Shown here: piece by piece, positions 1 to 64,000 of the stretch
How the letters are laid out: every line of letters starts with the position of its first letter
Numbering within the stretch: the first letter of the stretch is position 1
Source of the DNA: Betaproteobacteria bacterium
Lineage (GTDB): Bacteria; Pseudomonadota; Gammaproteobacteria; Burkholderiales; JACQAP01
NCBI GenBank assembly: GCA_016194905.1
Contig: JACQAP010000026.1
Location: 154,418 to 218,417 of the forward strand
Length of the DNA: 64,000 nt
Direction of reading: 5' to 3'
Made by a program: the position numbers and the translations under genes
The notes under the pieces: model-generated
Told to the model about the DNA's origin: nothing
The model's input: only the letters and a program-made list of their open reading frames with translations
The model's database searches: none

Positions 1-116
1 AGGACTTCACCGCGTTTGAGTTGCAGGGAAACTTCGCGCACCGCGCGATTGCTGCCGTATGACCGCGATAATGCCCGCGCGGAAACGGTCGATTCTGAGC
101 TTGCCGTAATGGTCAT
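1..116 (-). CDS. ABC transporter ATP-binding protein, N-terminal fragment
   Basis: The minus strand opens with ATG at 114-116 and stays open to the window edge (38 codons). The translation contains ARALSRSYGSNRAVREVSL followed by a KRGEV stretch. This is the usual first beta-strand region of an ABC ATPase, just ahead of the Walker A motif, which lies outside the window. It would power import or export with a membrane partner encoded further left. It is divergent from the TPR lipoprotein gene. The substrate cannot be told from this fragment. Confidence 0.75.
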   Translation of the reverse strand, partial: MTITASSESTVSARALSRSYGSNRAVREVSLQLKRGEV

Positions 117-350
117 GCCCTCGCCTTGTCGGTTGAATGTCGGAAATCTGTCGTCGTTATTGCGACCCCTCATCCGGACGCCTCGACCTCCGGATCACAC
201 CGGTGCAGAGTCCGGCGCATGGATACGGGATCACTTGTGATGGGCGCCAAATATACCTAAACTGTCCGCTGGATTGAAGAACTTCGCGCAGGATCGGATT
301 CTCTAACGGTCACTCGATCAATTCTGCAATCTCATAACCTCCTCACATCC
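117..350. other. Divergent intergenic region
   Basis: This 234 bp stretch separates the leftward ABC ATPase fragment from the rightward TPR lipoprotein gene, so it should carry both promoters. I see no convincing sigma-70 pair, no hairpin with a T-run and no credible coding frame. The short forward frame at 16-240 overlaps the ATPase start and looks like a shadow. Confidence 0.5.
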
Positions 351-2147
351 ATGCTAGGTCTCCCGCCAATCCTCGCCACGCCGGTTGTCGTTTTCTGCCT
401 CGTGCTGGGCGCCTGCGCACACCCTGATGCCCGTGCCGGCCATGACGGCGGCGCCAGCCTCGCAGCCGCTGACGCGGCGCAATCCGATCCGGAAAACTTC
501 GAAGCGCAAGCGCGCCAGGTTTTCGGTACGAAAGCGCTGTCGCGCACCGACTTGCCCGACCGATCCTTGGATTCGGACCTGCTGTATAAGTTTCTGCTTG
601 CCGAAATCGCCGGCCAGCGCGGAAACTACCAGATCGCGGCGCAAGCCTATCTCGAAATGGCCAAGACGACACGCGATCCGCGCATTGCCCAGCGCGCCAC
701 GGAAGTCGCGCTCTACGGTCGTTACAGCGACATCGCAGTGGAAGCGGCCAAGCTCTGGCTGGCAACCGAAAAGGACTCGGCGGCCGCGCGGCAGACGCTG
801 GCGGCCCTCTTCGTCAACAGCAACGACCTGCAATCGGCAAAACCGTTGTTGCAGCAAATGTTGGCCGCCGATGGCGACAACATCGGCCAGTCGCTGACGC
901 AACTGGTTCCGCTGCTGGCCAAGCACGCTGACAAGAATGCGGTATTGGCGCTCGTCAAGGAGTTGACCAGACCTTACCGTGAGCGCCCGGAGGCGCATCT
1001 CGCCGTGGCGGAAGCCGCGCTCGCCGCGAATAAATTCGATGCGGCGCTCACGGAGATCCGCGAAGCCATGCGGTCCCGTTCGGATTGGGAAACCGGCGCG
1101 CTGTTTCAGGCACAGCTCCTCAATCGAGAGTCGCGCGCCAAGGCCCTGGACTATCTGAAGACCTTTCTTGACGCCAACCCGAAAGCGCAGGAAGTCAGGC
1201 TCGGCTACGCCCGTCAACTGATCAGCGACAAGAAATTTCCGGAAGCTCGCGTCGAATTCCAGCGGTTGCTGGAAGACAACCCGCAAAACGGCGATATCGC
1301 CGTCACGGTGGCGCTGCTGTCGGTGCAGATGAACGATCTCGATCTTGCCGAGACTCAGCTGAAGCGCGTACTGGAGATGGACTACAAGGATCCGGACGCG
1401 GTGCGTTTCCACCTCGGGCAGGTCAATGAGGAACGCAAGCGCTACGACGAGGCCGCCAAATGGTATTTATCGGTGGAAGAGGGCGAACAATACGTTCTAG
1501 CCCATGCGCGTTACGCGTTCATGCTGGCAAAGCAGGACAAGCTCGCCGAGGCGCGTGCGCACCTACAGAACCTCGCCCCGCAGAATGACGCCCAGCGCGT
1601 GCAGATACTGCAGTCCGAGGCGCAATTGATGCGGGAAGCGAAGGACTTCAAGGAATCGTTCGACATTCTCAGAAAAGCACTCGATGTCCAGCCGGACCAG
1701 CCCGAGTTGCTCTACGACGTTGCGCTGGCCGCCGAGAAAATCGACCGCATCGATATCGTCGAGATCAACTTGCGGCGGTTGATTGTCCTCAAACCCGACC
1801 ATGCGCAGGCGTATAACGCGCTGGGTTACACCTTGGCCGATCGCACCGACCGGCTGGCCGAGGCGCGCGATTACATCGAGACGGCGCTCAAGCTGTCGCC
1901 GGAAGATCCCTTCATACTCGACAGCATGGGCTGGGTCGAGTATCGCCTGGGCCACGTTGCGCAGGGGCTTCAATATCTGGAACGCGCTTTCCGGCAACGT
2001 CCGGATCCGGAGATTGCAGCTCACCTCGGTGAAGTGCTGTGGGCCAAGGGCGACAAGCCCGGCGCGGAAAAAGTCTGGCGCGATGCGTTGCGTGACAATC
2101 CGGAAAACGACGAGCTGCAGAAGGTCATCAAGAAATATCTGCGCTGA
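351..2147 (+). CDS. TPR-repeat lipoprotein
   Basis: This 598-residue protein starts with a hydrophobic signal ending in the lipobox LGAC, so it should be a lipoprotein processed at Cys21 or nearby. The remainder is a long helical array of tetratricopeptide repeats, clearest in the last 150 residues (AQAYNALGYTLADR, DPFILDSMGWVEYRLGH). TPR arrays bind proteins, and a lipoprotein of this kind probably acts as an envelope assembly scaffold. It sits 8 bp upstream of lolB, in the arrangement seen across betaproteobacteria, so a link to lipoprotein or outer-membrane assembly is likely but inferred. The partner is unknown. Confidence 0.85.
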   Translation: MLGLPPILATPVVVFCLVLGACAHPDARAGHDGGASLAAADAAQSDPENFEAQARQVFGTKALSRTDLPDRSLDSDLLYKFLLAEIAGQRGNYQIAAQAYLEMAKTTRDPRIAQRATEVALYGRYSDIAVEAAKLWLATEKDSAAARQTLAALFVNSNDLQSAKPLLQQMLAADGDNIGQSLTQLVPLLAKHADKNAVLALVKELTRPYRERPEAHLAVAEAALAANKFDAALTEIREAMRSRSDWETGALFQAQLLNRESRAKALDYLKTFLDANPKAQEVRLGYARQLISDKKFPEARVEFQRLLEDNPQNGDIAVTVALLSVQMNDLDLAETQLKRVLEMDYKDPDAVRFHLGQVNEERKRYDEAAKWYLSVEEGEQYVLAHARYAFMLAKQDKLAEARAHLQNLAPQNDAQRVQILQSEAQLMREAKDFKESFDILRKALDVQPDQPELLYDVALAAEKIDRIDIVEINLRRLIVLKPDHAQAYNALGYTLADRTDRLAEARDYIETALKLSPEDPFILDSMGWVEYRLGHVAQGLQYLERAFRQRPDPEIAAHLGEVLWAKGDKPGAEKVWRDALRDNPENDELQKVIKKYLR

Positions 2148-2155
2148 GTCGGCAT

Positions 2156-2731
2156 ATGCAATATCGGCTCGGCGTGCTCGCGCTATGCGGTGTCCTTTCG
2201 GTGTTGGCCGGTTGCGCCTCCACTCGTCCTGCGCAAGTTTTGCCCGCTTCCAATGTGTCGATCAGCGCGTTCTCCCTGAACGGAAGAGTCGCCGTCAAAC
2301 TCGACGATCGCGGTTACACGGCCAGTCTGCGCTGGCGCCATTCGGCGATGCGCGATTCCCTCAGGCTGCTTTCCCCGCTCGGTTCCGTTGTCGGCGAGAT
2401 CGAGGCTGATAGCGATGGCGCCACGCTGACCACCGGGGACAAGAAGGTACATCGATCGAACGATGTGCAGTCGTTGACGCGCGAAGTTCTCGGTTGGGAC
2501 CTGCCGCTTGCCGGGCTGCGCTATTGGGTGACCGGCCGCGCCGATCCTGGATCGCCGGTTCAGGCGCAGAGTCGTGACGACAATGAGCGGCTCAAGAGCC
2601 TGACGCAGAACGATTGGCGCATCGCCTATATCGAATATTTCGGCGACAGCGCCCTGCCCGCGCGTCTGTCGCTCGCCTATGACCGGCTCAATCTGCGCCT
2701 GATCGTCGAACACTGGGAGTTGCCGGAGTGA
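2156..2731 (+). CDS. lolB: Outer-membrane lipoprotein LolB
   Basis: LolB accepts lipoproteins from the periplasmic chaperone LolA and inserts them in the outer membrane. The 191-residue product has a signal peptide with lipobox LAGC, then a single LolB-type beta domain (AFSLNGRVAVKLDDRGY, GSVVGEIEADSDG, LTREVLGWDLPLAGLRYW). Length is normal for the family. The stop overlaps the ispE start by four bases, so the two are translationally coupled. LolB-IspE pairing is a conserved gene order in beta- and gammaproteobacteria, which strengthens the call. Confidence 0.93.
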   Translation: MQYRLGVLALCGVLSVLAGCASTRPAQVLPASNVSISAFSLNGRVAVKLDDRGYTASLRWRHSAMRDSLRLLSPLGSVVGEIEADSDGATLTTGDKKVHRSNDVQSLTREVLGWDLPLAGLRYWVTGRADPGSPVQAQSRDDNERLKSLTQNDWRIAYIEYFGDSALPARLSLAYDRLNLRLIVEHWELPE

Positions 2732-3570
2732 CAACCGCGGCTGGCGTGTTTCCGGCGCCGGCAAAACTCAATCTGTTCCTTCACGTGGTCGGCCGAAGGC
2801 AAGATGGCTACCATCTGCTGCAGACCGCGTTCCGCTTCATCGACTACGGCGACGAACTGTCCTTTGTCGTGCGCGCCGATGGCGCAATCCGCCGCACCAC
2901 CCCGATGGAAGGCGTTCCCGAGGAGCGGGATTTGAGTGTGCGCGCCGCTCAAGCATTGCAGCAGGAGACCGGGTGCCGCGAAGGTGCGGACATTGGCATC
3001 GTCAAGCGCTTGCCGATGGGCGGGGGGCTCGGGGGCGGCAGTTCCGATGCGGCGACAACGCTGATCGTGTTGAATCGGCTGTGGCACACCGGGCTGTCGC
3101 GCGACCGGTTGCAGCAACTCGCGCTGAAACTGGGCGCCGATGTGCCGGCATTCGTGTTCGGCAAAAATGCTTTTGCCGAAGGGATCGGCGAGCGCTTGCA
3201 GGTGCTCCGGTTGCCTCCCGCTTGGTATCTGATTCTGGTGCCCGAACTGGCTGTTTCCACTGCGGAAATCTTCTCCTCTGCTGAATTGACACGTAATACG
3301 AATGCAATCACAATAGCGGCCTTTTCAGTCGGCCAGGGCCGCAACGATCTTGAGCCGGTGGTGTGCCGGCGTTATCCGCAGGTGGCCCGTCATCTCGAGT
3401 GGTTGCGCCGATACGGCGATGCCCGCATGACCGGATCCGGGGCTTGCGTTTTCTGCGCGTTTGACAGCGAAGGGCGTGCGCGTCGGGTATTGTCGGAATT
3501 GCCGGCGGACATGCGGGGCTTCGTGGCGCGCGGTCTGGACCGGCATCCTCTGTGGTCGGAGGACGACTAG
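2728..3570 (+). CDS. ispE: 4-diphosphocytidyl-2-C-methyl-D-erythritol kinase
   Basis: IspE phosphorylates CDP-methylerythritol in the non-mevalonate isoprenoid pathway. The 280-residue protein begins with PAPAKLNLFLHVVGRR and carries the GHMP-kinase ATP loop PMGGGLGGGSSDAATTL at about residues 93-109, plus a C-terminal MTGSGACVF glycine motif. Translation starts at GTG 2728, overlapping the lolB stop. tRNA-Gln follows directly, and prs lies beyond it. All expected motifs are intact. Confidence 0.95.
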   Translation: MTTAAGVFPAPAKLNLFLHVVGRRQDGYHLLQTAFRFIDYGDELSFVVRADGAIRRTTPMEGVPEERDLSVRAAQALQQETGCREGADIGIVKRLPMGGGLGGGSSDAATTLIVLNRLWHTGLSRDRLQQLALKLGADVPAFVFGKNAFAEGIGERLQVLRLPPAWYLILVPELAVSTAEIFSSAELTRNTNAITIAAFSVGQGRNDLEPVVCRRYPQVARHLEWLRRYGDARMTGSGACVFCAFDSEGRARRVLSELPADMRGFVARGLDRHPLWSEDD

Positions 3571-3577
3571 AGTTTTT

Positions 3578-3652
3578 TGGGGAGTCGCCAAGTGGTAAGG
3601 CACCGGATTTTGATTCCGGCATTCGTAGGTTCGATCCCTACCTCCCCAGCCA
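3578..3652 (+). tRNA. tRNA-Gln (anticodon TTG)
   Basis: A full cloverleaf is visible: acceptor TGGGGAG pairs with CTCCCCA, the anticodon loop reads TTTTGAT with anticodon TTG, and the T-loop is TTCGATC. The discriminator is G and CCA is encoded (3650-3652). It lies 7 bp after the ispE stop, the usual position in this gene cluster. Confidence 0.97.
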
Positions 3653-3693
3653 GTCTAGAGAGTGGTCGGTGCGGACTGGAGACAGGTAACGAC

Positions 3694-3727
3694 AGCCGCG
3701 AGCGTGCTTGCGGCTCATTTTATTTTT
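3694..3727 (+). terminator. Rho-independent terminator after tRNA-Gln
   Basis: A 9 bp stem (AGCCGCGAG with CTTGCGGCT, one G-T pair) and a 4-base loop are followed by a T-rich tract. It ends the lolB-ispE-tRNA transcript before prs. Confidence 0.75.
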
Positions 3728-3799
3728 GGACCCGGATTTTATTGGACCGGTTAAATCGGGTTTTTCCAACCCCCAGTCTCCAGTATCGAGTGTCTAGAA

Positions 3800-4750
3800 A
3801 TGGCTTATGACAGCTTGATGGTGTTTACCGGCAACGCGCATCCGAAGCTTGCCGAAGACGTCGTCAAACACCTCAACATTCCGCTCGGACGTGCCACGGT
3901 CGGTCGCTTCAGCGACGGCGAGGTGATGGTCGAATTGCTTGAGAATGTGCGCGGCAAGGATGCCTTTGTGCTGCAGTCGACTTGTATGCCGACCAATGAC
4001 AATCTGATGGAAGTCCTGTTGATGGCCGACGCGCTGAAGCGCTCGTCTGCCGGCCGCATTACCGCAGCGGTTCCTTACCTGGGGTATGCGCGCCAGGACC
4101 GGCGGCCGAGCTCGGCACGGGTGGCGATCAGCGCCAAGGTGGTCGCGAACATGATGGTGGTGGCGGGCGTAGACCGCCTGTTGACGATGGATCTGCATGC
4201 CGACCAGATTCAGGGTTTTTTCGACATTCCCGTGGATAACGTTTACTCGGCGCCGATCCTGCTGGGGGATATCTGGAAACTGGGCCACCAGAATCTGGTG
4301 GTGGTGTCGCCCGACGTCGGCGGTGTAGTGCGGGCGCGGGCCCTGGCCAAGCGCCTCGAGTCCGATCTAGCGATCATCGACAAGCGCCGTCCGCGGCCGA
4401 ATGTGGCCACGGTGATGAACATCATCGGCGATGTCGCCGGGCGCACTTGCGTGATCATGGACGATATGGTCGATACCGCGAATACGCTATGCGAGGCGGC
4501 GCTGGCGCTGAAGGAGAAAGGCGCGGATAAAGTACTCGCCTACTGTACCCACCCGGTGCTGTCGGGGAGAGCCATCGAGCGCATCGAGAACTCGGTGCTG
4601 GACGAGCTGGTGGTGACGGATACGATCCCGCTGCGCGAGGAAGCGAAACGGTGCGAGCGCATCCGCCAGCTCAGCATCGCGGCATTGCTGGCCGAAACGA
4701 TGCTGCGCATCAGCAACGAAGATTCGGTTTCCTCGTTGTTCATGGAATAG
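3800..4750 (+). CDS. prs: Ribose-phosphate pyrophosphokinase
   Basis: Prs makes PRPP from ribose-5-phosphate and ATP for purine, pyrimidine, His, Trp and NAD synthesis. The 316-residue protein has the N-terminal [13 protein letters not shown] and [12 protein letters not shown] motifs, the Mg/ATP region [11 protein letters not shown], and the PRPP-binding loop [12 protein letters not shown] near residues 215-226. Length is canonical. It is monocistronic-looking or co-transcribed with rplY, 104 bp downstream. Codon usage and motifs are ordinary. Confidence 0.96.
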
Positions 4751-4854
4751 TTTTTTGCTGTTCGAAAGATTTTACGATGGGGTGGCAGCGATGCCGTCCC
4801 TTTTGAAACAGGCAGCGACTGGTCGCGGTCGCCGCCTTAACTAAGGAGAGCCAC

Positions 4855-5583
4855 ATGGCAACGATAGAAGTCAATGCGATGTCCCGCTCGCTGCAGGGAA
4901 CGGGTGCGAGCCGCCGCCTGCGCGGAACGGGCAAAGTGCCGGGTATCATCTATGGCGGAGAGTATCCCGCGCAAAACGTGGAGTTCGACCACAACGGGTT
5001 GTTCCACCAGCTCAAGCAAGAGGCCTTCCACGCCTCGATCCTGAGCATGACCGTCGACGGCAAGAATGAACGCGTGCTGTTGCGCGATGTACAGATGCAC
5101 CCCTGGAAGCAATTGATCCTGCATGTCGACTTCCAGCGCGTATCGGCCAACCGGAAGATCCACATGAAAGTGCCGCTGCATTTCATCAATGCCGAAATCG
5201 CCCCCGGCGTGAAAACCGGTGGCGGCATCGTCAGCCACGTGATGAACGAAATGGACGTCACTTGCTTGCCGGATGATCTGCCGGAATTCATCGAGGTCGA
5301 TCTGCAGACCCTCGAAATCGGCGCAGCGGTGCATTTGGCCGACCTGAAAATTCCCAAAGGCGTGGAATCGGTGCAACTGACTCGCGGGGACAATGCCGTG
5401 GTGGCGACGGTGCAGATCCCGCGTGTGATCGCCGAACCGGAACCCATCGCTGCCGTTGTGGCGGCAGAAGGCGCCGCCGCCGACGGCGCCGCTCCTGCCG
5501 CAGGTGCCGCACCTGCGGCCGGCGCCGCACCCGGCGCGGATGCCAAGAAGGAGCCCGAGAAGAAGGAAGGCGGCAAGAAGTAA
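4855..5583 (+). CDS. rplY: 50S ribosomal protein L25, long (CTC/TL5) form
   Basis: L25 binds 5S rRNA. The 242-residue product is the long CTC/TL5-type form: an L25 core at the N-terminus ([26 protein letters not shown]) and a second beta domain. It ends in an Ala/Gly/Pro-rich, then Lys/Glu-rich tail (about residues 200-242) of low complexity. A good Shine-Dalgarno (AAGGAG) precedes ATG 4855. It sits between prs and pth, as in most betaproteobacteria. The Ala-rich tail is common in this class and probably disordered. Confidence 0.95.
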
Positions 5584-5603
5584 TTTTTTCGCAGTTCGAA
5601 CCA

Positions 5604-5647
5604 CGGCCTGCCGTCAGCGTTGCCTGTCCGGCAGGCCGGTTTGTTTT
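5604..5647 (+). terminator. Rho-independent terminator after rplY
   Basis: A 10 bp perfect stem (CGGCCTGCCG with CGGCAGGCCG) with a 15-base loop is followed by GTTTGTTTT. It lies between rplY and pth, so it may only attenuate. Confidence 0.7.
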
Positions 5648-5665
5648 CAACGCCGCACGATCGAC

Positions 5666-6232
5666 ATGAAGCTTGTCGTAGGACTGGGTAACCCGGGCCG
5701 GGAGCATGAGGCCACCCGCCACAACGCCGGTTTCTGGTGGGTGGACAGGTTGGCTGCGCGGGCCGGCGCCCATCTGCGTCCGGAATCGCGATTTCACGGC
5801 TATGCGGGCAAGCTGGTCGACGGTGGCCGGGAATGCTGGCTGCTCAAGCCCAGCACGTTCATGAATGTCAGCGGCCGCGCGGTGCAGGCGCTGACGCAGT
5901 TCTACAAGATCGCCCCGGGTGACATGCTGGTCGTACACGATGAACTCGATTTGCCGCCCGGAGAGGTCAAGCTCAAGAGGGGCGGCGGTTCGGCGGGCCA
6001 CAACGGCCTCAAGGACATCACCGCGCACCTGGGACCGGATTTCTGGCGGCTGCGCATCGGCATCGGCCGGCCGGTCGACCGCGATCAAACGGTGAATTTC
6101 GTGCTCAACGCGCCGCGCAAGGAAGAGATGCCGCTGATCGACGATGCCATCGAGCGCAGCCTCGATACCTGGCCACTGTTGCTGGATGGCAAGAGCGAAG
6201 CGGCGATGCTCAAGCTGCATACGAAACCGTAA
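5666..6232 (+). CDS. pth: Peptidyl-tRNA hydrolase
   Basis: Pth recycles peptidyl-tRNA that drops off ribosomes by cleaving the ester bond. The 188-residue protein begins MKLVVGLGNPGREHEATRHN, with the catalytic His in TRHN at residue 20. It also has KPSTFMNVSG, VHDELDLPPG and GHNGLKDI, all characteristic. I chose ATG 5666 because it gives the family N-terminus; the frame is open further upstream without similarity. It lies upstream of ychF, separated only by a heptamer-repeat hairpin. Confidence 0.96.
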   Translation: MKLVVGLGNPGREHEATRHNAGFWWVDRLAARAGAHLRPESRFHGYAGKLVDGGRECWLLKPSTFMNVSGRAVQALTQFYKIAPGDMLVVHDELDLPPGEVKLKRGGGSAGHNGLKDITAHLGPDFWRLRIGIGRPVDRDQTVNFVLNAPRKEEMPLIDDAIERSLDTWPLLLDGKSEAAMLKLHTKP

Positions 6233-6301
6233 CTGGTAACTAGTGATTAGTGATTGGCAAAAAACGCAATCACTAATCACCAGTCACTAATCACCAATCA
6301 C
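6233..6301. repeat. Inverted heptamer repeats between pth and ychF
   Basis: The whole 69 bp spacer is made of 7-base units. The left arm has ACTAGTG/ATTAGTG units and the right arm is a run of CACTAAT, CACCAGT and CACCAAT units. The arms are complementary and could form a hairpin around a short A-rich loop. The repeat abuts the ychF ATG, leaving no visible Shine-Dalgarno. A second member of the same family lies between thiS and thiG. Confidence 0.8.
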
Positions 6302-7396
6302 ATGTCACTGAAATGTGGAATCGTCGGACTGCCGAATGTCGGCAAGTCGACTCTGTTCAACGCGCTGACCAAGGCCGGCATCGCGGCGGAAAATTACCCC
6401 TTCTGCACCATCGAGCCCAACGTCGGCGTCGTCGAGGTGCCGGATGCGCGTCTGGCGCAACTCGCGGTTATCGCAAAACCGCAGAAGGTGATCGCGGCGA
6501 TCGTCGAGTTCGTGGATATCGCGGGACTCGTCGCCGGTGCGTCGAAGGGCGAGGGTCTCGGCAATCAGTTCCTGGCCAACATCCGCGAGACCGACGCCAC
6601 CGTTCATGTCGTGCGCTGTTTCGCCGACGACAACATCGTGCATGTAACGGGCAAGGTCGATCCGCTGTCCGACATCGAGACCATCGAAACCGAACTGGCG
6701 CTGGCCGACCTCGCCACAGTCGACAAGACGCTGGCGCGTAACCGCAAGCTGGCGCAGTCCGGCGACAAGGATGCGAAGCTGCTGGTCGCGGTGCTGGACA
6801 AAGTGCAGGTGCAACTCGATCAGGCCAAACCGGTCCGCGCGCTTGACCTCTCCAGGGAAGAGCTGGCGAGCATCAAGCCGCTTTGTCTGATTACCGCTAA
6901 GCCGACGCTGTACGCCGCCAACGTCGACGAGCATGGATTCGGCGACGACAACGCGCTGCTGAATCAGGTAAGGCAAAAAGCCGCGAGAGAAGGCGCGCCG
7001 GTGGTGGCGTTCTGTGCACGCATGGAAGCCGAGATCGCCGACCTGTCCGATGAGGACAAGCGGGTGTTCCTCGGCGACATGGGCCTGCAGGAACCGGGGC
7101 TGAATCGCCTGATTCGTGCTGGCTACGAATTGCTGGCATTGCAGACTTATTTCACCGCCGGCGAGAAGGAAGTTCGGGCCTGGACCATCCATAAAGGCGA
7201 TACGGCTCCGCAGGCCGCCGGTGTGATCCACACCGATTTCGAGAAGGGCTTCATTCGCGCCGAGGTCATTGCTTTCGACGACTACATCGCGCACAAGGGC
7301 GAACAGGGTGCCAAGGAAGCCGGGAAAATGCGGCTGGAAGGCAAGGATTACGTCGTCAAGGATGGCGACGTGACGCACTTCCGCTTCAACGTTTGA
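6302..7396 (+). CDS. ychF: Redox/ribosome-associated ATPase YchF (OLA1 family)
   Basis: YchF is a universally conserved Obg-family P-loop ATPase that binds ribosomes and takes part in stress responses. The 364-residue protein starts [20 protein letters not shown] with an intact G1 loop. It has a [18 protein letters not shown] switch region and a C-terminal TGS domain ending [12 protein letters not shown]. Start ATG 6302 fits the family, although it directly follows a heptamer repeat and has no clear Shine-Dalgarno. A diverged second copy of the last 20 codons occurs at 8224-8283. Confidence 0.95.
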
Positions 7397-7517
7397 CCCG
7401 CATCCATCTTCCGTCGAAGCGCCATCGCAACGTCGCCTCGACGTTCTGCGATTTACATGTCGTGGACATTCGGGTACAAATGCGCCATTTGTGTACTCAA
7501 ACCGAGAGGAGGCTCGT

Positions 7518-8210
7518 GTGAATAAATATGCTGTAGCAGGTATGCTTTCGCTGGCGCTCACCGGGACTGTTCAAGGGGCGGCGGCGCAGGATCCCGCCGC
7601 CAAGGCAGGCGGTCCGGCCTCTCCCTGGTACGTCGGAGTCGGTATCGGCCGTACCAATGCAAGCATCCCGGGACAGACGATCGACAGCATCAATGCCACC
7701 CTTTCCGCGGCGAACGGCGCCACCTTCAGCGTAATCGACAAGGACAAAAGTTCCACTGGAGCGAAACTCCTCGTCGGCTACAGCTTCAACCGCAATTTTG
7801 CGGTCGAAGGCGGTTACGCGGCGCTGGGCAAATCCAAGGTAGACATGGATTTTCGCAGCGGCCTAAATTCGGTCGGCGGCTTCAACATGGACTACAAGAT
7901 GTCCGCTGCGTTCATCGATGCCGTGGGCATCCTTCCTTTTGCCGAGAAGTGGTCGCTTATTGGCCGCCTTGGTGTGGCCTACGACAGGACGAGTGCGAAC
8001 TTCAATGGTTCGCCCATCACACTGATCACCTCGAACGACAACAAATCGGAAAGCAAATTTCGCGAGAAATTCGGCGCCGGCGTCGATTACAACCTGAATC
8101 CTGCGTTCACGGTACGAGCAGAATGGGAACACTACAAATTTCCGGACCCGTTCAGCGACGAATTGTTCAATGTCGACGCAGCGACGCTGTCTTTGCTTTT
8201 TCGCTTCTGA
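7518..8210 (+). CDS. Outer-membrane beta-barrel protein (OmpA/OmpW-like)
   Basis: The start is GTG 7518, supported by GAGAGGAGG about 6 bases upstream. The 230-residue product has a signal peptide (AVAGMLSLALTGTVQGAAAQ). After it come alternating beta-strand segments typical of a small 8-stranded barrel: SPWYVGVGIGRTNAS, GAKLLVGYSFNRNFAVEGGY, FRAEWEHYKF-like strands, and a terminal aromatic LSLLFRF. The final Phe is the usual BAM recognition residue. It is a member of the OmpA-like transmembrane or OmpW superfamily; the ligand is unknown. It is flanked by ychF and a duplicate ychF tail, which suggests it was inserted here. Confidence 0.8.
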   Translation: MNKYAVAGMLSLALTGTVQGAAAQDPAAKAGGPASPWYVGVGIGRTNASIPGQTIDSINATLSAANGATFSVIDKDKSSTGAKLLVGYSFNRNFAVEGGYAALGKSKVDMDFRSGLNSVGGFNMDYKMSAAFIDAVGILPFAEKWSLIGRLGVAYDRTSANFNGSPITLITSNDNKSESKFREKFGAGVDYNLNPAFTVRAEWEHYKFPDPFSDELFNVDAATLSLLFRF

Positions 8211-8211
8211 A

Positions 8212-8283
8212 CGGCTGCGCCCCGAAGGCAAAGAGTACGTCGTCAAGGACGGCGACGCGATGCGCTTCCGCTTCAACGTGTGA
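8212..8283 (+). pseudogene. Duplicate 3' end of ychF (remnant)
   Basis: One base after the OMP stop, an open frame reads RLRPEGKEYVVKDGD then AMRFRFNV and a stop. This is the C-terminal TGS end of a YchF protein. Over the last 60 bases it matches the real ychF end (7337-7396) at 53 of 60 positions by hand count. It has no start and cannot be functional by itself. It looks like a scar from insertion or recombination at the ychF 3' end. Confidence 0.85.
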
Positions 8284-8295
8284 ATTCGCGCCGTT

Positions 8296-9813
8296 TCAGT
8301 TTCTACCAGGATCGAACCTGATCCCCTGGGCCAGCGGCAGGTCGGGGCCCCAGTTGATGGTATTGGTTTGGCGTCGCATGTAAGCTTTCCAGGCGTCCGA
8401 ACCGGCTTCGCGCCCGCCTCCGGTTTCCTTCTCTCCGCCGAAAGCGCCGCCGATCTCCGCCCCCGAAGTGCCGACGTTGATGTTGGCGATTCCACAATCG
8501 CTGCCCAGTGCCGACAGAAATCGCTCGGCGTGACGCAGGTTCTCGGTGAATAGTGCCGATGACAGCCCTTGGGGCACGGCGTTGTTGAGCGCGATCGCAT
8601 GGTCGAAGTCGCGGTAGCGGATCAGGTAAAGAATCGGCGCGAAGGTCTCGCGTTGCACGATATCCCAGTGGTTTTCCGCAGTCGCCACGGTGGGTTGCAC
8701 GAAGTAGCCGGGTCCGGGCAGCGCTTCGCCGCCGAACAGTATCTGTGCGCCCAGCGCCCTGAGCTCAGCGACCGCGGCGAGAAAGCGGCTGCGCGCCGCC
8801 GCGTCGATCAGGGGGCCCATCAATGTTCCCGGATCGAGCGGGTCGCCGACCACTATCTGACGGTAGGCGTGGACAAGCCGCGTGGCCAGCTCTTCGAACC
8901 GCGATTCGTGGACGATCAGGCGACGGGTGCTGGTGCAACGCTGGCCGGCGGTGCCGACTGCGCCGAACACGACGGCGCGCAGCGCCAGATCGAGATTGGC
9001 GGTTTCGTCCACGATCACCGCGTTGTTGCCCGAGCATTCGAGCAGGCAACGGCCCATTCTCTGTGCCACCACGCGGGCGACGTGACGACCGGCGGCGCTC
9101 GAGCCGGTAAACGACAGCAGCGCCACGCGCGGATCGGCAATGAAGCGTTCTGCCGTTGCCTGATCCTCGCTGACGAACAGCGAAAATACGCCTTCGTGCC
9201 CGTCCTCCCGCATTACCCGGTTGACGATGTGCTGGACCGCGACCGCGGTAAGCGGCGCCTTGGGCGAGGGCTTCCACGCCACGGTGTCGCCGGCCACAGC
9301 GGCGATAAACGCGTTCCACGCCCACACTGCAGCCGGAAAATTGAAGGCGGTAATGACACCCACCACACCGAGCGGATGCCATTGCTCGTACAGGCGGTGG
9401 TGCGGCCGCTCGGAATTCATGGTGTTGCCGTAGAGCATGCGCGACAGCCCCACCGCGAAGTCGGCGATGTCGATCATCTCCTGCACCTCGCCGTCGCCTT
9501 CCTGCTTGATCTTTCCGGTTTCGAGCGCGATCAAACTGCCGAGCGCGTCCTGGTAACGGCGCAGCTCGTCGCCGATGCGCCGCACCAGTTCGCCGCGCTT
9601 GGGTGCGGGCACTGTCCGCCACGTCTTGGAACTATCCACGGCCGTTGCCAGCACGCGGTCGTAATCTGCGGCAGAGCAGGCGCCGACCGAGGCGATGGGT
9701 GCGCCGCTGGCCGGATTGATCGAAGAGAACGACCGTTCGCCCTTGAGCCACTCGCCGCGGCAGCAGGCAGACGGATTCAGGGCGCCAATTTGCAGTTCGT
9801 TGACGAAATCCAT
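8296..9813 (-). CDS. Aldehyde dehydrogenase, ALDH7-like (likely glutamate-semialdehyde/P5C or aminoadipate-semialdehyde dehydrogenase)
   Basis: This 505-residue NAD(P)-dependent aldehyde dehydrogenase has the TAFNFP coenzyme motif, the general base in LECSGNNA (Glu259) and the catalytic Cys293 in GQRCTS. The C-terminal [18 protein letters not shown] and the LPLAQG ending are typical of the ALDH7/antiquitin/AmaB group. Start ATG 9813 follows GAGGCAACG. It lies 34 bp downstream of the arginase::ornithine aminotransferase fusion. It therefore most likely oxidises glutamate-gamma-semialdehyde to glutamate, completing arginine catabolism. Antiquitin-type oxidation of aminoadipate semialdehyde is the alternative. 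Confidence 0.85.
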
Positions 9814-9847
9814 CGTTGCCTCCTCGTCGTGTCCGCGCGGCGAGGCT

Positions 9848-11980
9848 TCACGCGGCATGCCGCGCTATCGCGTCGAGCTGAACGAAGGCGGCGCGGATGC
9901 CGGTAACTGCCTGGTCGATCTGTTCGCGGGTGATTACCAGCGGCGGCGCGAAGCGCAACACCGTGTCGTGGGTGTCCTTGGTGAGCACGCCGTTCTCGAG
10001 CAGCTGTTCGCATACCACGCGGGCCGAGACCCACGATGTGTCGATTTCCACCCCGATCAGCAGACCTTTGCCGCGCACATCCCGGATCAAGGGGCTTTCG
10101 ATCATACGCAACTGCGCCAGTAGATACGCACCGAACTCGGCCGCACGCTGCGGTAGTCGCTCTTCGACCAGCACATTTAACGCCTCGAGGCCGACCGCGG
10201 CTGCCAGCGGGTTGCCGCCGAAAGTGCTGCCGTGGTCGCCGGGGCCGAATACTTCCATTACCTCGCGTCGCGCCACGAACGCCGACACCGCAAGCAAGCC
10301 GCCGCCCAGCGCCTTGCCGAGAATGATCCCGTCGGGCTTCACGCCTTCGTGTTCGCAGGCGAACATCCGGCCGGTACGGCCGAGGCCGGTTTGCACTTCG
10401 TCGCAGATCAGCAGGACGTTGTGCTGGCGGCAGATCTCGGCGCAGCGAGACAGGTAGCTTGGCGGCGGCACGATGATTCCGCCTTCGCCTTGGATGGGTT
10501 CCACCAGAAACGCTGCGGTGTGCGGCGTGATGGCGCGCGCGAGCGCCGCTGCGTCGCCGTAGGGAATACGCTTGAAGCCCGGCGGGAAAGGGCCGAAGCC
10601 GTCCCGATACTGGTGCTCGGAAGACATCGCCAGAATGGCGATCGAGCGGCCGTGGAAATTGTCCTCGCAGGCGATGATTTCCGCTTTGTCCTCGGGGATG
10701 CATTTGACTTTGTGGCCCCATTTGCGCGCCGCCTTGAGTGCTGCTTCCACCGCCTCAAGCCCGGTATTGGCGGGCAGCGCCAGGTCCTGCCCGGTCACTT
10801 CGCACAGCCGCTTCAGGAATAACGGCAGGTGTTGATTGTGGAAGGCGCGCGAGGTGACGGCAAGCATGCGCGCTTGTTCCGTAAGCGCACGCACAAGTCG
10901 CGGGTGGCAATGGCCGTGACTCACCGCCGAGTACGCGCTCATCATGTCGATGTAGCGGCGGCCGTGCTCGTCCCACAGGTGCACGCCTTCGCCCCTGACC
11001 AGCACTACCGGCAACGGGTCGTAGTGGTGGGCGCCGTAGCGGTGCTCGATGTCCGGCATAGAAGGCGCCGCTGGCAGCCGTCCGGCCAGCAGTGCCTCGA
11101 CCAGATCGGCGACGATACCCCCGGTGGCAGCGTGCCGGTCCCGTCGCGGGTTGTACTCCGCGATCTCCGCCGCCAGCAGAGCCGGATGACGCGCGAGTTG
11201 GATCAGCCCGGATCGCAACGCCGCGACGGCAATCCCCCCCGGCGCCGGGCTGCCCACGCCGGGTACTTCGCCCGGATCGAGCACGTCGAGGTCAATGGTC
11301 ACGCCGAAACCCGCAGTGCCGTCTTGAACGACGTCCAGCGCATCGCGTATCACCGCTTCCAGCCCGCGACGCTGGACTTCCTCCATGAAAAAGGTTTGCA
11401 CGCCAAGGTGCGCAAGCAAGTCGGCTTCGCCGCGTTCATAACTGCGCACGCCGATCAGGCACACATGCCTTGGTTCGACTCGGACGCCTTTGCCGATGGC
11501 GACCAGCGCCTCCTCGCCGCGACCGAGCAGGCAGGCAAGCGGCATGCCGTGCAGCGCGCCGGTCGGCGAAGTTTGCGGTGTGTGTGCATCCATGTGGGCA
11601 TCGATCCAGATCAGGCCGATCGGGCCTTTGGTCCGGCGCGCCGCGGCCACGCCTTTCCAGGTGCCGACGGCGCACGAGTGGTCGCCGCCGAGGATCAGCG
11701 GAAAATCGCCGCGTGCGACGATCGCCTCGACGCGCTGCGCCAGTTGCTCGCATACCTGTGCCACCACGTCGAGATTGGCATCGGCGGTCGGATCCGGCCG
11801 GATGGTGTCGCACCAGAAGACCGCATGACCGCGCGACTGCAGACGTTCGACGAGATTCGCGGCATACAGCACGTCCGCGCCCGCTTCGCAGCCGCGGTTC
11901 CTGGCGCCGTGACCGCAGGCGACGCCGACAATCTGGACGGTCTTGGCGAGATGCTGTGGAGACATCCTGGGGTCGTTCAT
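9848..11980 (-). CDS. Arginase :: ornithine aminotransferase fusion protein
   Basis: A single 710-residue frame joins two enzymes. Residues about 14-305 are an arginase: metal ligands in GGDHS (His101), DAHMDAH (Asp127, His129, Asp131) and IDLDVLDP (Asp230, Asp232). Residues about 308-710 are a class-III PLP aminotransferase of the ornithine type: [30 protein letters not shown], the PLP lysine in GKALGGG (Lys556), TFGGNP, and a C-terminal [11 protein letters not shown]. Together they would convert arginine to ornithine plus urea and then to glutamate semialdehyde. ATG 11980 follows GGAGGTG. No stop or frameshift separates the halves. The downstream ALDH completes the route to glutamate. Confidence 0.92.
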
Positions 11981-12125
11981 GGGGGCACCTCCAGGTAAGG
12001 GAGATAAAGGGCCTGTCGTCTCTAGCTTAGATTGCCCTTGCGAAGGTTTTGTTCAAACCGCATGCGTTGCGCGAACGTCATACGGGGAAAACGGGGATGC
12101 GCGCATCCGCCAGCGTGCCAGTGGG

Positions 12126-13043
12126 TTAGCGTTTGACGCTGACCAGGGTCACCCCGGCCAGCACCAGCGCTGCGCCGAGCATCTGCACCAGCGTGATGGG
12201 CTCGTCCAGGAACCAGTAACCGAGGAAGATTGTCGCCACCGGTCCGATCGATCCGACCATCGCAGCGTGATTGGCATCGGTCAGGCGGATCCCCTCCGAC
12301 ATCAGCCAGGCAGGGATCACCGTGGAAACGATCGCCATCGTCAACGTCAACAGATAGACCTGCGCCGGTAGTTTCAGCGCCTGCATCTGGTGCGTGAGCA
12401 GGAACTGGAACACGCACACCACGCAAGCGACCAGCATCGCATAGGCGGTAAAGCGCATCGCACCGATCTTTCCAACGGTTTCTCCGGCACCGATCAGGTA
12501 GAACGAATACACCACGCCACTCGCGAAAACCAGTGCGCCGCCGATTGCGATTTCATGCGCATGCGTGCCGAAACCCAGGTTTTCGGTGAATACCAGCGCG
12601 ATACCGCCGTAGGACAGTGCCAGCGCGATGATATGGTGGAGCCGGATCGGCTTCTTCAGCCACCACGCCGACAGCAGTACCACGATGGTTGGGTACAAAA
12701 ACAGGATCAGCCGTTCCAGCCCGGCGGTGACGTACTGCAGTCCGAGGAAGTCGAGATAGCTCGCCAGGTAGTAGCCGATGAAGCCGAGCACCAGGATCGA
12801 GATCCATTGTCGGCGCGTGAGCGGTAGCGCCACCGATTCGCGCCCGGACCACAGCGCCATCAGCACGAAAAACGGCGCCGAAAACAGCATGCGCAAGGTC
12901 AGCAGAGTGGTGGCGTCCACCGGGTACACGTAGGCGAGCTTGATCACGATCGCCTTGGCCGAGAACCCCATCGCTGCGAGAAACACGCACGCGGTACCGA
13001 GGAAGGAAGCGCGGGCGGCCGCGCCCGCGGCGGGTTTGGACAT
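12126..13043 (-). CDS. EamA/DMT-family membrane transporter
   Basis: The 305-residue protein has about ten hydrophobic helices in two EamA repeats, beginning with GTACVFLAAMGFSAKAIVIKLAYV and ending with PITLVQMLGAALVLAGVTLVSV. The DMT superfamily exports amino acids, nucleosides or drugs by proton exchange in the inner membrane. It lies upstream of, and in the same direction as, the arginine-degradation pair but is separated from it by 145 bp. An amino-acid export role is possible but not shown. Confidence 0.85.
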   Translation of the reverse strand: MSKPAAGAAARASFLGTACVFLAAMGFSAKAIVIKLAYVYPVDATTLLTLRMLFSAPFFVLMALWSGRESVALPLTRRQWISILVLGFIGYYLASYLDFLGLQYVTAGLERLILFLYPTIVVLLSAWWLKKPIRLHHIIALALSYGGIALVFTENLGFGTHAHEIAIGGALVFASGVVYSFYLIGAGETVGKIGAMRFTAYAMLVACVVCVFQFLLTHQMQALKLPAQVYLLTLTMAIVSTVIPAWLMSEGIRLTDANHAAMVGSIGPVATIFLGYWFLDEPITLVQMLGAALVLAGVTLVSVKR

Positions 13044-13062
13044 CAGGAATCGCGGAACGGAA

Positions 13063-13137
13063 TCAGCGTCTGCCGCCGAGGATAGAGCCGAGCACGTCGC
13101 GGACTATGTTGATTGCCGATTTGTCGGTTAACTGCAT
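13063..13137 (-). other. Possible short gene tail (24 codons)
   Basis: A 24-codon frame from ATG 13137 reads [20 protein letters not shown] and ends GGRR. It resembles the conserved C-terminal tail of HerA-like/DUF853 ATPases (recalled, not searched). It may be all that is left of such a gene lying upstream of the DMT transporter, or a chance microORF. Confidence 0.3.
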
Positions 13138-13319
13138 TCCCCATGTTTTTGCCAATCGATGCTCGTGCGATGACTTGGCGATCGGCAGAGGTTGTGTCAT
13201 GGGATGTTTGGGCAGCGCCGGAAGCGGACCGTGTGGTAAGATTTTTTAATAATTATATCAGCCGCCTACATCGGTCGAAGGAGATCGTGCGGGGTGTGCT
13301 GCAAATCGCAGAGGAAGGT

Positions 13320-14051
13320 ATGGCAGGTCACAGCAAATGGGCAAACATCCAGCACCGCAAGGGACGCCAAGACACCAAGCGGGGCAAGATCTTTACCCGA
13401 CTGATCAAGGAAATCACGGTTGCTTCACGGCTCGGCGGTTCCGACATCACGGCCAACCCGCGTTTGCGCCTCGCGGTGGACAAGGCTTACGCGAACAACA
13501 TGCCCAAGGACACCGTCGAGCGCGCCACCAAGCGTGGCAGCGGCGAGCTGGAGGGTGTGAGCTATGAGGAAATCCGATACGAGGGTTACGGCATCGGCGG
13601 GGCTGCGGTTATCGTACACTGCATGACGGACAATCGCGTGCGCACGGTTGCCGACGTGCGCCATGCCTTCGCCAAGCACGGCGGCAATCTCGGCGCCGAA
13701 GGTTCGGTCGCTTTCCTGTTCCGGCATTGCGGCCAACTCCTGTTCGCGCCGGGCACGAGCGAAGAGAAAGTCATGGAAGCGGCGCTGGAAGCCGGCGCCG
13801 AGGATGTAATCGCCAACGACGACGGCAGCATCGAAGTCATCACCACGCCGAACGACTTTCTCGCGGTCAAGGATAAACTCGAGAAGTCGGGCCTCAAAGC
13901 CGAACTCGCGGAAGTAACCATGAAGCCGACGACGGAAATCGCGCTCACCGGCGAGGATGCCGCAAAAATGCAAAAACTGATGGATGCGCTGGAAGCCCTC
14001 GACGACGTTCAGGAGGTCCATACCAGTGCGGTAATGGACGGCGAGGGATGA
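13320..14051 (+). CDS. yebC: YebC/TACO1-family regulator
   Basis: The 243-residue protein starts [20 protein letters not shown], the hallmark of the family. It also contains [19 protein letters not shown] and GPGGVAV-type glycine-rich segments (here [13 protein letters not shown]). Family members act on transcription or on translation of proline-rich sequences at the ribosome. I chose ATG 13320 over the longer open frame because it gives the family start. It precedes ruvC, the usual betaproteobacterial order. The upstream region has an AT-rich patch (TTTTTTAATAATTATATC) that may hold the promoter. Confidence 0.95.
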
Positions 14052-14148
14052 CGGACGGGCGGCGACGGGCGACGGTAAGCGGCGGGCGGATCACCGCGAT
14101 TCGGGAATCGGCTGTTCTCTCCGGTGTTGGCCCGTGCTGAGAGAAAGC

Positions 14149-14715
14149 ATGGCCGTCCCCGCCTCACGCCCCGCCCCCCAGCTCTTACCCGTCATCAGAA
14201 TTCTGGGAATCGATCCGGGATTGAGAGTGACGGGTTTTGGCGTGCTGGAAATATGCGGCCAGAAGCTGACCTACATCACCAGCGGCCGCATCCGTACTTC
14301 CGAAAAGGGCGAGCTGCCGGAGCGTATCCGCACCATTCTGGAAGGTCTTTCGCAGGTCATTGCGGAGATCAAGCCGCAGCAGGTCGCCGTCGAGAAAGTG
14401 TTCGTCAACGTCAATCCCCAATCCACGCTCATGCTCGGCCAGGCGCGCGGCGCGGCCATCTGCGCGGCGGTGATCAGCGCCTTGCCGGTGTCGGAATATA
14501 CCGCGCTGCAGGTCAAACAGTCGGTGGTGGGCAATGGTCACGCGCGCAAGGAACAGGTGCAGGAGATGGTGCGCCGGCTGCTCAGGCTCCCGGGCGATCC
14601 GAGCGCCGACGCGGCTGATGCGCTGGCTTGTGCCATCTGTCATGCGCATGGCGGACTCGGTCTGGGGAAGCTCGAAACGCGGGGATTCAGGATGAAACGT
14701 GGGAGGCTGGTGTGA
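14149..14715 (+). CDS. ruvC: Crossover junction endodeoxyribonuclease RuvC
   Basis: RuvC resolves Holliday junctions after RuvAB branch migration. The product has [17 protein letters not shown] with the first catalytic Asp, [13 protein letters not shown] with a catalytic Glu, and [17 protein letters not shown] with the final acidic residues. ATG 14149 has GAGAGAAAG just upstream; GTG 14134 is an alternative. The first about 18 residues precede the family's usual start and may be extra. The stop overlaps the ruvA GTG. Confidence 0.94.
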
Positions 14716-15290
14716 TCGGGAGGCTGACTGGGCAACTGATCGAGAAGCGCCCTCCCACGATCGTGGTAGAGGTTCATGGCGTGGGTTACGAGGTCAACGT
14801 GCCGATGAGCACCTTTTTCCAGTTGCCCGCCACCGGCTTGCCCATCACCTTGCAAACGCACCTCATCGTCCGGGAGGACGCGCATCTGCTGTTCGGCTTT
14901 GCCACCGACCAGGAACGCCGGGTGTTCCGTCAGTTGCTGAAGATCAGCGGCGTCGGGGCGCGCACCGCGCTCTCGGTACTGTCCGGAATGTCGGTGTCCG
15001 AGCTTTATCAGGCGGTCTCGGCGCACGATGGCGCGCGGCTCATCAAAATTCCCGGCATCGGCAAGAAGACCGCGGAACGGCTGTTGCTGGAACTGCGCGA
15101 CAAGCTAAACGCGGGCATCGGCACGGCGGTTGCCGGCGGGGATGCCGGGGTCAGGAGCGACGCGATGAACGCATTGCTTGCGCTCGGCTACAGCGACAAG
15201 GAAGCGATGCATGCGCTCGAGAAAATCGCGCCGGAAACGCCGGTACAGGACGCGATCCGGCATGCGCTCAAACTGCTCTCGAAGGCATGA
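14712..15290 (+). CDS. ruvA: Holliday junction branch-migration protein RuvA
   Basis: RuvA binds four-way junctions and loads the RuvB motor. The 192-residue protein starts at GTG 14712, inside the ruvC stop, as [20 protein letters not shown]. It has two helix-hairpin-helix motifs ([13 protein letters not shown] and [16 protein letters not shown]) and the C-terminal domain III ([15 protein letters not shown]). Length is normal. ruvB follows only after an interposed periplasmic protein gene. Confidence 0.95.
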
Positions 15291-15382
15291 TCGACGCGAC
15301 CGCGTGGCGAAGCAGTTGCCATGTCGCCCGACAACGACAAATATACCCATTCGCGGGACGATGATTTCCCGGGGCGCTGGGC

Positions 15383-15388
15383 TATAAT
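15383..15388 (+). promoter_or_regulatory. Candidate sigma-70 -10 element (TATAAT)
   Basis: A perfect TATAAT lies 62 bp before the start of the secreted protein gene. No good -35 is visible 16-18 bp upstream, so this is only a candidate promoter for that gene and ruvB. Confidence 0.4.
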
Positions 15389-15449
15389 CCGAGGCAAAAT
15401 TTCAGGCGCACTTCGTCTGAATGATCGAACCCCGGGGGGATGTGCACAG

Positions 15450-16226
15450 ATGATCGTTGCAGCACGTGTTGTCGCGGTGGCTTTGGCTGTGCTGATGTGC
15501 GCGGCGGGCGCCGCCGCCGACGAAAACGCCGACAAGAAGCAGCAGATTGCGGAACTCATCGATCTGCACGACCTGACCACGTCGGTATCGATAGGCAACT
15601 ACTACCTCAAGCAGGAAAGCCTGGTCGCCATTCGCAGCCTGCTCACCCGCCTGGGCAGGGAAGAGAAACTCGGGCCCGACTGGAATCTGCGCAATCCCCA
15701 GTGGCAGCGCGCCGAGGAAATCCTCCTGCAGCCGATCATGGCGAAGGTCGCGGACGATTTCACCAACCTCGACTGGCTGAGACCGCAATGGCAGGACCTT
15801 GACTCGCGCGAATTCTCCGCCGAGGAGCTGGACGTCCTGCTCTCACATTTCCATTCCGGCGTCGGCCGCAAACAGGCGAAGATCGTTGACCACACGGTGT
15901 CGACGCACGTGATCACGACGCTTTCTTTCTCCGGCAAGCTCAAGGACATCCCCGGCGTCCAGGAAGAGCGCAGCCGCATGCAGCACATCTGGAACCAGGA
16001 GGACGACGACATGCGTTTCTCCATCCAAGATGCAACCAATGCCGAGGGGCAGCGCTTTGCTTATTCGGCGTTGGGCAAGAAATATTTCGTGACCGCAATC
16101 CTGAAACTGACCGGCATCATCAGCCGCCGCATCGACGAGATCGCCGTTGCGCTGCCGAAAGAGGTGGATGCCCGTGCCGATCAGGTCCGGCCCCTGTTGC
16201 AGGAGTTCAAGAGCGGCCACGGTTGA
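15450..16226 (+). CDS. Secreted protein, DUF2059-like
   Basis: The 258-residue product has a signal peptide ([20 protein letters not shown], cleaved after an Ala-rich stretch). The mature part contains [20 protein letters not shown], which resembles the DUF2059 pattern of an acidic helix followed by a phage-like FYxSPxGxK motif. The rest is helical with no catalytic motif I recognise. I chose ATG 15450 because it gives the signal peptide; the frame is open upstream. It sits between ruvA and ruvB, which is not the classical arrangement. No DNA-repair function can be inferred from that position. Confidence 0.7.
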
Positions 16227-16260
16227 TGCCCGAAGCGCATCTTCGCAGCGGCTACGAAGG

Positions 16261-17301
16261 ATGATCGAAACCGACCGCCTGATCACGCCCGCCCCGCAGT
16301 CGACGCAGGAGGAAGCGCTCGAGAGGGCTCTGCGTCCCAAACAGCTCGACGAATACATCGGCCAGGAAAAGATCCGCGGCCAGCTCCAGATCTTCATCGA
16401 GGCCGCCAGGAATCGCAGCGAAGCGCTCGACCACGTGCTGCTGTTCGGTCCGCCCGGATTGGGCAAGACCACGCTGGCGCACATCATCGCCCGGGAAATG
16501 GGCGTGAATCTGCGGCAGACCTCGGGGCCGGTGCTGGAGAGGCCGGGCGATCTCGCGGCGCTGCTGACCAACCTCGAACCCAAAGACGTGCTGTTCATCG
16601 ACGAGATCCACCGGCTGTCGCCGGTCGTCGAGGAAATCCTCTACCCCGCCCTGGAAGATTTCCAGCTCGACATCATGATCGGGGAGGGCCCGGCCGCGCG
16701 TTCGGTCAAACTCGATCTGCCGCCCTTCACGCTGATCGGCGCCACAACCCGCGCCGGCATGCTGACCAACCCGCTGCGCGACCGCTTCGGCATCGTTTCA
16801 CGCCTCGAATTCTATTCATCCGCCGAGCTCACGCGCATCGTCCAGCGCTCGGCGCGCCTGATGAATGTGGAGACCTCGCTGGAAGGCGCGATCGAGATCG
16901 CTTCGCGTTCGCGCGGCACACCGCGCATTTCGAACCGGTTGCTGCGCCGCGTGCGCGACTACGCGGAGGTGAGGGCGCAGGGCCGGGTCGACCGGGAAAT
17001 TGCGGATGCGGCCCTGAAAATGCTGGATGTGGACCGGATCGGACTGGACGTGATGGACCGCAAGCTGCTGCTCGCCGTCGTCGAAAAATTCGGCGGCGGT
17101 CCGGTCGGCATCGACAACCTGGCTGCGGCGATCGGCGAGGAGCGGGACACCATCGAGGATGTGCTCGAGCCTTTCCTGATCCAGCAGGGCTACCTGCAGC
17201 GCACCCCGCGCGGCCGCATGGCAACCGCATCGACTTACCGGCATTTCGGTCTGGCCGTGCCCTCGCTTTCGGGCAACGCCGAGCTGTGGCGGGAGAATTG
17301 A
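16261..17301 (+). CDS. ruvB: Holliday junction DNA helicase RuvB
   Basis: RuvB is the AAA+ motor for branch migration. The 346-residue protein has [14 protein letters not shown], Walker [14 protein letters not shown], Walker [12 protein letters not shown], sensor-1 GATTRAG, and the C-terminal winged helix ending in [12 protein letters not shown] 16261 gives the family N-terminus. It lies directly upstream of ybgC and the tol genes, as in many proteobacteria. Confidence 0.96.
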
Positions 17302-17320
17302 CATCGAATTCGCAATTCCG

Positions 17321-17764
17321 GTGCGCGTGTATTACCAGGACACCGATGCGGGCGGTGTGGTGTTCCACGCGACTTATCTGGATTTTCTCGAACGCGCACG
17401 CATGGAGTGGATGCGCAGCAGAGGTTTCGATACGAGGGAACTCGCCAGCCGATTTCGGCTCGTATTCATCGTCAGGCAGCTGGAGATCGCCTACATGAAA
17501 CCGGCGTTGCTCGACGATCTGGTGAGCGTCAGCGCGGCGGTGGAGAAAATGGGCCGCGCCCAGCTTACGTTTGCGCAGGAGGTCAGGCGCGACGGCGAGA
17601 CCCTGGTGCGTGCCGCCGTCAATGTTGCCTGCGTCGGGGCCCATGATCTGAAACCGGTGCCGTTTCCGGAAAAAATCCGCATGTCATTGGCGGAGGATGC
17701 GAAACCGACAACGAAGGAAAAAGCTCAGGCCGGCCAACCCCACCGGCATCTTAACCGCGTTTAA
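17321..17764 (+). CDS. ybgC: Tol-Pal-associated acyl-CoA thioesterase YbgC
   Basis: This hotdog-fold thioesterase of the 4-hydroxybenzoyl-CoA type carries VYYQDTDAGGVVFHATYLDF with the catalytic Asp, and then ERARMEWMR. It is the first gene of the tol-pal cluster. GTG 17321 is the first standard start in frame, but it lacks a nearby Shine-Dalgarno and trims the usual 5-8 residue N-terminus. GGGAG at 17291-17295 would suit a non-standard start around 17303. The C-terminus has a lysine-rich extension. Confidence 0.9.
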   Translation: MRVYYQDTDAGGVVFHATYLDFLERARMEWMRSRGFDTRELASRFRLVFIVRQLEIAYMKPALLDDLVSVSAAVEKMGRAQLTFAQEVRRDGETLVRAAVNVACVGAHDLKPVPFPEKIRMSLAEDAKPTTKEKAQAGQPHRHLNRV

Positions 17765-17780
17765 ACGACTGCATACGACC

Positions 17781-18515
17781 ATGAACGTATCCCAAGACCT
17801 GTCCCTGATCAGCCTGATCGGCAACGCCAGCGTGCTGGTGCAGCTGGTATTGGCGCTGCTGCTGCTGGTTTCGATGATTTCGTGGTGGTTCATCTTCCGC
17901 AAGATGTTCGTTGTCCGCCATGCGACGCGCCGAACCGACCAGTTCGAGCGCAGCTTCTGGAGCGGCGCGGACCTCGGCACGCTCTACCAGGCTGCGGCGA
18001 GTGCACGCCATAACGCCGGCAGCATGGAACGCATCTTCGAATCCGGATTCCGCGAGTTCGTGAAGCTGCGCAAACAAAGCGGAACCAGCCTCGGCGTGCT
18101 CATGGACGGTACGCGCCGGGCCATGCGCGCCACTTATCAACGCGAACTCGACCACCTGGAGGCGCACCTCTCGTTTCTGGCGACGGTCGGTTCGGTCAGT
18201 CCCTACGTCGGCTTGTTCGGTACGGTGTGGGGCATCATGAATGCATTTCGCGGGCTGGCCAATGTCGGCCAGGCCACACTTGCCCATGTGGCGCCGGGCA
18301 TCGCCGAAGCACTGGTCGCCACGGCCATGGGGTTGTTCGCGGCGATTCCGGCGGTGATCGCCTTCAACCATTTCGTGCGCCATATAGAACGCCTGTCGAC
18401 GCGTTTCGACAGTTTCATGGAAGAATTCTCCAACATCCTGCAGCGGCAGGCCAACACGCCGCCTCAGGCGGCGGCCGGACAAACGGCCGGGCATGTTGCC
18501 GTGAACGCGGGCTGA
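17781..18515 (+). CDS. tolQ: Tol-Pal system protein TolQ
   Basis: TolQ is the inner-membrane channel subunit (MotA/ExbB family) that, with TolR, harvests proton-motive force to drive TolA. The 244-residue protein has three predicted membrane helices (VLVQLVLALLLLVSMISWWF; SPYVGLFGTVWGIMNAF; GIAEALVATAMGLFAAIPAVIAF). The GTVWGIM motif and the cytoplasmic loop are conserved. ATG 17781 gives the family N-terminus. It lies in a tight operon with tolR, tolA, tolB and pal. Confidence 0.95.
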   Translation: MNVSQDLSLISLIGNASVLVQLVLALLLLVSMISWWFIFRKMFVVRHATRRTDQFERSFWSGADLGTLYQAAASARHNAGSMERIFESGFREFVKLRKQSGTSLGVLMDGTRRAMRATYQRELDHLEAHLSFLATVGSVSPYVGLFGTVWGIMNAFRGLANVGQATLAHVAPGIAEALVATAMGLFAAIPAVIAFNHFVRHIERLSTRFDSFMEEFSNILQRQANTPPQAAAGQTAGHVAVNAG

Positions 18516-18522
18516 TCCCCAC

Positions 18523-18948
18523 GTGGCCATGAACCGCCGGCGTCATCCGCGCCTGATGAACCAGATCAACGTCGTGCCTTATATCGACGTGATGCTGGTT
18601 CTTCTGGTGATCTTCATGGTCACGGCGCCGCTGATGAATCCCGGCGTGATCGATCTTCCGAGCATCGGCAAGAGTTCGGCACCCCCGGCGCTGCCGATGG
18701 AAATCTCCATTCGCGCCGGCGGCGCCCTCTCGCTGATCGATCGCGACGTATCCGGCGCCGAGCGCCCGGTCAATCGCGACGAACTGGTCAAGCTGATCAG
18801 GAGCAAGCAGGCGAAGAAGCCCGATCAGCCCGTTGTCATTTCCGCGGACAAGGATGTTAAATACGAAGCCGTCATCCAGGTCATGGACCTGTTGCAGCAG
18901 AATCAGGTCAAGCGGATCGGGCTGCTGGCGAAGCCGCGTCCGGGGTGA
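18523..18948 (+). CDS. tolR: Tol-Pal system protein TolR
   Basis: TolR partners TolQ in the proton channel. The 141-residue protein has one N-terminal membrane helix, NVVPYIDVMLVLLVIFMVTAP, containing the proton-path Asp. An ExbD/TolR periplasmic domain follows, with VVISADKDVKYEAVIQVMDLL near the end. Start is GTG 18523 or ATG 18529. The stop overlaps the tolA start. Confidence 0.95.
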   Translation: MAMNRRRHPRLMNQINVVPYIDVMLVLLVIFMVTAPLMNPGVIDLPSIGKSSAPPALPMEISIRAGGALSLIDRDVSGAERPVNRDELVKLIRSKQAKKPDQPVVISADKDVKYEAVIQVMDLLQQNQVKRIGLLAKPRPG

Positions 18949-19901
18949 GATTGCGCACGGTTGACGAACCCGGCCGCGTCGCCTCGGGTGCCCTTGCAGT
19001 CCTGGTGCACCTGATGTTTTTCGGCCTGCTCGTGTTCGGCATCAGCTGGCAGAAAAAAGTCGCGAGCCCCATAGTGGTCGATCTGTGGCAGGACCTGCCC
19101 GAGCCGGTGAAAAAGGTTTCGCTGCCCCCGGAGCCGCCCAAGCCTGCGCCGAAGCCGGTGCCCGAGGTCAGGAAAGAACCGGTCCCGCCGCCACCGCCGG
19201 CACCCAAGGTGGAAACGCCCAAGCCGTCGGCCGCGGATATCGAGCTCAAGGAGAAACTGCGCAAGCAGAAGGAAGAAGAGGCCGAGCGGCGCGAGGAGCA
19301 AAAGAAAGCGGAACTCGAAAAGCACAAACTGGAGGAAGAGCAGCGCAAGGCCGCGGAGGAACAGCGTCGCGAGGAAGCGGAACTGAAGCGCGCGGAGCAG
19401 GAAAAGTTGAGCCGGGAAGAGGAGGCGCGCCGCGCCGAGGAACAAAAGCGCGTGGAGGAGCAGCGCCGCGTCGACGAAGCGAAACGTGAAGAAGAGCGCA
19501 AGCAGCGCGCTGCCGCCGTGGAACGCGAGCGCCAGCAGCAGGATGCCGCGCGCAAGCAGCGCGAAGTCGAGGAGACCAAGCGCCGTGCGGAAGCGGCGGC
19601 GCGCGCCGCGCAGCAGAAGCTCATCGACGACTGGAAGGCGCGCATTCAGGCGAGGATCAAGAACCGCGTCGTGGTGCCCCCGAACATGGAGGGAAACCCC
19701 GAGGCCCGATTCGAGGTCGTGCTGCTGCCTGGAGGCGAAGTGTTGAGCGCCTCCCTGCGGAAAACGAGTGGCAATCCGGCCTATGACGCGGCCGTGGAAC
19801 GCGCCATCATGGCGGCGCAACCGCTGCCAGTACCGACTGAAACTGATCTGTTCCAGGAAAACTTCCGGGAACTCACTCTGGTTTTCCGACCCAAAGACTG
19901 A
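18945..19901 (+). CDS. tolA: Cell-envelope integrity protein TolA
   Basis: TolA spans the periplasm and transmits TolQR energy to Pal/TolB. The 318-residue protein has an N-terminal anchor (VLVHLMFFGLLVFGI), a proline-rich segment, a long Lys/Glu/Arg/Ala coiled coil (about residues 95-225) and a C-terminal TonB-like domain (ARFEVVLLPGGEVLSASLRK). The gene begins at GTG 18945, overlapping the tolR stop by four bases. Confidence 0.93.
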   Translation: MRLRTVDEPGRVASGALAVLVHLMFFGLLVFGISWQKKVASPIVVDLWQDLPEPVKKVSLPPEPPKPAPKPVPEVRKEPVPPPPPAPKVETPKPSAADIELKEKLRKQKEEEAERREEQKKAELEKHKLEEEQRKAAEEQRREEAELKRAEQEKLSREEEARRAEEQKRVEEQRRVDEAKREEERKQRAAAVERERQQQDAARKQREVEETKRRAEAAARAAQQKLIDDWKARIQARIKNRVVVPPNMEGNPEARFEVVLLPGGEVLSASLRKTSGNPAYDAAVERAIMAAQPLPVPTETDLFQENFRELTLVFRPKD

Positions 19902-19904
19902 GCG

Positions 19905-21251
19905 ATGCCATACTTCAACCTGCCCATGCACCCATCTCCCATGCAAATGCGCCGTTTTTTCGCCCGGGGCGCGGCCGCCGCTCTGCTGTTGTGCCTGTTG
20001 TGTTCCCACGCCGCAGCGGCGCCTCTCGCCATCGAAATCATTGGTGGCGGCGCCAATCAGATCCCGATCACCGTCCTGCCGTTCGCGGGCGAGGATCGCT
20101 TCGCACAGCGCATGGGCCAGATCATTTCGGCCGACCTGCAGAGAAGCGGCCTGTTCAAACTCGGCTCGATCGGCAGCGTGCGGCCCCTGCCGGCTGAACC
20201 TTCCGAGATCAACTATCGCTACTGGAAAAACGAAGGCACCGAGACGATGGTGATCGGCAGCATCTCGGAAAAAAGCGACGGGCACGCCGAGGTGCGCTTC
20301 CGTCTGATGGACATTGGCAAGCAGTCGCAGGTGCTCGGCTTCTCCTACACCATCACCGTGCCGCAGCTGCGCATGACCGCACACAAGATCGCTGACCTGA
20401 TCTACGAGAAGCTGACCGGCGACGCCGGCGTGTTCGCCACCAAAATATGCTACGTGACCAAGAGCGAGAACCGCTTCGAGCTGCAGGTGGCCGACGCGGA
20501 CGGCTTCAACTCCGATTTCATCCTGGCGCACCGGGAGCCGATCATCTCGCCGCAGTGGTCGCCGGACGGCGCGCGCATCGCCTATGTGTCCTTCGAGCGG
20601 CGCAAGCCGATCGTGTTCGTGCACAACCTGCTGGACGGAACGCGCACGGTACTGGCCAACTTCGAAGGTTCCAACTCCGCGCCGTCATGGACGCCGGACG
20701 GCAAGCGGCTGGCAATCGTGCTGACCAAGGACGGTACTTCCAATCTTTACGTAATCGGTGCCGACGGTTCAGGACTGAATCGCCTGACCAGCAACCAGTC
20801 GATCGACACCGAACCGAGTTTTTCACCCGACGGCAAGACCATTCTGTTTACATCCGACCGCGCCGGCAGTCCGCAGATCTACCGCATGCGCGCCGACGGA
20901 CAGGGCGAGGCGGAACGCCTGACTTATGAAGGCAGTTACAACGTCACGCCGCGTTACAGCCCGGACGGAAAATCTTTCATCTTCATCCATCGCAACGAAG
21001 GTCACTTCAATGTCGCGGTGCAGGAAATCGCATCGCGCCAGATGCAGATCCTGACCGCCGGTGGCCTCGATCAATCGCCGACGTACGCGCCGAACGGCAA
21101 GATGATCCTCTACGCTTCCGAGGTAAAGGGGCGTGGTATATTAGCCGCCGTGTCGAGCGATGGGCGGATCAAGCAAAGAATTACCGCGCAGTCTGGCGAC
21201 ATTCGCGAGCCTTCGTGGGGACCGCTTCCGAACAATCGCCGAAAGGAGTAG
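19905..21251 (+). CDS. tolB: Tol-Pal system beta-propeller protein TolB
   Basis: TolB is the periplasmic partner that binds Pal and TolA. The 448-residue product has a signal peptide with cleavage after AAAA. An N-terminal alpha/beta domain (LPFAGEDRFAQRMGQIISADL) is followed by a six-bladed propeller with repeated SPDG-type turns (QWSPDGARIAY, SWTPDGKRLAI, SFSPDGKTILF, RYSPDGKSFIF). Several ATG codons cluster at the start; 19905 is the outermost and 19935 would also give a signal peptide. Confidence 0.95.
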   Translation: MPYFNLPMHPSPMQMRRFFARGAAAALLLCLLCSHAAAAPLAIEIIGGGANQIPITVLPFAGEDRFAQRMGQIISADLQRSGLFKLGSIGSVRPLPAEPSEINYRYWKNEGTETMVIGSISEKSDGHAEVRFRLMDIGKQSQVLGFSYTITVPQLRMTAHKIADLIYEKLTGDAGVFATKICYVTKSENRFELQVADADGFNSDFILAHREPIISPQWSPDGARIAYVSFERRKPIVFVHNLLDGTRTVLANFEGSNSAPSWTPDGKRLAIVLTKDGTSNLYVIGADGSGLNRLTSNQSIDTEPSFSPDGKTILFTSDRAGSPQIYRMRADGQGEAERLTYEGSYNVTPRYSPDGKSFIFIHRNEGHFNVAVQEIASRQMQILTAGGLDQSPTYAPNGKMILYASEVKGRGILAAVSSDGRIKQRITAQSGDIREPSWGPLPNNRRKE

Positions 21252-21253
21252 TG

Positions 21254-21922
21254 ATGAGAAAAATATTATTTGCCGCGTCCCTGACTTTCTTGCTCGCGGC
21301 CTGCGCGAGCCAGGGACAGAAGAGCGCCGATATCGAACAGCGCGATCTTTTCGACCAGCAGCAGGCGCAGCGCCAGGAGGCCGCGAAGGCGCAGGACGCC
21401 GACAAGCAGGCCAAGATCGCGAAGGAGCAGGAAGAACTCAAGCGCCAGCTCGACGAGCAGCAACGCCGTCAGCAGGCCCAGGGCGAACAGGCGATCGTCA
21501 AACCGCTGCCCGGCACCGGCGTCGGTGGGTCGCAGCTCAAGGGCGATGCCTGGGCTCAGCTCAAGGAACCCGGCAGCCCGCTTGCGAAGCGCAGCGTTTA
21601 TTACGAGTACAACCGTTACGACATCAAGGAAGAGTACGTGCCGGTGATCGAAGCGCATTCGAAATTCCTGATGGACCACACCGACCTCAAGATCGCCGTG
21701 CAGGGCAACTGTGACGATCGCGGCAGCCGCGAATACAACCTGGCGCTGGGCCAGCGCCGCGCGGACAGCGTCAGGCGCGCGATGGTGTTGCTCGGCGTCG
21801 GCGAGAAGCAGATCGAGACCGTCAGCTTCGGTGCGGAGAAGCCGGTGGCCTTCGGTCAGGATGAGGAAAGCTGGGCCAAGAACCGACGCGCCGACATCGT
21901 CTATCCGAACGAACCGCAGTAA
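21254..21922 (+). CDS. pal: Peptidoglycan-associated lipoprotein Pal
   Basis: Pal anchors the outer membrane to peptidoglycan. The 222-residue protein has a lipoprotein signal with lipobox LAAC. A Gln/Glu-rich coiled segment of about 75 residues follows, which is longer than in E. coli Pal. The C-terminal OmpA-like domain contains VQGNCDDRGSREYNLALGQRRAD. The Shine-Dalgarno AAAGGAG precedes ATG 21254. A strong terminator follows. Confidence 0.95.
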   Translation: MRKILFAASLTFLLAACASQGQKSADIEQRDLFDQQQAQRQEAAKAQDADKQAKIAKEQEELKRQLDEQQRRQQAQGEQAIVKPLPGTGVGGSQLKGDAWAQLKEPGSPLAKRSVYYEYNRYDIKEEYVPVIEAHSKFLMDHTDLKIAVQGNCDDRGSREYNLALGQRRADSVRRAMVLLGVGEKQIETVSFGAEKPVAFGQDEESWAKNRRADIVYPNEPQ

Positions 21923-21946
21923 TGTCTGTTCGCCCCGGTTTCAACG

Positions 21947-21973
21947 GCGCGCCGCAATTGCGGCGCGCTTTTT
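21947..21973 (+). terminator. Rho-independent terminator after pal
   Basis: A perfect 22-base palindrome (21947-21968, 11-base arms) with AATT at its centre is followed by five T residues. It should end or attenuate the tol-pal transcript before cpoB. Confidence 0.85.
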
Positions 21974-22001
21974 ACTTCTCTGGTCTGTCTGGGGAAAAGC
22001 C

Positions 22002-23279
22002 ATGGTGATCCGATCTTCGTCCAGCCCTGATTTCCGGTTTGCACAAATCAAGCGGGGGCAGCGATGGCTGCCCCTCGTTGCATTGTTGTTGCCCTGCTTC
22101 GATGTGTCGGCGGCGGGGGATGCGGAAGTGCGGCTGCAGGTCTCGCGCCAGCAGACCCAGCTCGCGCAACTGCAGAGCCAGGTGGGCACGCTCGACACCT
22201 GGCGTATCGCGATGCAGTCCCAGGGCGATCGGTTGCAGACCCGTTATGACGGACTTTACGACGTGCAGAAGGAGATCAATACCCGGTTCATGGGGTTGCG
22301 CGAAGAACAGGTCAATCTTGCTGAAAACTACCGGCAGTTGCGTGCGAACCACCAGCAATTGCAGGACGGTTTTTCCGTGATGCTCGCGCAGGTGCAAACC
22401 ATCAGGGAAGAACAATCTGTGAACGGCCAGAAACTGGCGCAGGCTGAACCCAGTCCCAGCAACCGCGGCGTGGTGCAACTGCTGAACCAGGTGGAAGCGC
22501 TCAATGGCGAGTTGAACCGGCTGCGCGGGCAGATGGAAGTGCTGGCTAACGATGTCAGCAATGCGCAGAAGCGCCAGCGCGACATGTATGTCGATCTCGA
22601 TACCAGATTGCGCCGCATCGAGCAGGGTAGCGCCAGCAAGAAAGATCAGGACACCATCGCCGTGCTCGAAGAGCGTATCCGCAAGCTGGAACAGGGATCG
22701 GCGACCCCGGCAACCATTCCGCAACCGGTAGCGTCCACGACCGCAACACCGCCGGTCAATCCGCCGCCGCCCGCCGTTGCGCCGCCGCCGGCACCGACGC
22801 CCGCTGCCGCGCAGTCCTCCTCGACATCCGCCATTTCGAGCGCGGCCGCCGCACCGGGGCCGTCAAGTTCGCTGCCGCCGGCATCGCTTTCCGCCACCGA
22901 TCAAGCTGCAATCCAGCGCGCTTACGACAACGCTTACAGCAACTACCGCTTGAGCGACTATCCGAGCGCGATTCGCGGCTTTGACAGTTTCATGAAGAGT
23001 TATCCGAAGCATCCGCTGGCGCCGAATGCGCAGTACTGGATCGGTGAGTCCTATTCCCACCTGCGCCAGTATCGCGAAGCGATCGAGGCGGAGCGGCGGC
23101 TGCTTGGGATGTATCCGGAAAGTGCCAAGGCGCCCGATGCCTTGCTGATCATCGGAACGGCGGAAAACAGCCTCGGCGACAACCCCGCTGCGCGGAAAAC
23201 CTTCGAAGAGCTCATTGCCAAGTATCCTGCCAGCGAGTCCGCCGAGAAGGCCAAAGGCCGGCTGGCGAAACTCAAATAG
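22002..23279 (+). CDS. cpoB: Cell division coordinator CpoB (YbgF)
   Basis: CpoB links Tol-Pal with peptidoglycan synthesis at the septum. The 425-residue product has a signal sequence ([17 protein letters not shown]), a coiled-coil region rich in Gln (about residues 50-245), a Pro/Ala/Ser linker, and C-terminal TPRs ([38 protein letters not shown]). It is longer than the E. coli protein because of the extended coiled coil and linker. ATG 22002 gives the signal peptide; it follows the pal terminator. Confidence 0.9.
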
Positions 23280-23317
23280 CGTCCTGCGCACAAGTCGAGA
23301 GGGCTGCGAAGCAGAAC

Positions 23318-23998
23318 ATGAAAAAGGCCGTTGTGCTGCTGTCGCGCGGGCTGGACTCCGCGACCGTGCTGGCACTCGCGCGCCGCGATGGTTTCGAATG
23401 TCATGCGTTGTCGGTGAACTACGGACAGCGCCATCAGGCCGAACTGGCGGCAGCGAAGCGCGTCGCCGATGCGCTCGGTGCGCGGCAGCACCGCGTGATC
23501 GCGCTCAACCTGCAGACGTTTGGCGGTTCTGCGCTCACCGATTTTTCGCTCGACGTGCCGACCGACGGCGCCGCGAAAGGCATTCCCATCACCTATGTTC
23601 CCGCGCGCAACACCATTTTTCTGTCGCTGGCGCTGGCCTGGGCGGAAGTGCTGGACGCCCATGCCTTGTTCATCGGCGCCAATGCGGTCGATTATTCCGG
23701 CTACCCCGATTGCCGGCCCGCATACCTGCAGGCCTACCAAGCGATGGCGAATCTCGCGACCCGTGCCGCCGTGGAAGGCAACGCGCTGGCGATCCATGCG
23801 CCGCTGGTGCGCATGACGAAGGCGCGGATTGTTCTTGCCGGCATCGATGCAGGCGTCGATTTCAGTCTTACGGTGTCCTGCTATCAGGCAGACGACACAG
23901 GCAGCGCCTGCGGTGTCTGCGATGCCTGCCGCATCCGCCGCGCCGGCTTTGCCGCAGCCGGCATCAGCGACCCGACGCGTTACCTGCGACACGCCTGA
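23318..23998 (+). CDS. queC: 7-cyano-7-deazaguanine synthase QueC
   Basis: QueC makes preQ0, the precursor of queuosine in tRNA. The 226-residue protein has the PP-loop near its start, read here as SRGLDSATV (residues 9-17) in place of the usual SGGLDS. It also has VNYGQRHQ and the zinc-binding cysteines C188, C198, C201 and C204 in [18 protein letters not shown]. queD and queE are not adjacent. The Gly-to-Arg change at residue 10 is in the ATP-binding loop and may affect activity. Confidence 0.9.
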
Positions 23999-25117
23999 GT
24001 GCTGATGGAAACTCCCGCACAGCTCGCCGCCCTCGTCGTCGTTTCGGGATTTGCATTGGCGCTGGTGTTTGGAGCCATCGCTAACAAGACCGACTTCTGC
24101 ACCATGGGCGCGGTGTCCGACGTCGTCAACATGGGCGACTGGACTCGCATGCGCATGTGGCTGCTGGCCATTGCGGTGGCGATTGCCGGAGCCAACGCAC
24201 TGGACCTCGCGGGCCTGGTCGACCTTTCGCGATCCGCGTATCCGGCCCCGCGCTGGCCCTGGCTCGCCTATATCGTCGGCGGCCTGCTGTTCGGAGTCGG
24301 CATGACCCTGGCGTCCGGCTGCGGTAGCCGCAGCCTCATCAGGCTCGGTGGCGGCAATCTCAAATCGCTGGTCGCCCTGTTGTTCCTCGCTCTGGCGGCG
24401 GAAATGACGCTGCGCGGCCTGCTCTCGCCAGTGCGCACCGAAGTGCTGGGCGCGCTCGCCGTCCAGTTCGATCAGGGACAGGATCTGTCGTGGCTCGTCG
24501 CCGCGTCGCTCGGCATCGGCAAGCGCAGCGTACAGCCGTGGATCGCCGCGGGCATTGCGCTGGCTTTGCTGGCATTCGTCCTGAAGGATCGCGATTTCCG
24601 CGCCGACCACGAGCGCTTGTTTGCCGGCGTCGTCATCGGTCTCACCATCGTCGGCGGCTGGTACGTGACCGGCCACCTCGGCTTCATCGCCGAAGATCCG
24701 GAAACGCTGCAGGAGGCCTACCTGGGCACCCGGACCGCGCGTCCCGAGTCGTTCACTTTTATCGGGCCCGCCGCCAACACGCTCGAGTGGCTGCAATTCT
24801 GGACCGACAAGTCCGCACGCCTGACTTTTGGGGTGGCGGTGGTGTTCGGGACGCTGGCCGGCTCGTTCGCTTACGCCATCGTCAAGCGGCGCTTCCACTG
24901 GGAAAGTTTTGCTTCGGCTGCCGATACCCGCAATCACGTGATCGGCGGTGTTTTGATGGGATTCGGCGGTGTCACCGCAATGGGCTGCACCATCGGCCAG
25001 GGCATCACCGGTGTCTCGACGCTCGCGCTGGGCTCGATTCTGGTGTTCTTTTCCATGGTCGCGGGTGCCGCACTGACCATGAAAATACAGTATCGGCGCA
25101 TGCTGAAAGCAGGCTAG
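23999..25117 (+). CDS. YeeE/YedE-family (TsuA-like) sulfur compound transporter
   Basis: The 372-residue inner-membrane protein has about nine hydrophobic helices. It keeps the cysteine motifs of the YeeE/YedE (DUF395) family: KTDFCTMGAVSDVV near the N-terminus, SGCGSRSLIRLGGGNLKS, and MGCTIGQGITGVSTLALGS near the C-terminus. In TsuA, such cysteines pass thiosulfate through the membrane. The gene begins immediately after the queC stop (GTG 23999 or ATG 24005). No tusA-like gene is next to it, so the substrate is inferred. Confidence 0.87.
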   Translation: MLMETPAQLAALVVVSGFALALVFGAIANKTDFCTMGAVSDVVNMGDWTRMRMWLLAIAVAIAGANALDLAGLVDLSRSAYPAPRWPWLAYIVGGLLFGVGMTLASGCGSRSLIRLGGGNLKSLVALLFLALAAEMTLRGLLSPVRTEVLGALAVQFDQGQDLSWLVAASLGIGKRSVQPWIAAGIALALLAFVLKDRDFRADHERLFAGVVIGLTIVGGWYVTGHLGFIAEDPETLQEAYLGTRTARPESFTFIGPAANTLEWLQFWTDKSARLTFGVAVVFGTLAGSFAYAIVKRRFHWESFASAADTRNHVIGGVLMGFGGVTAMGCTIGQGITGVSTLALGSILVFFSMVAGAALTMKIQYRRMLKAG

Positions 25118-25155
25118 CGAGATCGGTCGACAGCGCCGCGTTACATGGTTGTGGT

Positions 25156-25185
25156 TTGACGCGCCAACGGACGGGCCGGTAGAAT
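25156..25185 (+). promoter_or_regulatory. Sigma-70 promoter for tRNA-Lys(TTT)
   Basis: TTGACG (25156-25161) and TAGAAT (25180-25185) are separated by 18 bp and lie 14 bp ahead of the tRNA 5' end. This is a good match to a sigma-70 promoter. Confidence 0.75.
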
Positions 25186-25199
25186 GCGCCTCTTTTTTT

Positions 25200-25275
25200 G
25201 GGCGGTTAGCTCAGTTGGTAGAGCAGCGGACTTTTAATCCGTTGGTCGCGAGTTCAAGTCTCGCACCGCCTACCA
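25200..25275 (+). tRNA. tRNA-Lys (anticodon TTT)
   Basis: Acceptor GGGCGGT pairs with ACCGCCT (first pair G-T). The D-arm is TAGCTCAGTTGGTAGAGCA, the anticodon loop CTTTTAA gives anticodon TTT, and the T-loop is TTCAAGT. CCA is encoded. Confidence 0.97.
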
Positions 25276-25284
25276 ATCGGACAA

Positions 25285-25317
25285 GGGGTTAGCCGTCGGC
25301 TAGCCCCTTTTCTCTTT
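25285..25317 (+). terminator. Terminator after tRNA-Lys(TTT)
   Basis: A 10 bp stem (GGGGTTAGCC with GGCTAGCCCC, one wobble) is followed by a T-rich tract. Confidence 0.8.
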
Positions 25318-25401
25318 CGAGCAGGTGATTGATGTCGCCGCCAACACGATGGCGATGACCATTGCCTCGAAGATGACTTCTCGGAACCTTCTACGTTGCA
25401 G

Positions 25402-25435
25402 AACAACAAGGCCGGCGATCGCCGGCCTTGTTGTT
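25402..25435. terminator. 34 bp perfect palindrome, likely bidirectional terminator
   Basis: A perfect palindrome (two 17-base arms centred on GATC) sits just past the 3' end of the leftward 96-residue protein gene. A T-rich stretch lies on the forward side and an A-rich stretch on the other. It probably terminates transcription from both sides. Confidence 0.7.
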
Positions 25436-25458
25436 TTGTGGAATCGTCACGAAACGCC

Positions 25459-25749
25459 TCAGTGCTTCAGCGCCTGCATGACTTTTTCGAAATTGTCGTT
25501 GCGCACCATGAAGTGGACCGGCAGGGACTGGGTCGAGGCGCGCTCGACGATACCGAGGATGACGACGCTCAAGTCTTTCTCGTTTTTTTTCTCCATGAGG
25601 TCGTCGGAGAAATCGACGACATGGCGCATGCCGCCGAGACGCACGATGAATTCATGGATGCCCTCGCCAGCCTGGTAGTCGAGATCCGCGTCGGATAAGG
25701 ATTGGCCCAGACGCTCCAATACCGATGCCGCCTTGAAATCGGTTTTCAA
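25459..25749 (-). CDS. Small conserved-looking cytoplasmic protein, unknown function
   Basis: The 96-residue protein starts at TTG 25749, chosen because AAGGAG lies about 5 bases upstream. The longer open frame to 25863 has low-complexity, Pro/Arg-rich sequence and no Shine-Dalgarno. The product is mixed alpha/beta, with IHEFIVRLGGMRHVVDFSDDL and PVHFMVRNDNFEKVMQAL, and no signal peptide or membrane helix. I do not recognise the family. It is isolated between two tRNA-Lys genes. Confidence 0.55.
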   Translation of the reverse strand: MKTDFKAASVLERLGQSLSDADLDYQAGEGIHEFIVRLGGMRHVVDFSDDLMEKKNEKDLSVVILGIVERASTQSLPVHFMVRNDNFEKVMQALKH

Positions 25750-26036
25750 ATCCTGCTCCTTACGTCTAGCGGGCCGCTCGGGCGGCGCGTGTGACGCAAA
25801 TTGTATGCGACTGCCGCCAGGTGACGGCAAACGACCTGCAAATTCTCCCGCAGGCCGGTGCATAGATGCTATCAGACTACTATGCAGGAACCGTTCCCGG
25901 ACAGGGCGCCGGCTGTCGCCGTTGTGAGACTTAACCTGGGCCGGCCCGGCACCTGATGCCGGACGAGAGAGTGGCGATACGAGGATTCCCGGCCTTACCG
26001 TACGATTTTTTGCTAGAATTCGCCCCTTCGAAAAAC

Positions 26037-26112
26037 GGGCTGTTAGCTCAGCTGGTAGAGCAGTGGACTCTTAATCCAACGGTCGCAAGTTCGAATCTTG
26101 CACGGCCCACCA
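26037..26112 (+). tRNA. tRNA-Lys (anticodon CTT), island integration site
   Basis: Acceptor GGGCTGT pairs with ACGGCCC, the anticodon loop CTCTTAA gives anticodon CTT, and CCA is encoded. A TAGAAT -10-like box lies at 26014-26019. The last 38 bases of the gene are repeated exactly at 31781-31818, which marks it as the attachment site of the adjacent genomic island. Confidence 0.97.
26075..26112 (+). repeat. att site, left: 3' end of tRNA-Lys(CTT)
   Basis: This 38 bp segment covers the anticodon-arm 3' side, T-arm and acceptor end including CCA. It is identical to 31781-31818 in the same orientation. The pair brackets the 5.7 kb island. Confidence 0.9.
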
Positions 26113-26116
26113 AGTT

Positions 26117-26452
26117 TCAAGGTTTTGGCACAGTCTCGCCGCCACATACGTCGGGCTGTGCCATTTTTGTGTCTATCACCTTGGCGTGATCGGCCAACAC
26201 CGCAGGGGAGCGGTGTGCATACCGCTTCACCATTTCGGGACTTTCCCAAGCCCCCATTTCCTGAATAACGCCCATCGGTACACCGGATTGCGCGAGCCAG
26301 GATGCCCAGGTGTGCCTCAAGTCGTGCCGGCGAAAATCTTCGATGCCGGCCTTCTTGAGAGCCTCACGCCATGCTCGAGTACTAGCAGCCGCGATAAGTT
26401 TGTCTCTAAACACAAACACCCTACACGGATGCTTGCCTAGCTGGCGCCGCAA
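26117..26452 (-). pseudogene. Tyrosine-recombinase (phage-type integrase) C-terminal remnant
   Basis: The frame encodes the catalytic half of a tyrosine recombinase. Present are [17 protein letters not shown] with the R-H box, a [17 protein letters not shown] segment with the active-site Tyr, and a short hydrophilic tail. The N-terminal core-binding domain and the first catalytic Arg are absent; upstream sequence does not continue the match. The only start is a TTG at 26452. It lies 4 bp from tRNA-Lys, the classical place for the integrase that inserted the island. The island is therefore probably immobile now. Confidence 0.88.
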
Positions 26453-26864
26453 TACACGGAAGCAGGGACAATCGAAGTGGCTTCATGCGTAAATACTGTG
26501 GGCCTGGGCCCGATCTTCCGTGCGAGCAGAGCATCTGACAGGCTGTTGAAATAGGCCTGAACATCATGACCGAGATCGCGTTCGAAAAGGGGGTACAACG
26601 GTTCTCGAAATGGGTTCGCATGCGGAGCAAAGAAGCGGGAGCGTAACCAAATTCATTAGTTTAGATTTCTATGGACGGCAGCTAAGTATGTATTCTTAAG
26701 CCCCCGTGTTACATTATTCGGACGGCATTGCACCGCGAAGTGTTAGTCCTCTTGGCCTCCTGAAGAAGACTTCGCCTGGAAATCGGCGATAGACCTTCTA
26801 TAGTTCAAGAAACCTGTTGTCCACCTAGGCGCTTCGCCGGCTCTAAAAAAATAAAGGGTTCGAT
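26453..26864. other. Non-coding stretch inside the island
   Basis: This 412 bp stretch between the integrase remnant and the hybrid kinase is locally AT-richer than its surroundings. It has only short frames with no recognisable product (for example 26421-26630, minus strand). It probably contains decayed integrase-region DNA and the kinase promoter, which I cannot pinpoint. Confidence 0.5.
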
Positions 26865-29498
26865 TTGAACGATCGCCGCCCCGATTCGGCCGCTTGGCAG
26901 AACATCGTTCGCCGGCTGTTGTTCGACCACACCGTGTTGGTGCTGGCCTTGCTCGTCGTCGCGACGACGGCGGTGGCGTTTTGGCATTTGAATCAACTGC
27001 AGAATCAGTTGGTCGCCGCAATGGCGGTGCAAGGGACGCGCCTGCAGGCCGAAACCCTGGAGGAGCTGCGCACGGTCTATACCGCGGAGGTGGTGGAGAA
27101 AGTGCGTGGGCACGGCATCGCTGTGACCCACGACTACGAGGGAAAGGACAAAACGATCCCGCTGCCGGCCAGCCTGACCATGGAGCTGGGCCGGCGCATG
27201 AGCGCGCGCGGTTCAGGCCTGAGCATACGGCTCTATAGCGAATACCCCTTCCCTTGGCGCAAGGATGGCGGCCCCCATGACGCCTTCGAACGCGACGCCC
27301 TTAACGCTCTCAAAAGCAATCCCAAGCAGCCGTTTTATCGCATGGAGCTATTGCAGGGGCAGCCAGTACTTCGCTACGCGGTGGCTGACCTGATGCGCGC
27401 CCCATGCATTTCCTGTCATAACACCCTTGCGACGAGCCCAAAGACCGACTGGAAGGTAGGCGACGTGCGAGGCGTGCTGGAATTTACCCGTTCCTTTAAC
27501 CCCACCGTGGGAGTGGCGCGATCGGGCTTGCGGGAGGCGTTCGGCTGGATGACTCTCGTCGCGGCACTGGCCTTGGCATGCGTGGGCGTGATATTCGGCA
27601 AGCAGCGCCAGCATGCCAGGAGATTGGCCGCCGAAGTCGCAGAGCGCAAACGGGTCGAGGAAGACCTGATGGCGAGCGTCTCGCGCGCTGCCGCCATGGA
27701 CGAAGCCTCGCCCTTGGGCACGTTCGTCACGGATGCGCAACAGCGCTGCCTGCACCTGAACCCGGCGTACGAAAAAATTACCGGGTATTCCGCTCAAGCC
27801 GTGCTGGGATCGGCCTGGAGCGCGGGCATCCATCCCGATGATCGTGATCGCGTGCTAGCCCGGTGGCGGGACGCCTTGGGGCACGACCGCATCTTCGACG
27901 CCGAATGCCGCTTTCTGCGCGCCGACGGATCGGCCACGTGGGTGAGTTGCAAGGCCGCGCCCATGATGAGCGGCGGGCAGCTTCTCGGCTACGTCGGCAC
28001 TCTTGAAGACATCAGCGAGCGCAAAAATGTGGAGCGGATGAAGAACGAATTCGTCTCCACTGTGAGCCACGAGCTGCGCACCCCCTTGACCTCCATCATG
28101 GGATCCCTGGGCCTGCTGGCAGGCGGCGCGAGCGGCGCGCTTTCCGCCGAGGTAAGAACGCTGGTGGACATCGCCCGCAAGAACAGCGAACGGCTGGTTC
28201 GCCTCATCAACGACATCCTCGACATCGAAAAAATCGAATCCGGCCGCATGCAGTTCGAACTGCTGCCGCGGGAGCTGCAACCGTTGGTGGAGCAGGCAGT
28301 CGCGGCCAACCGTGCCTATGCCGAGCAGTTCGGCGTGTCTTTTGCGATCGCAGCGCAGTTGCCCGGCGCCAAGGCTCGGGTGGATGCCGATGGCATGATG
28401 CAGGTCATGACCAACCTGATGGCCAACGCCGCCAAGTTCTCCCCCCACGGCGCCACCGTGGAGCTGCGGCTCGGCCGCGAAGGCGACATGATCCGCCTCG
28501 CCGTCAGCGATCGCGGGCCGGGCATACCGGAATCGTTCCGCGACAAGGTGTTCGAGAAATTCTCCCAGGCCGACGCCTCCGACTCCCGCAAGAAGGGAGG
28601 TACCGGCCTTGGACTATCCATCACCAAGGCGATCGTGGAAGCCATGGGCGGCAGCATTGGCTTCGTCACCGGCGAGGGGCAGGGCACCACTTTCTATTTC
28701 GATCTGCCCGAGTGGGTCGAACCGGAGCCCGTCGCCGCCCCTGTGTTTCCCACCGCCGCCGCCCTTCGACCCAGAGTGCTGGTATGCGAGGACGACCGCG
28801 ACGTTGCCACCCTGCTTTGCATGATGCTCGGCAATGCCGGCTACAATGCCGTGCCCGCCTACGACGCAGCGTCCGCCCGGCGGCTGCTCGCCGAACACAG
28901 CTTTGTCGCTATGACCCTGGATATTCGCCTGCCCGACCTTGACGGCAGGGCTTTGCTGCGTGAGCTGCGCGCCGATCCCGCTACTCGGGAACTGCCCATC
29001 GTGGTCGTGTCGGCGAACCTGCGGGCGACCCCCCGGGCCGACGAGGGCGATGGGCTGGGCGTGGTGGACTGGATTCCCAAGCCGATCGACCCGGACCGAC
29101 TGCTCAACGCCATGCGCCGCGGAACCCACGCCGTCACGGACGGCAGGAGCCGCGTGCTCCACGTGGAGGACGACCCCGACCTCCGCCACGTGGTGGCATC
29201 CCTGTGCGCGGAGGTGGCCGAGTTCGAGGGCGCCGCCAGTTTCCGTGAAGCCGCGGAGCTGCTATCGACCCGGCGCTATGACCTCGTCATCCTGGATGTC
29301 GAGCTGCCGGATCGTTCCGGCTGGGATCTGTTGCCCCTCATCGACCAGCAGGCACCCCCGCCACAAGTGTTGGTGTTCTCGGGTAGCGAGCTGTCCGCCG
29401 CAGATTCCGGCCGCGTGGCCGCGGCCTTGGTGAAATCCCATGTGTCGAACCCGGAACTTCTGGAAGCCATCCGGGCGCTTACTGGCAAGGCCCAATGA
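26865..29498 (+). CDS. Hybrid sensor histidine kinase with a CxxCH-containing (Tll0287/DUF3365-like) sensor, PAS and two receivers
   Basis: This 877-residue inner-membrane kinase starts at TTG 26865 after AAAGGG. The order is TM1 (22-42), a periplasmic sensor (about 45-225) with a c-type heme motif CISCH at 181-185, TM2 (228-245), PAS (about 280-385) and HisKA with His402 in SHELRTPL. A HATPase domain follows (NLMANAAKF; GTGLGLSI), then receiver 1 with Asp686 and receiver 2 with Asp811. The sensor resembles the Tll0287/DUF3365 domain, which can bind heme c. That would make it a redox or gas sensor; heme attachment is inferred from the motif and periplasmic location. It is followed by a lone receiver and an Hpt-REC-REC-GGDEF protein. 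Confidence 0.88.
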   Translation: MNDRRPDSAAWQNIVRRLLFDHTVLVLALLVVATTAVAFWHLNQLQNQLVAAMAVQGTRLQAETLEELRTVYTAEVVEKVRGHGIAVTHDYEGKDKTIPLPASLTMELGRRMSARGSGLSIRLYSEYPFPWRKDGGPHDAFERDALNALKSNPKQPFYRMELLQGQPVLRYAVADLMRAPCISCHNTLATSPKTDWKVGDVRGVLEFTRSFNPTVGVARSGLREAFGWMTLVAALALACVGVIFGKQRQHARRLAAEVAERKRVEEDLMASVSRAAAMDEASPLGTFVTDAQQRCLHLNPAYEKITGYSAQAVLGSAWSAGIHPDDRDRVLARWRDALGHDRIFDAECRFLRADGSATWVSCKAAPMMSGGQLLGYVGTLEDISERKNVERMKNEFVSTVSHELRTPLTSIMGSLGLLAGGASGALSAEVRTLVDIARKNSERLVRLINDILDIEKIESGRMQFELLPRELQPLVEQAVAANRAYAEQFGVSFAIAAQLPGAKARVDADGMMQVMTNLMANAAKFSPHGATVELRLGREGDMIRLAVSDRGPGIPESFRDKVFEKFSQADASDSRKKGGTGLGLSITKAIVEAMGGSIGFVTGEGQGTTFYFDLPEWVEPEPVAAPVFPTAAALRPRVLVCEDDRDVATLLCMMLGNAGYNAVPAYDAASARRLLAEHSFVAMTLDIRLPDLDGRALLRELRADPATRELPIVVVSANLRATPRADEGDGLGVVDWIPKPIDPDRLLNAMRRGTHAVTDGRSRVLHVEDDPDLRHVVASLCAEVAEFEGAASFREAAELLSTRRYDLVILDVELPDRSGWDLLPLIDQQAPPPQVLVFSGSELSAADSGRVAAALVKSHVSNPELLEAIRALTGKAQ

Positions 29499-29510
29499 CG
29501 GGAGACACCG

Positions 29511-29906
29511 ATGGCAGATGACGAACCCTTGCAGCGGATTCTGTACGTGGAGGACGAGCCCGATATCCGGGCGGTGGCCCGCATCGCCCTTGAGACCGTG
29601 GGCGGCTTCCAGCTTCTGGTGTGCGGCTCCGGGCAGGAGGCGCTCGCCGCCGCCCCGGCATTTGCCCCCGATCTCATCCTGCTGGACGTTATGATGCCCG
29701 GCTTGGACGGCCCGTCCACGCTTGCCGCTCTGCGCGCCCTGCCGGCGTTCGAGAACACCCCGATCGTGTTCATGACCGCGAAGGTGCAGGCCCACGAATT
29801 GGTCCGCTATCGACAGATGGGCGCGCTGGACGTGATCCCCAAACCCTTCGACCCCATGACCCTGGCGGCGACGGTGCGCGGCATCTGGGCCACGCGCCGC
29901 GGATAA
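29511..29906 (+). CDS. Single-domain response regulator (CheY-like)
   Basis: The 131-residue protein is one receiver domain with no output. It has the acidic pocket VEDEPD (residues 13-18), the phospho-acceptor Asp59 in LILLDVMMPG, a conserved Thr/Ser position in VFMTAK and the PKPF lysine motif. It begins 12 bp after the hybrid kinase and 12 bp before the diguanylate cyclase gene, so all three share an operon. It probably shuttles or drains phosphoryl groups in this relay. Confidence 0.92.
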   Translation: MADDEPLQRILYVEDEPDIRAVARIALETVGGFQLLVCGSGQEALAAAPAFAPDLILLDVMMPGLDGPSTLAALRALPAFENTPIVFMTAKVQAHELVRYRQMGALDVIPKPFDPMTLAATVRGIWATRRG

Positions 29907-29918
29907 AATTCCACCGAC

Positions 29919-31547
29919 ATGAGTTCCGGCGAAGAAATCGCTGAGCAGCTACGCCTCCTGCGGGAGGGCTACGCGCGCGAGCTCCCGGCCAAGCTGGCGC
30001 TGCTGGAGCAAACGTTTCGCAACCGCCGAGACGAGGGCGCGTTGCGGAAGCTGCGCCACCTCGCGCACGGGCTGGCCGGGTCGGGGGCCACCTTCGGCTA
30101 TCCCGAGTTGTCCGAAGCGGCGCGGCGACTAGAGATTGTCGTCGACGCCGCGCTCGCGGCGGGGCAACACCTGAGCGAGGCGCAAAGCGAATCCAGTGCC
30201 GATTTGCTCGAAGCCCTTTACCGCGCTGCGCGGCAGCCCGCCGTGAGCACGCCGTCCCTGGTAGAGCCGAAGACCGTCCAGCCCGGCGTTGCAAGAAAGC
30301 TTATCTATCTTGTAGAGGACGACGCTGAGTTGGCCGCTAACCTGGCGTTGCAGCTCGGCCACTTCGGCTACCGGGTCAGGACTTTCGCAACGCTCGAACA
30401 GCTCTCCGAAGCCGTGGCCGACCCGGCGCTGGCCGCCGTCGTCATGGACATCATCTTTCCCCAGGGTGAACTGGCCGGAGTGGAAGCCGTCGTGGATCTC
30501 TCCAAGGCCAAGCGCCTCGTGGCGCCCGTTGTCTTCATGTCCGTTCGCGGCGACCTGCCCGCCCGGCTCGCCGCCGCTCGCACGGGAGCTGCCGCCTACT
30601 TCGTGAAACCGCTGGAGGTCGACGCCCTGGTCAGTGCGCTCGACGGCCTGACCACGGACCAGCCGCCTGAGCCCTATCGGGTGCTGATCATGGACGACAT
30701 CGAATCCCTGGCCCAGCACTACGCCTACACTTTGCGATCGGCGGGAATGCTTACCGACGTGGCCACCGACCCGATGCAGATCCTCACCCATTTGGCCGAC
30801 TTCAAGCCCGAACTCGTGCTCATGGACATGTACATGCCGGGCTGCACCGGGGCGGAACTCGCCGGCGTGATCCGCCAACTGGATTATTATAATGTGATAC
30901 CCATCGTGTTCCTGTCCGCGGAAGGCGATCCCGGCAAGCAGTTGGCGGCAATGGCACTGGGGGGCGACGACTTCCTCACCAAACCCATCGCGCCGGAACA
31001 TCTGATTTCCGCGGTATCGGTGCGGATTCAGCGCTACCGCACCTTGCACGGCTACATCGAGCGCGACGGCCTCACGGGCTTGTTCAACCACGCCGCCACC
31101 AAGGAACACCTGGCCGTGGAGACCGCAAGGGCGGCGCGGAAGAACCATACCTTTTCTTTCGCCATGATCGACATGGACAACTTCAAAGCGGTCAACGACG
31201 CCTACGGCCATCTTGCCGGGGACCGGGTGTTAAAAAACTTCGCCAAGCTCTTCAGGCAGCGCCTGCGCAAGACCGATATCATCGGACGCATGGGCGGCGA
31301 GGAATTCGCCGCGATCCTGCCGGACACTCGAGGGGTGCAAGCAATGGATCCGTTGGACGAACTGCGGGAGGCCTTCTCGCGTGTGCGACAGTACGCTGAC
31401 GATGGCCGCGAGTTCACCACCACTTTTAGCTGCGGGATCGCGGAATACCGCAGAGGAGCGCGCGCCGACGCGGTCAACGCCCTGGCAGACCAAGCCCTCT
31501 ACCAAGCCAAGCAGGCTGGTCGCAATCGCATCGTGATTGCGGGTTGA
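29919..31547 (+). CDS. Hpt-REC-REC-GGDEF diguanylate cyclase
   Basis: The 542-residue protein has four modules. An Hpt domain (about 1-105) carries the phospho-His in HLAHGLAGSG (His50). Receiver 1 (about 128-245) has Asp177 and receiver 2 (about 253-370) has Asp303. The GGDEF domain (about 380-542) has active site GGEEF (459-463) and an allosteric I-site RKTD five residues ahead. It should make c-di-GMP under phosphorelay control, with feedback inhibition. The Hpt supplies the histidine step missing from the hybrid kinase upstream. Location is cytoplasmic. Confidence 0.92.
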   Translation: MSSGEEIAEQLRLLREGYARELPAKLALLEQTFRNRRDEGALRKLRHLAHGLAGSGATFGYPELSEAARRLEIVVDAALAAGQHLSEAQSESSADLLEALYRAARQPAVSTPSLVEPKTVQPGVARKLIYLVEDDAELAANLALQLGHFGYRVRTFATLEQLSEAVADPALAAVVMDIIFPQGELAGVEAVVDLSKAKRLVAPVVFMSVRGDLPARLAAARTGAAAYFVKPLEVDALVSALDGLTTDQPPEPYRVLIMDDIESLAQHYAYTLRSAGMLTDVATDPMQILTHLADFKPELVLMDMYMPGCTGAELAGVIRQLDYYNVIPIVFLSAEGDPGKQLAAMALGGDDFLTKPIAPEHLISAVSVRIQRYRTLHGYIERDGLTGLFNHAATKEHLAVETARAARKNHTFSFAMIDMDNFKAVNDAYGHLAGDRVLKNFAKLFRQRLRKTDIIGRMGGEEFAAILPDTRGVQAMDPLDELREAFSRVRQYADDGREFTTTFSCGIAEYRRGARADAVNALADQALYQAKQAGRNRIVIAG

Positions 31548-31780
31548 TGTGCTGAAGGCTCTCCGTCGCCCACTGAGATCACCTCGGACCAGTGCCCGGT
31601 TTCATCCTGTTTGGCGCCCCAAGAAAACACGAGAATTGTATTCGCGTTGTTGTGCCGTGATCGTGACACCGTTCGATCAGATAGCAGCGTTTGTTTCTTG
31701 TGTGACACGGGCCAGCACAATGGCAAGCGTTACAAATGATTGATTCAAAAATTACGCAATCACCAAAAATCGACCCTTAG
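31548..31780. other. Island right end, no gene seen
   Basis: These 233 bp between the cyclase stop and the right att repeat carry no credible coding frame. I see no clear terminator either. Confidence 0.5.
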
Positions 31781-31818
31781 TCCAACGGTCGCAAGTTCGA
31801 ATCTTGCACGGCCCACCA
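31781..31818 (+). repeat. att site, right: displaced tRNA-Lys(CTT) 3' end
   Basis: An exact 38 bp copy of the tRNA-Lys(CTT) 3' end including CCA, with ten further partly matching bases on its 5' side. No complete tRNA can be folded here. It defines the right border of the island. Confidence 0.9.
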
Positions 31819-31826
31819 GAAACAAG

Positions 31827-31860
31827 AAGGGGACGGCATCTGCCGTCCCCTTCCTTTTTA
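31827..31860 (+). terminator. Terminator, probably the original tRNA-Lys(CTT) terminator
   Basis: A 12 bp stem (AAGGGGACGGCA with TGCCGTCCCCTT) is followed by CCTTTTT. It lies 9 bp past the displaced tRNA 3' end, as expected if the island separated the tRNA from its own terminator. Confidence 0.85.
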
Positions 31861-31868
31861 CGTCGCCG

Positions 31869-32040
31869 CATCAAAAACTGGTCAGGTATTGCGCCAGCGC
31901 CTCGATTTGTTCATCGGTCAGGTTCTTGACGGTGGGACCCATGACGTCGCTGAATCGAGTTCTTGCGCTGCCCTTCCTTGAAAGCCTTGACGGGCGGATT
32001 GGCGCGGCCTGCATGCCCGGCAGTGTAGACTGGCCGTCGC
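31869..32040 (-). pseudogene. Cytochrome c (c553/c4-like) remnant, frameshifted
   Basis: On the minus strand, pieces of a class I cytochrome c appear in two frames. STLPGMQAA is in one, VKAFKEGQRKNS in another, and MGPTVKNLTDEQIEALAQYL returns to the first and then stops. In intact family members these pieces run on continuously as the C-terminal half. The heme CxxCH region is missing. At least two frameshifts and an N-terminal truncation show that the gene is dead. Confidence 0.7.
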
Positions 32041-32072
32041 CACCGACCGCCATCGCTGCGATTCCAACTCTC

Positions 32073-32903
32073 ATGTCCGACAACCATCATGTCCTGGCGT
32101 TTTACAGCCGCCATCCGATTTCCCGAGACCAGATTCTCGCGCAGCTCGGCGCCCGGCGCGGCCATCTCGACGGACTCACGCCGGAGGATTTGTTTGCCTA
32201 TGACCAGGACCACTACGGCGGGCTGTCGGTCGTGGATGCGCTGGCTGAACGCGCGCTCATCGGCAGCGGCAGCCAGGTCGCGGATTTCTGCGCGGGCCTG
32301 GCCGGTCCGGCGCGCTATCTCGCCCACAAGTACGGCGCCATCGTCACCTGCATCGAACTCAATCCGCATCGTGCGCCGGGCGCGGCGGATCTCACGCGAC
32401 GGGTCGGTCTCGCGCAGCGCGTGCGCATCGTGCGCGGTGACGTCATGCGCGTGCCGCTGGCCGCGCAAACCATGGATGCCGTCATCAGCCAGGAAGCGCT
32501 GCTGCACGTACCGGACAAACGCGTTGCGCTGTCGGAAGCCTACCGCGTGCTCAAGCGCGGCGGACACCTTGCTTTCACCGACTGGGCGGAGCACCGGCGG
32601 TTGGATAAAACGGACTCCGAGTCGATGTGGCGCGGCATCGCCGCGCAGTCCGTGCAGAGCTTCGTCAGCTATCCGCAGATGCTGCGCGAGATCGGCTTTC
32701 GCAATGTAACCGTCGAGGACCTGACCGCGGACTGGGGAAGAGTCCTCGAAGAGCGTTTTGCGATGTATCGCAAACTGCGCGAAGAAACCATGCGGCTTGG
32801 CACGCCGGCCGGCGACGAGGAGTTTTACCGCTCCTATGCCCGCCTGGTCGCGCTGGTACAGGAGGGCACGCTCGGCGGCGGGCGTTTCACGGCCGAGAAA
32901 TGA
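32073..32903 (+). CDS. SAM-dependent methyltransferase
   Basis: The 276-residue protein is a class I Rossmann methyltransferase. It has motif I VADFCAGLAGPARYLAHKYG, the acidic residue in TCIELNPHR, and motif IV-like MDAVISQEALLHVPDK. The layout, with an N-terminal YDQDHYGG segment, resembles sarcosine/dimethylglycine or small-molecule methyltransferases of the UbiE group. I chose ATG 32073; the frame is open upstream but without domain similarity. The substrate is unknown. Confidence 0.83.
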   Translation: MSDNHHVLAFYSRHPISRDQILAQLGARRGHLDGLTPEDLFAYDQDHYGGLSVVDALAERALIGSGSQVADFCAGLAGPARYLAHKYGAIVTCIELNPHRAPGAADLTRRVGLAQRVRIVRGDVMRVPLAAQTMDAVISQEALLHVPDKRVALSEAYRVLKRGGHLAFTDWAEHRRLDKTDSESMWRGIAAQSVQSFVSYPQMLREIGFRNVTVEDLTADWGRVLEERFAMYRKLREETMRLGTPAGDEEFYRSYARLVALVQEGTLGGGRFTAEK

Positions 32904-32983
32904 GTGAGTCATGCCGGCGTTACGCGTGAGCCATTCATCCGACCCTGACACGTATAATTCAACAATAAAAACCGGGAGGCATC

Positions 32984-33823
32984 GTGCGTTTATGCACCAT
33001 CAAAAGGGACGGGCGGGAGCAGGCCGCAGTGGTCACTTCGTCGGGCATCGTTCCGGTCGCAGCGATCAACACCCAGTTGCGCAAATCCTGGCCGGACGAT
33101 TTGCATGCACTGATCCTGCAGGGCATCGACTGGCGCATCCTGAGCGATGCCGAGCAGACGCTGGCGAAGCTCGATCCGGCTGCCGTGCAATACGGCCCTT
33201 TGTACCGGCACCCGCGCAAGATACTCGGCATCGGCCTGAACTATCGCGACCATGCGGCCGACCTGAACGCGCCGTATCCGACCGAGCCGGCCTCGTTCAT
33301 GAAGTGCGACAACACCATCATCGGTCCCGGAGAGGCCATCGAGCTGCCGCCGCAATCCGAGCGGGTGACCGCCGAGGCCGAAATCGGCGTGATCATCGGC
33401 CGACTCTGCCGCAGCGTATCCGAGCAGCAGGCGCCTGACTACATTGCCGGCTACTGCCTGATCCTGGACATGACTGCGGAAGACATCCTGCAGAAGAATC
33501 CGCGATTTCTCACGCGCTCCAAGAATTTCGACACTTTTTTCTCGTTTGGCCCGGAACTGATCACGCCTGACGAAGTGCCGGACGTGCTTAAGGTGAAGGT
33601 GGGCACGTACAACAACGGCAAGCTGCATCGCGAGAACATCGTCGCGAACATGGCCTTCCCGCCCTACTACCTGGTCTCATTCCACTCGCACGTCGCGACC
33701 ATGTATCCCGGCGACATCATCAGCACCGGTACCCCCGGCGCGGTCGTGATCCGCGACGGCGATCTGGCTGAATGTCGTATCGACGGACTCGGGAGGCTGT
33801 CCAATCCAGTCAGAAAGCGGTGA
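32984..33823 (+). CDS. Fumarylacetoacetate hydrolase (FAH)-family protein
   Basis: The 279-residue protein starts at GTG 32984 after GGGAGGCATC. It has the FAH fold signature KILGIGLNYRDHAADLNAP, the metal-binding AEAEIGVIIG with acidic ligands, and GDIISTGTPGAV near the C-terminus. Family members cleave C-C bonds of, or decarboxylate, 2-oxo acids in aromatic catabolism. No aromatic pathway genes surround it, so the substrate cannot be assigned. The solute-binding protein gene follows. Confidence 0.88.
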   Translation: MRLCTIKRDGREQAAVVTSSGIVPVAAINTQLRKSWPDDLHALILQGIDWRILSDAEQTLAKLDPAAVQYGPLYRHPRKILGIGLNYRDHAADLNAPYPTEPASFMKCDNTIIGPGEAIELPPQSERVTAEAEIGVIIGRLCRSVSEQQAPDYIAGYCLILDMTAEDILQKNPRFLTRSKNFDTFFSFGPELITPDEVPDVLKVKVGTYNNGKLHRENIVANMAFPPYYLVSFHSHVATMYPGDIISTGTPGAVVIRDGDLAECRIDGLGRLSNPVRKR

Positions 33824-33980
33824 GGCGCCGCTCGCTGCGTAAACGAAAGCGACAGGCCGGCGTTGAGGCACTGCGATAAGATGGAAGCCGTGCGCTGCAG
33901 GCCGGCAACGAGAACACGGCCGAGGCAGGATGGCGCCCGAAGCGATAACGTACAAAACACCATTCCACTGAGGAGCAACC

Positions 33981-35231
33981 ATGCAATTCGGTAAAGTTTG
34001 TCGCGGCCTGTTCGGGCTGCTGGCGATGTTGCAGTTGGGCGTTGGTGCCTTTGCTGCAGACACGATCAAAATCGGCTTCATGGACCCGTTGTCCGGGCCG
34101 TTCGCGAACGTCGGCGAGCACGGCGCCCGTGAAGCATTGCTGGCGATCGAAGGTGTCAACGCCGCTGGCGGCGTGCTTGGCGGCGCCAAGTTCGATCTGG
34201 TGACGTTCGACACCAAAAGCAGCCCCCAGGAAGCGCTGATTTCGCTGAAGCAGATGACCGACCAGGGACTGCGCTACTTCTTCATGGGCAACGGCTCCAA
34301 TGTGGCAATCGCCCTGTCAGACGCCGTGAGCAAACACAATGCTCGCAACCCCGACCAGTCGATCCTGTTCCTGAACTACGGCGCGGTCGATCCGAGCCTG
34401 ACCAACGACAAGTGCAGTTTCTGGCATTTCCGTTTCGATGCGGACACGGACATGAAGATGCAGGCCCTGACCAACTACGTCTCCGGGCAGAAGCAGATCA
34501 AGAAGGTCTACCTGATCAACCAGGACTATGCTTTCGGCCAGGGCGTTTCCAGGGCCGCCAAGGCGATGCTGGCGCAGAAGCGCCCTGACGTCGAAATCGT
34601 CGGCGACGACCTGCACCCAATCGGCAAGGTGAAGGACTTCGCGCCCTATGTTTCGAAGATCAAGGCCTCCGGCGCGGACAGCGTCATCACCGGAAACTGG
34701 GGGGTCGACCTGTCGCTGCTGGTCAAGGCCGCCAAGGAGTCTGGCCTGAAGGCGGATTTGTTTACGTATTATTCCGGCATCGTCGGCGGCCCGACGGCCA
34801 TCGGCCAGGCCGGCGAGGATATCCGCCAGGTCAGCATGTGGCACACCAACTATGGCGGCAAGGACTCGGATGCGCTGACCGAGGCCTACCGCAAGCGTTT
34901 CCCGGATGTGAAAGACGACTTCTTCTTCCTTTCGCTGAAGAACGGCGTCGAGATGCTGGCCAAAGCGATGAATCAGGCCAAGTCGACTGATCCCGCGAAA
35001 GTGGCCAAGGCGCTTGAAGGCATGAAGCACCAGGGCATCACCGGCGAAGTCGAGATGCGCGCCGACAACCACCAGCTGGTCCAGCCGCTGTTCATCTCCA
35101 GCTTCGTGAAGGCGGGCAGCAAGGGCGTGAAGTACGACGTCGAACGCACCGGGATGGGATTCAAGACCGAGGGCCGCATCGAGGCAAAAGACACCGCATT
35201 GCCGACCACCTGCAAGATGGAGCGGCCGTAA
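33981..35231 (+). CDS. Branched-chain amino acid-type ABC transporter substrate-binding protein
   Basis: The 416-residue periplasmic protein has a signal peptide ending after AFAAD. It also has the type I binding-protein pattern IKIGFMDPLSGPFANVGEHGAREALLAIE, with GGVLGGAKFDLVTFDT next. The Shine-Dalgarno GAGGAG precedes ATG 33981. It belongs to the LivK/LivJ family, which also binds urea, amides and aromatic acids. No permease or ATPase genes (livHMGF) are adjacent, so it is an orphan binding protein here. Confidence 0.9.
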   Translation: MQFGKVCRGLFGLLAMLQLGVGAFAADTIKIGFMDPLSGPFANVGEHGAREALLAIEGVNAAGGVLGGAKFDLVTFDTKSSPQEALISLKQMTDQGLRYFFMGNGSNVAIALSDAVSKHNARNPDQSILFLNYGAVDPSLTNDKCSFWHFRFDADTDMKMQALTNYVSGQKQIKKVYLINQDYAFGQGVSRAAKAMLAQKRPDVEIVGDDLHPIGKVKDFAPYVSKIKASGADSVITGNWGVDLSLLVKAAKESGLKADLFTYYSGIVGGPTAIGQAGEDIRQVSMWHTNYGGKDSDALTEAYRKRFPDVKDDFFFLSLKNGVEMLAKAMNQAKSTDPAKVAKALEGMKHQGITGEVEMRADNHQLVQPLFISSFVKAGSKGVKYDVERTGMGFKTEGRIEAKDTALPTTCKMERP

Positions 35232-35249
35232 CGGCGTCGAAGGGGCACA

Positions 35250-35275
35250 AAAAGGCCGCGGAAACGCGGCCTTTT
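35250..35275. terminator. Bidirectional terminator
   Basis: An 11 bp stem (AAAAGGCCGCG with CGCGGCCTTTT) with a GAAA tetraloop. It serves the binding-protein gene on the plus strand and the small secreted protein on the minus strand. Confidence 0.85.
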
Positions 35276-35281
35276 ATTTCG

Positions 35282-35506
35282 TCACATCCGCTTCGCCGAC
35301 GGCGGGAACGTGTAGCGAACGCGGTTTTTCCTTGCCGGGCGAATCGGCGTCACTTCATCGTTTGTTGCGGTGCTCTTAGCCGCATCCGCCCTCGAAGTGG
35401 CTTGATCGCCAGATTTGCCGATTGCGTTGCTGGGCGACTTCGGCTCCGCGGCCATTGCCGGAATCGAAAGGGCGATGCTCAACAACAGGATGTGCTGTGT
35501 TCGCAT
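35282..35506 (-). CDS. Small secreted protein, unknown function
   Basis: The 74-residue product has a signal peptide (MRTQHILLLSIALSIPAMAA). It is followed by a short, polar, basic mature part of about 54 residues ending RVRYTFPPSAKRM, with no cysteine. ATG 35506 has GAGGG about 8 bases upstream, which supports this start over the longer frame to 35563. I do not recognise the family. It ends at a shared terminator. Confidence 0.55.
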   Translation of the reverse strand: MRTQHILLLSIALSIPAMAAEPKSPSNAIGKSGDQATSRADAAKSTATNDEVTPIRPARKNRVRYTFPPSAKRM

Positions 35507-35716
35507 GGCGTTGTCCCTCGGTGACTGCGCTACCCGTGCCCGCAGCCGCAATTCGTGTGCCATCGGCAGATCGAACGAAAATCAGCCGTTTAGCGATAGG
35601 CTTCAGAAGAGGGAAGTCGTTCGACAGCGACAGGCTCTGCAGTGTCGAACCCGAAACATCGGCAAATTCGGAAAAAAGAGGTTGTCGCCGAACGACCGTG
35701 CCGGCGAACAGGGGTG

Positions 35717-35762
35717 CCACCCTTCTCCGCTCGCGGGGGAGGGCCCGCGAGCGGAGGGGTGG
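35717..35762. repeat. GC-rich imperfect palindrome
   Basis: A hairpin with 17-19 bp arms (CCACCC...CTCGCGGG paired with CCCGCGAGCGGAGGGGTGG, two extra bases on the left) lies 3' of the small membrane protein gene. It has no T-run. The C-rich/G-rich style resembles the palindrome inside hemW. Confidence 0.6.
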
Positions 35763-35767
35763 TACTG

Positions 35768-36136
35768 CTAAAGGGTTCCGGTCACAGCCAGCTTGAACGC
35801 AAAAAACAATCCGAGCGCCAGACAGCCGTAGACCAGCATGTCGCCGCGCTTTCCGAACATCGCCACATTGTCGAAATAACGCTTTGCTCCCGCAGCCACC
35901 GCCATGGCCGCCAACAGCGCCACGATTGCCACGACGGGGTGCTGGGCCCAGAAGGTTCCGAGTATGGATTCGACCCATCCGCCGCTGCGCAAGGCTTTGT
36001 AGATGAGACCGCCCAAACCGAGCAGCAACAGCGAGAACAACAGGAGCTGAAACAGGGTCTGTATTCCTTCCTGCAGGAGTTGCAGGACGCCTCTTGCCGG
36101 GCGATCGGTCAGGTCTGAGAACGGGTCGAACATCAT
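35768..36136 (-). CDS. Small membrane protein, unknown function
   Basis: The 122-residue protein starts at ATG 36136, where GAGGTG lies 4-5 bases upstream. It has three predicted membrane helices: LFQLLLFSLLLLGLGGLIY, PVVAIVALLAAMAVAAG and LVYGCLALGLFFAFKLAV. A short cytoplasmic N-terminus (MMFDPFSDLTDRPARG) precedes them. No family is recognised, and no neighbouring gene suggests a role. Confidence 0.6.
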   Translation of the reverse strand: MMFDPFSDLTDRPARGVLQLLQEGIQTLFQLLLFSLLLLGLGGLIYKALRSGGWVESILGTFWAQHPVVAIVALLAAMAVAAGAKRYFDNVAMFGKRGDMLVYGCLALGLFFAFKLAVTGTL

Positions 36137-36330
36137 GGCGCACCTCGAGAATTCAATCTTCGCGTATGACCATTGCAACGCTTATGCCAACGGCGATTTC
36201 CCGTCAGCGGTCAATCAGTTAGCGGGTGCTGGCGGGCGAGCGCGTGATGAAACCGGCGTGTTCAGGGAAAAACCGTCGCCACCGAGCGACCGGCCGCCTG
36301 AAAACAAACAAAAACTGGCACTCGGGAGAG

Positions 36331-36358
36331 AAAACGCCAGGGCAGGGAAACCTGCCCT
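36331..36358 (-). terminator. Terminator for the Cys-rich secreted protein
   Basis: On the minus strand, an 8 bp stem (AGGGCAGG with CCTGCCCT) and TTTC loop are followed by TGGCGTTTTCTCT. It begins 3 bp after the gene's stop codon. Confidence 0.65.
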
Positions 36359-36361
36359 AGC

Positions 36362-36652
36362 CTACAGGGTTCCGCAGCGCAGGAAGTGACACTCGCGCTG
36401 ACAGTCCGCGGAAAAACCACATTCGAACAAGCCCACCTTGGCGGCGCCGGACTCGTCGGTACCGCATTCGTTAGCCGCCGGCATCTGGTTGAATTTCGGG
36501 CGCCATTCACAGATATGACAACCGGCCGTCAACCCCGGCAGTTCGAGCGATTCGCCGCGCGCGGCCGGAACCCGGGACAGTTCTTCCGCCGCAACCGGAC
36601 CCGCAACGGCGGCCAGCAACATCAAAACGCACACGGCGAGAAATCGCGACAT
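36362..36652 (-). CDS. Small cysteine-rich secreted protein
   Basis: The 96-residue product has a signal peptide (MSRFLAVCVLMLLAAVAGPVA, cleaved after AAE). The mature part of about 73 residues has seven cysteines: one in AGC, then HIC, NEC, FEC, ADC, REC and LRC. This density suggests disulfides or metal binding in the periplasm. ATG 36652 follows GGAGATCCAA, a good Shine-Dalgarno. I do not recognise the family. The odd cysteine number leaves one residue free or for a ligand. Confidence 0.6.
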   Translation of the reverse strand: MSRFLAVCVLMLLAAVAGPVAAEELSRVPAARGESLELPGLTAGCHICEWRPKFNQMPAANECGTDESGAAKVGLFECGFSADCQRECHFLRCGTL

Positions 36653-36683
36653 TTGGATCTCCGTTCCCAATGTTACGAAAACA

Positions 36684-37390
36684 TTATAAGGTCTCGCGCG
36701 AAGATTCGGGCGCGGCCTGCTTGCGGTGCCTGTCCACCAAAAAGCCAGCAGCCAAGACACCGATGATCACGAGCAGGGTCACGGCGACTTTAAGCGGATC
36801 GCGATCCTGCAAATGCGGCATCAGCATCGGTTCGTGCAGCATCATCTGTGCCGCCGTCTAGGCGAGCACGCCGGCACCGATGTAAACCATGACGGGAAAG
36901 CGATCGACCCACCTCAGTATCAAGGTGCTGCCCCATACCACGATCGGTATGCTGATCAGCATACCCAGCACGACCAGCAGAAAGCTGCCCTTCGCGGCGC
37001 CGGCGACCGCCAGCACGTTGTCCAGACCCATCATGGCGTCTCGGCGACAACGATGGTCTTCATCGCGCTCCAGAAATTGTCGGCGGGTTTGTCGTGAGCT
37101 CCGTCTTCGCCGCGCTTGGGCGCCAGCAGTTTGGTCGCGATCCAGACCAGTGCCAGGCCGCCGAGGAAGCGCAAACCGGGCGCCATCAGCAGCCAGACCA
37201 CGACCAGCGCCATGGCTGCGCGTACGACGATTGCGCCGGCTGTTCCCCAGATGATCGCCTTCTCCCGCAACGCGGCGGGAAGGGAACGCGCGGCAAGCGC
37301 AATCACGATGGCATTGTCGCCCGCGAGAACGAGGTCGATGACGACGATCGCGAGCAGCGCGGAGAGAAACTCCACCGAAAAAATGTCCAT
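36684..37390 (-). pseudogene. TerC-family membrane protein, frameshifted and nonsense-mutated
   Basis: Starting at ATG 37390, the frame encodes a TerC/YjbE-type protein: SALLAIVVIDLVLAGDNAIVIALA, with the family's acidic helix. Near 37040 it goes out of frame after TIVVAE. Duplication of GA there explains the shift, since the next frame continues DAMMGLDNVLAVAGAAKGS. That frame then meets TAG at 36858-36860, where family members have Trp, and continues without further stops to 36684. Two independent lesions make a sequencing artefact less likely. Family members are predicted Mn2+ or metal exporters. Confidence 0.85.
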
Positions 37391-37594
37391 TTATTTCGTC
37401 CACCGCCCCCCCGGGGGTGGGAAAGCCTGGCGGGAAAGTCGGGGCGAAAAAAAACCTTTACCGGCTGGTAAAGGTCTCGCGACAGCTTGCGCTGCCAACG
37501 GCGCCGGGGATTGTTGCCCGTCTTGACGGCCACCGCTGTGAAGCTACTCCCCTTTGGAATTGCACGTGAATTCTGCAGGAGCCAGGCTCGCTCG

Positions 37595-39712
37595 TCAACC
37601 TTTCAGCCGCCAGATGCGGATGACCTCGGGCACCCGCCGCAGGCTGCGCATGACGCGCGCGAGATGCTGGCGGTCATGCACCTGCAATGTGAAATGGATG
37701 ATGGTGTAGGCGCTGGAATCGCCCTGTTCCAGGCTGACGTTGTCGATATTCGAATCGGTCTCGCTGATCATCGCCGCGACTTTTGCCAGCACGCCGCGAT
37801 GATTGGACACCACCATCTTGATGTTGACCGAGAACAGCTTCTTGGTATCCGGCGCCCATTCCACGTTCAGCCATTTTTCCGGGTCGCCGCGCGTCTTGCG
37901 CGCCACCGGACAGTCGTGCGTATGCACGACCAGGCCGTGGCCTTTCTTCAGGAAACCGATGATCGGATCGCCCGGAATCGGATGGCAGCATTTGGCAAAT
38001 TGCAGGGCCATGCCTTCGGAACCGCGGATGACCAGACTGCCGGGAAGCTTTTCTCCCTTGCTCCCCTTCGGTTCGGCGATCGACAGCAATTCTCGCGCGA
38101 TTACGATCGCCAGCTGCTTGCCGAGCCCGATGTCGGCGAGCACCTCCTGGCGCGACTTCGCGCTGTTCTCCTTGAGCAGCTTTTCCCATTGCGCATCTCC
38201 GACCTTGTCCGGGTCGGTCTTCAGCGCGGCCAGCGCCTGGTTCAGCAACCGCTCACCGAGCTGCGAGGATTCCTCGTACTGCATGGTCTTGAGGAAATGT
38301 CGGATGTGCGAGCGCGCCTTGCCGCTGACCACGTAACTGAGCCAGGCGGGGTTGGGCTTGGCGTGCGCGGCAGTGATGATCTCCACGCGATCGCCATTCT
38401 TCAGCTCCGAGCGCAGAGGCACCAGTTCGTGATTGATCTTGGCTGCCACGCAACGGTTGCCGATGTCGGTGTGCACCGCGTAGGCGAAATCGACGCAGGT
38501 CGAGCCGTGCGGCAGCGACAGGATCTTGCCCTTGGGCGTGAACACATAGACTTCGTCCGGAAACAGATCGACTTTCAGGTGCTCCAGGAACTCGATCGAG
38601 TCGCCCGATTCGGACTGCATTTCCAGCAGGCTTTGCAGCCACTGGTGCGTTTTCATGTGCAACTCATTGATCTGGGCGTCGTTCTCCTTGTACAGCCAAT
38701 GCGACGCCACGCCGGCCTCGGCGATCTTGTGCATCACCAGCGTGCGTATCTGTACCTCGATCGGCGTGCCGAACGGCCCGAACAGCGTGGTGTGCAGCGA
38801 CTGGTAGCCGTTGGCCTTCGGGATGGCGATGTAATCCTTGAATTTGCCGGCGATGGGTTTGTACAGCTGATGCAGGGCACCTAGCGCCAGATAGCAGGCC
38901 GCCGTGTCCTTGACGATGACGCGAAACCCGTAGATGTCGAACACCTCGGCAAACGACAGGGTCTTTTCGTGCATCTTGTTGTAGATGCTGTAGAGGTTCT
39001 TCTCCCGCCCGCTGACGGTGGCTTCCAGGTGGTTGTCGGCCAGCTTCTGCTTGAGTGCGTCGAGAATCTTGTCCACCACCTCGCGCCGGTTGCCGCGCGC
39101 CCGCAGCAGCGCCTTGGACAGCACGTTGAAACGGTTCGGATAAAGATGGCGGAACGCAAGCTCCTGCAATTCCTGGTAGAGCTCGTTCAATCCCAGCCGG
39201 TGGGCGATGGGCGCGTAGATCTCGAGTGTCTCGCGTGCGATGCGTGCCCGCTTCTTCGGATGCATGACCGTCAGCGTGCGCATGTTGTGCAGGCGGTCGG
39301 CCAGCTTGATCAGAATCACGCGCACGTCGCGCGCCATCGCCAGCAGCATCTTGCGGAAGTTCTCCGCCTGGGCTTCTTCCTGCGTCTGGAACTCGATGCG
39401 GTCCAACTTGGAGACGCCATCGACGAGGTCGGCCACGTGCTTGCCGAATTTCTCGCTGATCTCGTTCTTGGTCACTGCGGTGTCCTCCATCACGTCATGG
39501 AGCAGGGCTGCGGTCAGCGCCTGTGCGTCGAGATGCCATTGCGCGAGGATCTGGGCGACGGCGATCGGATGGGAAATATAGGGATCGCCGGACTTGCGGA
39601 ACTGACCTTCGTGCGCGGTTTCGCTGAACTCATACGCGCTTTGAAGCTGTACGATATCCTCCGGCTTGAGGTAGCCGGCTGCGTTCTTGAACAGAAGCTC
39701 GGCTTCGGACAT
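37595..39712 (-). CDS. spoT: Bifunctional (p)ppGpp synthetase/hydrolase SpoT
   Basis: SpoT controls the stringent-response alarmone. The 705-residue protein has an HD hydrolase domain (His72-Asp73 in LLHDVMEDTAV), a synthetase domain (DIYGFRVIVKDTAACY, FKDYIAIPKANGYQSLHT), a TGS domain (VYVFTPKGKILSLPHGST) and a C-terminal ACT domain (VNIKMVVSNHRGVLAKVA). ATG 39712 gives the family length; the frame is open 70 codons further up without similarity. It is the last gene of yicC-gmk-rpoZ-spoT. Confidence 0.94.
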   Translation of the reverse strand: MSEAELLFKNAAGYLKPEDIVQLQSAYEFSETAHEGQFRKSGDPYISHPIAVAQILAQWHLDAQALTAALLHDVMEDTAVTKNEISEKFGKHVADLVDGVSKLDRIEFQTQEEAQAENFRKMLLAMARDVRVILIKLADRLHNMRTLTVMHPKKRARIARETLEIYAPIAHRLGLNELYQELQELAFRHLYPNRFNVLSKALLRARGNRREVVDKILDALKQKLADNHLEATVSGREKNLYSIYNKMHEKTLSFAEVFDIYGFRVIVKDTAACYLALGALHQLYKPIAGKFKDYIAIPKANGYQSLHTTLFGPFGTPIEVQIRTLVMHKIAEAGVASHWLYKENDAQINELHMKTHQWLQSLLEMQSESGDSIEFLEHLKVDLFPDEVYVFTPKGKILSLPHGSTCVDFAYAVHTDIGNRCVAAKINHELVPLRSELKNGDRVEIITAAHAKPNPAWLSYVVSGKARSHIRHFLKTMQYEESSQLGERLLNQALAALKTDPDKVGDAQWEKLLKENSAKSRQEVLADIGLGKQLAIVIARELLSIAEPKGSKGEKLPGSLVIRGSEGMALQFAKCCHPIPGDPIIGFLKKGHGLVVHTHDCPVARKTRGDPEKWLNVEWAPDTKKLFSVNIKMVVSNHRGVLAKVAAMISETDSNIDNVSLEQGDSSAYTIIHFTLQVHDRQHLARVMRSLRRVPEVIRIWRLKG

Positions 39713-39806
39713 GGGGGCTTCAGCCGGGACCGGTGGAAATGCCGCGTTCACCGGTTGGAAAGGTCGATCGGCTGAGCCTCCTGCGGTCGTCGTGACGGCG
39801 TGGCCG

Positions 39807-40010
39807 TCAGACCTTGGTCTTGAGGATATCGGTCCCGACTTTCTGGGACGCGATTTCGCGTAGAGCGATAACGGTGGGTTTGTCCTTGTTGGTATCCACC
39901 AACGGAGACGCGCCGGTGGCAAGCTGTCGTGCGCGGTACGTCGCAGCGAGTGTGAGCTCGAAACGATTCGGAATATGTTTCAGGCAGTCTTCTACGGTTA
40001 TGCGCGCCAT
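39807..40010 (-). CDS. rpoZ: RNA polymerase omega subunit
   Basis: The 67-residue protein starts [20 protein letters not shown], the hallmark of bacterial omega, and contains [14 protein letters not shown]. Omega stabilises the beta' subunit and forms part of the ppGpp site in proteobacteria. It lies between gmk (7 bp) and spoT, the standard order. Confidence 0.97.
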
Positions 40011-40017
40011 ATGCAGC

Positions 40018-40626
40018 TCATTTCAGGCTGTTGATCAAATCGCTGTGGCGGGATACTTGTGAGGCGATCCGCAATCGGGCCGCCCGCACGATGCTCACCA
40101 AGTCTTCGACGGCATCATCGAAATTATTGTTGATAATAACATAGTCGAATTCGGCCAGATGCGCGATCTCCCCCTGGGCGGCCTGCAGCCGGCGCTCGAT
40201 CACCGCGTTGCTGTCCTGTCCACGGTCGTTTAACCGCCGCCGCAATGACGCCAGCGAAGGCGGCAGGACGAAGATGCCGATGGCGTCCGCAATCAGCTTG
40301 CGCACCTGTTGTGCGCCCTGCCAGTCGATTTCCAGCACGATATCGACATCATGGGCGCGCTGGCGGTCGATCCAGCCCTGCGACGTGCCATAGAGGTTGC
40401 CGTGCACGTCGGCGCTTTCCAGGAATTCGCCGCGTTCGATCATTGCCTCGAACGTCGGCCTCGACACGAAGTGATAGTCGCGGCCATCCTGTTCACCAGG
40501 GCGCGGCGTGCGCGTGGTATGTGACACCGAGAGCAGCGTACTGCGGTCGCGCCTGAGCAGTTCGGCGACCAGCGAAGTCTTGCCGGCCCCGGACGGCGCG
40601 CAAATGATGAATACGTTGCCTGTCAT
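40018..40626 (-). CDS. gmk: Guanylate kinase
   Basis: Gmk converts GMP to GDP. The 202-residue protein has the P-loop [15 protein letters not shown], the GMP-binding [20 protein letters not shown] and [14 protein letters not shown]. The start overlaps the yicC stop by four bases. Length is normal. Confidence 0.97.
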
Positions 40627-41489
40627 TCGATGTTCTGAATCTGTTCCCGCATCTGCTCGATCAGCACCTTGAGATCCATCGAGGTCTGGGTGAACTCCAT
40701 GTCGACCGACTTCGACCCCAGGGTATTGGCTTCGCGATTCAGTTCCTGCATCAGGAAATCGAGGCGCTTGCCGGCGGCGCCGCCTTTGTCGAGGATGCGG
40801 CGGATTTCGCCGAAATGGGCGGTCAGCCGCGACAATTCCTCGTCGACGTCGATCTTGGAGGCGAACAACACCAGTTCCTGTTTCAGACGTTCGTCGTCCA
40901 GGCTGACCATCGCGTCCTTCAGCCGCGCCGTCAGCCTTTCCCTGTAATTGTTCACCAATTGCGGCATGCGCGGCGCCAGCCTGTCCACCAGCGCTTCCAT
41001 GGACGCGATGCGCTCGAGCAACAGATTCTTGAGCTTTTCGCCTTCGCGACCCCGCGTGGCCGTCAGATCGTCGAGGGCGCGATCGAGCAGTCGACCGCAG
41101 GCTTCCTGCAACTCATCAGGCACCAGGCTGTCGTTGCCGAGCATGCCCGGCCAGCGCAGTACGTCGGCAACCGACAGCGACTGACCCTCGGGCAGCATGG
41201 TTTTCACGTGCGCGTTCAGTTGTGCGAGCTGGCCCAGCAGAGCGTCGTCGATCTGCAGGTTCGACTGGGAAGCCGCCGACTTGGCTACGGCGATCCGCAC
41301 TTCAACCTTGCCGCGGCCGATCCGGGCGGTTGCCTTCTCGCGCAGCCCCGACTCGAGCGGGCGCAGTTCATCCGGGATGCGGAACTGGATATCGAGATAG
41401 CGATGATTCACCGAACGCAGTTCGAGATTGAGTGCGCCAAACGGGAGTTCGGCGCCGGCAACGGCATAACCCGTCATGCTGTAAATCAT
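40623..41489 (-). CDS. yicC: YicC-family endoribonuclease
   Basis: The 288-residue protein starts MIYSMTGYAVAGAELPFG, with LELRSVNHRYLDIQFRIP as the family signature and a conserved C-terminus (LDFLMQELNREANTLGSKS). YicC proteins are RNases that affect small-RNA stability and stationary-phase survival. ATG 41489 gives the family start; the 49-codon upstream extension is not conserved. It heads the gmk-rpoZ-spoT operon and is divergent from rph. Confidence 0.95.
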   Translation of the reverse strand: MIYSMTGYAVAGAELPFGALNLELRSVNHRYLDIQFRIPDELRPLESGLREKATARIGRGKVEVRIAVAKSAASQSNLQIDDALLGQLAQLNAHVKTMLPEGQSLSVADVLRWPGMLGNDSLVPDELQEACGRLLDRALDDLTATRGREGEKLKNLLLERIASMEALVDRLAPRMPQLVNNYRERLTARLKDAMVSLDDERLKQELVLFASKIDVDEELSRLTAHFGEIRRILDKGGAAGKRLDFLMQELNREANTLGSKSVDMEFTQTSMDLKVLIEQMREQIQNIE

Positions 41490-41656
41490 TGGCGGCCCGG
41501 AAGCTTTACAAGGGCGAAGGAGTTCACCAAAATTGGCGAGCCGAAAAGATAACACACAAATCAGGGCGTTTTTCCGATTCGCGCGACCGCTTGAGCCTTT
41601 GTCGTGCGCCCCGAGTTCTGCCCATTCCGGCGTCATTCTGAAATGAAAGAACAGCC

Positions 41657-42379
41657 ATGCGACCGAGCGGACGTGCCCCCGATCAATTGAGAAAGCTCAA
41701 TATCACTCGTGCCTATACACGCCATGCGGAAGGCTCGGTGCTGATCGAGTGTGGCGACACCAAGGTCATCTGTACCGCGAGCATCGAGGACAAGGTGCCG
41801 CCGTTCCTGAAAGGCAGGGGCCAGGGCTGGCTCACCGCCGAGTACGGCATGCTGCCGCGGTCCACCAATACGCGCTCGGACCGTGAAGCGGCGCGCGGCA
41901 AGCAGTCCGGACGCACGCAGGAAATCCAGCGCCTGATCGGCCGCAGCCTGCGCGCGGTGACCAGCCTGGAAGCGCTCGGCGAGCGCACCATCCAGATCGA
42001 CTGCGATGTCATCCAGGCCGATGGCGGCACGCGCACCGCGAGCATCACGGGCGCTTTCGTCGCATTGCATGACGCCGTTACCTTTCTGAAGAACAAGCAG
42101 ACCATCGGGAATTGGCCGATCCGCGATTTCGTCGCCGCGATTTCCGTCGGCATTTTCCAGGGCACGCCGGTGCTGGATCTGGATTACCCCGAGGATTCGA
42201 ACAGCGATACCGACATGAACGTGGTCATGACCGGCGGCGGGAAGCTGGTGGAGGTGCAGGGCACGGCGGAAGGCGAACCGTTTTCCAGGCGTGAGATGGA
42301 CGCGATGCTCGATCTCGCCGAACGGGGCATCGGACAACTGGTTGCCGCACAGAAGGCCGCCCTCGGGAACGGCATCTGA
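41657..42379 (+). CDS. rph: Ribonuclease PH
   Basis: RNase PH trims tRNA 3' ends phosphorolytically. The 240-residue protein starts [20 protein letters not shown]. It has the phosphate-binding [20 protein letters not shown], and [20 protein letters not shown] with the catalytic Asp. Length and motifs are normal. rdgB follows. Confidence 0.97.
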
Positions 42380-42398
42380 TCGCGAGCGGGAAACCTCG

Positions 42399-42992
42399 GT
42401 GTTCGAAAAGCTGGTCATTGCGTCCAACAACCCGGGTAAGCTGCGCGAGATCAGCCAGATTCTCGCGTCGCTGGGTATCGAGGCGTTGCCGCAGTCCGCA
42501 TTCGGTGTGCCGGAGGCGGACGAACTGCATGGGTCCTTCATAGAGAATGCGCTGGCGAAGGCGCGACATGCGGCCGGCATCACCGGATTGCCGGCGCTGG
42601 CGGACGATTCCGGCATCTGTGTCGATGCGCTGGGCGGTGCGCCGGGCGTGCACTCCGCGCGGTATGCCGGGAATCCCCGATCCGACGAGCGCAACAACGC
42701 AAAACTGCTCGAAGTGCTGGGTGAGCGGCAGGATCGCCAGGCGTACTACTACTGCGTAATCGTGGTGATGCGTCACGTGCAGGACCCGCAGCCGCTGATA
42801 GCGGAAGGGCTGTGGCGGGGCGAGATTCTGCGGGCACCGCGCGGTTCCGGCGGTTTCGGCTACGATCCTTTGTTCCTGGATCCGGAATTTGGCCAGACTG
42901 GAGCGGAACTTGCGCCTGCCCGAAAGAATCTCATGAGTCACCGTGGGAAGGCGCTGACGCGGCTCGGCGATGCGTTGAAGCGGCTGCGTTGA
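42399..42992 (+). CDS. rdgB: Non-canonical purine NTP pyrophosphatase (RdgB/HAM1)
   Basis: RdgB hydrolyses dITP/XTP to keep them out of DNA. The 197-residue protein starts at GTG 42399 as MFEKLVIASNNPGKLREISQ. It has ALADDSGICVDALGGAPGVHS with catalytic acidic residues, and GSGGFGYDPLF near the C-terminus. It follows rph by 19 bp and is presumably co-transcribed. Confidence 0.95.
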   Translation: MFEKLVIASNNPGKLREISQILASLGIEALPQSAFGVPEADELHGSFIENALAKARHAAGITGLPALADDSGICVDALGGAPGVHSARYAGNPRSDERNNAKLLEVLGERQDRQAYYYCVIVVMRHVQDPQPLIAEGLWRGEILRAPRGSGGFGYDPLFLDPEFGQTGAELAPARKNLMSHRGKALTRLGDALKRLR

Positions 42993-43101
42993 AACAACGC
43001 GGCTGACCCGTGCGGTGTTTCGACGGCCGCATCAGGACGCCGCCATATTTCGATAGAAGCATATTGGACAAAAACGCATTGAATCAATCCAGGAGACCGT
43101 G

Positions 43102-43410
43102 ATGAAAAGCAAGGCAGTTTCGGCGGATAAGCTGATGGAAGACCTGCGACTGGTGGTGACGGACGCGGAGGAGTTGCTCAGAGCCACTGCCGGGCAGGCC
43201 GGCGAAAAAGTCGCTGCGGCCCGGGCGCGGGCGGAAGAATCCATCGATGCCGCGAAGGCCCGCATTGCGCAGGCCGGTTATGCCGCCGCAGCGCAGACTC
43301 GCGAAGCCGCCAAAGCGGCAGACGACTACGTGCACGACAATCCCTGGACTGCGGTGGGTGTCGCCGCCGCAGTGGGTGTCGTCATCGGCATTCTGATAGC
43401 AAAGAAGTAA
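43102..43410 (+). CDS. ElaB/YqjD/DUF883-family membrane-anchored protein
   Basis: The 102-residue protein has an Ala/Glu/Lys-rich amphipathic coiled helix (SADKLMEDLRLVVTDAEELLR). It then has DDYVHDNPWTAVGVAAAVGVVIGILIAKK, a single C-terminal membrane helix with the conserved NPW motif. YqjD and ElaB bind ribosomes at the inner membrane in stationary phase. AGGAG sits 6 bp upstream of ATG 43102. It heads a three-gene set with yqjE-like and yqjK-like genes. Confidence 0.9.
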   Translation: MKSKAVSADKLMEDLRLVVTDAEELLRATAGQAGEKVAAARARAEESIDAAKARIAQAGYAAAAQTREAAKAADDYVHDNPWTAVGVAAAVGVVIGILIAKK

Positions 43411-43420
43411 GCCGGAACGC

Positions 43421-43825
43421 GTGGACGATCACGACGGCTCCAAACCGCCGCAAGGCCATCCGCTCAGCATGTTCGATTCGCTGAGGCAGTTGCTCGGTAC
43501 GCTCGCCGGCATCGCGCAGACCCGCATCGAACTGCTCGGTACCGAAGTCGAGGAACAGGTCGCGCGCCTGACCTCGATGCTGTTGTGGACCATCGTCTCG
43601 CTGTTCCTGGCGTTTACAACGGTGGTCCTGATGGCGGTGGCCATCCTGGTCACGTTCTGGGATACCAACCGGATTCTGGTTGCCGTACTCCTTGCGGCGG
43701 GATTCGCGGTGCTCGCGCTGATCTCGTGGTTGCGGGTGAGGGCGGTGGCGCGGGGGAGGCCGCATCTGTTCCAGGCTACGCTCGAGGAACTCGCCAAGGA
43801 TCGTGATCGCCTGGGTGGAAAATGA
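43421..43825 (+). CDS. YqjE-like / holin-superfamily membrane protein
   Basis: The 134-residue protein starts at GTG 43421. It has an amphipathic segment (SLRQLLGTLAGIAQTRIELLG) and two membrane helices in a hairpin (LLWTIVSLFLAFTTVVLMAVAIL; LVAVLLAAGFAVLALISWL), with a basic C-terminus. This is the phage-holin-III-like YqjE family, usually found with DUF883 and YqjK proteins. Its function is unknown; a role in membrane stress is inferred from context. Confidence 0.85.
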   Translation: MDDHDGSKPPQGHPLSMFDSLRQLLGTLAGIAQTRIELLGTEVEEQVARLTSMLLWTIVSLFLAFTTVVLMAVAILVTFWDTNRILVAVLLAAGFAVLALISWLRVRAVARGRPHLFQATLEELAKDRDRLGGK

Positions 43826-44115
43826 GCAGCCGACTGCGCGAAATCGACCGCAAGCGCCGGTTGCTGGTGGCGCGGGCAACCGAGCAGCGCGGCGAACTTG
43901 CCGTACAGGCGGCCGCGGTCCGGCAGTCGCTGGCTTTCGCCGATCTCGTCTGGCGCGGCTATCGCCACCTCAAATCGCGACCCGTCGGCGTCGCTATTGT
44001 CGCGGCCGCGCTGGTGGCGATCGGACCCGGCAAGTTGCTGCGCGTAGGCTATCGCAGCGGATTGATCGCCATGGCCGTGCTGCGGCTGATCAAGCTCTTC
44101 AGGACGTTGCGTTGA
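43822..44115 (+). CDS. YqjK-like protein
   Basis: The 97-residue protein is basic, with an N-terminal helix (SSRLREIDRKRRLLVARATEQR) typical of YqjK and a C-terminal hydrophobic segment (PVGVAIVAAALVAIGP). It overlaps the yqjE-like gene by four bases. Its 3' end overlaps the convergent murI by 17 bp. Confidence 0.8.
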   Translation: MSSRLREIDRKRRLLVARATEQRGELAVQAAAVRQSLAFADLVWRGYRHLKSRPVGVAIVAAALVAIGPGKLLRVGYRSGLIAMAVLRLIKLFRTLR

Positions 44116-44938
44116 AGTCCCGTCCGGCATTGCTCTGAAACTCCGGCAGGCGCTGCAGGCGGGCATGCGGCGCCCATAGTTCGATCAGCAGCGGCTTGAT
44201 CCGCTGCGTCGGCCCGCTCGACCAGAAGATTTCGCTTCCCGTCCCGCTCGCCCGCGCCGATCCGCGCAGCGTCAATTGCCTTGCCACTTCTTTTGCCACG
44301 GCTGTCCCGTTTTCGATGACCGCCACGCCGGGGCCGGCGATGCGCTGGACGATATGCGCGACCAGCGGATAGTGGGTGCAGCCGAGCACGATCACGTCGG
44401 CGCGTTCGGCCAGCAACGGCTCGACAAAGCCGCGCAGCAATTGCTCGGTGCGTTCGCCATCGAGATCGCCGCGCTCGATGTGCTCGGCCAGGCCGGCGCA
44501 AGGCTGCGCCACGATCCGGATGCCGGCTGCAAAGCGCTCGATCAGGCTCCGGTAGCGCTCACTCGCCAATGTGGCCGGCGTCGCGAGCACCCCTACCACG
44601 CCGCTGCGCGTGGCGGCAACGGCGGGCTTGACCGCCGGCTCGACGCCGACGAAGGGGATCGGCCATTGCGCTCGCAATACATCGATGGCCGCGGCAGTTG
44701 CCGTATTGCAGGCGACGACGACGGCTTTGGCCCCCTGCTGGACCAGAAACCCGCCGATTGCCATGGCCCGATCGCGAATTTTCTCCGGGGATTTTTGTCC
44801 ATAAGGAACGTAGGCGGCATCGGCGACGTAGACGAGATTTTCGCAGGGCAGCGCCTGCCGCACGGCGCGCAGGATGGTCAGTCCGCCTACGCCGGAGTCG
44901 AAGACACCGATCGGATTTTCACTGCCGGATTGCGTCAT
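44099..44938 (-). CDS. murI: Glutamate racemase
   Basis: MurI makes D-glutamate for peptidoglycan. The 279-residue protein has GVFDSGVGGLTILRAV and the two catalytic cysteines, in VVACNTATAAA and VLGCTHYPLV. Length is slightly above average because of a C-terminal extension of about 20 residues. It overlaps the convergent yqjK-like gene by 17 bp and is divergent from hemW. Confidence 0.95.
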   Translation of the reverse strand: MTQSGSENPIGVFDSGVGGLTILRAVRQALPCENLVYVADAAYVPYGQKSPEKIRDRAMAIGGFLVQQGAKAVVVACNTATAAAIDVLRAQWPIPFVGVEPAVKPAVAATRSGVVGVLATPATLASERYRSLIERFAAGIRIVAQPCAGLAEHIERGDLDGERTEQLLRGFVEPLLAERADVIVLGCTHYPLVAHIVQRIAGPGVAVIENGTAVAKEVARQLTLRGSARASGTGSEIFWSSGPTQRIKPLLIELWAPHARLQRLPEFQSNAGRDFNATS

Positions 44939-45027
44939 TGCGCTGATGACAGAATGCGTGGCCCTTGCATGACGGAAGAAACTGCCGGACAGGTTATAGT
45001 AGAAGCCGGAATTCCTTCAACACGCCC

Positions 45028-46275
45028 ATGCAGATCCTGGAGTCACCCGTAACGAACGCAACGGTCGCGCTGCCGGCATTGCCGCCGCTGTCCCTCTACG
45101 TTCATATCCCGTGGTGCGTGCGCAAGTGTCCCTATTGCGACTTCAATTCGCATGAGCTAAAACCACCTCACCCCCGCCCTCTCCCCCTTACGGCGGAGAG
45201 GGAGTTGGTAGGCATTGAACCGGAACTTGAAAGGAAATATCTCTCGGCACTCATCGCCGATCTGGAAACTGCGTTGCCGCAAGTCTGGGGGCGGCCGGTG
45301 TATACGGTGTTTTTCGGCGGCGGCACGCCGTCCCTGCTGTCTGCGCGTGGGCTCGACGACCTGCTGTCGGCCATCCGTGCGCGCCTGCCGCTCGCGCCGG
45401 ATGCTGAAATCACGCTGGAGGCGAACCCGGGCACATTCGAGGCGCGCAAGTTTGCCGAATTCCGCGCGCTCGGCATCAACCGGCTGTCGATCGGCATTCA
45501 GAGCTTCAACGCCGGGCATCTCAAGGCACTCGGCCGCATCCACGACGCGGCACAGGCGCGGGCCGCTATCGAGATCGCACAATCAAGCTTCGACAATTTC
45601 AACCTCGATCTGATGTATGCGTTGCCGGGGCAGACGGCGGCACAGGCCGTGGCCGACATCGATACCGCGATCGGCTTTTCGCCTGCGCACGTCTCGGTCT
45701 ATCACCTCACCATCGAGCCGAACACGCTGTTTCACCGACATCCGCCCAAGGTGCCGGACGACGAGGTGTCGGCCGACATGCAACAGGCCATCGAAACGCG
45801 TCTCGCCGATGCCGGTTACCGGCACTACGAAACGTCGGCGTTCGCGAAATCCGGACGGGAAGCCAGACACAATCTGAACTACTGGACCTTTGGCGACTAT
45901 CTCGGCATCGGCGCCGGCGCGCATGGCAAGTTATCGTTCGCCGACCGGATCCTGCGGCAGATGCGCTACAAGCAGCCGCGCGAGTACATGGAACAAGCGG
46001 AAGCGGGTGTGGCCGTGCAGCAGGAGCAGACGGTGACGGTCGGCGACCTGCCCTTCGAATTCATGATGAATGCGCTGCGGCTCACCGATGGTTTCGAATT
46101 GTCGTTGTTCGCGGCGCGCACCGGTTTGTCGTTGCATGCGGTGCGCAAGGAATTGCAGGAGGCCGAGTCACGGGGATTGATCGATCGCGATCACCTGCGG
46201 CTGCAGCCGACGCTCAAGGGTCAGCGTTTTCTCAACGACCTGCTGCAGATTTTTCTACACGATTCCGCTTCGTAA
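45028..46275 (+). CDS. hemW: Radical-SAM heme chaperone HemW
   Basis: HemW is a radical-SAM protein related to HemN that delivers heme to respiratory enzymes. The 415-residue protein has SLYVHIPWC and the cluster motif C30-x3-C34-x2-C37 (CVRKCPYCDF). It also has VFFGGGTPSLL, EANPGTF, NRLSIGIQSF and a C-terminal HemN domain. Residues about 44-68 are an unusual Pro/Arg/Glu-rich insert coded by a palindromic DNA element (45168-45212). ATG 45028 is the start that gives the shortest N-terminus ahead of the domain. Confidence 0.92.
   Translation: MQILESPVTNATVALPALPPLSLYVHIPWCVRKCPYCDFNSHELKPPHPRPLPLTAERELVGIEPELERKYLSALIADLETALPQVWGRPVYTVFFGGGTPSLLSARGLDDLLSAIRARLPLAPDAEITLEANPGTFEARKFAEFRALGINRLSIGIQSFNAGHLKALGRIHDAAQARAAIEIAQSSFDNFNLDLMYALPGQTAAQAVADIDTAIGFSPAHVSVYHLTIEPNTLFHRHPPKVPDDEVSADMQQAIETRLADAGYRHYETSAFAKSGREARHNLNYWTFGDYLGIGAGAHGKLSFADRILRQMRYKQPREYMEQAEAGVAVQQEQTVTVGDLPFEFMMNALRLTDGFELSLFAARTGLSLHAVRKELQEAESRGLIDRDHLRLQPTLKGQRFLNDLLQIFLHDSAS
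45168..45212. repeat. Palindromic element inside the hemW coding region
   Basis: The inverted arms CCCTCTCC (45177-45184) and GGAGAGGG (45195-45202), within C-rich and G-rich flanks, match the style of dispersed GC-rich palindromes in proteobacterial genomes. The element is in frame and codes for residues absent from typical HemW between the cluster motif and the first helix. Confidence 0.65.
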
Positions 46276-46301
46276 ACCAGCCGTCCCGATGACGGCAATA
46301 A

Positions 46302-46454
46302 GAGCGTTGACGCAAAGGACGCAGAGGAAAACCAGAGAGGACGCAAAGGAAGGCAAAAACAATGAAGGAACAAGTGACTCGCGGATATCGTTCTTGTTCA
46401 GTTTTTCTCTGCGACCTTTCTTGCCCTTCCTTTGCGTCCTTTGCGTCAACGCTC
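46302..46454. repeat. 153 bp MITE-like inverted-repeat element
   Basis: The terminal arms 46302-46328 and 46428-46454 are inverted repeats of 27 bp with one mismatch, built on GAGCGTTGACGCAAAGG. Imperfect complementarity continues inward. The GACGCAAAGG unit is repeated within each arm. It fills the space between hemW and trmB, and the short frames within it are low-complexity. It has no transposase, so it is a non-autonomous or REP/MITE-type element. Confidence 0.75.
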
Positions 46455-46482
46455 CTACGGCTGGCCATCGGCCAGCTTAGGT

Positions 46483-47160
46483 TTAGCCGCGAGCGAGGAA
46501 GACTAAATCGCGCACGACATGACCGAGCTTCAGCCCGCGGCTTTCGAATTTGGTCAGCGGCCGGTAATCCGGGCGTGGCGCAAAGCCCTCCACGCTGTTG
46601 ACCAGCAGCGCCTCCCCCGAGAGTACCTCCAGGATCTGCGACGCATACTCCTCCCAGTCGGTCGCCACGTGCAGGTATCCGCCGGGCTGCAGCCGGCTTG
46701 CCAGCAGATGCACGAACGCGGGCTGCAGGAGCCGGCGCTTGTGATGGCGTTTCTTTGGCCAGGGGTCGGGAAAGAACACATGGACGCCGGACAGGCCGGT
46801 CGCCGGGATCATGTGCGTGACGACTTCCACCGCGTCGTGCCGGACGATGCGGATGTTGGTCAGTTGCCGCGCCTCGATCAGCCGCAGCAGACCGCCGACG
46901 CCAGGCGTATGCACTTCGATGCCGAGGTAGTCGTTTTGCGGATGTTCGGCCGCGATCTGCGCGGTGGTTTCCCCCATGCCGAAACCGATTTCGAGAAACT
47001 TCGGTGCGGACCGGGTGAAGGCGGCGTCGAAGTCGAACGGCGCGGCGGTATAAGCGATGCCGAACAGCGGCAGTAAGGAGTCGACGGCGCGCCGCTGCGC
47101 GTTCGAGACACGGCCCTGACGCAGCACGAAACTGCGGATATGTCGTTGTGGGGAGTTCAC
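46483..47160 (-). CDS. trmB: tRNA (guanine-N7-)-methyltransferase TrmB
   Basis: TrmB methylates G46 of tRNA. The 225-residue protein has motif [21 protein letters not shown], then [15 protein letters not shown] and [18 protein letters not shown], and an [11 protein letters not shown]-terminus. It faces the 153 bp repeat and hemW. Motifs and length are normal. Confidence 0.96.
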
Positions 47161-47209
47161 CGGGCGCGAATATAACGCCCTGCCGGCTGCAGCGCCAGAC
47201 GTAGTCCGG

Positions 47210-49873
47210 TTATGGCTTTTGCTCGCCGCCCGCGGCAGCGTCGTCCTGCGCTTGCGCCGGCTCCGCCAGGCGCATCCTCAGGCTGAGTGTGGGCAGGTCC
47301 AGCGTGGACAGCGGCGGAGTGATTTCTCTCGATTTTACCGGTACGACCGAAACGGCCTTCACCGATTCGGCGCGGCGGGCCTCCGCCGATCCCGAGTAGG
47401 GCGTCCAGCCGACGAAGACCCAGCTTACGACCGCGGCTGCTGCAACCGTGACGCCGCCGGCCAGCGCGCCGCGATAGGAGCGCCGCGCCGGTGCAAAATC
47501 GGCGCCGGATGCATAAGAGCGGCTGTCTTCGACGCAGGCGGGCTTCGTGAAGTCGGCGATCCTGTTCTTCGTGATTTCGTCCAGGTCGTCTTCGATCGCG
47601 TCGATTTGTGCGGGCGGTGTCGGCTCTCCAGCAATTTCGCCGGCGATGCGCTCGTTCAAGACTTCCATTGCCGACACTTCCGGGTCCGGCTCCCCTGTCG
47701 CCGGTTCATCAGCCGCGATGGCCGCCCAGTTCTGCTCCTCCGACTCGGTGTCTTCGAATTCGATGCTGTCGGTCGTTTGCACGACGTTTGCGAGCGTCGA
47801 GACGGCGACGCGACTGGAAACAGGTGCGTACGCGCTTTGCTCCTGCGCACTGTCTTCCAAGATCTCGCGTTCGGCGGCGGCATGGGCACGGGCGCGATCA
47901 TGCGCGGCCTTGATCCGGCTGCGTTTGTAGGCGATCTTCCGGCGAGCGGCCTCGGCTGCGGCCCGCAAAGCCTCGGTGCGTTCGGTTTCCGCGTGCAGCA
48001 ACTCTTCCGCAGCGGCCCGGGCTTCCTGCTCAGCGGCGACCTGCGCCTGCGCTGTCTCATGCGCCGCGCTTTCAGCCTGCAACCGGGCCTGCGCGACCTC
48101 GGCGGCTTCCCGTTCGACGCAACGGCGCTCAAGTGCCATTTCGTCTGCTTTTTTCTCGACCTCTTCGCGTGTGCGGGTTTCGCGCAAGACCTCGAGTTCG
48201 GATTCGACCCGTTTCGCTTCGGCGACCGCCAGTTCCTTCTCGGCCCGTTCGCGTGCCAGCGCGGCGGCACGCGCGCGGATGGCCATGCGCGCGCGTGCCT
48301 CGGCCGCCTGGCCGGCCAGGTCCTCGGCACCGGCGGCGCCCTCGGCTTCCGCCAGCGCCTGCCTTTCCATGCAGACTTTTTCCTCGGCAGCCCGCAGACA
48401 GCGTTCCTCCGCCAAACGGCGCGCCTCCGCAGCTTCCTCGACCTGATCTTCCGCCAGACGACGTGCGGCAACGGTCTCTTCGAATCGTTGGTTCAGCTCC
48501 GCCAGTCGCGCGGCCGCAGTTTCAACCGCCGCCTGTGCTTCGGCGGCCGCAAACCGTTCGGCGTCGATGCGTTGTTGGGCGAGTTGCTGCGCCTGACGGT
48601 CGGTTTCGTTGCGCGCGCGCTGGGTTTCCCAGGCCGCAGCATCCAGCAGGACTTGCTGCTCGGCGATGACACGCGCCTCGCGTTCCTCTGCCGCGCGCGC
48701 TTCCACGGCTTCACGTGCCAGCGTTTCGGTCAGCGCACGGGCCCTGGCTTCCTGTTCGGCGTGGATTTCGGCATCCAGGCGTGCGGTCGTGGCGTCCTGC
48801 GACGCCAACTCGGCTTGTGCCCGCGCTTCCGCCGCGCGCTTCAGTTCGGATTCCGCACGCGCGCGCACCTCCGCCGATTCGCGCTGTTTGCGTTCCGCGG
48901 TCCGGCGTGCCTGCATTTCGCCCTGCGCTTCCTGCTCCGCGCCATGGCGCAACTCGGTTTCGTGCATGAGCGCGCACGCTTCATCGGCCCGCGATTTTTC
49001 GGCTGCGGCCAGTTCCCGCTCGATGCGCAGCTGGTTTTCCGCTGCGTTGCGTGCGCGGGCTTCATGCGCGACCCGCGCCTGGGCTTCCGCCGTGGCGGAT
49101 TGCTCGGCCTTGATGCGGGCTTCCGATTCCGCGGCCGCGGCCGCTTCGGCTTCGATGCGCGCCAAAGACAGCAGTTTCAAGCGGGCATCGATGGTGGATC
49201 TCGAGTCGGCCAGTTCCCGGGCGCGTGCTTCGGCCGCGGCGCGTTCGCGAGCTTCCTGCGACGCACGGCTTTCGGCTTCGGCGCGCGCCCGCGCCTGCTC
49301 GACTGCCTGACGTTGCGCTTCGGCCCGCGCCAGCGCCTGCACTTCGGCGCGGGTCTCTTCCTGCTCGCGGTGCTCGTACGCTGCACTCAGATCGTTGAGT
49401 TGCCGCTTGAGTTCTTCCGCGCGAACACGGGCGCGTTCGCCCAGCGTGCGGTCGGTGCCGGCCTGGGCTTCGGCAAGGCGCGCGGCGTTGGCTTCGCTTT
49501 CCTCGCGTCGCCGCGCTTCCGTGATCGCGGCCTGGTTGGCGCGCTTGCGCTGTTCGGCGGCAGCAAGGGCCAGACGTTCCGCTTCGATGACGGCGAGGGC
49601 GGATTGCGCCGCTTCCTCGTCGGCGCGTGCACGCTGTTCGGTGAGTCGCGCCGCCTCGGTTTCCAGTCGCCCACGTTCTTCGGCCGCGGTGCGGGCGCGG
49701 ACTTCACGCTGTGCACGGCTTTGCGCCGCCAGCGCCGCGCTGGTTTCGGCCTCGACGCGCTCGACGGCCTCCTGAATGGCATGCATCGCCGGAGAATGGG
49801 AAAGATCGCCGTCCCAACTTGGGTTGGGCGCCAGGCTCGGCGGCGGGTTCGCCGGAGTATTTCGTGTCGACAT
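47210..49873 (-). CDS. Giant Ala/Glu/Arg-rich coiled-coil protein with C-terminal membrane segment
   Basis: This 887-residue protein is unlike its neighbours. Residues about 30-655 are an almost unbroken run of Ala, Glu, Arg and Gln with many AEARA/AEAEAR units and no proline after about residue 30. They should form a very long coiled coil or single alpha helix. An acidic linker follows (about 690-790). One hydrophobic helix ([22 protein letters not shown]) lies near residue 815, then a short Pro/Ser-rich tail. There is no signal peptide. It is probably anchored in the inner membrane with its rod in the cytoplasm. I recognise no family; function is unknown. Confidence 0.75.
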
Positions 49874-49992
49874 GGGATCCGTCCTCGTTCCAGGTTCGGC
49901 GAAAAAGCCGGGTGGGAGTCGAGACGGATTATCCGCAGGCTGGCAAATCGCCTAGCGGCGAATAGAAGGTGTTTCCCGGCCTATTTCCGGAT

Positions 49993-50796
49993 TCAGGCGG
50001 CCTTGCCCTGACTGGCGGAGGCGATGACGCCGCCGGTCGGCGACGAGGGGGTGGCGGCGTAAAGCTTTTTCGGCATGCGGCCGGCGAGGCAGGCTTCGCG
50101 TCCGGCCTGCACGGCTTTCTTCATGGCCGATGCCATCAACACCGGATCCCGCGCGGCGGCAATGGCCGTGTTCATCAGTACGCCATCGCAACCGAGTTCC
50201 ATCGCGATGGCCGCGTCGGACGCGGTGCCGACGCCGGCATCCACCAGGACCGGCACGGTCGCGTTGTCGATGATGATTTGCAGGTTCCAGGGATTGAGGA
50301 GGCCCATGCCCGATCCGATCAGCGAAGCGAGCGGCATCACCGCGACGCACCCGATCTGTTCCAGTTGCCGGGCGATGATCGGATCGTCGGAGGTATACAC
50401 CATGACCTTGAAGCCTTCCTGGACCAGCGTTTTGGCTGCGGAGAGGGTTTCCACCATGTTGGGGTAGAGCGTGTGGGGGTCGCCGAGCACTTCCAGCTTT
50501 ACCAAGTCGTGGCCGTCGAGCAGTTCGCGGGCGAGGCGCAGGGTGCGCACCGCGTCCTGCGCGCTGTAACAGCCCGCAGTGTTTGGGAGAATGGTATAAC
50601 GTTGCGGCGTCAGTACGTCGAGCAGGTTGGGCTCACCCGGATTCTGGCCGATGTTGGTGCGACGGATCGCCACGGTCACGATCTGGGCGCCGCTCGCCTC
50701 GACCGCATCGCGGGTCTGCGCGAAATCCTTGTACTTGCCGGTGCCCACCAGCAAGCGCGATGAGTAAGGCTTTCCTGCGATGATGAGTTGATCCAT
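49993..50796 (-). CDS. thiG: Thiazole synthase ThiG
   Basis: ThiG forms the thiazole ring of thiamine using sulfur from ThiS-COSH. The 267-residue protein starts [20 protein letters not shown]. It has the TIM-barrel lysine in [22 protein letters not shown] and [23 protein letters not shown] 50796 gives the family start, but no Shine-Dalgarno is visible because a heptamer-repeat hairpin abuts it. It is co-directional with thiS upstream. Confidence 0.96.
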
Positions 50797-50802
50797 GACT
50801 TC

Positions 50803-50888
50803 GGTGATGAGTGACTGGTGACTGGTGACTGGTCGAAGACTCGACAGCCGGGGTCTCCGCCAATCACCAGTCACCAGCTACCGATCAC
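50803..50888. repeat. Inverted heptamer repeats between thiS and thiG
   Basis: On the plus strand, GTGACTG units run in tandem at 50811-50831, and complementary CACCAGT-type units lie at 50862-50878, with a non-repetitive middle. This is the same repeat family as at 6233-6301. The element occupies nearly the whole thiS-thiG spacer. Confidence 0.75.
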
Positions 50889-50894
50889 GGTCCT

Positions 50895-51098
50895 TCAGCC
50901 GCCCCCGACCGCGACCACGATTTCGAGCGCATCGCCATCGTTCAGTTCCAGCAAACCAAATTGGCCGCGCGGGACGATTTCGCCGTTGCGTTCCAGCGCG
51001 ATGCGCTTGCCCTGCAACTCGAGTTGTTCGATCAGGCCGGCGACGTTCAGAGGGGCCGGAAAAGAGCGCGGCTGGCCGTTGATGATGAGCGCGATCAC
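50895..51098 (-). CDS. thiS: Sulfur carrier protein ThiS
   Basis: The 67-residue ubiquitin-like protein ends in VAVGGG, the C-terminal Gly-Gly that is adenylated and thiocarboxylated. It has IALIINGQPRSFPAPLNV and a central RIALERNGEIVPRGQ, as in ThiS. I chose GTG 51098; the frame extends 26 codons upstream without similarity. It precedes thiG, separated only by the repeat element. Confidence 0.93.
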   Translation of the reverse strand: MIALIINGQPRSFPAPLNVAGLIEQLELQGKRIALERNGEIVPRGQFGLLELNDGDALEIVVAVGGG

Positions 51099-51139
51099 TT
51101 CAAAACACTCAATGAATTCTGTAAGATCAATGCTAGCAC

Positions 51140-51213
51140 GCGGGTGTAGTTCAATGGTAGAACGAAAGCTTCCCAAGCTCTAGACGTGGGTTCGATCCCC
51201 ATCACCCGCTCCA
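51140..51213 (+). tRNA. tRNA-Gly (anticodon CCC)
   Basis: Acceptor GCGGGTG pairs with CACCCGC (wobble allowed), the D-arm is TAGTTCAATGGTAGAA, the anticodon loop TTCCCAA gives anticodon CCC, and the T-loop is TTCGATC. CCA is encoded. It closely resembles E. coli glyU. Confidence 0.96.
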
Positions 51214-51358
51214 TCTCAACTTCCATTGTTGCATTTGATGCGGCGCACCGTGAATATCCGTCACTTCGCGCTAAACTTCTTGAGGTTTGCGCCGTCAAGC
51301 CGACGTTGAGACCGAAGACTTTTCTTGCTTCCACTTTGCGAACGGCATATCAAATTCA

Positions 51359-54300
51359 ATGGCGGTTTCCAAGTTGAAGTCAGGTGTCGTCACCCATCTT
51401 GCGGCGCCGGAGCAGTTCCTTGCCTTGGTGGAATTGTCGCCGGACGCCATCCTCATCCACACGGAAGGCTGCATTTCCTACGCCAATGCCGCGGCCGTAC
51501 GGTTGTTGCACGCGGACAGTGCGAGCCAGATTGTGGGCGTGGAGGCTCTCGCGCTGGTTCATCCGGATGATCGCGAGATGGTGCGCGAACGCATTGCACG
51601 CCAGAATCGGGGCGAAAACGTGCCGCGGATCGAACAGCGCTACATGCGCGCGGACGGCAGCGTCGTCGACGTGGAAGTCACGTCCGCGCCATTTGTCTAC
51701 GGCGGCCGCACGGCCATCCAGGTTTTCGTCCGCGATATCTCCGAACGCAAGGCCGCCGACCGGCGCATCGGCCGTCTGACCGACCTCTATGCCGCACTGT
51801 CCCTGACCAGCCAGGCCATCACGCGCTTGCGCGACCGCGACGCGTTACTCAACGAATGTTGCCGGATCGCCGTGCGCCACGGGGGCCTGCGGATGACATG
51901 GGTCGTGCGGGCGGCCCCGGAAACAAAGCGGGCGATCCGCGTTGCCACCAGCGCACCGGCTGCGGCGTATGAGGAAATCATCATCTCGCTCGACCCTGAT
52001 CAAGCGGAGGGCCGCGGGCCTATCGCCATGGCGATACGGGACGATCGCAGTTACCTCTGCGACGACGTGATGGCGGATCCGAACATGGCACCGTGGCACG
52101 AGCCGGCCCGGCGCCACGGCCTGCGTTCGGCCGCCGCCTTTCCGCTGCACCGGGGTGGCAAGGTGTGGGGGGCCATCATCCATTATGCGGGCGAAACCGG
52201 CTTCTTCCGGCAAGACCTGGTCGACCTGCTGGAGCGCATGGCGGAAGACATCTCGTTTGCGCTGGATAACATCGAATCCGACACCCGGCATGCATTGGTG
52301 GAAAAAGCATTGCTCCAGCAGGAACGCAGGATCGAGACCCTCATGGGCAACCTGCCGGGCATGGCTTACCGCTGTCGCAACGACTCCCATTGGACCATGG
52401 AGCTGATCAGCGAGGGCTGTTTCGAGCTGACCGGATATCGCGTGGAAGAACTCCTGTTCAATGAGGTCGTCTCGTTCGAAAGCATCATCCATCCGGAAGA
52501 TCAGCGTCGTGTCCGCGACGAAATCGATGCCGGCCTGTTGGAGCGCCGGCGCTTCGTCATCGAGTATCGGATCATCGGCAAGGATGGCGAAGAGAAATGG
52601 GTCTGGGAACGCGGACAGGGCGTCAACGACGAAAACGGAAACCTGATCGCGCTGGAAGGCTTCGTCACCGAAGTGACGGAACGCCGGCGCGCCGAACATA
52701 GCCTGCGGGAAAGCGAAGCACGTTTCCGCAGCCTGGTGGAGCTGAGCTCCGACTGGTACTGGGAGCAGGACGAGAACTCGCGCTTTACCGAAGTGTCACG
52801 CGGTTTTTATCAGCATGTGCGGCCTGAGGAGTTCATTGGCAGGGCGCGCTGGGAAATCAAAGGCGCGTTGCCGCCCGCCGAAGGCTGGGACGCGCATCGC
52901 CAGATGCTCGCCCGACACGAGCCGTTTCGCGATCTCGAGTACGGCAGGGTGCTCGCGGGCGGCATCATCCGTCACTTCAGTTTCAGCGGCGAGCCGATGT
53001 TCGACGAGGAGCGTCGCTTCAAAGGATATCGCGGCGTCGGCCGGGACGTCACGGCGCGTCGCAACGCGGAGGAGGATCTGATCCGCTTCCGTGCGGCCAT
53101 GGAGACCTCGGCCGACGCGATCTTTATCACCGACTTCAGCACGATGCGCTACCTGGACGTCAACGACACAGCGTGTCGCATGCTCGGCTATTCGCGCGAT
53201 GAGCTGCTGCGCATGGGCGTGCAGGATCTCAATTCGGACGAGGATCTGCCGCTGGTGCGCGGACTGTTCGACAACGTCAGGACGCAGGGAGCGAATTCCG
53301 GCGGCGCGGGCTCGGACCTCCGCCGCCTGCGCCGCAAGGACGGCAGCATCGTGCCCGTGGAGGTCTATCGCCGCTATCTGAAGAGCGGCGACAAAGACAT
53401 TGTCGTATCCGTGGCGCGCGACGTTAGCGAACGTCTGAAGGCGCAGGAGGATCTCGTGCGCTTCCGGACCGCGCTGGAGACGTCCCCGGACCTGATCTTT
53501 CTGATCGACCTGCGGACGCTGCGCTACATCGACGCCAACGAAACCGCCTGCCGCATGCTGGGCTACCAGCGTGAAGAACTGCTGGGAATGAGCCTGCTGC
53601 AGATCAACGCCAATGTCAGCGAGGAGGACCTGCGTGGGAAATTCCAGGAAACCGTTGCGCTCGGTCCGGACCGGGTGGTAACCGAGGCGGAGGGACGTAT
53701 GGCCCGCAGGAAGGACGGGTCGCTTTTTCCGATCGAGATCGCACGCCGCTATCTGCGCATCGGCGAGCGCGATATCATCGTCAGCGTCTCGCGCGACATC
53801 ACGGAACGCAAGCGGGCCGAGGAGGCGTTGCAGTTGCGCAACCTCGCGATCGAGGCCAGTGTCAATGCAATCCTGATCACCAATCATCTGCTGCCGGATC
53901 AGCCGATCGAGTATGTCAACCCCGCTTTCGAGCGCATGACCGGCTATTCGTCCGCTGAGATTGCCGGGCGCAACTGCCGTTTTCTGCAGGGAGCGGACCG
54001 CAACCAACCCGAAATCGAATTGTTGCGCACCGCGATTCGCGAAGGCTGCGAAGCGCGGGTGGTATTGCGCAATTATCGCCGCAACGGCGATGCGTTCTGG
54101 GCCGAGCTCAGCATTTCGCCACTGCGCGACGCGAACGGGCGCATTACGCATTATGTCGGCGTGCTCAGCGACATCACGGAAGCGCGCAACGTACGCGAAC
54201 AACTGGAACATCAGGCCAGCCACGATGCGCTGACCGGCCTGCCCAACCGCAGTCTGTTGTTCGACCGTCTCAACCAGGCCATCGCCCAGGCGCACCGCTA

Positions 54301-55522
54301 CCAGCGCACGATCGCGGTGGCATTCGTCGACCTCGACAATTTCAAATTCATCAACGACAGCCTCGGGCACGGTGCCGGCGATCAAGTCCTCAGGATCAGC
54401 GCCGACCGGCTGAGGGCCTGCCTGCGCGAGGGTGATACCGTGGCGCGGCACGGGGGTGACGAATTCGTGCTGCTGCTCAACGATCAGAGCGGACGCGAAT
54501 CGGTGACGCAAGTTGTCTCCCGCATTGTCGAAAAACTGGCCGCGCCGCTTGCCGCCGAAGGGCAGGAGCTCGCTACCACATGCAGTGTCGGGATCAGCCT
54601 GTATCCGGAACATGGAACCGATGCCGCGACACTGCTGAAAAACGCGGATGCGGCGATGTACCGGGCCAAGGCGCGAGGCAAGAACAGCTTCCGGTTCTAC
54701 ACCGTGGACTTGGGGACGCATCTGGGAGACAGACTGAAGCTGGAAACGCAGTTGCGGCGCGCACTGGAACTTGGCGAGTTCGTTCTGCACTATCAGCCGA
54801 AGATCGATTTGCGCAGCCGGGCCATCTACGGTCTGGAAGCACTGATCCGCTGGCGTCATCCGCAGGACGGACTGGTGTCGCCGGACCGCTTCATCGGTAT
54901 CGCGGAGGAGACCGGCCTGATCGTCCCGATCGGCGAATGGGCGTTGCTCACCGGATGCGCGCAAGTCCGCGCGTGGAGCGATGCCGGCTTGCCGCCGATG
55001 ATGCTGTCGGTAAATATTTCTGCGCGCCAGTTCAGGCGCGGCGATCTGGTGGAGACTGTGTCGCGGGCGTTGGCTGAAACCGGGCTCGCGGCGCAAAGAC
55101 TGGAACTGGAATTGACCGAGAGCCTGGTAATGGAAAACGCCGAGGAGTTCATCGACACGCTTAACGCGCTGAAGAGACTCGGCGTTAGCCTCAGCGTCGA
55201 CGATTTCGGAACCGGTTACTCCAGCCTGAGCTATTTGAAGCGCTTCCCGGTCGACAGGCTGAAGATCGACCAATCCTTCGTACGCGACATCGGCACCGAT
55301 CCGAACGATGCGGCGATTGCGCGCGCCGTGATTCAACTCGGCCACAGCCTGGACCTGCGCGTGACCGCTGAAGGCGTGGAAACCGCGGAGCAGTTGCGCT
55401 TCCTGCGTGAGCACGGGTGCGATGAGGTCCAGGGTTTTCTGTTCAGCCGGCCGCTGGCGGCGGAACGGGTGGTCGAGCTGCTGCGCGAAGGCCTGGATCC
55501 GGCGACGATGAACGGCGCTTGA
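51359..55522 (+). CDS. Multi-PAS/GAF/LOV GGDEF-EAL protein
   Basis: This 1387-residue cytoplasmic protein has, in order, PAS (51410-51770), GAF (51780-52290), PAS (52340-52690), PAS (52720-53070), two near-duplicate PAS domains (53085-53440; 53455-53820) and a LOV-type PAS (53840-54190). GGDEF follows, with active site GGDEF (54452-54466) and an REGD I-site. The EAL domain starts EALIRW (54836) and has DDFGTGYSSL intact. The LOV domain has GRNCRFLQG, with the flavin-adduct Cys at 53975-53977, and NYRRNGDAFW. It probably makes or degrades c-di-GMP in response to blue light and other signals. ATG 51359 is uncertain; TTG 51287 is an alternative. Confidence 0.92.
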   Translation: MAVSKLKSGVVTHLAAPEQFLALVELSPDAILIHTEGCISYANAAAVRLLHADSASQIVGVEALALVHPDDREMVRERIARQNRGENVPRIEQRYMRADGSVVDVEVTSAPFVYGGRTAIQVFVRDISERKAADRRIGRLTDLYAALSLTSQAITRLRDRDALLNECCRIAVRHGGLRMTWVVRAAPETKRAIRVATSAPAAAYEEIIISLDPDQAEGRGPIAMAIRDDRSYLCDDVMADPNMAPWHEPARRHGLRSAAAFPLHRGGKVWGAIIHYAGETGFFRQDLVDLLERMAEDISFALDNIESDTRHALVEKALLQQERRIETLMGNLPGMAYRCRNDSHWTMELISEGCFELTGYRVEELLFNEVVSFESIIHPEDQRRVRDEIDAGLLERRRFVIEYRIIGKDGEEKWVWERGQGVNDENGNLIALEGFVTEVTERRRAEHSLRESEARFRSLVELSSDWYWEQDENSRFTEVSRGFYQHVRPEEFIGRARWEIKGALPPAEGWDAHRQMLARHEPFRDLEYGRVLAGGIIRHFSFSGEPMFDEERRFKGYRGVGRDVTARRNAEEDLIRFRAAMETSADAIFITDFSTMRYLDVNDTACRMLGYSRDELLRMGVQDLNSDEDLPLVRGLFDNVRTQGANSGGAGSDLRRLRRKDGSIVPVEVYRRYLKSGDKDIVVSVARDVSERLKAQEDLVRFRTALETSPDLIFLIDLRTLRYIDANETACRMLGYQREELLGMSLLQINANVSEEDLRGKFQETVALGPDRVVTEAEGRMARRKDGSLFPIEIARRYLRIGERDIIVSVSRDITERKRAEEALQLRNLAIEASVNAILITNHLLPDQPIEYVNPAFERMTGYSSAEIAGRNCRFLQGADRNQPEIELLRTAIREGCEARVVLRNYRRNGDAFWAELSISPLRDANGRITHYVGVLSDITEARNVREQLEHQASHDALTGLPNRSLLFDRLNQAIAQAHRYQRTIAVAFVDLDNFKFINDSLGHGAGDQVLRISADRLRACLREGDTVARHGGDEFVLLLNDQSGRESVTQVVSRIVEKLAAPLAAEGQELATTCSVGISLYPEHGTDAATLLKNADAAMYRAKARGKNSFRFYTVDLGTHLGDRLKLETQLRRALELGEFVLHYQPKIDLRSRAIYGLEALIRWRHPQDGLVSPDRFIGIAEETGLIVPIGEWALLTGCAQVRAWSDAGLPPMMLSVNISARQFRRGDLVETVSRALAETGLAAQRLELELTESLVMENAEEFIDTLNALKRLGVSLSVDDFGTGYSSLSYLKRFPVDRLKIDQSFVRDIGTDPNDAAIARAVIQLGHSLDLRVTAEGVETAEQLRFLREHGCDEVQGFLFSRPLAAERVVELLREGLDPATMNGA

Positions 55523-55577
55523 CGATGGCGTCGCCCGCGTTCGGGCGTGATAATGGTGCCGTCAAGGTCAACGCGGG

Positions 55578-57314
55578 ATGATGTCCATGAAGTTGCTGAA
55601 GTGGGTTCTGATTGCGGCTGGCGCCGTCGTACTTTTGTTCGCGGGGGCGCTTGCGTTCATTGCCGCAACTTTCGATCCGAACCAGTACAAAGCACAGGTT
55701 GCTGACCTGGTGAAGGAAAAAACCCGGCGTGCGCTGACTATCGAAGGCGACATTCGTCTCATGTTGTTCCCGAAGCTCGGCGTGCACTTGGGCAAAATCC
55801 GGTTGTCGGAATTCAAGAGCGACAAGGATTTCGCCGGCCTGGACGACATGCGGATTTCGCTGGCATTGATTCCGCTTCTGTCCAGGCAAGTCGTCGTGGA
55901 CCAGATCCAGCTCGACGGGCTGCGCGCCAATCTGGTCAAGCACAATGACGGCAAGACCAACTTCGACGACTTGCTCGGCGAGGAAAAGAAGGAGGCGTCC
56001 GCGAAACCGGCGGAACCCGCAAAGGCGCAGACGCCGATCAAGCTCGAGGTCGAAGGCGTGCGCATCAGCAAGGCCGCGCTGGTTTGGAAAGACGAGACCA
56101 CCGGGGTCGAGTGTGCGATTTCGGATTTCAACCTGAAGACTGGGCGCGTGGCGCCGGATGTCCCGACGAAATTCGATCTCGCCGCGACGATCAGGGCAAC
56201 CCAGCCGAAAGTCGACGTCAAACTGCAGATGGGCGGCACATTGGTGGCCGATCTCGAAAAGCAGACGGCCAATGCCGATCTGGCGATGAAGCTGGATGAA
56301 AGCAACATCAAGGCGAAGTTTGCCGTCGCGGACTTCGCCGCGTTGCGCAGCACATTCGACATCGCGATCGACAGGCTCAACGTCGACAAATACCTGCCGC
56401 CGAAGAAGCCTGGCGAGACGGCGAAAGCGCCGACGGGTTCGCAACCCGAGCAGCCGATCGACTTTTCCCCGATCAAGAAACTCGATGTCGCCGGCAGCGT
56501 GCGCATCGGCGATCTCACCGCGTCGAATATCAAAGCGCAGAACGTGCGCGTCGACGTCAAGGCAAGGAATGGCCGTCTCGACGTCGATTCGCTGGTCGCG
56601 AATCTGTATCAGGGCAGCGTGAAAGGATTGGCGTCGGTCGATGCGAATACCAACCGCATTGCCATCAGGCAGAACCTGGCGGGAATCTCGATCGGTCCGC
56701 TGCTGCGCGACGCGATCGGGCAGGACCTTTTGGAAGGTCGAGGCAATGTGGCGCTGGACGTGACAACGACTGGCAATCTGGTTTCGGCGATGAAGAAAGC
56801 GCTGAATGGCACGGCCAAAATTGAACTCAAGGATGGTGCGATCAAGGGTATCAATCTGGCGCAGTCGCTGCGCAACGCCAAAGCGCTGTTCACCGGAGGC
56901 AAGCGCGAAGCGGAACAGGGTGCGGTGGCGGGCGAGAAGACGGATTTTTCCGAGCTGACCGCCAGCTTCGATATCAGGAATGGCATCGCGCACAACGGCG
57001 ATTTCCTGGCCAAGTCGCCTTTCCTGCGGCTGACCGGAGAAGGCGATATCAATCTGCCGGAGAGCACGCTGAACTATCTTGCAAAAGCCGCCGTCGTCGC
57101 GTCCAGCGCCGGGCAGGGCGGCAAGGAGATGGCCGACCTCAAGGGCCTCACCATTCCCGTGCGCGCGTCCGGCCCGTTCACGGCGCTCAAATACAAACTC
57201 GAATTCGGTTCGGTCTTGGCGGATTCCGCCAAGCAAAAACTCGAGGAAAAGAAGGAAGTGGTCAAGGACAAGCTGGAAGACAAGCTCAAGGAAAAGTTGA
57301 AGAAACTGTTCTGA
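55578..57314 (+). CDS. AsmA-family protein
   Basis: The 578-residue protein has an N-terminal membrane anchor (WVLIAAGAVVLLFAGALAFI), then a large periplasmic region of beta-strand repeats. The family motif is FDPNQYKAQVADLVKEKTRRALTIEGDI. The C-terminal AsmA_2-type domain ends in a Lys/Glu-rich tail. AsmA proteins bridge the periplasm and take part in phospholipid transport to the outer membrane. ATG 55578 or 55587 both fit. It lies upstream of mutY, a common gene order. Confidence 0.9.
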   Translation: MMSMKLLKWVLIAAGAVVLLFAGALAFIAATFDPNQYKAQVADLVKEKTRRALTIEGDIRLMLFPKLGVHLGKIRLSEFKSDKDFAGLDDMRISLALIPLLSRQVVVDQIQLDGLRANLVKHNDGKTNFDDLLGEEKKEASAKPAEPAKAQTPIKLEVEGVRISKAALVWKDETTGVECAISDFNLKTGRVAPDVPTKFDLAATIRATQPKVDVKLQMGGTLVADLEKQTANADLAMKLDESNIKAKFAVADFAALRSTFDIAIDRLNVDKYLPPKKPGETAKAPTGSQPEQPIDFSPIKKLDVAGSVRIGDLTASNIKAQNVRVDVKARNGRLDVDSLVANLYQGSVKGLASVDANTNRIAIRQNLAGISIGPLLRDAIGQDLLEGRGNVALDVTTTGNLVSAMKKALNGTAKIELKDGAIKGINLAQSLRNAKALFTGGKREAEQGAVAGEKTDFSELTASFDIRNGIAHNGDFLAKSPFLRLTGEGDINLPESTLNYLAKAAVVASSAGQGGKEMADLKGLTIPVRASGPFTALKYKLEFGSVLADSAKQKLEEKKEVVKDKLEDKLKEKLKKLF

Positions 57315-57319
57315 CCAAG

Positions 57320-58375
57320 ATGTCCGGATCCGCAATGAAGTCCTTTGCCGCGCGCGTGATCGAATGGCAGCAGGCGTTCGGCCGTCACGATCTTCCCTGG
57401 CAGCGCACGCGCGACCCTTACCGGATCTGGCTGTCGGAAATCATGCTGCAACAGACGCAAGTCTCGGCAGTCATTCCTTATTACGGGCGCTTCCTCGCGC
57501 GCTTTCCCGACCTTGCCAGCCTCGCCGCCGCTCCCGAAGACGACGTACTCGCCTTGTGGAGCGGGCTGGGCTACTACGCCCGCGCACGCAATTTACATAG
57601 TGCCGCACGGGCGATAGTCGAACGACATGCGGGAGTATTTCCGAATGCGTTCGACGAGATCGTTGCCTTGCCGGGTATCGGGCGGTCGACCGCCAGTGCG
57701 ATCGCGGTGTTCGCTTTCGGTGCACGGCATCCCATACTCGATGGTAATGTGAAGCGGGTGTTCGCGCGCATGTTCGGCATTGCGGGCTTCCCCGGAGAGA
57801 AAAAAATCGAAACGGCCATGTGGATGCGCGCCGAGACCTTGCTGCCGTCGCGGAATGTCGACGCCTACACGCAGGGTTTGATGGACCTCGGCGCCGCCGT
57901 GTGTACCCGCGGTCGACCGCGCTGCGAGGTGTGTCCGCTGCATGACGGGTGCGTGGCCAGGCGCGAGAAGCGCATCGCCGTGTTGCCGGCTCCGCGGCCG
58001 AAGAAGCCGCTGCCGGAAAAATCCACGGTGATGCTGATCCTGCGGCGCAACCGCGAGGTGCTGCTGGAAAAGCGGCCCGCGCCGGGCATCTGGGGTGGCC
58101 TGTGGAGTTTTCCAGAAATTGCGGATCTGGGCGACGCAGCTTCCGCGATGCGTACGCGATTCGGCGCAGAAGTGATCTCGGAGGGCACGCTTCCCGATGT
58201 GCATCACGGCTTCACGCATTACGCACTCACCATTACACCCGCGCTGCTGCGGGTGACGCAGTTGGCGCTTCGCGCACAATCACCGGGGCTTGTGTGGCTG
58301 ACGCCAGCCGATGCGATCGGCGCGGCGGTACCGGCGCCCGTTCGTGAAATTCTGCGCCAGCTCGAACGCGGCTAG
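57320..58375 (+). CDS. mutY: A/G-specific adenine glycosylase MutY
   Basis: MutY removes A mispaired with 8-oxoG. The 351-residue protein has DLPWQRTRDPYRIWLSEIML and the catalytic Asp region LPGIGRSTASAIAVFAFG. It also has the 4Fe-4S cysteines in C-x6-C-x2-C-x5-C (CTRGRPRCEVCPLHDGC) and a C-terminal NUDT1-like 8-oxoG recognition domain. Length is normal. It follows the asmA-like gene by 5 bp. Confidence 0.96.
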   Translation: MSGSAMKSFAARVIEWQQAFGRHDLPWQRTRDPYRIWLSEIMLQQTQVSAVIPYYGRFLARFPDLASLAAAPEDDVLALWSGLGYYARARNLHSAARAIVERHAGVFPNAFDEIVALPGIGRSTASAIAVFAFGARHPILDGNVKRVFARMFGIAGFPGEKKIETAMWMRAETLLPSRNVDAYTQGLMDLGAAVCTRGRPRCEVCPLHDGCVARREKRIAVLPAPRPKKPLPEKSTVMLILRRNREVLLEKRPAPGIWGGLWSFPEIADLGDAASAMRTRFGAEVISEGTLPDVHHGFTHYALTITPALLRVTQLALRAQSPGLVWLTPADAIGAAVPAPVREILRQLERG

Positions 58376-58379
58376 GTGA

Positions 58380-58958
58380 TCAGGCGGCCTGCGTGAGGTA
58401 GGCGTGCAGGCGCTGCAATCTCTCGCCGTCGTTGCGCAATTCCAGAAAATCCTGCTTTTCCTCCAGGTCCAGCGGCAGCACTTCCGCAAGCCGGTAGCTG
58501 GTCCAGCGCGGATCGTCATAGGCAAGCGGTGGAGAAAAATAATCCGCTCCGATTTTTTCGATGATCTGTTCCAACACGCGGCGACAAAGCGCGAACGATT
58601 CCCGCCGTATCGTGCCAGCGGTTTCTTCCAGCAATTCGATTTCGGCGCGGATCAACCCGTCCGATTGCGTCGTTTGCCGCAGGATGCGGAACGGGTGCTG
58701 GCCCCGGGTCTGCAGATGAAAGACACCGAGGTGGGGCATTTCCCATTCCACGATGAGGGCGGTGCAGCCCACCTGGTCGGGCACGGCGGGCAGTCCCACT
58801 TCCCGGCCTTCACGAATGCGGCACACCCCGAACGGCGTGGCATCTCGAACACAGACCTTGGTCATGTCGAGATAGCGTTGCTCGAAAATCTTCAACGGCA
58901 GCAGGCCGCCCGGATACAGGACGGTATTGAGCGGAAAAATCGGGATCGATGTCGTCAT
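58380..58958 (-). CDS. Lon substrate-binding (LON-N) domain protein
   Basis: The 192-residue protein starts TTSIPIFPLNTVLYPGGLLPLKIFEQRYLD as judged by position and motif. This is the N-terminal substrate domain of Lon found alone. It has no ATPase or protease domain. The partner and function are not established. ATG 58958 gives the domain start; the frame is open 20 codons further. It is convergent with mutY. Confidence 0.88.
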   Translation of the reverse strand: MTTSIPIFPLNTVLYPGGLLPLKIFEQRYLDMTKVCVRDATPFGVCRIREGREVGLPAVPDQVGCTALIVEWEMPHLGVFHLQTRGQHPFRILRQTTQSDGLIRAEIELLEETAGTIRRESFALCRRVLEQIIEKIGADYFSPPLAYDDPRWTSYRLAEVLPLDLEEKQDFLELRNDGERLQRLHAYLTQAA

Positions 58959-59028
58959 GTTGCTCAGTGCGAATGGGCGCAGCACACTGCAAACCAAAAT
59001 CTCACCACGAAGACACATTGCCAGCGAG

Positions 59029-59646
59029 TCAACCGTCGACCTCGCCCCAGCGGGGCATCAGCGAATGCTGGACGCCGACGTGATCGAGGATGCGCGCCAC
59101 CACGAAATCGACGAGATCCTGCGCAGTCCGCGGATGATGATAGAAGCCGGGATTGGCGGGCAGGATGATCGCGCCCGCACGAGACAGCCTGAGCATGTTC
59201 TCGAGGTGGATCGCGGACAACGGCGTCTCGCGCGGGACCAGCACCAGCTTGCGCGCTTCCTTCAAGGCAACGTCGGCCGCGCGCTCGATCAGATTGTCGG
59301 CCATTCCCGCCGCTATGGCCGCCAGCGTACCCATGGTGCAGGGACAAATCACCATCGCATCGGCCGGATTCGAGCCGGACGCGACCGGCGCGAACCATTC
59401 TTCGCGTCCGAAGGCCTGCAGCTGCCCGGGTTCCGCGCCGAAACGTCCGCTGAAAAATTCGGCTGCATCCTTGGCGCGCGGCGGCAACGGCAGATCCATT
59501 TCCTGGCGCGCGACAATCTGGGCCGCCGACGAATACAACAGATAAACCCTGACTTCCGCCTTGAGCAGGCACTCCAGTAGCCGGACGCCGTAGGGCATGC
59601 CGGACGCGCCGGTAAAGGCCAGCGTGATTGTTTCCGGCTTATTCAC
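59029..59646 (-). CDS. ubiX: Flavin prenyltransferase UbiX
   Basis: UbiX makes prenylated FMN, the cofactor of UbiD decarboxylase in ubiquinone synthesis. The 205-residue flavoprotein has LAFTGASGMPYGVRLLECL near its start, PCTMGTLAAIAAGMADNLIERA, and the C-terminal HENMLRL-type HLENMLRLSRAGAIILPANP. ubiD is not adjacent. Length is normal. Confidence 0.95.
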   Translation of the reverse strand: MNKPETITLAFTGASGMPYGVRLLECLLKAEVRVYLLYSSAAQIVARQEMDLPLPPRAKDAAEFFSGRFGAEPGQLQAFGREEWFAPVASGSNPADAMVICPCTMGTLAAIAAGMADNLIERAADVALKEARKLVLVPRETPLSAIHLENMLRLSRAGAIILPANPGFYHHPRTAQDLVDFVVARILDHVGVQHSLMPRWGEVDG

Positions 59647-59688
59647 ATTCGTGCGCGGGCAGCCGGACGCACGGCGGGCACGACCAGC

Positions 59689-60540
59689 TCACACCGACAG
59701 TTCCCGGTGGCGAACGAGAACATTGCGGCCACCGCGAAAGTGCGCAGCGAGCGCTTCGGCGAAGTACACTGACCGGTGGCGGCCGCCGGTACAACCGATC
59801 GCCACGGTGAGATAGGCGCGATTGTCGCGCACGAAACAGGGCAGCCATTTTTCGATGTAACCACGGATGTCGCTCAACATTGCGCGCGCGTTGTCATTGG
59901 CTTCGAGGAATGCGATCACGGCCGCGTCCTTTCCGGTGAGCGGTCGCAATTCGGGATCGTAATGCGGGTTGGGCAGGCAGCGCACGTCGAACACCATGTC
60001 GGCGTCGAGCGGAATGCCGTGCTTGAAGCCGAACGACTGGAATAGCAACCGCAAGCCGGGTTCGCCTGTATGCAGGGTGTCTTTCATCCAGGCCCGCAAC
60101 ACGCTGGGATGCAGGTCGCTGGTGTCGATGCGGTGGCCCAGATCGCCGAGGCCGCCGAGCAGTTCGCGTTCGTGTGCGATGCATTCCGGCAAGGTGCGAT
60201 CGCGGTCCGCGAGCGGATGCCGACGACGGGTTTCGGAAAAGCGTTTGACGAGGGTTTCGGTCTTGGAATCGAGGAAGATCAGGTGCACATCGATGCCGCG
60301 CTCCTTGAGCTGCGACAGATAGCCTGGCAGTTCGGACAGCGTCGCGCCGCTGCGTACGTCGATGCTGACCGCGACGCGGTCGTAACCTTCCTGTGCAAGA
60401 AACTGTACCAGGCCATTGAGGAGCTTGGCGGGCAGGTTGTCGACGCAATAATAGGCGCTATCTTCGAGCACGTTGAGCGCGATGCTCTTGCCCGAGCCGG
60501 AAAGGCCGCTGATGACGACGAGCTGCATGATTCCCGACAT
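59689..60540 (-). CDS. rapZ: RNase adapter/nucleotide-binding protein RapZ
   Basis: RapZ is a P-loop protein that in enterics guides RNase E to the GlmZ sRNA and senses glucosamine-6-phosphate. The 283-residue protein has Walker [20 protein letters not shown] and [11 protein letters not shown]. The C-terminal signature is [22 protein letters not shown] 60540 has GAGG 5 bases upstream; ATG 60528 is an alternative. It ends the ptsN-hprK-rapZ cluster typical of betaproteobacteria. Confidence 0.95.
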
Positions 60541-60547
60541 GCGGACC

Positions 60548-61489
60548 TCAGCCGCGCCTGCTCAGTTGCTTTTCCTGCCGCTGGATGAATTCCTGGGTAC
60601 TGTCGATGCCGCGCAACTGCAGGACGTAGTTGCGCACCGCCGCTTCCGCCAATACCGCGAGATTGCGGCCAGCCGCAACCGGCAGGACGACTTTGCGAAC
60701 GCTGATGCCCATGATGTCTTCGGAACTCGCATTGAGCGGCAAGCGCTCAAGACCGGGAACGACGCTGCCAACCGGCTTTTCCATCTGCACGATCAGCTTC
60801 AGGTTCTTCTTGGTACGCACCGCGGTCTCGCCGAAGATGGTGCGGATATTGAGCATGCCCAGCCCGCGGACTTCCAGAAAATCCTTCAGCAACTCCGGGC
60901 TGCGGCCTTCCAGGGTTTCCGGTGCAATGTGATAGAGCTCGACGACATCGTCGGCGACCAATCCGCTGCCGCGCGAGATCAGCTCCAGTGCCAGTTCGCT
61001 CTTGCCCACCCCGCTCTCCCCGGTGATCAACATGCCCATTCCCAGCACGTCGAGGAATACGCCGTGGCGGGTGACGAACTCCGCAAGTGCGCGCCCGAGA
61101 TAGGTGCGCACCACCCAGATGATCTGCAGACTGTGCAGGGGGGAGGAAAGCAGGGGGATGTTGCGCGACGTCGCGAATTCGGCAAGCGTGGCCGGAGGCT
61201 TTTCCTGTTCGCTGAGAATGATGCACACCAGGCCGCTGCCGGCCAGGCGAGCAAGGGCCTCGCGCTGGTCGCGTTCCCCGAGCGAGGCGAAATAGGCGGC
61301 TTCGGTACGGCTGAAAATCTGGATCCAGTTGGGATGGACCAGATTCAGGTGACCGATCAGTCCCTGGGAAGCCTGGTTGATCTCGCTGCTGTCGAGATAC
61401 GGCGAAGGCTCACGCGGCCCGGAAATCCACGCGAACTTGAGCGCACCGGCATTGTCCTCAAATAGCTGCGCGACGCTGACCTGGGGCAT
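60548..61489 (-). CDS. hprK: HPr kinase/phosphorylase
   Basis: HprK phosphorylates HPr on serine and can reverse the reaction. The 313-residue protein has the P-loop [17 protein letters not shown] and the family signature [22 protein letters not shown] 61489 gives the family length. Its start lies inside the ptsN 3' end (32 bp overlap). No ptsH or ptsI is in the window. Confidence 0.95.
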
Positions 61490-61943
61490 GAGGTTCCCAT
61501 TTGCTGATGACCTGCTGGACTGCCGCCGCAACCGGCAACCCTGCGAGTTGCGCGCGCAAGTCCTTGTCGCTGAACATCTGCGCCAGTTCCGAGAGAATCT
61601 GCAGATGCAGGTCGGTCGCCTTTTCCGGCACCAGCAGCACGAAAATCAGGTTCACCGGATTGCCGTCGGGCGCTTCGAATGGGATCGGACCGCTGGTGCG
61701 GACGAACGCGCCGGCGGCATCGCGCAGGCCCTTGATGCGCCCGTGCGGAATCGCGATGCCATGACCCAGCCCGGTCGATCCCAGGCGTTCGCGCGCGAAC
61801 AGCGCTTCGAATACCTGGCTGCGGCCGATGCCGAGCGCATTCTCGAACAGCAGGCCGACGTGCTCGAACACCCGCTTCTTGCTGGTCACGTCGAGGTCGA
61901 GCGTGACGTTGGTTACCGGCAGCAGTCTGGAGATCAGACTCAT
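61458..61943 (-). CDS. ptsN: Nitrogen-regulatory PTS IIA component
   Basis: PtsN is the EIIA-Ntr protein that regulates K+ transport and nitrogen metabolism. The 161-residue protein has LGHGIAIPHGRIKGL with the phospho-His, and VFVLLVPEKATDLHLQILSELA. ATG 61943 gives the family start. It lies between hpf and hprK, part of the conserved rpoN neighbourhood. Confidence 0.95.
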   Translation of the reverse strand: MSLISRLLPVTNVTLDLDVTSKKRVFEHVGLLFENALGIGRSQVFEALFARERLGSTGLGHGIAIPHGRIKGLRDAAGAFVRTSGPIPFEAPDGNPVNLIFVLLVPEKATDLHLQILSELAQMFSDKDLRAQLAGLPVAAAVQQVISKWEPHAPGQRRAAI

Positions 61944-61968
61944 GGCGGGCTCGGGGGGCGTGGTCCGG

Positions 61969-62292
61969 TTACACCGAGGGCAGGTTGCGGAAGGACTCTT
62001 CCTCGTGGTGATCGACGCTCTTCTCCTTGTGTTTGAGGATCTGGCGGTCGAGCTTGTCGGCCAGGCCGTCGATGGCGGCGTACATGTTCGCGTCAATGCA
62101 TTCGACGTGGATATCCTTGCCGCGAACGTGCACGTTGGCCTCAACCTTGTGATCCAGTTTGTTGACGGACAGGATGACATTGACGTCAATGACGTGGTCG
62201 AAGTGACGGGTGATGCGGTTGAGCTTGTCGATGACGTAAGAACGGATGGCGGGAGTGACTTCCAGGTGATGACCGGATAGCTGAAGATTCAT
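61969..62292 (-). CDS. hpf: Ribosome hibernation-promoting factor (short form)
   Basis: Hpf stabilises inactive 100S ribosomes in stationary phase. The 107-residue protein starts MNLQLSGHHLEVTPAIRSYV. It has DVNVILSVNKLDHKVEANVH and the acidic/basic C-terminus of short-form factors, with no dimerisation domain. ATG 62292 is chosen over 62307 because it gives the family N-terminus. It lies between rpoN and ptsN. Confidence 0.95.
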   Translation of the reverse strand: MNLQLSGHHLEVTPAIRSYVIDKLNRITRHFDHVIDVNVILSVNKLDHKVEANVHVRGKDIHVECIDANMYAAIDGLADKLDRQILKHKEKSVDHHEEESFRNLPSV

Positions 62293-62319
62293 AGGCGTTC
62301 CCTCCATAGCGGGGGTTGA

Positions 62320-63768
62320 TCAGATCGATTTACGGAGATTGACCGGGAGAATCTGCAGTGATTCCCGGTACTTCGCAATGGTGCGACGCGCCACCATGAT
62401 GCCCTGCTTGCCGAGCACCTCGGAGATCTGGCTGTCGCTCAATGGTTTGCGCGTATCCTCTTCGCCGACCATCTGCCTGATCAACGCGCGGATGGCCGTC
62501 GCGGAACAGGCGCCGCCGGTTTCAGTGGAAACGTGACTGCCGAAGAAATACTTGAGTTCGAAAATCCCGCGCGGCGTCAGCATGAACTTTTGCGTCGTGA
62601 CACGGGAGACGGTGGATTCGTGCAGGCCAAGAGTTTCCGCGATCTCGCGCAACACCAACGGCCGCATCGCGACCTCTCCGTGTTCGAAGAAGTGGCGCTG
62701 GCGATCGACGATGGCTTGGGACACCCGCAGGATGGTGTCGAAGCGTTGCTGCACATTCTTGATCAGCCACTTTGCCTCCTGCAATTGGCCGGCGAGCTGC
62801 TGGAAGCTGGCGTCGCGATTGCGGTGCAGGATATCGGCGTACATGCGGTTGATGCGAAGTTTCGGCATCGCGTCCGGATTGAGCGCCGTAACCCACATCC
62901 CCTTGGTCTTGCGAACCACGACGTCCGGGATGATGTAGCGGGTTTCACTGCCCGAAAAATTCGCGGCGGGCCGCGGGTTAAGGCCGATAATCAGCGCTTG
63001 TATCGTGCGCAGCATATCGTCGTCGCAGCGCAGGAGCTTTTTGAGCCGGAAATAGTCTCGTGCAGCGAAAACGTCCAGATGCTGCGTGACGACGAGCGAG
63101 GCTTCTTCCCGATATTGCGAGTCTTCGGGCAGCGCTTCCAATTGCAGGGCGAGACATTCACTAAGGTTGCGTGCGCCTACGCCAGGAGGATCCAGGCTTT
63201 GCAAGTACTTCAACCCGATGGTCAGTTGCTCGGAATCGATCTCGAGTTCGACTGGCAGCAGGGCCGCCAATTCGACGAGATCCTGGGTCATGTAACCATC
63301 GTCGTCCAGATTGTCGATCAGGAAAGCGACGATGCGCTTGTCCCGGTCGGGCATCTGCATGAGATTGATCTGGTCGAGCAGGTGATCGCGCAGCTTTGCC
63401 GGTTCCGCGGCCGCCTGCGGTGCTTCAGAGTCATCGTCGCCATCCTGCCCGCTGAAGGATCCATACCCGTCGTCGAGCGACCAGTCGGTTTCGCTCGGAG
63501 CGCGTTCGTCCGCCGGCTCGTTCTCGCCGGAGGCCGGGGCGGATTCGGACTCGGATGAGGTGGTCGACGTCGTAGCCGGGGTCAGCGTCGGCGGCGGGGC
63601 GGCCGCCTCTTCCTCGTCATCGCGCTCCAGCAGGGGGTTTTCCTGCAGAAAAGTCTCTATTTCCTGATTGAGTTCCAGCGTAGACAACTGCAAAAGCCGG
63701 ATGGACTGCTGCAGTTGCGGCGTGAGCGTCAGGTGCTGCGAAAGTTTGAGCTGCAGGGAATGCTTCAT
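62320..63768 (-). CDS. rpoN: RNA polymerase sigma-54 factor
   Basis: RpoN directs transcription from -24/-12 promoters with activator help. The 482-residue protein starts with the Gln/Leu-rich region I (LQLKLSQHLTLTPQLQQSIR). It continues with an acidic Pro/Ser-rich region II, the core-binding domain, and a C-terminal RpoN box ARRTIAKYRESLQI. It lies downstream of lptB and upstream of hpf, the standard order. Confidence 0.97.
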   Translation of the reverse strand: MKHSLQLKLSQHLTLTPQLQQSIRLLQLSTLELNQEIETFLQENPLLERDDEEEAAAPPPTLTPATTSTTSSESESAPASGENEPADERAPSETDWSLDDGYGSFSGQDGDDDSEAPQAAAEPAKLRDHLLDQINLMQMPDRDKRIVAFLIDNLDDDGYMTQDLVELAALLPVELEIDSEQLTIGLKYLQSLDPPGVGARNLSECLALQLEALPEDSQYREEASLVVTQHLDVFAARDYFRLKKLLRCDDDMLRTIQALIIGLNPRPAANFSGSETRYIIPDVVVRKTKGMWVTALNPDAMPKLRINRMYADILHRNRDASFQQLAGQLQEAKWLIKNVQQRFDTILRVSQAIVDRQRHFFEHGEVAMRPLVLREIAETLGLHESTVSRVTTQKFMLTPRGIFELKYFFGSHVSTETGGACSATAIRALIRQMVGEEDTRKPLSDSQISEVLGKQGIMVARRTIAKYRESLQILPVNLRKSI

Positions 63769-63832
63769 CGGCTGGCTGTCGGTATCAGGCCCGGAAATGA
63801 GCGGCCCGGAACTTCGAGGACGGCATGCGGCC

Positions 63833-64000
63833 CTACAGCCTGAAATGCTCGCCCAGATAGACTTTTCTTACACTTTCATTATAAACGATTTCCTCAGGTT
63901 TGCCGGCGGCCAGCACGGACCCGTCGTTGATGATGTAGGCGCGGTCGCAAATGCCGAGTGTCTCGCGCACGTTGTGGTCCGTGATGAGCACACCGATGTC
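63833..64000 (-). CDS. lptB: LPS export ABC ATPase LptB, C-terminal fragment
   Basis: The last 55 codons of a leftward gene read [20 protein letters not shown], with [19 protein letters not shown] and YLGEHFRL next, then TAG. This is the C-terminus of LptB, including the H-loop His in TDHN. LptB powers LPS transport through LptFG. The gene begins beyond the window and lies directly upstream of rpoN. Confidence 0.95.

What the first reader, a model, noticed from the sequence alone, without database searches (positions are those of the whole stretch)
47210..49873. 887-residue coiled-coil, membrane-anchored protein of unknown family
About 620 residues are Ala/Glu/Arg-rich helix without proline, which could give a rod of roughly 90 nm if fully helical. 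One membrane helix and an acidic linker lie at the C-terminus, with no signal peptide. Such rods in bacteria act as cytoskeletal, polar-organising or spacer proteins. It sits between trmB and thiG and has no obvious relation to either. The antisense strand is also open for 930 codons, a composition effect.
Basis: partly seen in the sequence, partly recalled or inferred. Interest (0 to 1): 0.6.

Follow-up and report, generated by a model that had tools for sequence, protein, structure and literature searches.

The report
Lineage-restricted membrane-anchored helical rod protein
This is a real gene, found so far in only two related bacteria, for a long alanine-, glutamate- and arginine-rich helical protein probably tethered to the inner membrane; it has no known family and probably acts as a structural spacer or scaffold.

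Summary
The ORF is real. It encodes 887 residues on the minus strand (47210-49873), with 655 proline-free residues (29-683), an acidic linker, one hydrophobic segment (about 803-823) and a short tail holding a 26-residue stretch identical in the one orthologue found. That orthologue (L002 = G003, same genus, same position) shows purifying selection on this frame (dN/dS 0.20) and none on the antisense frame (1.3, two stops), so the antisense ORF is composition. It also carries a 2-nt frameshift near codon 81, so no second intact copy has been seen.

The helix is a 14-residue repeat, R-[A/V/I]-x-A-E-x-x-A-x-x-A-A-x-A (lag-14 z 8.6). Arg sits at 35 of 47 repeat starts with Glu four residues on. 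One indel between the orthologues removes exactly one repeat. AlphaFold gives four helices with Gly-bearing breaks, not one continuous rod.

The gene and its 119-bp leader lie between thiG and trmB in two of four genomes of the genus. They are absent from a third with over 88% identical flanks and from the other 397 of 399 genomes sampled in the order. No library matched.

Most likely it is a lineage-specific membrane-anchored spacer/scaffold. Function and oligomeric state are untested.

The parts
47210..49873 (-). rod gene, 887 aa, ATG start; stop codon at 47210-47212
   Evidence: dN/dS 0.20 against L002
49874..49992 (-). 119-bp leader between thiG and the rod gene; 113/119 identical in L002; predicted hairpins, one covering the GAGGA Shine-Dalgarno-like sequence 8 nt before the ATG
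49790..49873 (-). N-terminal Pro-rich segment, aa 1-28
47825..49789 (-). proline-free A/E/R-rich helical region aa 29-683 with 14-residue repeat and Arg ladder
49463..49792 (-). predicted helix 1, aa 28-137
48956..49441 (-). predicted helix 2, aa 145-306
48386..48910 (-). predicted helix 3, aa 322-496; contains the 42-nt (one repeat) indel relative to L002
47849..48313 (-). predicted helix 4, aa 521-675
47486..47824 (-). acidic linker aa 684-796 (net -20), fastest-evolving part (dN/dS 0.39 for aa 681-795)
47405..47467 (-). predicted membrane segment aa 803-823, Arg-flanked on its N side (R797, R798, R801)
   Evidence: hydropathy only; AlphaFold does not model it
47213..47404 (-). C-terminal tail aa 824-887, predicted periplasmic
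   Evidence: topology inferred
47258..47335 (-). tail stretch aa 847-872, identical in both orthologues (26 of 26)
49993..50874 (-). flanking thiG (Pfam ThiG; likely true start ATG 50796)
46483..47160 (-). flanking trmB

Best explanation
A lineage-specific bitopic inner-membrane protein that works as a mechanical spacer or scaffold. SHOWN by sequence: a conserved coding gene with its own conserved leader, gained within one genus between thiG and trmB; a 655-residue proline-free region built on a 14-residue Ala/Glu/Arg repeat; an acidic linker; one hydrophobic segment; a short tail with a 26-residue identical stretch. PREDICTED: four helices of 110-175 residues. INFERRED: the rod lies in the cytoplasm (no signal peptide; Arg cluster on the N side of the hydrophobic segment) and the tail in the periplasm. 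The Arg1-Glu5 pair of each repeat staples the helix and the Ala face lets it pair weakly with itself or a partner. The tail docks on an envelope partner and fixes the rod to one place or distance from the membrane.
For: dN/dS 0.20 overall and 0.09 in rod residues 90-300, equal to trmB's 0.09. Lag-14 z 8.6; the 14-state model gains more over a shuffled copy than periods 7, 11, 13, 15 or 18 (142 log units against 82, 20, 17, 10, 54). i to i+4 R/K-to-E/D pairs 61 against 23.4 in shuffles (z 9.9). The ladder position is identical in 42 of 42 places against 444 of 546 elsewhere (Fisher 2.4e-4). An indel of exactly one repeat. Helices at block-mean pLDDT mostly 75-89. One hydrophobic segment. Tail residues 847-872 identical.
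Against: The only orthologue carries a frame-breaking 2-nt deletion near codon 81 and lies in a genome of 7% estimated contamination. No homologue of known function was found. AlphaFold did not model the TM or tail (block-mean pLDDT 27-45), so membrane anchoring rests on hydropathy. The ladder position was picked from 14 after seeing the data, and among Arg residues alone it is 30/30 against 49/55 (p 0.066). No data on expression, localisation or oligomeric state.
Confidence: 0.45

Rival explanations
1. Single-alpha-helix (SAH-like) spacer: the segments stay monomeric, held by i to i+4 Arg-Glu bridges, and act as rigid leashes or springs between the membrane and an N-terminal partner; no coiled coil forms.
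For: Opposite-charge i to i+4 pairs 95 against about 46 in shuffles (R/K to E/D 61 against 23.4, E/D to R/K 34 against 23.1); like charges depleted at i+4; few large hydrophobics in the best a/d register. Ala is common in known SAHs (PMC5347031, passages).
Against: Ala periodicity of 3.51 and an Ala face. In PMC5347031 (passages) replacing charged pairs by Ala produced multimers rather than SAHs. No enrichment of E/D to R/K at i+3 (24 against 23.2); E to R at i+3 is reported there as probably the most stabilising Glu-Arg pairing.
Confidence: 0.25
2. Filament-forming, intermediate-filament-like cytoskeletal protein attached to the membrane by its C-terminus.
For: Head, four helical segments and tail; ladder spacing of 18 (14+4) at R151-R169, which reads as a stutter, and of 8 (7+1) at A449-L457; a stutter is found in IF proteins and crescentin (PMC10873595, passages).
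Against: No sequence match to any PDB chain at E up to 0.01 by phmmer, although crescentin structures are deposited there (PMC10873595); the profile gave only phycocyanin and carboxylase rows at E 0.03-0.82. Packing core poor in large hydrophobics; integral TM candidate, unlike crescentin.
Confidence: 0.15
3. PodJ-like polar or site-specific scaffold that recruits signalling proteins through its acidic linker.
For: Same order of parts: cytoplasmic coils, charged linker, TM, periplasmic part (PMC8980812, passages). Two short helices are predicted in the linker (731-747, 766-776).
Against: No tetratricopeptide or peptidoglycan-binding domain (Pfam); tail only 64 residues; linker is the least constrained part (dN/dS 0.39).
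Confidence: 0.1
4. A dispensable young gene: selectively weak, recently inserted and already decaying.
For: Present in only 2 of 4 genomes of the family; frameshift in L002; the thiG-trmB gap is 0.7-2.2 kb in three other fetched loci, and the two examined carry unrelated genes.
Against: dN/dS 0.20 over residues 90-887 with rod residues 90-300 as constrained as trmB; leader 95% identical; host-like codon usage.
Confidence: 0.15

Closest known systems
PodJ (Caulobacter)
   Same: Order of parts: cytoplasmic helical coils, charged disordered linker, one TM, periplasmic C-terminus (PMC8980812, passages).
   Different: No TPR or peptidoglycan-binding domain, a far shorter tail, 14-residue A/E/R repeat. 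No PodJ sequence was compared directly.
Crescentin and other IF-like coiled-coil proteins (FilP, Scy)
   Same: Long helical rod with head and tail and stutter-like repeat shifts.
   Different: Ala-dominated face with Arg/Glu ladder, C-terminal TM candidate, no sequence match in PDB. FilP and Scy seen only in a search listing.
Single alpha-helix (SAH) domains
   Same: Dense i to i+4 Glu-Arg pairs, low large-hydrophobic content.
   Different: Ala 29% and a regular 14-residue Ala face, which in designed peptides promoted association (PMC5347031, passages).
Alacoils / Ala-seam coiled coils
   Same: Ala dominates positions 4, 8 and 12, and is commonest at 11, of the repeat.
   Different: Every second heptad carries Arg and Glu at the equivalent positions; strand orientation unknown.

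Membership tests
Crescentin / IF-like protein | detectable sequence similarity to crescentin | tested here: not met
   phmmer of PDB chains, 0 matches at E up to 0.01; profile gave no such match
Crescentin / IF-like protein | continuous heptad-repeat coiled coil with a stutter | tested here: inconclusive
   period 3.51 for Ala, 14+4 shift at 151-169, but a weak a/d core
Crescentin / IF-like protein | self-assembly into filaments | not testable with these tools
   needs protein and EM
PodJ | cytoplasmic coils, linker, single TM, periplasmic C-terminus | tested here: inconclusive
   order present by hydropathy and composition; TM not modelled
PodJ | periplasmic TPR and peptidoglycan-binding domains | tested here: not met
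   no Pfam match; only GT87 at E 0.12, below cut-off
SAH domain | enriched opposite-charge pairs at i+3/i+4 | tested here: met
   R/K to E/D at i+4 z 9.9, E/D to R/K at i+4 z 2.8; not enriched at i+3
SAH domain | mainly charged residues, monomeric | tested here: inconclusive
   E+D+R+K 38% and Ala 29%; monomeric state not testable
Alacoil | Ala predominant at a or d | tested here: met
   Ala 0.50 at position 4 and 0.62 at position 8 of the 14-state model; assignment of these to d and a is mine
Alacoil | antiparallel closely packed helices | not testable with these tools
   only a monomer model could be run, pTM 0.21

The most novel reading that the evidence does not exclude
The 14-residue repeat is an assembly code. 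In one heptad positions a/e are Arg/Glu, in the next Ala/Ala. Two chains offset by an odd number of heptads would pack the bulky Arg-Glu layer of one against the Ala-Ala layer of the other, giving a ratchet-like, register-locked Ala-rich filament anchored to the membrane: a helical assembly principle not matched in the libraries searched, arisen within one bacterial genus.
Probability: 0.12. Interest if true: 0.65.

Novelty: new variant of a known kind. Interest (0 to 1): 0.4.

Why it matters
A large structural-looking gene that appeared within a single genus, at a site whose empty version survives in a congener, and is already under strong selection, is a good test case for how new scaffold or cytoskeletal proteins arise. 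Its regular Arg/Glu-Ala 14-residue repeat lies between single alpha-helices and Ala-seam coils, so its biophysics would say what decides between the two. It is otherwise an orphan protein of a familiar broad type.

Tried and rejected
Family searches in Pfam, NCBIfam, PHROGs and PADLOC gave nothing above a cut-off (Pfam GT87 E 0.12 covers only the hydrophobic segment and was rejected). PDB profile rows (phycocyanin beta E 0.03-0.19, propionyl-CoA carboxylase 0.82) were rejected as helical-composition matches. Plasmids, phages and viral contigs gave no match. Three weak order-level hits (E 0.002-0.01, partial, two with stops) and one in G000 (E 0.09, one stop) were not accepted. In one search weak rod hits in L036, L042 and L046 (E 1e-7 to 1e-9, composition correction and filter off) were set aside as compositional. 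No paralogue in G000. A recent 42-bp tandem duplication origin is not supported: TRF finds no such array. A sigma-70-type promoter or terminator for the leader: none found beyond shuffles. A known RNA in the leader: none. A recent foreign origin by codon usage: not seen. The second AlphaFold job on the C-terminus was uninformative. Searches for a described 14-residue repeat protein and for bacterial coiled-coil rods listed nothing matching; only listings were read there. TipN was searched (listing only) and not compared; that its TM regions are N-terminal is recalled. A listing on orphan genes was not read further. A fold search of the low-confidence models was not run because it would be meaningless.

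Full report
OBSERVATION. The ORF 47210-49873 (-) is present as stated: 887 aa from ATG. Prolines stop at residue 28 and resume at 684, so 655 residues are proline-free. Their composition is A 29%, E 18.5%, R 15%. The only strongly hydrophobic segment is at about 803-823 (best window mean 2.07); three Arg precede it, and the 28-residue N-terminus has no hydrophobic run.

IS IT A GENE? Over residues 90-887 the sense frame has dN 0.117, dS 0.575, ratio 0.20, with differences by codon position 108/67/257. Residues 90-300 have 0.093, the linker 0.39, residues 796-822 0.13, the tail 0.28; trmB has 0.093 and thiG 0.078. The exactly opposite antisense frame has 1.3 and two stops in L002 (all). The antisense frame shifted by one base also has a low ratio (0.27) but holds seven stops in each sequence. 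The open antisense is expected from composition at a few per cent (3.6% of 5000 simulations). Codon choice matches the neighbouring genes. Against this, L002 lacks 2 nt in a GC-dinucleotide run near codon 81, so its frame is interrupted; whether this is real or an assembly error cannot be told here. Selection is visible on both sides of the break (0.226 and 0.204).

THE REPEAT. Identity at lag 14 is 0.267 (shuffles 0.156, z 8.6, 0 of 2000 as high) and stays raised at 28, 42 and 56. A 14-state cyclic model gives R-[A/V/I]-x-A-E-x-x-A-x-x-A-A-x-A and beats periods 7, 11, 13, 15 and 18 in gain over a shuffled copy, one shuffle per period. The first position is Arg in 35 of 47 repeats from 39 to 683, with shifts of +4 at 151-169 and an 8-residue step at 449-457. 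Between orthologues that position is identical in 42 of 42 places against 444 of 546 at the other thirteen (Fisher p 2.4e-4, post hoc among 14 positions). Restricted to Arg residues it is 30 of 30 against 49 of 55 (p 0.066), so part of the effect is residue type. R/K to E/D pairs at i+4 number 61 against 23.4 expected (z 9.9). L002 differs by an indel of exactly 42 nt, one repeat. No DNA-level tandem array of this unit remains.

STRUCTURE. AlphaFold with the two-row alignment gives helices 28-137, 145-306, 322-496 and 521-675, mostly at pLDDT 75-89, with breaks at Gly-bearing stretches. pTM is 0.21, so their mutual arrangement is unknown, and the TM and tail are not modelled. The 602 helical residues would span about 90 nm end to end (0.15 nm per residue, textbook value), but folding back at the breaks is possible. 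The best a/d registers are 55-75% hydrophobic, mostly Ala. Designed peptides in PMC5347031 (passages) show that Glu-Arg/Lys helices remain single while Ala seams drive association; this protein has features of both.

DISTRIBUTION AND ORIGIN. With the C-terminal 198 residues, 2 of 60 genomes of the relatives set, the window's own included, matched; with the two-row profile, 2 of 4 family genomes, 2 of 399 order genomes with strong matches plus three weak rejected rows, and 1 of 369 class genomes, the window's own. In some searches only up to eight candidates per genome were scored. trmB was found in 24 of 24 genomes asked, and 20 loci from 20 of them were read. thiG lies in 18 of these 20; between the aligned ends of thiG and trmB, 14 of 18 have at most about 300 bp, G003 has the rod, and three have 0.7-2.2 kb, of which two were read and carry unrelated genes (GGDEF-type and acetyltransferase-like by eye). 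The congener G002, with thiG 89% and trmB 91.5% identical, has 64 bp there and keeps the trmB leader. Over thiG plus trmB the differences are 11.6% (G000-G003), 13.9% (G000-G002), 13.3% (G003-G002) and 27% to G001. The gene was therefore most likely gained within the genus; gain after the G002 split, or earlier gain with loss in G002, cannot be separated with confidence.

LEADER. The 119 bp before the ATG are 113/119 identical, against 33% difference at third codon positions (257 of 783). Both folds are more stable than shuffles (z -2.95 and -2.80), with GAGGA in a stem. Five of six differences fall in unpaired positions, which make up 38% of the leader. No copy elsewhere in G000, no Rfam family. 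It may be a regulated translation leader; this is inference.

MECHANISM. I commit to a membrane-anchored helical spacer/scaffold (0.45). The SAH-type monomer (0.25) and IF-like filament (0.15) are sub-questions that one ultracentrifugation and one EM experiment would settle; the confidences of the readings overlap and are not meant to add to one. The identical 26-residue tail stretch (847-872) is the best candidate for a partner-binding site; two sequences cannot prove it.

KNOWN KINDS. It resembles PodJ in order of parts (PMC8980812, passages), but PodJ's periplasmic domains are absent. It resembles crescentin in being a long rod with a stutter-like shift (PMC10873595, passages), without sequence similarity. 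It is not filed in any family.

Noticed in passing
49874-49992 (-): Leader of the rod gene 95% identical to the orthologue's, predicted hairpin covering the Shine-Dalgarno-like GAGGA; possible translational control.
   Followed up: partly
L002:1763 region: 2-nt deletion in a GC-dinucleotide run breaks the orthologue's frame near codon 81; slippage, polymorphism or assembly error.
   Followed up: partly
L038:3744-5660 and L046:1870-2838: The thiG-trmB gap also carries unrelated genes in other families (GGDEF-type; two acetyltransferase-like), so it seems an insertion-tolerant slot.
   Followed up: partly
50804-50829 (-) and 6276-6301 (+): Short intergenic repeat of GTCACCA-like 7-mers; upstream of thiG it lies beside a palindrome, and the listed thiG ORF start runs through it (likely real ATG at 50796).
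   Followed up: partly
51140-51210 (+): tRNA gene (Rfam 65.4 bits) between thiG and the large PAS-GGDEF-EAL gene.
   Followed up: no
51287-55522 (+): 1411-aa protein with six PAS stretches plus a GGDEF domain and c-di-GMP phosphodiesterase-like C-terminus.
   Followed up: no

Follow-up and report, generated by a model that had tools for sequence, protein, structure and literature searches.

A natural LOV-type domain lacking the signalling glutamine in a multi-PAS GGDEF-EAL protein of a betaproteobacterium

The window, by which we mean the whole stretch of 64,000 nucleotides analysed here, carries a gene whose product joins a LOV-type PAS domain directly to GGDEF and EAL domains. The LOV domain has kept its adduct-forming cysteine, and it has leucine in place of the signalling glutamine and alanine in place of the second flavin-ring asparagine. 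We propose, with a probability slightly below 60%, that the protein is a natural LOVdeltaQ-GGDEF-EAL receptor, i.e. a slow-cycling, blue-shifted photoreceptor that would change net c-di-GMP turnover via a linker of 21 residues. Single substitutions in AsLOV2, together with the natural glutamine-less LOV receptors already described, make flavin binding and photochemistry of the domain likely but not certain, and blue-light control of the c-di-GMP enzyme is our best guess.

Results

The open reading frame is free of internal stops and starts at a TTG at 51287 or perhaps at an ATG at 51359 (MAVSKLK); the TTG may lie too early for the photoreceptor gene. Domains were assigned with Pfam, fragment by fragment of the protein, and residues of the LOV domain were numbered by alignment to AsLOV2, with a reference sequence that agrees with PDB 2v1a at every position.

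51287..55522, + strand: open reading frame, 1411 residues, PAS-GAF-four PAS-LOV-GGDEF-EAL
51413..51739, + strand: PAS 1 (PAS; Pfam 2.7e-14)
51830..52267, + strand: GAF (GAF_2; Pfam 1.7e-21)
52406..52666, + strand: PAS 2 (PAS_3; Pfam 3.3e-21)
52757..53062, + strand: PAS 3 (PAS_4; Pfam 4.3e-07)
53084..53431, + strand: PAS 4 (PAS_9; Pfam 7.6e-13)
53459..53806, + strand: PAS 5, a relative of PAS 4 (PAS_9; Pfam 2.8e-13)
53843..54181, + strand: LOV-type PAS domain without the glutamine (PAS_9; PDB sequence matches and AlphaFold2 fold)
53975..53977, + strand: adduct-forming Cys, residue 897 (AsLOV2 C450; alignment)
54071..54073, + strand: conserved Asn, residue 929 (AsLOV2 N482; alignment)
54101..54103, + strand: genus-specific Ala, residue 939, replacing AsLOV2 N492 (alignment)
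54164..54166, + strand: Leu, residue 960, replacing the signalling glutamine (AsLOV2 Q513; alignment)
54170..54232, + strand: J-alpha/coiled-coil linker, 21 residues (DIT Asp to DxLT Leu)
54215..54685, + strand: GGDEF, diguanylate cyclase (Pfam 3.6e-53, motifs)
54425-54436, + strand: RxxD I-site, REGD (motif)
54452-54466, + strand: GGDEF signature (motif)
54749..55453, + strand: EAL, c-di-GMP phosphodiesterase (Pfam 2.5e-80, MorA alignment)

The domain order agrees with the first-pass annotation, which had counted five other PAS domains and one GAF ahead of the LOV domain. PAS 4 and PAS 5 (53084-53806) have the appearance of a tandem duplication, with about 36% identity in an alternative register; it is in this second register that the PAS 4 region aligns to the PAS 5 region of a congener (36% identity). 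Direct fusion of the LOV domain to an intact GGDEF with I-site and an intact EAL, also part of the earlier description, was confirmed by Pfam, motifs and an alignment to MorA (4rnh, 6e-142), the closest solved relative of the enzyme half. The I-site lies five residues upstream of the GGDEF signature, and the EAL motifs EALIR, VNIS, ELTES, DDFGTGYSSL, LKIDQSF, AEGVE and QG are all in place.

That the last PAS domain is of the LOV type also held, GRNCRFLQG and NYRRNGDAFW being where they had been placed (NCRFLQG at 53972-53992). Its nearest PDB sequences in a phmmer search are LOV proteins, the best being a LOV histidine kinase (9e-35), and this similarity is far beyond chance. An AlphaFold2 model from a 39-sequence alignment reached a mean pLDDT of 96. 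When it was compared with the PDB by Foldseek, every one of the top 50 matches was a LOV flavoprotein, with TM values reaching 0.95; as the alignment itself contained LOV domains, this result supports the fold and not flavin binding. Alignment to AsLOV2 shows that G447, N449, C450, R451, Q454, R467, N482, F490, W491, L494 and D515 are kept, and that alanine stands at 414 and 492 and leucine at 513. Two of these replacements had been missed in the first-pass annotation, namely the alanine that directly follows NYRRNGDAFW, where LOV domains have asparagine, and the leucine of GVLSD near the domain end, where they have glutamine. In AsLOV2 the electrostatic contacts to the flavin are made by the side chains of N482, N492 and Q513 (PMC3903614), and hence two of the three are gone. 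The first-pass annotation had staked its LOV assignment on the presence of the other LOV flavin contacts, an expectation that stands for N482 and falls for N492 and Q513.

As glutamine is replaced by leucine, and only one of the two flavin-ring asparagines is left, we do not file the domain as a canonical LOV. Dietler et al. (2022, PMC9098866) filtered for LOVdeltaQ receptors by requiring that eight or more of nine residues conserved in LOV domains be present and the glutamine absent. The domain has exactly eight of the nine, the missing one being the equivalent of YtvA N104 (N492), and leucine at the position of YtvA Gln123; by this definition it is therefore a LOVdeltaQ domain.

How common the two replacements are was judged from a motif survey, which is independent of the query, since sampling based on the query would bias the outcome. 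In 398 Pseudomonadota genomes we looked for NCRFLQ followed by FW at canonical spacing, and all 54 Cys-bearing LOV domains obtained were read; each species was sampled through a representative, and divergent LOV domains fall outside so strict a motif. N482 was present in 54 of 54 and N492 in 53 of 54, the sole exception being the domain in the window. Glutamine at 513 was found in 46 of 54, with leucine in five (the window included), isoleucine in two and threonine in one. At 15%, domains without the glutamine are thus not rare, whereas those with alanine at 492 are. Leucine at 494 (48 of 54) is the common bacterial residue, and position 414 is not conserved. An NCRFL(Q/H)...FW-Ala pattern turned up in two genomes of the window's genus and in no other of the 399 searched in the order, and the combination of alanine and leucine was found nowhere outside this genus. 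Neither did we find a paper on a natural or engineered double change of N492 and Q513 in the open-licence literature, taken without the supplement of PMC9098866. Glutamine-less LOV domains on GGDEF-EAL are already known, and the present one is unusual mainly for the double replacement.

Three other genomes of the genus were compared. An ortholog is present in one of them (G114); over the 667 residues that the two proteins have in common it is 89% identical (88% in the LOV domain), and it agrees with the window's protein in the Cys, the Ala and the Leu. Against this ortholog dN/dS was 0.15 for LOV, 0.14 for GGDEF and 0.11 for EAL, the other parts spanning 0.11-0.14, so that the LOV domain is under purifying selection of a strength close to that on the enzyme domains. 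An artefact or a pseudogene was rejected as an explanation on these grounds, namely the congener's shared residues and the dN/dS of the LOV domain. The other two genomes (G070 and G023) gave no relative of the gene at E 1e-15, and in G070 tRNA-Gly(ccc) directly adjoins asmA, with thiS/thiG beyond (L237:300-480). In the window (51214-55577) the 4.2-kb photoreceptor gene lies between tRNA-Gly and asmA, i.e. at a single-gene presence/absence site beside a tRNA; the gene thus comes and goes within the genus and is constrained where present. On the minus strand at 47210-49873, beside thiG, lies an Ala/Glu/Arg-rich open reading frame of 887 residues with a hydrophobic stretch near its C-terminus, which is probably coiled-coil.

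Phylogenetic analysis of 104 LOV-like domains, on 133 columns and with the three trait columns left out, placed the domain in a set of 50 rows (SH-aLRT 95). In this set 41 of 50 lack the glutamine and 19 of 50 the cysteine, counts that are indicative, given that relatives were picked by similarity to a glutamine-less query and that the tree has 133 columns. The rows without cysteine (among them L011, L107, L112, L116, L129, L131, L145-L150 and L159) have Pro, Gly, Leu, Trp or Ser instead, with the LOV motif otherwise often preserved. Members of the clade thus form a series with both Cys and Gln, with Cys only, or with neither, mostly on the same 21-residue linker before GGDEF. Blue-light sensing is hence not a fixed function of the clade. 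We do not claim a coupled loss of Cys and Gln; Fisher's test gave p 0.012 (104 rows, raw), but informative independent pairs are too few. With regard to the linker, enough flank was available for 64 relatives. In 36 of them the domain leads into a GGDEF that starts with DxLT, and 34 of the 36 have a linker of 21 residues, counted from the DIT Asp to the DxLT Leu. Four LOV domains bearing Cys, N492 and Leu for Gln (L143, L152, L154 and L156) are joined to DxLT by a linker of 35 residues. This is the length found in the long-linker LadC light-switch cyclases; natural glutamine-less LadCs may exist.

Discussion

The mechanism that we infer begins with FMN bound by the LOV domain. Blue light would produce a thioadduct at Cys897 and protonate flavin N5, and the signal would pass to the beta sheet and the C-terminal helix by a water-mediated rearrangement of hydrogen bonds. 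Such a route has been proposed for other LOVdeltaQ receptors, and we invoke it here because the signalling glutamine is a leucine. The 21-residue coiled-coil linker would then shift the balance between GGDEF and EAL. Absorption is predicted to be blue-shifted to about 438-442 nm and recovery to be slow, in the range of tens of minutes, so that the protein would integrate the signal and not act as a fast sensor.

The proposal draws on published work on single replacements. Wild-type AsLOV2 has a lifetime of 80 s and absorbs at 448 nm; N492A (54 s, 448 nm) and Q513L (1793 s, 438 nm) both still bind flavin and photocycle, and N414A recovers in 1427 s (PMC3903614). N492Q and N482A could not be expressed in usable amounts (PMC3903614), and the flavin pocket is therefore sensitive at these positions. 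Several LOV receptors can do without the glutamine, and a list of about 350 natural receptors that lack it, mostly with leucine or isoleucine at this position, has been published (Dietler et al., 2022, PMC9098866). Light signalling persists in NmPAL and AsLOV2 with leucine there, and most residues support light responses in YF1 (PMC9098866).

The sequence does not reveal in which direction control would run. Blue light would most likely lower net c-di-GMP, a guess to which we are led because SL2 and RmcA, both listed as blue-light-activated phosphodiesterases, and a Mesorhizobium loti LOVdeltaQ-GGDEF-EAL, whose LOV-GGDEF part proved in assays to be a cyclase repressed by blue light (Dietler et al., 2022, PMC9098866), would all act in this sense. 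LadCs, which have no EAL, go the opposite way as light-activated cyclases, the short-linker ones being activated about 15-fold (PMC10396304). Against light control, LOV-GGDEF truncations of LOV-GGDEF-EAL proteins that have the same linker showed no light effect.

Photoreception via a LOVdeltaQ domain accords with the LOV-nearest sequence and fold, with the retention of the Cys, N449, R451, Q454, R467 and N482 here and the likeness of the congener, and with a linker equal to that of the short-linker LadCs; the loss of two of three polar flavin-ring contacts speaks against it. Its main rival is a flavin-binding PAS domain that senses redox state or oxygen, in which flavin reduction is the signal and the cysteine is kept by descent. 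We regard this as unlikely, yet it is a live alternative because relatives in the same clade are often without the cysteine. The frequent loss of the glutamine (41 of 50 rows) and of the cysteine (19 of 50) in the clade fits it, as does the Cys-less LOV-like PAS of RmcA from Pseudomonas aeruginosa, the nearest model, which binds flavin on a GGDEF-EAL protein; in a large survey of PAS domains, only 57% of the LOV/FMN cluster had the Cys. A search of the host genome returned no reaction-centre or BLUF match, and hence no independent sign of a light-centred lifestyle. Nevertheless, both congeners that carry the gene have kept the Cys and the full NCRFLQ under purifying selection, and RmcA itself has been implicated in a light effect.

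If the domain had lost flavin altogether or nearly so, it could still link the upstream PAS/GAF sensors to GGDEF-EAL, as a module for dimerisation or relay. The joint replacement of N492 and Q513, the near-invariance of N492 among the sampled Cys-bearing LOV domains and the poor expression of AsLOV2 N492Q lend this some weight; we hold it to be less probable than redox sensing. Against it, the N492A variant photocycles with a near-normal lifetime, Q-to-Leu variants of YF1 and AsLOV2 bind flavin (PMC9098866), and R451, R467 and the Cys are in place here. A canonical LOV receptor for blue light with ordinary photochemistry at 447 nm, the reading originally given, has the Cys motif and the fold on its side, but we reject it as highly improbable: both the glutamine and the second asparagine contact are absent, and without the glutamine absorbance moves by about 10 nm and recovery is in general slower (PMC9098866, PMC3903614).

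A broader, tentative and rather doubtful suggestion is that we are looking at a working natural LOV photoreceptor without the signalling Gln and the second Asn, within a large proteobacterial GGDEF-EAL clade that is losing LOV photochemical residues one by one. Were light sensing retained, two side chains thought to be central to LOV domains would be dispensable together in a natural protein, sharpening the claim that the cysteine plus water suffices; were it absent, a LOV-to-redox transition would have been caught with the cysteine still present. Either way, the clade provides a natural series on the gain and loss of light control by LOV domains, and if residue-by-residue loss is true, the path from light to flavin redox sensing could be traced within one architecture and one linker length.

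Among known systems, the M. loti protein (WP_140774521.1, PMC9098866) likewise has a Cys-bearing, Gln-less LOV domain directly before GGDEF-EAL; it differs in having methionine rather than leucine at the glutamine position and, with LOV and GGDEF within residues 1-326, in having no five-PAS/GAF array. SL2 of Synechococcus elongatus shares the LOV domain directly before GGDEF-EAL, but its LOV domain is described as canonical and it comes from a phototroph, with no mention of a PAS array. RmcA of P. aeruginosa, for which a blue-light effect on biofilm is known, resembles the present protein as a multi-PAS GGDEF-EAL with a LOV-like PAS, and differs from it in that the LOV-like PAS of RmcA lacks the Cys that is kept here. 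The short-linker LadCs AoLadC and DpLadC (PMC10396304) share the LOV-GGDEF linker of 21 residues; they were chosen for typical LOV motifs and have neither EAL nor PAS array, a LadC having one LOV and one C-terminal GGDEF only, whereas EAL and six further sensor domains are present here. Lastly, the Q513L and N492A replacements engineered singly in the plant LOV domain AsLOV2 (PMC3903614) occur here naturally and together, in addition to an alanine at the position of N414.
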